DNA of 11,428 nt from Alistipes sp. GTDB taxonomy: Bacteria > Bacteroidota > Bacteroidia > Bacteroidales > Rikenellaceae. The stretch spans positions 1 through 11,428 of the forward strand of contig JAIDKM010000312.1 of NCBI GenBank assembly GCA_029051915.1, in the 5' to 3' direction. Every line of letters begins with the position of its first letter. Position 1 is the first letter of the stretch. The notes below the pieces were generated by a model. That model made no database searches, was not told the DNA's origin, and worked only from the letters and a program-made list of their open reading frames with translations. The position numbers and the translations under genes are program-made. This document shows positions 1-11,428 of this stretch, piece after piece.

Positions 1-481
1 CTCCACCGCGGCACACTCCCTGCAGGCGTCTCTTGCCCACGCGGGATTCGATGCCCAACATCAAAGAACCGCCGGAACGAGTAACCTTCCGGCTGTCGAT
101 CACTTTCGCTTCGGAAGTAGGAGCATCATAAGCAGCGAGATCATCTACGGTATAAAGCCGGTTGTTGCTGTTGCGGACAGCGATTCCGAGATTGGCCTTG
201 ATCGCCCATTTATCGGAAAACATATATTTACCCATGATAGAAACATTGGGCCTGAGATACATATCATAATCGGGAGCCGTACCGCCCACGGGAACGGTTT
301 CGCTCGACAGATACGATCCGCCGATCGTTTTGAACAACGGAATCACATCGACGCCGAAAGCGAAGTCGCCCCGCTGAGGAAGATACTGTTTGACGGGCTC
401 CTGCGCGGTCTGAGCGACGACCGTCGAACCGGCCGTCGCCAAAGTGCATGCCAGCACTGTTGCTACGAAGTATTTACGCAT
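1..481 (-). CDS. Outer membrane beta-barrel protein, 3' end cut by window edge
   Basis: The frame is open from the ATG at 481 down to base 1 with no stop, giving about 160 residues of a longer protein. It opens with a signal peptide (MRKYFVATVLACTLATAGS, likely cleaved near VVA-Q around residue 23-24), so the protein is exported. The mature part starts with QRGDFAFGVDVIPLFK (about 36-51), then alternating strands such as YLRPNVSIMGKYMFSDKWAIK and SGGSLMLGIESRVGKRRLQG. This pattern is typical of small Bacteroidales outer membrane barrels, in which a strand ending in RLQG is common; that resemblance is from memory. It lies 35 bp downstream of the lipoprotein gene on the same strand, and I see no separate promoter in the gap, so the two are probably one transcript. 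The ligand or role is unknown. The visible segment looks intact. Confidence 0.8.
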   Translation of the reverse strand, partial: MRKYFVATVLACTLATAGSTVVAQTAQEPVKQYLPQRGDFAFGVDVIPLFKTIGGSYLSSETVPVGGTAPDYDMYLRPNVSIMGKYMFSDKWAIKANLGIAVRNSNNRLYTVDDLAAYDAPTSEAKVIDSRKVTRSGGSLMLGIESRVGKRRLQGVCRGG

Positions 482-516
482 GATTCAGAATGCTTAAAGG
501 AAAAATGACATAAGGA

Positions 517-1572
517 TCATTCGGCTGCGCGCTCCTCGAACCAAGCGGCAGACCGGAAATTATAAGCAGAATAATTGTAGGTATTCTGATCCTCGTAAGG
601 CTTGAAAACGAGTGCCTTTACATCCCATGTCTGCTTGACGGACGAAATTGCGTAATAGAACGTATTCGACAAAACGGCGCTCTGCTCGAACCAACCGCTG
701 ATAGTGCGCGGCTCGTAATCAATCAATGAAATTTCGCTATTGTTGAGGACGCGGATAGTCGATGTCCGTTCGTATGTGGTGAACGTCGAAACGATGGGTA
801 CCACCTCCATCGAACAAACGAGCGTTACCGGAAATTCGCGCACGGGAAGCTGGAACGAATATCGTCCCTGGCTGTCGGTCGTCGCATTATAATGGAACGT
901 CCTGTCGCCGTAATTTACGGTCAGAATCAAATCCGCATTGACGGCGGAGTCGTAGTAATATTCGAGAAAAGCCGATCGATAACCGATGATATTATCGTAT
1001 TCATTGCGTACGGAAGCGATGGCGACCTTATATTCCATATTCTTGCCGACGCGGCCCTCGAGCGTAGCGTACTCGTAATAAGCATCGGGCAACTCCTCGT
1101 TGCTGGTCTCGATACAAACCATATCGCCATAAACGATACCGTGGCTTCGGATTTTGACGGATGAGAATGCCCCGTATACGACATTCTCCGAAACGGTAGT
1201 TACCTCGTTGTTCACCCGCTGTACTGAAATATGATTGCCTTCGAACTGCTCGGTATACACCGCAGCCGAAACGGACTGGGTCGGAGCCGGAATTTCGAGC
1301 TCGTACTTACCGGCATCATCGGTAAGGGTCTCGAAAACAGTGATGCCCGAAAAATTCGAGCCATAAGCCGAATTGTCGACCTCCACGAATACTTTGAGGT
1401 TGGCAGCCGGCTTGTAATCATAAACGAATCGACCTCCGCTGAGAGTCGTACCCTCGTTATAAGTAACGGTACCACGGATTTTAGCCTTTCCAGGCACCCG
1501 GTCGATGTCGAAAACGGATTGCTCTTCACAACTCGATACCCACATCAGAGCCAAAGCTGCGACGAGCCGCAC
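517..1572 (-). CDS. Lipoprotein with transthyretin-like repeats; start disrupted by a C-run
   Basis: The in-frame reading starts at a GTG (1572) and gives 351 residues. It carries a lipobox, WVSSC, with Cys15 followed by acidic EEQ, so the mature protein should be lipidated, perhaps surface-exposed. Two repeats resemble carboxypeptidase-regulatory or transthyretin-like Ig folds: about 30-110 with TDDAGKYELEIPA (84-96), and about 170-260 with TDSQGRYSFQLPV (232-244). The GTG is probably not the natural start. An ATG at 1595, with an AT-rich leader and a promoter 37 bp upstream, would give MKHFPPPSVRLVAALALMWVSSC, a better signal peptide, but it is one base out of frame because of nine C at 1584-1576. 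Ten or seven C would restore it. With nine, the ATG yields only 16 residues (stop at 1547-1545). Function unknown; likely an envelope partner of the downstream barrel protein. Confidence 0.8.
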   Translation of the reverse strand: MRLVAALALMWVSSCEEQSVFDIDRVPGKAKIRGTVTYNEGTTLSGGRFVYDYKPAANLKVFVEVDNSAYGSNFSGITVFETLTDDAGKYELEIPAPTQSVSAAVYTEQFEGNHISVQRVNNEVTTVSENVVYGAFSSVKIRSHGIVYGDMVCIETSNEELPDAYYEYATLEGRVGKNMEYKVAIASVRNEYDNIIGYRSAFLEYYYDSAVNADLILTVNYGDRTFHYNATTDSQGRYSFQLPVREFPVTLVCSMEVVPIVSTFTTYERTSTIRVLNNSEISLIDYEPRTISGWFEQSAVLSNTFYYAISSVKQTWDVKALVFKPYEDQNTYNYSAYNFRSAAWFEERAAE

Positions 1573-1575
1573 GGA

Positions 1576-1584
1576 GGGGGGGGG
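1576..1584 (-). repeat. Nine-base poly-C tract inside the lipoprotein signal-peptide region
   Basis: Nine consecutive G on the plus strand (C on the coding strand) lie between the ATG at 1595 and the in-frame GTG at 1572. The distance from ATG to GTG is 23 bases, one short of a codon multiple. Runs of this kind at the 5' end of surface-protein genes are classic slipped-strand switches. Here 7, 10 or 13 C would be ON, while 8 and 9 both lead to early stops. It is the longest G or C homopolymer I noticed in the window. Confidence 0.75.
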
Positions 1585-1631
1585 AAATGTTTCATTGCAA
1601 AAAGATTAGGTTAATGAATAAAAGAACTTTA

Positions 1632-1639
1632 CAAAAGTA
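1632..1639 (-). promoter_or_regulatory. Putative promoter (-7 element) for the lipoprotein operon
   Basis: On the minus strand this reads TACTTTTG, a full match to the Bacteroidetes -7 consensus TAnnTTTG. Transcription would start near 1625, about 30 bases before the ATG at 1595. That supports 1595 rather than 1572 as the natural start. The -33 element is poor: only a T-run (1659-1653) lies roughly where TTTG should be. Confidence 0.55.
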
Positions 1640-1767
1640 ATATATTTTTGTTAAAAAAACGCATTTTATGAAATCCAAGTTTCCGAACGACAGCAATTCT
1701 GATATTCATCGGATAACATTCGGATCGAATCAAAAACCGAGTCCATGATCCGAGGGGCGGTGCAGAT

Positions 1768-1799
1768 TTTGTCTGCGAGGCGAAAAAACACTACCTTTG
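1768..1799 (+). promoter_or_regulatory. Promoter for rarA (TTTG / TACCTTTG)
   Basis: TTTG at 1768-1771 and TACCTTTG at 1792-1799 are separated by 20 bases, matching the Bacteroidetes primary-sigma consensus in sequence and spacing. Transcription should begin a few bases after 1799, about 20 bases before the rarA ATG at 1825. The -33 element sits in the centre of a perfect 5-bp inverted repeat, GCAGA (1762-1766) and TCTGC (1772-1776), which could be an operator. The rest of the divergent spacer (1640-1760) holds only a short palindrome at 1718-1730 and nothing else I can support. Confidence 0.75.
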
Positions 1800-1824
1800 T
1801 ACGACGAACAACCGACATCCGAAC

Positions 1825-3099
1825 ATGTCCGCACCCTTAGCCGAACGCCTCCGACCCCGCACGATAGACGAATACATCGGGCAAGAACATCTTGTGGGCA
1901 AGAACGGAGTATTCCGCAAATTTTTCGAAACGGGCAACGTGCCCTCGTTTATCCTCTGGGGCCCGCCGGGTGTGGGCAAGACGACGCTGGCCAAGATTGT
2001 GGCGACGCAACTGGAACGCCCGTTCTTTACGCTCTCGGCCGTAACGTCGGGCGTGAAAGAAGTACGCGAAGTGATCGAAACGGCGCGCAAACAACGCTTC
2101 TTCGACCAACGTCCGCCCTTCCTGTTCATCGACGAAATCCACCGCTTCAACAAATCGCAACAAGACTCGCTCCTGGGAGCGGTCGAGCAAGGTGTGGTAA
2201 CCCTGATCGGAGCGACGACGGAGAACCCCTCGTTCGAAGTGATCTCGCCGCTGCTGAGCCGCTGTCAAGTCTACATCCTCAAGTCGATGGAAGACAAAGA
2301 CCTGCAAACGCTGCTCGACCGTGCGCTCGAAACGGACAACGAACTGAAAGAACGCAAAATTACGGTGGAAGAGACGGGAGCGCTGTTCCGTTTCTCGGGC
2401 GGCGACGCGCGCAAGCTACTGAACATCCTGGACATTGTAGTCGGCGCCACGGAAGGAGAAGTGAAGATCACGGATCGATACGTTACGGACTGTCTGCAAC
2501 AAAACATAGCCCTCTACGACAAGAACGGCGAACAACACTACGATGTGATCTCGGCTTTCATCAAGTCGGTGCGAGGCAGCGATCCCAATGCGGCGATCTA
2601 CTATCTGGCACGCATGCTGGCCGGAGGCGAAGAACCGCGCTTCATAGCCCGCCGGCTGGTGATTCTGGCCTCGGAAGACATCGGACTGGCCAATCCCAAC
2701 GCCCTGCTGCTGGCAAACGCCTGCTTCGACACGGTGCACAAGATCGGCATGCCCGAAGCACGCATCACGCTGGCCGAAGCGACGATCTACCTGGCGACGT
2801 CGCCCAAGAGCAACTCGGCCTACCTGGCGATCAACAAAGCCCTTGCGCAAGTGGAACACGACACGACGAACCGTCCGGTGCCGCTGCACCTGCGCAATGC
2901 CCCGACGAAACTGATGAGCGGAGCCGGCTACGGCAAAGGCTACAAATACGCCCACGACTACGAAGGGCACTTCGCGGAACAGGAATTTCTGCCCGAAGGA
3001 CTCTCGGGCACGAGATTCTATGAACCGGACGTACAGAATGCAGCCGAAGCGAAGATTGCCGAACGCATGACGCAGCTGTGGAAAGAGAAGTACCGATGA
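1825..3099 (+). CDS. rarA: Replication-associated recombination protein A, AAA+ ATPase
   Basis: A protein of 424 residues of the RarA/MgsA/WRNIP1 family. These clamp-loader-like AAA+ ATPases act at stalled replication forks, with single-strand-binding protein as a known partner in other bacteria. The order of motifs is complete: the opening PLAERLRPRTIDEYIGQ (4-20), Walker A GPPGVGKT (46-53), Walker B FIDEIH (101-106), sensor 1 GATTEN (129-134), an arginine-finger SR in LLSRC (about 143-147) and a sensor 2 region around FSGGDARKLLN (about 190-200). The C-terminal half, including SVRGSDPNAAIYYLARML and ASEDIGLANP, is the family's helical tetramerisation region. Length is normal. The ATG at 1825 follows a clear promoter with a short leader and opens the family's usual N-terminus. 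It probably heads an operon with the next two genes; their link to fork repair is not obvious. Confidence 0.96.
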   Translation: MSAPLAERLRPRTIDEYIGQEHLVGKNGVFRKFFETGNVPSFILWGPPGVGKTTLAKIVATQLERPFFTLSAVTSGVKEVREVIETARKQRFFDQRPPFLFIDEIHRFNKSQQDSLLGAVEQGVVTLIGATTENPSFEVISPLLSRCQVYILKSMEDKDLQTLLDRALETDNELKERKITVEETGALFRFSGGDARKLLNILDIVVGATEGEVKITDRYVTDCLQQNIALYDKNGEQHYDVISAFIKSVRGSDPNAAIYYLARMLAGGEEPRFIARRLVILASEDIGLANPNALLLANACFDTVHKIGMPEARITLAEATIYLATSPKSNSAYLAINKALAQVEHDTTNRPVPLHLRNAPTKLMSGAGYGKGYKYAHDYEGHFAEQEFLPEGLSGTRFYEPDVQNAAEAKIAERMTQLWKEKYR

Positions 3100-3103
3100 A
3101 CCC

Positions 3104-3123
3104 GGAGCGACCGCAACCGCTCC
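3104..3123. other. Short inverted repeat between rarA and the next gene
   Basis: GGAGCG (3104-3109) and CGCTCC (3118-3123) form a 6-bp stem with an 8-base loop, 5 bp after the rarA stop. No T-run follows, so it is unlikely to be an efficient terminator. It could trim or stabilise the transcript between rarA and the envelope gene. Confidence 0.3.
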
Positions 3124-3139
3124 ACGAAGAATAAACACC

Positions 3140-3664
3140 ATGAAGAAACTGTACGTATTGAGCATGATGACGATGCTGCTGGCGACGACCGCAGCGACCG
3201 CTCAAGAGAAGAAAAAAGAAGCAGCCCCCGAAGAGAAGGGCTGGTGGGTCGGAGGGCAAATCGGATATTGGAACGACGACGGTGAAAATACATACGCAAT
3301 AACACCCGAATTCGGATATGATTTCAACCGAAATTGGGCGATAGGCACCTCCGTAGGACTTGTGGGCCTGGACAATGAAGCAGCATTCGAATTCGCACCT
3401 TATGCACGTTGGAAATTCTATCGTACAGGACGTCTGGGTCTGTTTCTTGACGGTGGATTCGGCGCAGTATTCGGCGGCATCAGTGGTTTCAAAGTAGGAT
3501 TTCAACCGGGGCTGTCCGTAAAAATCAATGAACATTTCAACTTTTTAGCCCACATCGGATTCTTAGGCTATCGCAACGAATTCTATAATAACGGAGAAGG
3601 AGACGGGTTCGGACTGGCGCTTTCGTCGTCCGATCTGAAACTGGGTTTCTACTACACGTTCTGA
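3140..3664 (+). CDS. Small outer membrane beta-barrel protein
   Basis: A protein of 174 residues with a Sec signal peptide (MKKLYVLSMMTMLLATTAATAQ, about 22 residues) and a charged linker EKKKEAAPEEK. Eight or so amphipathic strands follow, rich in Gly and aromatics, for example GWWVGGQIGYW, FEFAPYARWKFY, LGLFLDGGFGAVFGG and LKLGFYYTF. It ends in Phe, as the BAM-recognised last strand of a barrel usually does. It fits the OMP_b-brl (OmpW/OmpX-like) fold, so an eight-stranded outer membrane barrel is likely. It starts 40 bp after rarA with no visible promoter, and the phosphoesterase follows after 6 bp, so it is probably co-transcribed with both. The middle of the gene (about 3280-3620) is more AT-rich than its neighbours, common for envelope genes under different selection. 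Substrate unknown. Confidence 0.85.
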   Translation: MKKLYVLSMMTMLLATTAATAQEKKKEAAPEEKGWWVGGQIGYWNDDGENTYAITPEFGYDFNRNWAIGTSVGLVGLDNEAAFEFAPYARWKFYRTGRLGLFLDGGFGAVFGGISGFKVGFQPGLSVKINEHFNFLAHIGFLGYRNEFYNNGEGDGFGLALSSSDLKLGFYYTF

Positions 3665-3670
3665 ACCGGA

Positions 3671-4168
3671 ATGAAACGCATCGGCATCCTGTCGGACACG
3701 CACGGCACGTTCGACGACAAACTACGCGAATTCCTGCGCGACGCAGATGAAATCTGGCATGCGGGAGACATCGGCTCGCTGGGGCTGGCGGACGAAATAG
3801 CTGCCTACAAACCCTTGCGAGCCGTATCGGGCAACATCGACGGAGGGCTGACGCGCCGGGTATACCCCGATTTCCTGTCGTTCCGGTGCGAAGAAGTAGA
3901 AGTGCTGATGACCCACATAGGCGGATATCCCCGCCACTACGATCCCCGTGCCGCAGCCCGCATCCAAGCCGTGCGTCCGAAACTTTTCATAGCGGGGCAC
4001 TCGCACATCCTGAAAGTGATGTACGACCCGACATACGACCTGCTGGCCGTGAACCCGGGAGCAGCGGGCGAATTCGGGTTCCACCGTGTCCGCACGGCGA
4101 TCCGCCTGACCATCGACGGAGCCGAAATGCGCGACATGGAAGTGGGCGAATGGCCGAGGAGAGGCTAA
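3671..4168 (+). CDS. YfcE/MJ0936-type metallophosphoesterase
   Basis: A protein of 165 residues of the calcineurin-like phosphoesterase superfamily, subgroup YfcE/MJ0936. These are cytoplasmic two-metal enzymes that cleave phosphodiesters; the natural substrate is usually unknown. The metal-binding residues are all visible: D9 and H11 (SDTHG), D33 (HAGDIG), N55 (SGNIDG), H82 (MTHIGGYP) and H110/H112 (AGHSH). There is no signal peptide. Length is normal for the family. Its ATG lies 6 bp after the stop of the barrel gene, so the two are almost surely co-transcribed. The stop codon lies inside a hairpin-forming sequence (4153-4177). Confidence 0.93.
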   Translation: MKRIGILSDTHGTFDDKLREFLRDADEIWHAGDIGSLGLADEIAAYKPLRAVSGNIDGGLTRRVYPDFLSFRCEEVEVLMTHIGGYPRHYDPRAAARIQAVRPKLFIAGHSHILKVMYDPTYDLLAVNPGAAGEFGFHRVRTAIRLTIDGAEMRDMEVGEWPRRG

Positions 4169-4177
4169 AGCCTCGGC
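4153..4177. other. Hairpin overlapping the phosphoesterase stop codon
   Basis: GCCGAGG (4153-4159) pairs with CCTCGGC (4171-4177), a perfect 7-bp GC-rich stem. An alternative inner stem is GAGGC/GCCTC (4161-4165/4170-4174) with loop TAAA. The stop codon TAA (4166-4168) is in the loop. No T-run follows, so full termination is doubtful. The spacer to the next gene (to 4261) shows only a weak promoter-like TTTCTTTG at 4233-4240 with no good -33 box. Confidence 0.35.
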
Positions 4178-4261
4178 TGTCCGAACGGCCCACGAACCGG
4201 CCCCGACACAATATTTCCCGACGGAACGTCGTTTTCTTTGCGAATTCAAAAACGACGCAAC

Positions 4262-6715
4262 ATGCAAATGAAAATTTCGAAGACGCTCGAAGGCGTCCTT
4301 GCTCGCGCCGCCTTCAACACCGCCAAAGCGGGCATCACCCATTCGCTCAAAGACCATCTTGCGGTCGAACTGCTCCGCGAAGAAGGTTCGCTGGCCTTCC
4401 AACTTCTTTCGGCCCGGCTCAAAGAGTGGGAAGTCTACCAGATCCGTCTGCGCATAGAACACGAAATAACGAACGCCAAACCGCAAGAAAAACAGGATCC
4501 CGAAACCTTCTACCGCGCATTCGCCGACGAACTGCGTGAAAAATCGGGTGCCACGCGCAGCGTATCCACGGCCCATGCGCTCCATGCCATTGCGGCCGAC
4601 CCGACGACCGCCACGGCCCGGGCGCTGGAGATGTACGGCATCACGGCCGAAGTCGTTGCGACCGAGCTGCAAAAATTTGCCGTAGGCGACGACTTCCGAA
4701 CTGAGATTCAGGTACACATGCTGGACTTCGCGTCGGCCAACCGTCCCGAAGAGAAAGAAGAACCCCATCTGCTGGACAAATTCGGCGTGAACCTGACGCG
4801 CATGGCCCGCGAAGGCCGCATCGACCCGGTAGTGGGACGCGAACGAGAGATCGAACGAGTGGTGCAGATCCTCTCGCGCCGCAAGAAAAACAACCCGATT
4901 CTGATCGGAGAAGCCGGTGTGGGCAAAAGTGCGATCGTCGAAGGGCTGGCCCTGCGCATTGCGGCGGGCGAAGTACCCTACACCATAGCGGACAAGACGC
5001 TCTTCTCGCTCGACGTCTCGTCGCTGGTGGCGGGCACGAAGTTCCGCGGAGAGTTCGAGGAACGGATGCAACAACTGCTGGACGAACTGCGCCAAGCCAA
5101 AGATACGATCATCTTCATCGACGAAATCCACACCATTGTGGGAGCCGGCTCGACGCAAGGCAGCCTCGACACGGCCAACATCCTCAAACCAGCCCTTGCG
5201 CGCGGTGAGCTCCAGACCATCGGAGCCACGACGCTCGACGAATACCGCGAAAACATCGAGAGCGACGCGGCCCTCGAACGCCGCTTCCAGAAAGTGGTGG
5301 TCGAACCGACGACGCCCGAAGAGACGCTGCAGATCCTGCGCAACATAGCGCCCCACTACGAACGCCACCACAAGGTACGCTACACCGAGGAGGCGCTGCG
5401 GGCCTGCGTGGCGCTGACCGAACGCTACGTTACCGACCGATTCTTCCCGGACAAGGCGATCGACGTACTGGACGAAGCGGGCTCGCGAGTCCATCTGCGA
5501 ACGGCCCGCGAACCGGACGAACTGCGCGAAATGGAGGAAGCCGTAGGCGACGTGCAACGCGAACGCCGCGAAGCGGTCGAAGCGATGGTCTACGAAAAAG
5601 CGGCCTCGGCGCGGCTGCGCGAAATAGCGCTCCGCTCGAAGATCGACGAGACGCGCTCCGCATGGCGCCGCTCGCTGGACAAGAATCCTGTGGAGATCGG
5701 AGAAGAAGCCATCCGTGAAGTCATCACCTCCATGACGGGAATTCCTGCCGAACGGGTAACCGACGGCGAAGCGGGACGCCTGCGCACCCTCCGAGACCAC
5801 CTGGCGGGCCGTGTGGTGGGTCAGGAAGATGCCGTGGAGAAGATCTCGCGCACGATCCGCCGCTCGCGGGCGGGACTCAAGGACGAGAAACGCCCGATCG
5901 GAGTATTTCTGTTCGTAGGCCCGACGGGCGTGGGCAAGACGCTGCTGGCCAAAGAAGTCTCGAAGTGGCTGTTCGACGACCGTATGGGACTGATCCGCAT
6001 CGACATGAGCGAATACGGAGAGAAACACAACGTAGCGCGGCTGATCGGATCGCCGCCGGGATACGTAGGTTACGGCGAAGGCGGCCAGCTGACCGAAGCG
6101 GTACGCCGCCGTCCCTACTCGGTGGTGCTGTTCGACGAGATCGAAAAGGCCCACCCGGAAGTGTTCAACACGCTGCTGCAACTTTTCGACGAAGGTCATC
6201 TGACCGACGGTTCGGGCCGCAAGGTAGACTTCCGGAACACGATCATCATCATGACCTCGAACGTGGGGTCGCGGGCCGCGGCGCAAAAGACGACCCACGT
6301 GGGCTACACCACGCCGTCGAAGAACGCCACGGCAGCGGTAGCCCCCAAGCTGGAATACCGCAAGGCGCTGGAACAGACCTTCGCCCCGGAGTTTCTGAAC
6401 CGCATCGACGACATTGTGATTTTCCGCACGCTGGAAGTCGAAGATGTGGAACGGATCGTGGAGCTGGAGCTGGAAGGACTCTTCTCGCGGACGCGCCGGC
6501 TGGGCTACAAAGTGAAGATCACCGACCGGGCCAAACGCCGGCTGGCGGCTCTGGGCTACGAACAACGCTACGGAGTGCGCTCGCTCAAGCGCACGCTGAT
6601 GGATCATGTCGAAGACCCGCTTTCGGCGCTGATCATCGACGGCCGTCTCCACGAAGGAGACACCGTGGTGGTCGAAGCCGGCAAGGGCCACGGTGTGAAG
6701 CTGCGGGTGGCGTAG
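4262..6715 (+). CDS. clpC: ClpC-type AAA+ unfoldase, ATP-binding subunit of Clp protease
   Basis: Starting at ATG 4262 (or 4268), the protein has 817 residues, normal for ClpC. It has an N-terminal Clp-N substrate/adaptor domain (about 1-145) and two AAA+ modules. The first has Walker A GEAGVGKS (216-223), Walker B IIFIDE (283-288) and [10 protein letters not shown] (321-330). The second has Walker A GPTGVGKT (553-560), [16 protein letters not shown] (597-612) and Walker B VVLFDE (621-626). A short charged middle segment (about 410-475, with [12 protein letters not shown]) fits ClpC rather than the long coiled coil of ClpB. After TSNVGS comes VGY (680-682), in the place of the IGF/VGF loop that docks on ClpP, so it should feed proteins to ClpP rather than act as a disaggregase. 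No ClpP gene is in the window. The TTG at 4238 is open in frame but rejected as a start, since homology begins at 4262-4268. Confidence 0.93.
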
Positions 6716-6737
6716 CCTCCGGCGGCAACTGCAAGCG

Positions 6738-6791
6738 ATTAAAAATGGAGAATGAAAAGTCGATCATAATTTTTCATTCTTCATTTTTAAT
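6738..6791. repeat. 21-bp near-perfect inverted repeat between clpC and metK
   Basis: The arms are 6738-6758 and 6771-6791, with a 12-base loop. They match at 20 of 21 positions; the one mismatch (G6748 opposite T) would be a G-U pair in RNA. The left arm begins ATTAAAAATG and ends AGAATGAAAA. It lies 22 bp after the clpC stop and the right arm is T-rich, so it may end the clpC transcript. The right arm also overlaps the metK promoter. AT-rich arms of this style resemble dispersed intergenic repeats in Bacteroidales genomes, but I cannot confirm other copies. Confidence 0.7.
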
Positions 6792-6802
6792 TATTACCTT
6801 TG
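6772..6802 (+). promoter_or_regulatory. Promoter for the metK leader (TTTC / TACCTTTG)
   Basis: TACCTTTG at 6795-6802 is a full match to the -7 consensus and identical to the element before rarA. TTTC at 6772-6775 lies 19 bases upstream, in the -33 place, and within the right arm of the inverted repeat. Transcription should start near 6809, leaving a leader of about 170 bases before metK. Confidence 0.7.
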
Positions 6803-6827
6803 CAACCCCGCCCGTGAAGCGGGAAGA

Positions 6828-6878
6828 TGTGGAAAGATTTGACTGATTGCAAACCACAATAAAAAATCGCTAAAACAG
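6828..6878 (+). promoter_or_regulatory. SAM-II riboswitch aptamer in the metK leader
   Basis: The conserved blocks of the SAM-II pseudoknot appear in order with near-standard spacing: AUUUG (6837-6841), UUGC (6847-6850), AUAAA (6859-6863) and GCUAAA (6869-6874). P1 is UGUGG (6828-6832) with CCACA (6854-6858). The pseudoknot helix is GAU (6845-6847) with AUC (6866-6868), and CU (6843-6844) with AG (6877-6878). These pairs differ in sequence from the marine metagenome SAM-II I remember but sit at equivalent places, as expected of covariation. The gene downstream makes SAM, so the natural reading is feedback repression by the product. The aptamer starts about 20 bases after the predicted transcript start. 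The metK ATG is 99 bases past its end, so control is not simple masking of the start site. Confidence 0.85.
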
Positions 6879-6891
6879 CCTATTTTTTATT
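6858..6891 (+). promoter_or_regulatory. A/U hairpin that competes with the SAM-II fold (candidate expression platform)
   Basis: AATAAAAAAT (6858-6867) is the exact reverse complement of ATTTTTTATT (6882-6891), with a 14-base loop. The left arm covers the aptamer's AUAAA block, part of its pseudoknot helix and the last base of P1, so the hairpin and the aptamer cannot form together. The right arm contains a U6 run placed four bases after the aptamer's 3' end. Confidence 0.5.
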
Positions 6892-6922
6892 ATCCCAACA
6901 GCCAACTTTTTCCCATTTATAC

Positions 6923-6976
6923 ATGAACCGGAGCGGAGCCGCGACGAGGCGGCGACGATCCATAAAAAACGTATAA
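6923..6976 (+). other. Possible 17-codon upstream ORF in the metK leader
   Basis: An ATG at 6923 opens a frame encoding [17 protein letters not shown], with TAA at 6974-6976, one base before the metK ATG (6978). The bases before it (ATTTATAC) are AT-rich, as for real starts here. It contains a 5-bp GC stem, GCCGC (6938-6942) with GCGGC (6949-6953). The Arg-rich peptide may simply reflect GC-rich DNA. If translated, ribosomes would end right at the metK start and could couple the two. Confidence 0.25.
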
Positions 6977-6977
6977 C

Positions 6978-8282
6978 ATGGGTTTTTTGTTTACCTCCGA
7001 ATCGGTGTCCGAAGGACACCCCGACAAGGTGTCGGATCAGATTTCCGACGCCGTACTCGACGAATTCCTGCGTCGTGATCCCAACTCGAAAGTAGCGTGC
7101 GAGACGCTCTGCACGACCGGCCTGGTCGTGGTGGCGGGCGAAGTGCGCTCGGAAGCCTACGTCGATGTGCAAGGCATCGCCCGCGGCGTGATCGAACGAA
7201 TCGGCTACACCAAGAGCGAATACCAGTTCGACTGCAACTCGTGCGGCATCCTCTCGGCGATTCATGAACAGTCGTCCGACATCAACCAAGGAGTCGAACG
7301 AGCCACCGAAGAAGAACAAGGAGCCGGCGACCAAGGCATCATGTTCGGGTATGCCTGCAACGAAACCCGCGAAATGATGCCGGCGACGCTGATCCTTTCG
7401 CACGTGATCCTCAAGGAACTGGCCGTCATCCGCCGCGAAGGGACGACGATGCCCTATCTGCGGCCCGACTCGAAGTCGCAGGTAACGATCGAATACGACG
7501 AAAAGACGGGACGCCCGCTGCGAGTCCACACGATCGTGGTCTCCACGCAACATGACGAATTCCTGACGGCGGGAAACGACCTGACGGCAGAAGAAGCCGA
7601 ACGCAAGATGCAAGAACGCATCCGTGAAGATGTCCGCACGATTCTGATCCCGCGAGTCAAGGCGCGGCTGGAACGTGCCGGCGACAAACTGGCGGAACTG
7701 ATCGGCGACGACTACATCCTCCATGTGAACCCTACGGGCAAATTTGTGATCGGCGGCCCCCACGGAGACACGGGACTGACGGGCCGCAAGATCATAGTCG
7801 ACACCTACGGCGGCCGCGGAGCCCACGGCGGCGGCGCCTTCTCGGGCAAGGATCCCTCGAAAGTAGACCGCTCGGCGGCCTATGCGGCGCGCCACATTGC
7901 GAAGAACCTGGTGGCGGCAGGCGTGGCCGACGAAGTGCTGGTGGAACTCTCCTATGCCATCGGAATCGCCGAGCCGCTCTCGATCTATGTAGACACCTAC
8001 CGCTCGCCGCGCCCCGAAGCGCTGAAAGGCATGACCGACGGAGAGATCGCCCGCCGCATCGGCAAGCTGTTCGACCTGCGCCCGGCAGCCATTGTCAGAC
8101 GTTTCGGCCTGAAGAACCCGATCTTCGAAGCGACGGCCTCCTACGGCCATTTCGGAAACCGGCCCTACACCAAGACGGTGAAAGTCTGGGAAAACGGCCG
8201 TGAGACGGAACGCGAAATCGAATTCTTCGGCTGGGAGAAGCTGGACGCCGTGGAGGCGATCCGCCGGGAATTCGGGATTTAG
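6978..8282 (+). CDS. metK: S-adenosylmethionine synthetase (methionine adenosyltransferase)
   Basis: A protein of 434 residues, the usual length in this phylum. It makes S-adenosylmethionine from methionine and ATP, releasing phosphate and diphosphate, as a cytoplasmic tetramer. The family signatures are all present: the N-terminal [20 protein letters not shown] (5-24) with the catalytic His14, the ATP-site motif [12 protein letters not shown] (115-126), and the phosphate-loop region [19 protein letters not shown] (284-302). The start at 6978 gives the exact expected N-terminus (MGFLFTSES). The gene appears to be transcribed alone, from the promoter at 6772-6802 through the SAM-II leader to the terminator at 8298-8342. 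It would therefore be repressed when SAM is plentiful. Confidence 0.98.
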
Positions 8283-8297
8283 AGAACAGACGAATCG

Positions 8298-8342
8298 AAA
8301 TGAATAGTTGGTGGCCGCGAAGACCATCGGCTATTCATTTTT
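8298..8342 (+). terminator. Rho-independent terminator after metK
   Basis: AAATGAATAG (8298-8307) and CTATTCATTT (8331-8340) form a perfect 10-bp stem. Further pairing is possible inside (TGGT with ACCA). The right arm runs into TTTTT (8338-8342). It begins 16 bp after the metK stop. Confidence 0.8.
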
Positions 8343-8380
8343 GCGACGGCGGCGACGGCGGAACGGATTTTAACGAAGAA

Positions 8381-8437
8381 TATATTTACCGACCCCGGCA
8401 TACTAATATGGCGGTGCGGGTCGTTTGTCCTGCAAAC
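8381..8437 (+). promoter_or_regulatory. Leader region of htrA with a weak promoter-like site and nested hairpins
   Basis: TATATTTA (8381-8388) matches TAnnTTTG at all but the last base but has no clear -33 partner. It is followed by CGACCC (8390-8395) pairing with GGGTCG (8418-8423), which encloses CATA/TATG (8399-8402/8407-8410). Next comes GTTTG (8423-8427) pairing with CAAAC (8433-8437). With no standard promoter seen, htrA may use an alternative sigma factor, as protease genes of this type often do; that is inference. Nothing else stands out up to the start at 8500. Confidence 0.3.
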
Positions 8438-8499
8438 ACGAAACGAAAAAAAGCCTATGGGAAACATTGCCTCTGAATGAATCAACCAAAAAATCGATT

Positions 8500-9990
8500 A
8501 TGAAAAAGGCATTTTTGTTTATGGGAATCCTTGCCGCAGCGGCTTTTACCGGCGGCATATCGGCCTGGGCGGTTGCCGGACGAGGCGCGGGAACGAACGT
8601 CAAATACATTGAACGCGAAGTGGAACGCACGCCGGCGCTCGGCACCCATTTCACGACCTACGACGCGGGAGAATACCCCGACCTGACCTATGCAGCCGAA
8701 AATGCGGTGAAAGCGGTGGTCAACATCGAAGCCGTGCAACGAGTGGAGGTGCCCCAACGCGGGCAATACGGCTACGATCCGTTCCTTGAATTCTTCGGCA
8801 TACCCCAAGAACGCCAACGCGGAAACGGCGAACCCCGATACCAAGAACGCCGGGCAGGAGGCTCGGGCGTCATCATATCGGCCGACGGCTACATTGTAAC
8901 CAACAACCATGTGGTAGACGGAGCGACGCGCCTGCGCGTGAAGCTGAACGACGGCCGTGCATTCGATGCGAAGCTGGTGGGCAAAGACTCGGCGACCGAC
9001 ATCGCCCTGCTGAAGATCGAAGCCGACGAACTGCCGACGCTGGCCTTCGGCTCGTCCGACGCCCTGCGGCTGGGCGAATGGGTGCTGGCCATCGGCTCGC
9101 CCTTCGACCTGCAGTCGACGATCACGGCGGGCATCGTGAGCGCCAAAGCCCGCAACCTGGGAGCCATACCCAACGACTTCAGCATCGAATCGTTCATCCA
9201 GACCGATGCGGCGGTCAACCCGGGCAACTCGGGCGGAGCGCTGGTCAACACGCACGGCGAACTGGTGGGCATCAACACGCTTATCAAGTCCCAGACGGGC
9301 AGCTACATAGGCTACTCGTTCGCCGTACCGGAAGCGATCGTCCGCAAGGTAGTGGTGGATCTGAAAGAGTACGGACTGGTACAACGTGCGCTCTTAGGCG
9401 TGATGTTCCGCCCGATCGACCAAGACTTCCTTGACAACGAAGGAAAAGAACTGGGCATCAAAGAGATCGGCGGCGTATACGTAGCCGGCGTAACGGAGAA
9501 CGGAGCGGCCTCCGAAGCGGGAATCCGCAAGGGAGACGTGATTCTCGACATCGACGGAGTGGCGCTGAACACCTCGGCGACCCTGCAAGAACAGATCGCA
9601 CGCCGCCGTCCGAACGACAAAATAACCCTTTCGGTAAAAAGAGACGGCAAAGTGAAACAATTCGAGGTGGTTCTGCGTAATAAGGCAGACAAACCCGAAC
9701 TGCTGGCCCGCGAATCGGTAGACGTAGTAGAAGCGCTGGGCGGCAGACTCCAAGATGCCGGGCAGAAACTCTGCCGCCAACTGGAGATTGCCGGGGGCGT
9801 ACAAGTAATGAGCATCAAGGCCGACGGCATACTCTCCCGGGCGCGTGTGAAACAAGGATTCGTCATCACGCACATCAACGACAAGGAAGTACGCTCGATA
9901 GCCGACATACGCCGCCTGAGCGACAAGGTACGCTCGATCGACGGCATCTACCCCAACGGCCGGGCGGCAAGCTACGTGCTGGTGGAGTAG
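8500..9990 (+). CDS. HtrA/DegP/DegQ-type periplasmic serine protease with two PDZ domains
   Basis: From ATG 8500 the protein has 496 residues. It starts with a signal peptide or membrane anchor (MKKAFLFMGILAAAAFTGGISAWAVA, 1-26), so it acts in the periplasm. The trypsin-like domain (about 60-290) has the full catalytic triad: H137 (TNNHVVDG), D167 (SATDIALLKI) and S244 (NPGNSGGALVN). PDZ1 spans about 295-395 (GIRKGDVILDIDG at 341-353), and a shorter PDZ2 about 405-496 (VKQGFVITHINDKEV). This is the DegP/DegQ 'Do' family, which degrades and chaperones misfolded envelope proteins as oligomers. Length is normal for Bacteroidales members. An upstream in-frame TTG (8425) would add 25 residues before the signal peptide and is rejected; the A-rich stretch before 8500 fits a real start. 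rpoD follows 51 bp later. Confidence 0.95.
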   Translation: MKKAFLFMGILAAAAFTGGISAWAVAGRGAGTNVKYIEREVERTPALGTHFTTYDAGEYPDLTYAAENAVKAVVNIEAVQRVEVPQRGQYGYDPFLEFFGIPQERQRGNGEPRYQERRAGGSGVIISADGYIVTNNHVVDGATRLRVKLNDGRAFDAKLVGKDSATDIALLKIEADELPTLAFGSSDALRLGEWVLAIGSPFDLQSTITAGIVSAKARNLGAIPNDFSIESFIQTDAAVNPGNSGGALVNTHGELVGINTLIKSQTGSYIGYSFAVPEAIVRKVVVDLKEYGLVQRALLGVMFRPIDQDFLDNEGKELGIKEIGGVYVAGVTENGAASEAGIRKGDVILDIDGVALNTSATLQEQIARRRPNDKITLSVKRDGKVKQFEVVLRNKADKPELLARESVDVVEALGGRLQDAGQKLCRQLEIAGGVQVMSIKADGILSRARVKQGFVITHINDKEVRSIADIRRLSDKVRSIDGIYPNGRAASYVLVE

Positions 9991-10041
9991 ACACGCCGGG
10001 CGAGTCGGAACGATTAAGGAAGAAACAATATACAAAATAAC

Positions 10042-10902
10042 ATGCGCCAATTAAAAATTACGAAATCCATCACCAACCGTGAAAGTGCCTCGCTGGACAA
10101 ATACCTGCAAGAAATCGGCAAGGAAGAACTCATCACGGTGGAGGAGGAAGTGGAACTCGCCCAACGGATCAAGAAAGGAGATCAAGAAGCACTCGAAAAA
10201 CTGACGAAAGCCAACCTGCGCTTCGTAGTCTCGGTGGCCAAGCAATACCAGAATCAAGGACTGAGCCTCCCCGACCTGATCAACGAAGGCAACCTGGGCC
10301 TTATCAAGGCAGCCGAGAAGTTCGACGAGACCCGCGGCTTCAAGTTCATTTCGTATGCTGTGTGGTGGATCCGCCAGTCGATTCTTCAGGCGCTGGCCGA
10401 GCAGTCGCGTATCGTGCGTCTGCCCCTGAATCAAGTGGGATCGCTCAACAAGATCAACAAGGCGTTCGCCCGCTTCGAGCAGGAACACGAACGCACGCCG
10501 TCGCCCGAAGAACTGGCCAACGAACTGGAACTGCCGAAAGAGAAGGTAACCGACACGCTGCGTGTAGCGGGCCGTCATGTCTCGGTGGACGCCCCGTTCG
10601 CCGACGGAGAAGACAACTCGCTGCTGGACGTACTGGTGAACCCCGATTCGCCCAACGCCGACCGCGGCCTGATCAACGAATCGCTCTCGACCGAAGTAGA
10701 CCGGGCGCTGGAGACGCTGACGGAACGCGAACGCGACATCATCAAGTACTTCTTCGGCATCGGCTGCTCGGAAATGACCCTCGAAGAGATCGGCGAGAAA
10801 TTCGACCTGACGCGCGAACGTGTACGCCAGATCAAGGAGAAAGCCATCCGCCGGCTCCGCCATTCGTCGCGCTCGAAGCTGCTGAAATCCTACCTGGGCT
10901 AA
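10042..10902 (+). CDS. rpoD: Primary RNA polymerase sigma factor (Bacteroidetes housekeeping sigma)
   Basis: A protein of 286 residues that directs core RNA polymerase to housekeeping promoters. It is the short Bacteroidetes form without region 1.1; proteobacterial RpoD is about twice as long. [26 protein letters not shown] (1-26) is the typical start for this phylum. Region 1.2 is about 15-45. Region 2 is about 50-125, with [33 protein letters not shown] and the melting segment [11 protein letters not shown] (104-114). Region 3 is about 130-200. Region 4 is about 215-286, with the -35-reading helix-turn-helix [19 protein letters not shown] (246-264). Members of this group read TTTG at -33 and TAnnTTTG at -7, the elements found before rarA and metK here. 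No clear promoter lies in the 51-bp gap to htrA, so it may be partly co-transcribed with it. Confidence 0.96.
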
Positions 10903-10913
10903 GCAGGCGAGAG

Positions 10914-11297
10914 ATGGATGTGCTGGAGTTCCGCGACTACTGTCTTTCGCTCCCGATGACCGAGGAGACGACGCCCTTCGACGAGACGACGCTGGTCTAC
11001 AAAGTAGGAGGCAAGATGTACGCCTGTGCCGACATGGAAACATTCGGGCATATAGCCGTGAAGTGCGATCCGGACGAGGCGCTGCGCCTGCGCGAAGAAC
11101 ATGCCGAAATCGGCACGGCGGCCCATTTCAACAAACAGCACTGGAACGGCATCCGCACGGACGGCGACCTGCCCGATGCGTTCCTGCGCGAACAGATCCG
11201 CAACTCCTACCTGCTGGTGCTGCGCCGGAACGTAACGCCGAAAGTGCTGCGGGAAGAGATACTGGCCTACGTGGAACGACACGGCCTGCCGGAATAA
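10914..11297 (+). CDS. MmcQ/YjbR family protein
   Basis: A protein of 127 residues, the usual size of the MmcQ/YjbR family (CyaY-like fold). Typical features are the opening FRDYCLSLPMTEETTPFDE (6-24), then LVYKVGGKMYACADME, IAVKCDPDEALRLREEH, the HFNKQHWNGIRTDG stretch (about 71-84) and LREQIRNSYLLVL with a C-terminal helix. The family has been called DNA-binding because of its fold, but its cellular role is not settled. It begins 11 bp after the rpoD stop, so co-transcription is very likely. The ATG at 10914 is chosen because homology begins there; the frame is open much further upstream only as an out-of-frame reading of rpoD. A 13-bp hairpin follows its stop. Confidence 0.9.
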   Translation: MDVLEFRDYCLSLPMTEETTPFDETTLVYKVGGKMYACADMETFGHIAVKCDPDEALRLREEHAEIGTAAHFNKQHWNGIRTDGDLPDAFLREQIRNSYLLVLRRNVTPKVLREEILAYVERHGLPE

Positions 11298-11299
11298 CG

Positions 11300-11329
11300 A
11301 AGCGGCTCACCTTTCGAGGTGAGCCGCTT
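11300..11329. terminator. Perfect 13-bp hairpin with TTCG loop after the rpoD group
   Basis: AAGCGGCTCACCT (11300-11312) and AGGTGAGCCGCTT (11317-11329) pair perfectly around a TTCG tetraloop, starting 2 bp after the stop codon. The T-run after it is weak on either strand, but the stem is very stable. It probably ends the transcript, possibly for convergent genes on both sides. Confidence 0.65.
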
Positions 11330-11367
11330 GTGCTGAAAAAACAACCGTCTCTATTCAACCAGTGTCT

Positions 11368-11427
11368 TTATAACAAAAAACCGCCCCCCAGACGCACGGC
11401 ACTAAGGGATGGGCGCGTGGTGGTGAA
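11368..11427 (-). CDS. Possible C-terminal tail of a convergent gene, cut by window edge
   Basis: One minus-strand frame stays open from the window edge to a TAA at 11370-11368 and encodes 19 residues ending SAVRLGGGFLL. The alternating polar/hydrophobic, Gly-rich end would suit the last strand of an outer membrane barrel. The hairpin at 11300-11329 would suit a convergent gene pair. The stretch is too short to be sure; another minus frame closes even sooner. I see nothing else in 11330-11428. Confidence 0.25.
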   Translation of the reverse strand, partial: FTTTRPSLSAVRLGGGFLL

Positions 11428-11428
11428 A

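Follow-up and report, generated by a model that had tools for sequence, protein, structure and literature searches.

A nine-base poly-C run at the start of an Alistipes lipoprotein gene, a candidate phase-variable switch, and the genus-wide pile-up of C/G runs at nine bases

Poly-G/C contingency loci of Campylobacter jejuni carry G/C homopolymers in surface-structure genes, and in this they resemble the locus described here. They vary by slipped-strand mispairing, at rates given in Table 2 of PMC8224891. From the rates in that table we computed a stationary length distribution that peaks at nine and in which nines are 2.0 times as frequent as eights. The genus Alistipes comes near this ratio, since 1739 runs of eight and at least 4150 of exactly nine were counted over 180 genomes, where runs of nine or more summed to 5279 and runs of ten or more to at most 1314. 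On the longer side the two differ. The ratio of ten-or-more to nine is 0.64 from the C. jejuni rates in the same table, against at most 0.32 in the 180 genomes and at most 0.12 in 153 genus genomes with few ten-C matches. Also unlike the C. jejuni case, mutS1 is present in the genus, and the locus in the window (the whole stretch of 11,428 nucleotides analysed) is a candidate switch known from its sequence.

Nearer in descent, the Bacteroidales, including Bacteroides, vary surface features by DNA inversion, as outlined in a review (PMC11868660). These relatives of the same order are alike in varying surface features; they do so by an invertible segment, whereas the window holds a candidate homopolymer frame shift. 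The literature matches listed, mainly open-access, held nothing on homopolymer phase variation in surface genes of Alistipes, Rikenellaceae or Bacteroidales, which does not establish its absence in print.

The third comparison is with a small, unnamed family of Alistipes lipoproteins, one member of which is recorded as “hypothetical protein [Alistipes sp.]”. Its members align with the window protein and have the same barrel-type neighbour. The difference is at the gene start, where a C/G run of seven or more is present in the window and absent at the loci of all six relatives.

The lipoprotein gene start and its relatives

The minus strand reads ATG (1595-1593), MKHF, nine C (1584-1576), TCC and GTG 1572, with the nine C coming right after the fourth codon of the ATG-1595 frame (Table 1). 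The GTG-1572 frame is open over 351 codons with the N-terminus VRLVAALALMWVSSC, and the two frames are one base apart. Provided that ATG 1595 is the start, the length of the run sets whether this ATG and the gene share a frame. The original prediction had described the C9, the ATG, a leader of 16 residues and the GTG, and all of them are correct in the sequence. Since the frames are offset by one base, its list of joining lengths (7, 10 or 13 C) is also sound arithmetic.

Table 1. Features of the lipoprotein locus, in positions of the window
Feature	Position	Strand	Basis or remark
Poly-C run, exactly nine C (nine G on the plus strand)	1576..1584	-	sequence
ATG-1595 frame, 16 residues MKHFPPPPCGSSQLWL and stop	1545..1595	-	MKHF/MKYF starts in relatives L003, L006 and L008
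Lipoprotein frame, 351 codons from GTG 1572, with lipobox-like WVSSC	517..1572	-	sequence, relatives
TACTTTTG, fit to the Bacteroidetes -7 promoter box	1632..1639	-	first base 44 nt upstream of the ATG
Outer-membrane barrel-type protein, gene start, truncated at contig end	2..481	-	next gene after the lipoprotein gene

At nine bases, the run exceeds the 7 or 8 bases used as a threshold for homopolymers in the 5' part of slipped-strand phase-variable genes. From its base composition, the window would be expected to contain about 0.06 runs of C or G that are nine or longer (0.026 + 0.030). Upstream, TACTTTTG fits TAnnTTTG, the consensus of the Bacteroidetes -7 promoter box. A scan for sigma-70 type promoters gave 3 sites against 1.9 in shuffles, which is chance level, and no RNA structure above chance was found at the gene start (z 0.70).

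In terms of domains, CarboxypepD_reg (PF13620) scored 22.2 bits in the window lipoprotein, below the Pfam gathering cut-off of 32.3, and none of the NCBIfam models attained its cut-off against this protein. The barrel-type fragment gave no Pfam match. The lipobox-like motif together with the barrel-type neighbour suggests a surface location of the predicted product, which is common though not obligatory for products of slipped-strand phase-variable genes.

Matches to the window lipoprotein at E 1e-3 or better are found in 7 of the 180 genus genomes, own genome counted. All six relatives outside the own genome have an ATG start and a full lipoprotein signal, with the N-termini MKHFSIF (L003), MKKILL (L004), MKNFTN (L005), MKHFYKF (L006), MRKITN (L007) and MKYFYKF (L008); the frame of L008 has 175 codons only. 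L006 does have a C10, but about 1.4 kb upstream of its start. Identities of the window protein to four of the relatives are 30, 26, 26 and 27% in one alignment. As in the window, a barrel-type gene adjoins the lipoprotein gene in six of six relatives; one of these barrels is above the OMP_b-brl cut-off and another one tested was without a match. The original prediction had taken ATG 1595 as the natural start, and this is borne out as far as relatives can tell: it probably is the ancestral start, because all six relatives begin at ATG with a full signal, three of them with MKHF or MKYF, and have no C run there. None of these six is a homologue that combines a conserved GTG start with the lack of a run, the pattern that would speak for the GTG.

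A profile search returned 28 proteins. The lipobox cysteine, counted by eye, is at residue 17-24 in 12 of the 14 family proteins fetched besides P0001, and at 13 (P0020) and 38 (P0007) in the other two. P0001 itself is a protein record that is 87% identical to the window protein over 351 residues, of the same length and undamaged. It is annotated from the position equivalent to GTG 1572.

C/G run lengths in the genome, the genus and beyond

In the own genome (G000), 23 C/G runs reach eight bases or more; 19 of them have nine, four have eight and none is longer. A first-order model expects 34.5 eights, 8.6 nines and 2.8 of ten or more. The nines are thus only about twofold above the model, and what stands out is how the runs cluster at exactly nine while eights are few and tens are missing. 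Five of the 23 runs are within 150 nt of a contig end (contigs C4, C80, C178, C325 and C366; p ~0.015). Among own-genome contigs, no flank pairs matched that would give an alternative run length, runs with less than 60 nt of flank (e.g. L039) being excluded.

The same picture is seen across the genus. In 161 of the 180 genomes there are more runs of nine or longer than eights, and exact nines, taken at their lower bound, exceed eights in 138. The median count of the nine-C pattern is 20.5 in the genus, 13 in 72 genomes from other genera of the same family and 1 in 36 same-class genomes. Several genomes of the same phylum but other classes have tens of nine-C matches, and high counts therefore also occur beyond the family. 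The genus is the only group in which the mode at nine was determined, the others being scored by nine-C count alone. mutS1 is above its cut-off in 57 of 61 genomes.

A common motif at the runs, such as a transposon end or a binding site, was considered and rejected: 96 runs of exactly nine have no shared flank, with a weak bias confined to the bases touching the run.

As for position, 106 runs of eight or more were placed in five genomes, 23 inside predicted genes and 83 outside or at their ends, the latter figure being an over-count since some gene starts are trimmed. The cluster at L109 was excluded from these 106. The runs of G002, G005, G007 and G008 were drawn from nine-or-more lists, first places per genome, so eights are under-sampled. 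An N-terminal coding placement was assigned to the window run, L133, L134, L147, L160 and L163. Since most runs are outside genes, the class cannot be regarded overall as a collection of gene switches. Selection on the reading frame as a general cause of nine is ruled out, because the runs outside genes are also nine.

Two arrangements outside genes are recorded in their own right. In gaps between tandem genes, 18 of 47 runs are G on the sense strand, 4-19 nt past the last sense codon (e.g. L093, L094, L108, L116 and L155). At L109 (G005:C2:767072-771134), one intergenic stretch contains eight clustered C runs of 8 to 20 bases.

Reading frame and run length in other genes

Coding nine-base runs are in frame in 21 of 22 cases, and the window run is the sole exception. 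A run was scored as coding when coding sequence was present on both sides or when it followed an in-frame ATG start; frames were judged by reading, and L042 and L103, in weakly scoring frames, were omitted. The in-frame nines are distributed as 7 in G000, 1 in G005, 1 in G002, 7 in G008 and 5 in G007, so that in the own genome all seven scored coding nines besides the window run are in frame. On the other side, all five coding ten-base runs (L062, L067, L073, L076 and L077) are out of frame, these having been taken from 30 loci of ten or more, one per genome. The difference between nines and tens has a Fisher p of 7e-5, the two sets being sampled differently. Of the eight-base coding runs, L046 is out of frame, and L044 and one in L091 are in frame.

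L046 (G000:C120:4495-4502) is a second lipoprotein of the own genome, with its G8 out of frame just past the lipobox. Several SusC-type genes (L041, L057, L132, L133, L137, L147, L149 and L165) have in-frame nines in the signal peptide or the first mature residues.

One of these SusC genes, L041, has matches in 87 of the 180 genomes, and the best 30 of the 87 were compared. Seven have C9, one (G020) has C10 and 22 are without a run of eight or more. The C9 is in frame in six of the seven, L170 being outside this count. It is also in frame in L137, and in the copy of G008, which is not among the best 30. In G020 the C10 is in the SusC signal peptide and out of frame. Between this genome and G140 the identity is 87.5% over 3.6 kb, and their run regions differ by the extra C and two preceding substitutions. 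The length of the run does change, as seen between different species in this SusC gene. For another SusC family, G9 is present and in frame in all four of the nearest orthologues, with seven weaker matches not in the count.

An HTH-regulator gene with a G9 run in front of it (L058/L290, run at G000:C301:511-519) is matched in 129 genomes. Among the best 30 compared (L289-L318), 17 have G9, one has G8, twelve are without a run and none has ten or more. The G9 is placed 1-8 nt ahead of the ATG, at the Shine-Dalgarno position.

Candidate switching and its alternatives

The leading explanation for the candidate locus is a slip-prone, phase-variable run, which we hold tentatively and with a confidence a little short of even. 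The C9 would be a slip-prone homopolymer in the signal-peptide region, with ATG 1595 as the natural start. Gain or loss of a C in replication would decide whether the signal peptide shares a frame with the remaining gene. Cells would then differ in making the lipoprotein, and coupling might extend the difference to the barrel protein of the following gene. The sequenced C9 allele would represent the resting OFF state, and other lengths would restore the frame in a minority of ON cells. What we infer is that the run slips here, that the slippage is reversible and that expression is affected. In favour of a switch, the ATG that encodes MKHF is retained, although relatives with 26-30% identity have a plain ATG and no run.

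The phase-variable switch of the original prediction is plausible and better supported than could be known at the time: it gains from the genus-wide class of runs and from the one-base change of frame in a SusC gene between species. Against it, nine is the usual length in the genus, and the window gene would therefore rest OFF. A second DNA copy of the locus was found neither in genome_contigs (single-protein query) nor in viral_contigs or the phage records; one allele was read, and with a single copy no length variation was seen there. The HTH nines are tightly held and runs of ten or more are rare, which argues for slow change. Slow change is also suspected because the upper side of the length distribution is steeper than the C. 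jejuni rates would give, and because mutS1 is present, so that slippage may be repaired.

The alternative that survives best, which we nevertheless rate as rather unlikely, is that translation now begins at GTG 1572, with the C run in the leader, the ATG frame as a remnant of the old start and no switch. From this GTG the product would begin MRLVAALALMWVSSC, a short yet possible lipoprotein signal, and short signals are called elsewhere in the family too (e.g. P0020). The usual length of nine would then do no harm, and 351 codons are intact in both the window gene and P0001, which is called from the same position. The start of P0001 fits a genuine GTG start as well as an OFF state. What weighs against the GTG is the position of the lipobox cysteine, at residue 15 in the window protein and 14 in P0001 when counted from there, outside the 17-24 of most family proteins. 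Furthermore, the sequence before the GTG is rich in C, and the ATG has been retained together with MKHF.

The frames are one base apart across a nine-base homopolymer, on which RNA polymerase or the ribosome might slip; full-length protein would then be made from the ATG steadily, at a low level, while the DNA is unchanged. This would account for an intact gene out of frame at a stable length. It is improbable in our judgement, as the stimulatory RNA structure is not above chance, and as known runs of transcriptional slippage are A or T in most cases, as is also stated in PMC3711429.

An assembly or sequencing error, with a true run one base different and a gene simply in frame, has some grounds in a genome of 392 contigs that is 82% complete, where the runs near contig ends hint at assembly trouble. 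We consider it very improbable, because exactly nine is commonest and ten rare in independent assemblies of the genus, and because the other coding nines of the own genome are in frame. P0001 is relevant here as well: judging from the protein only, an in-frame run would probably have made the gene caller use the upstream ATG, and its call from the GTG position makes a private error less likely.

A recent pseudogene, its start lost, would fit a natural start out of frame in the single DNA copy. This is highly improbable, since nothing interrupts the other 351 codons and P0001 has the same length, undamaged at 13% protein divergence, so that the gene seems not to have been abandoned.

Taking the phase-variable run as the preferred reading of the locus, a broader joint reading is possible, although doubtful. 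In it, G/C runs across the Rikenellaceae would be set at exactly nine in mutS1-bearing cells, and one-base departures would silence SusC-type receptors, lipoproteins and a sensor-like gene. For the window gene the logic would be reversed, with OFF at nine, and the same G9 would be at the ribosome-binding site of the HTH regulator, the whole forming a homopolymer phase-variation repertoire.

If this is right, a common gut genus would gain slipped-strand switching of lipoproteins and SusC-type receptors, within an order that is known to vary by DNA inversion, together with a genome-wide list of candidate loci. In practical terms, gene callers may misplace starts at such runs. Of more interest than the switch reading of a single locus is the accumulation of runs at exactly nine throughout the genus: a sharp mode at nine, in coding and non-coding sequence and in genomes with mutS1, is a measurable puzzle on the control of homopolymer length.
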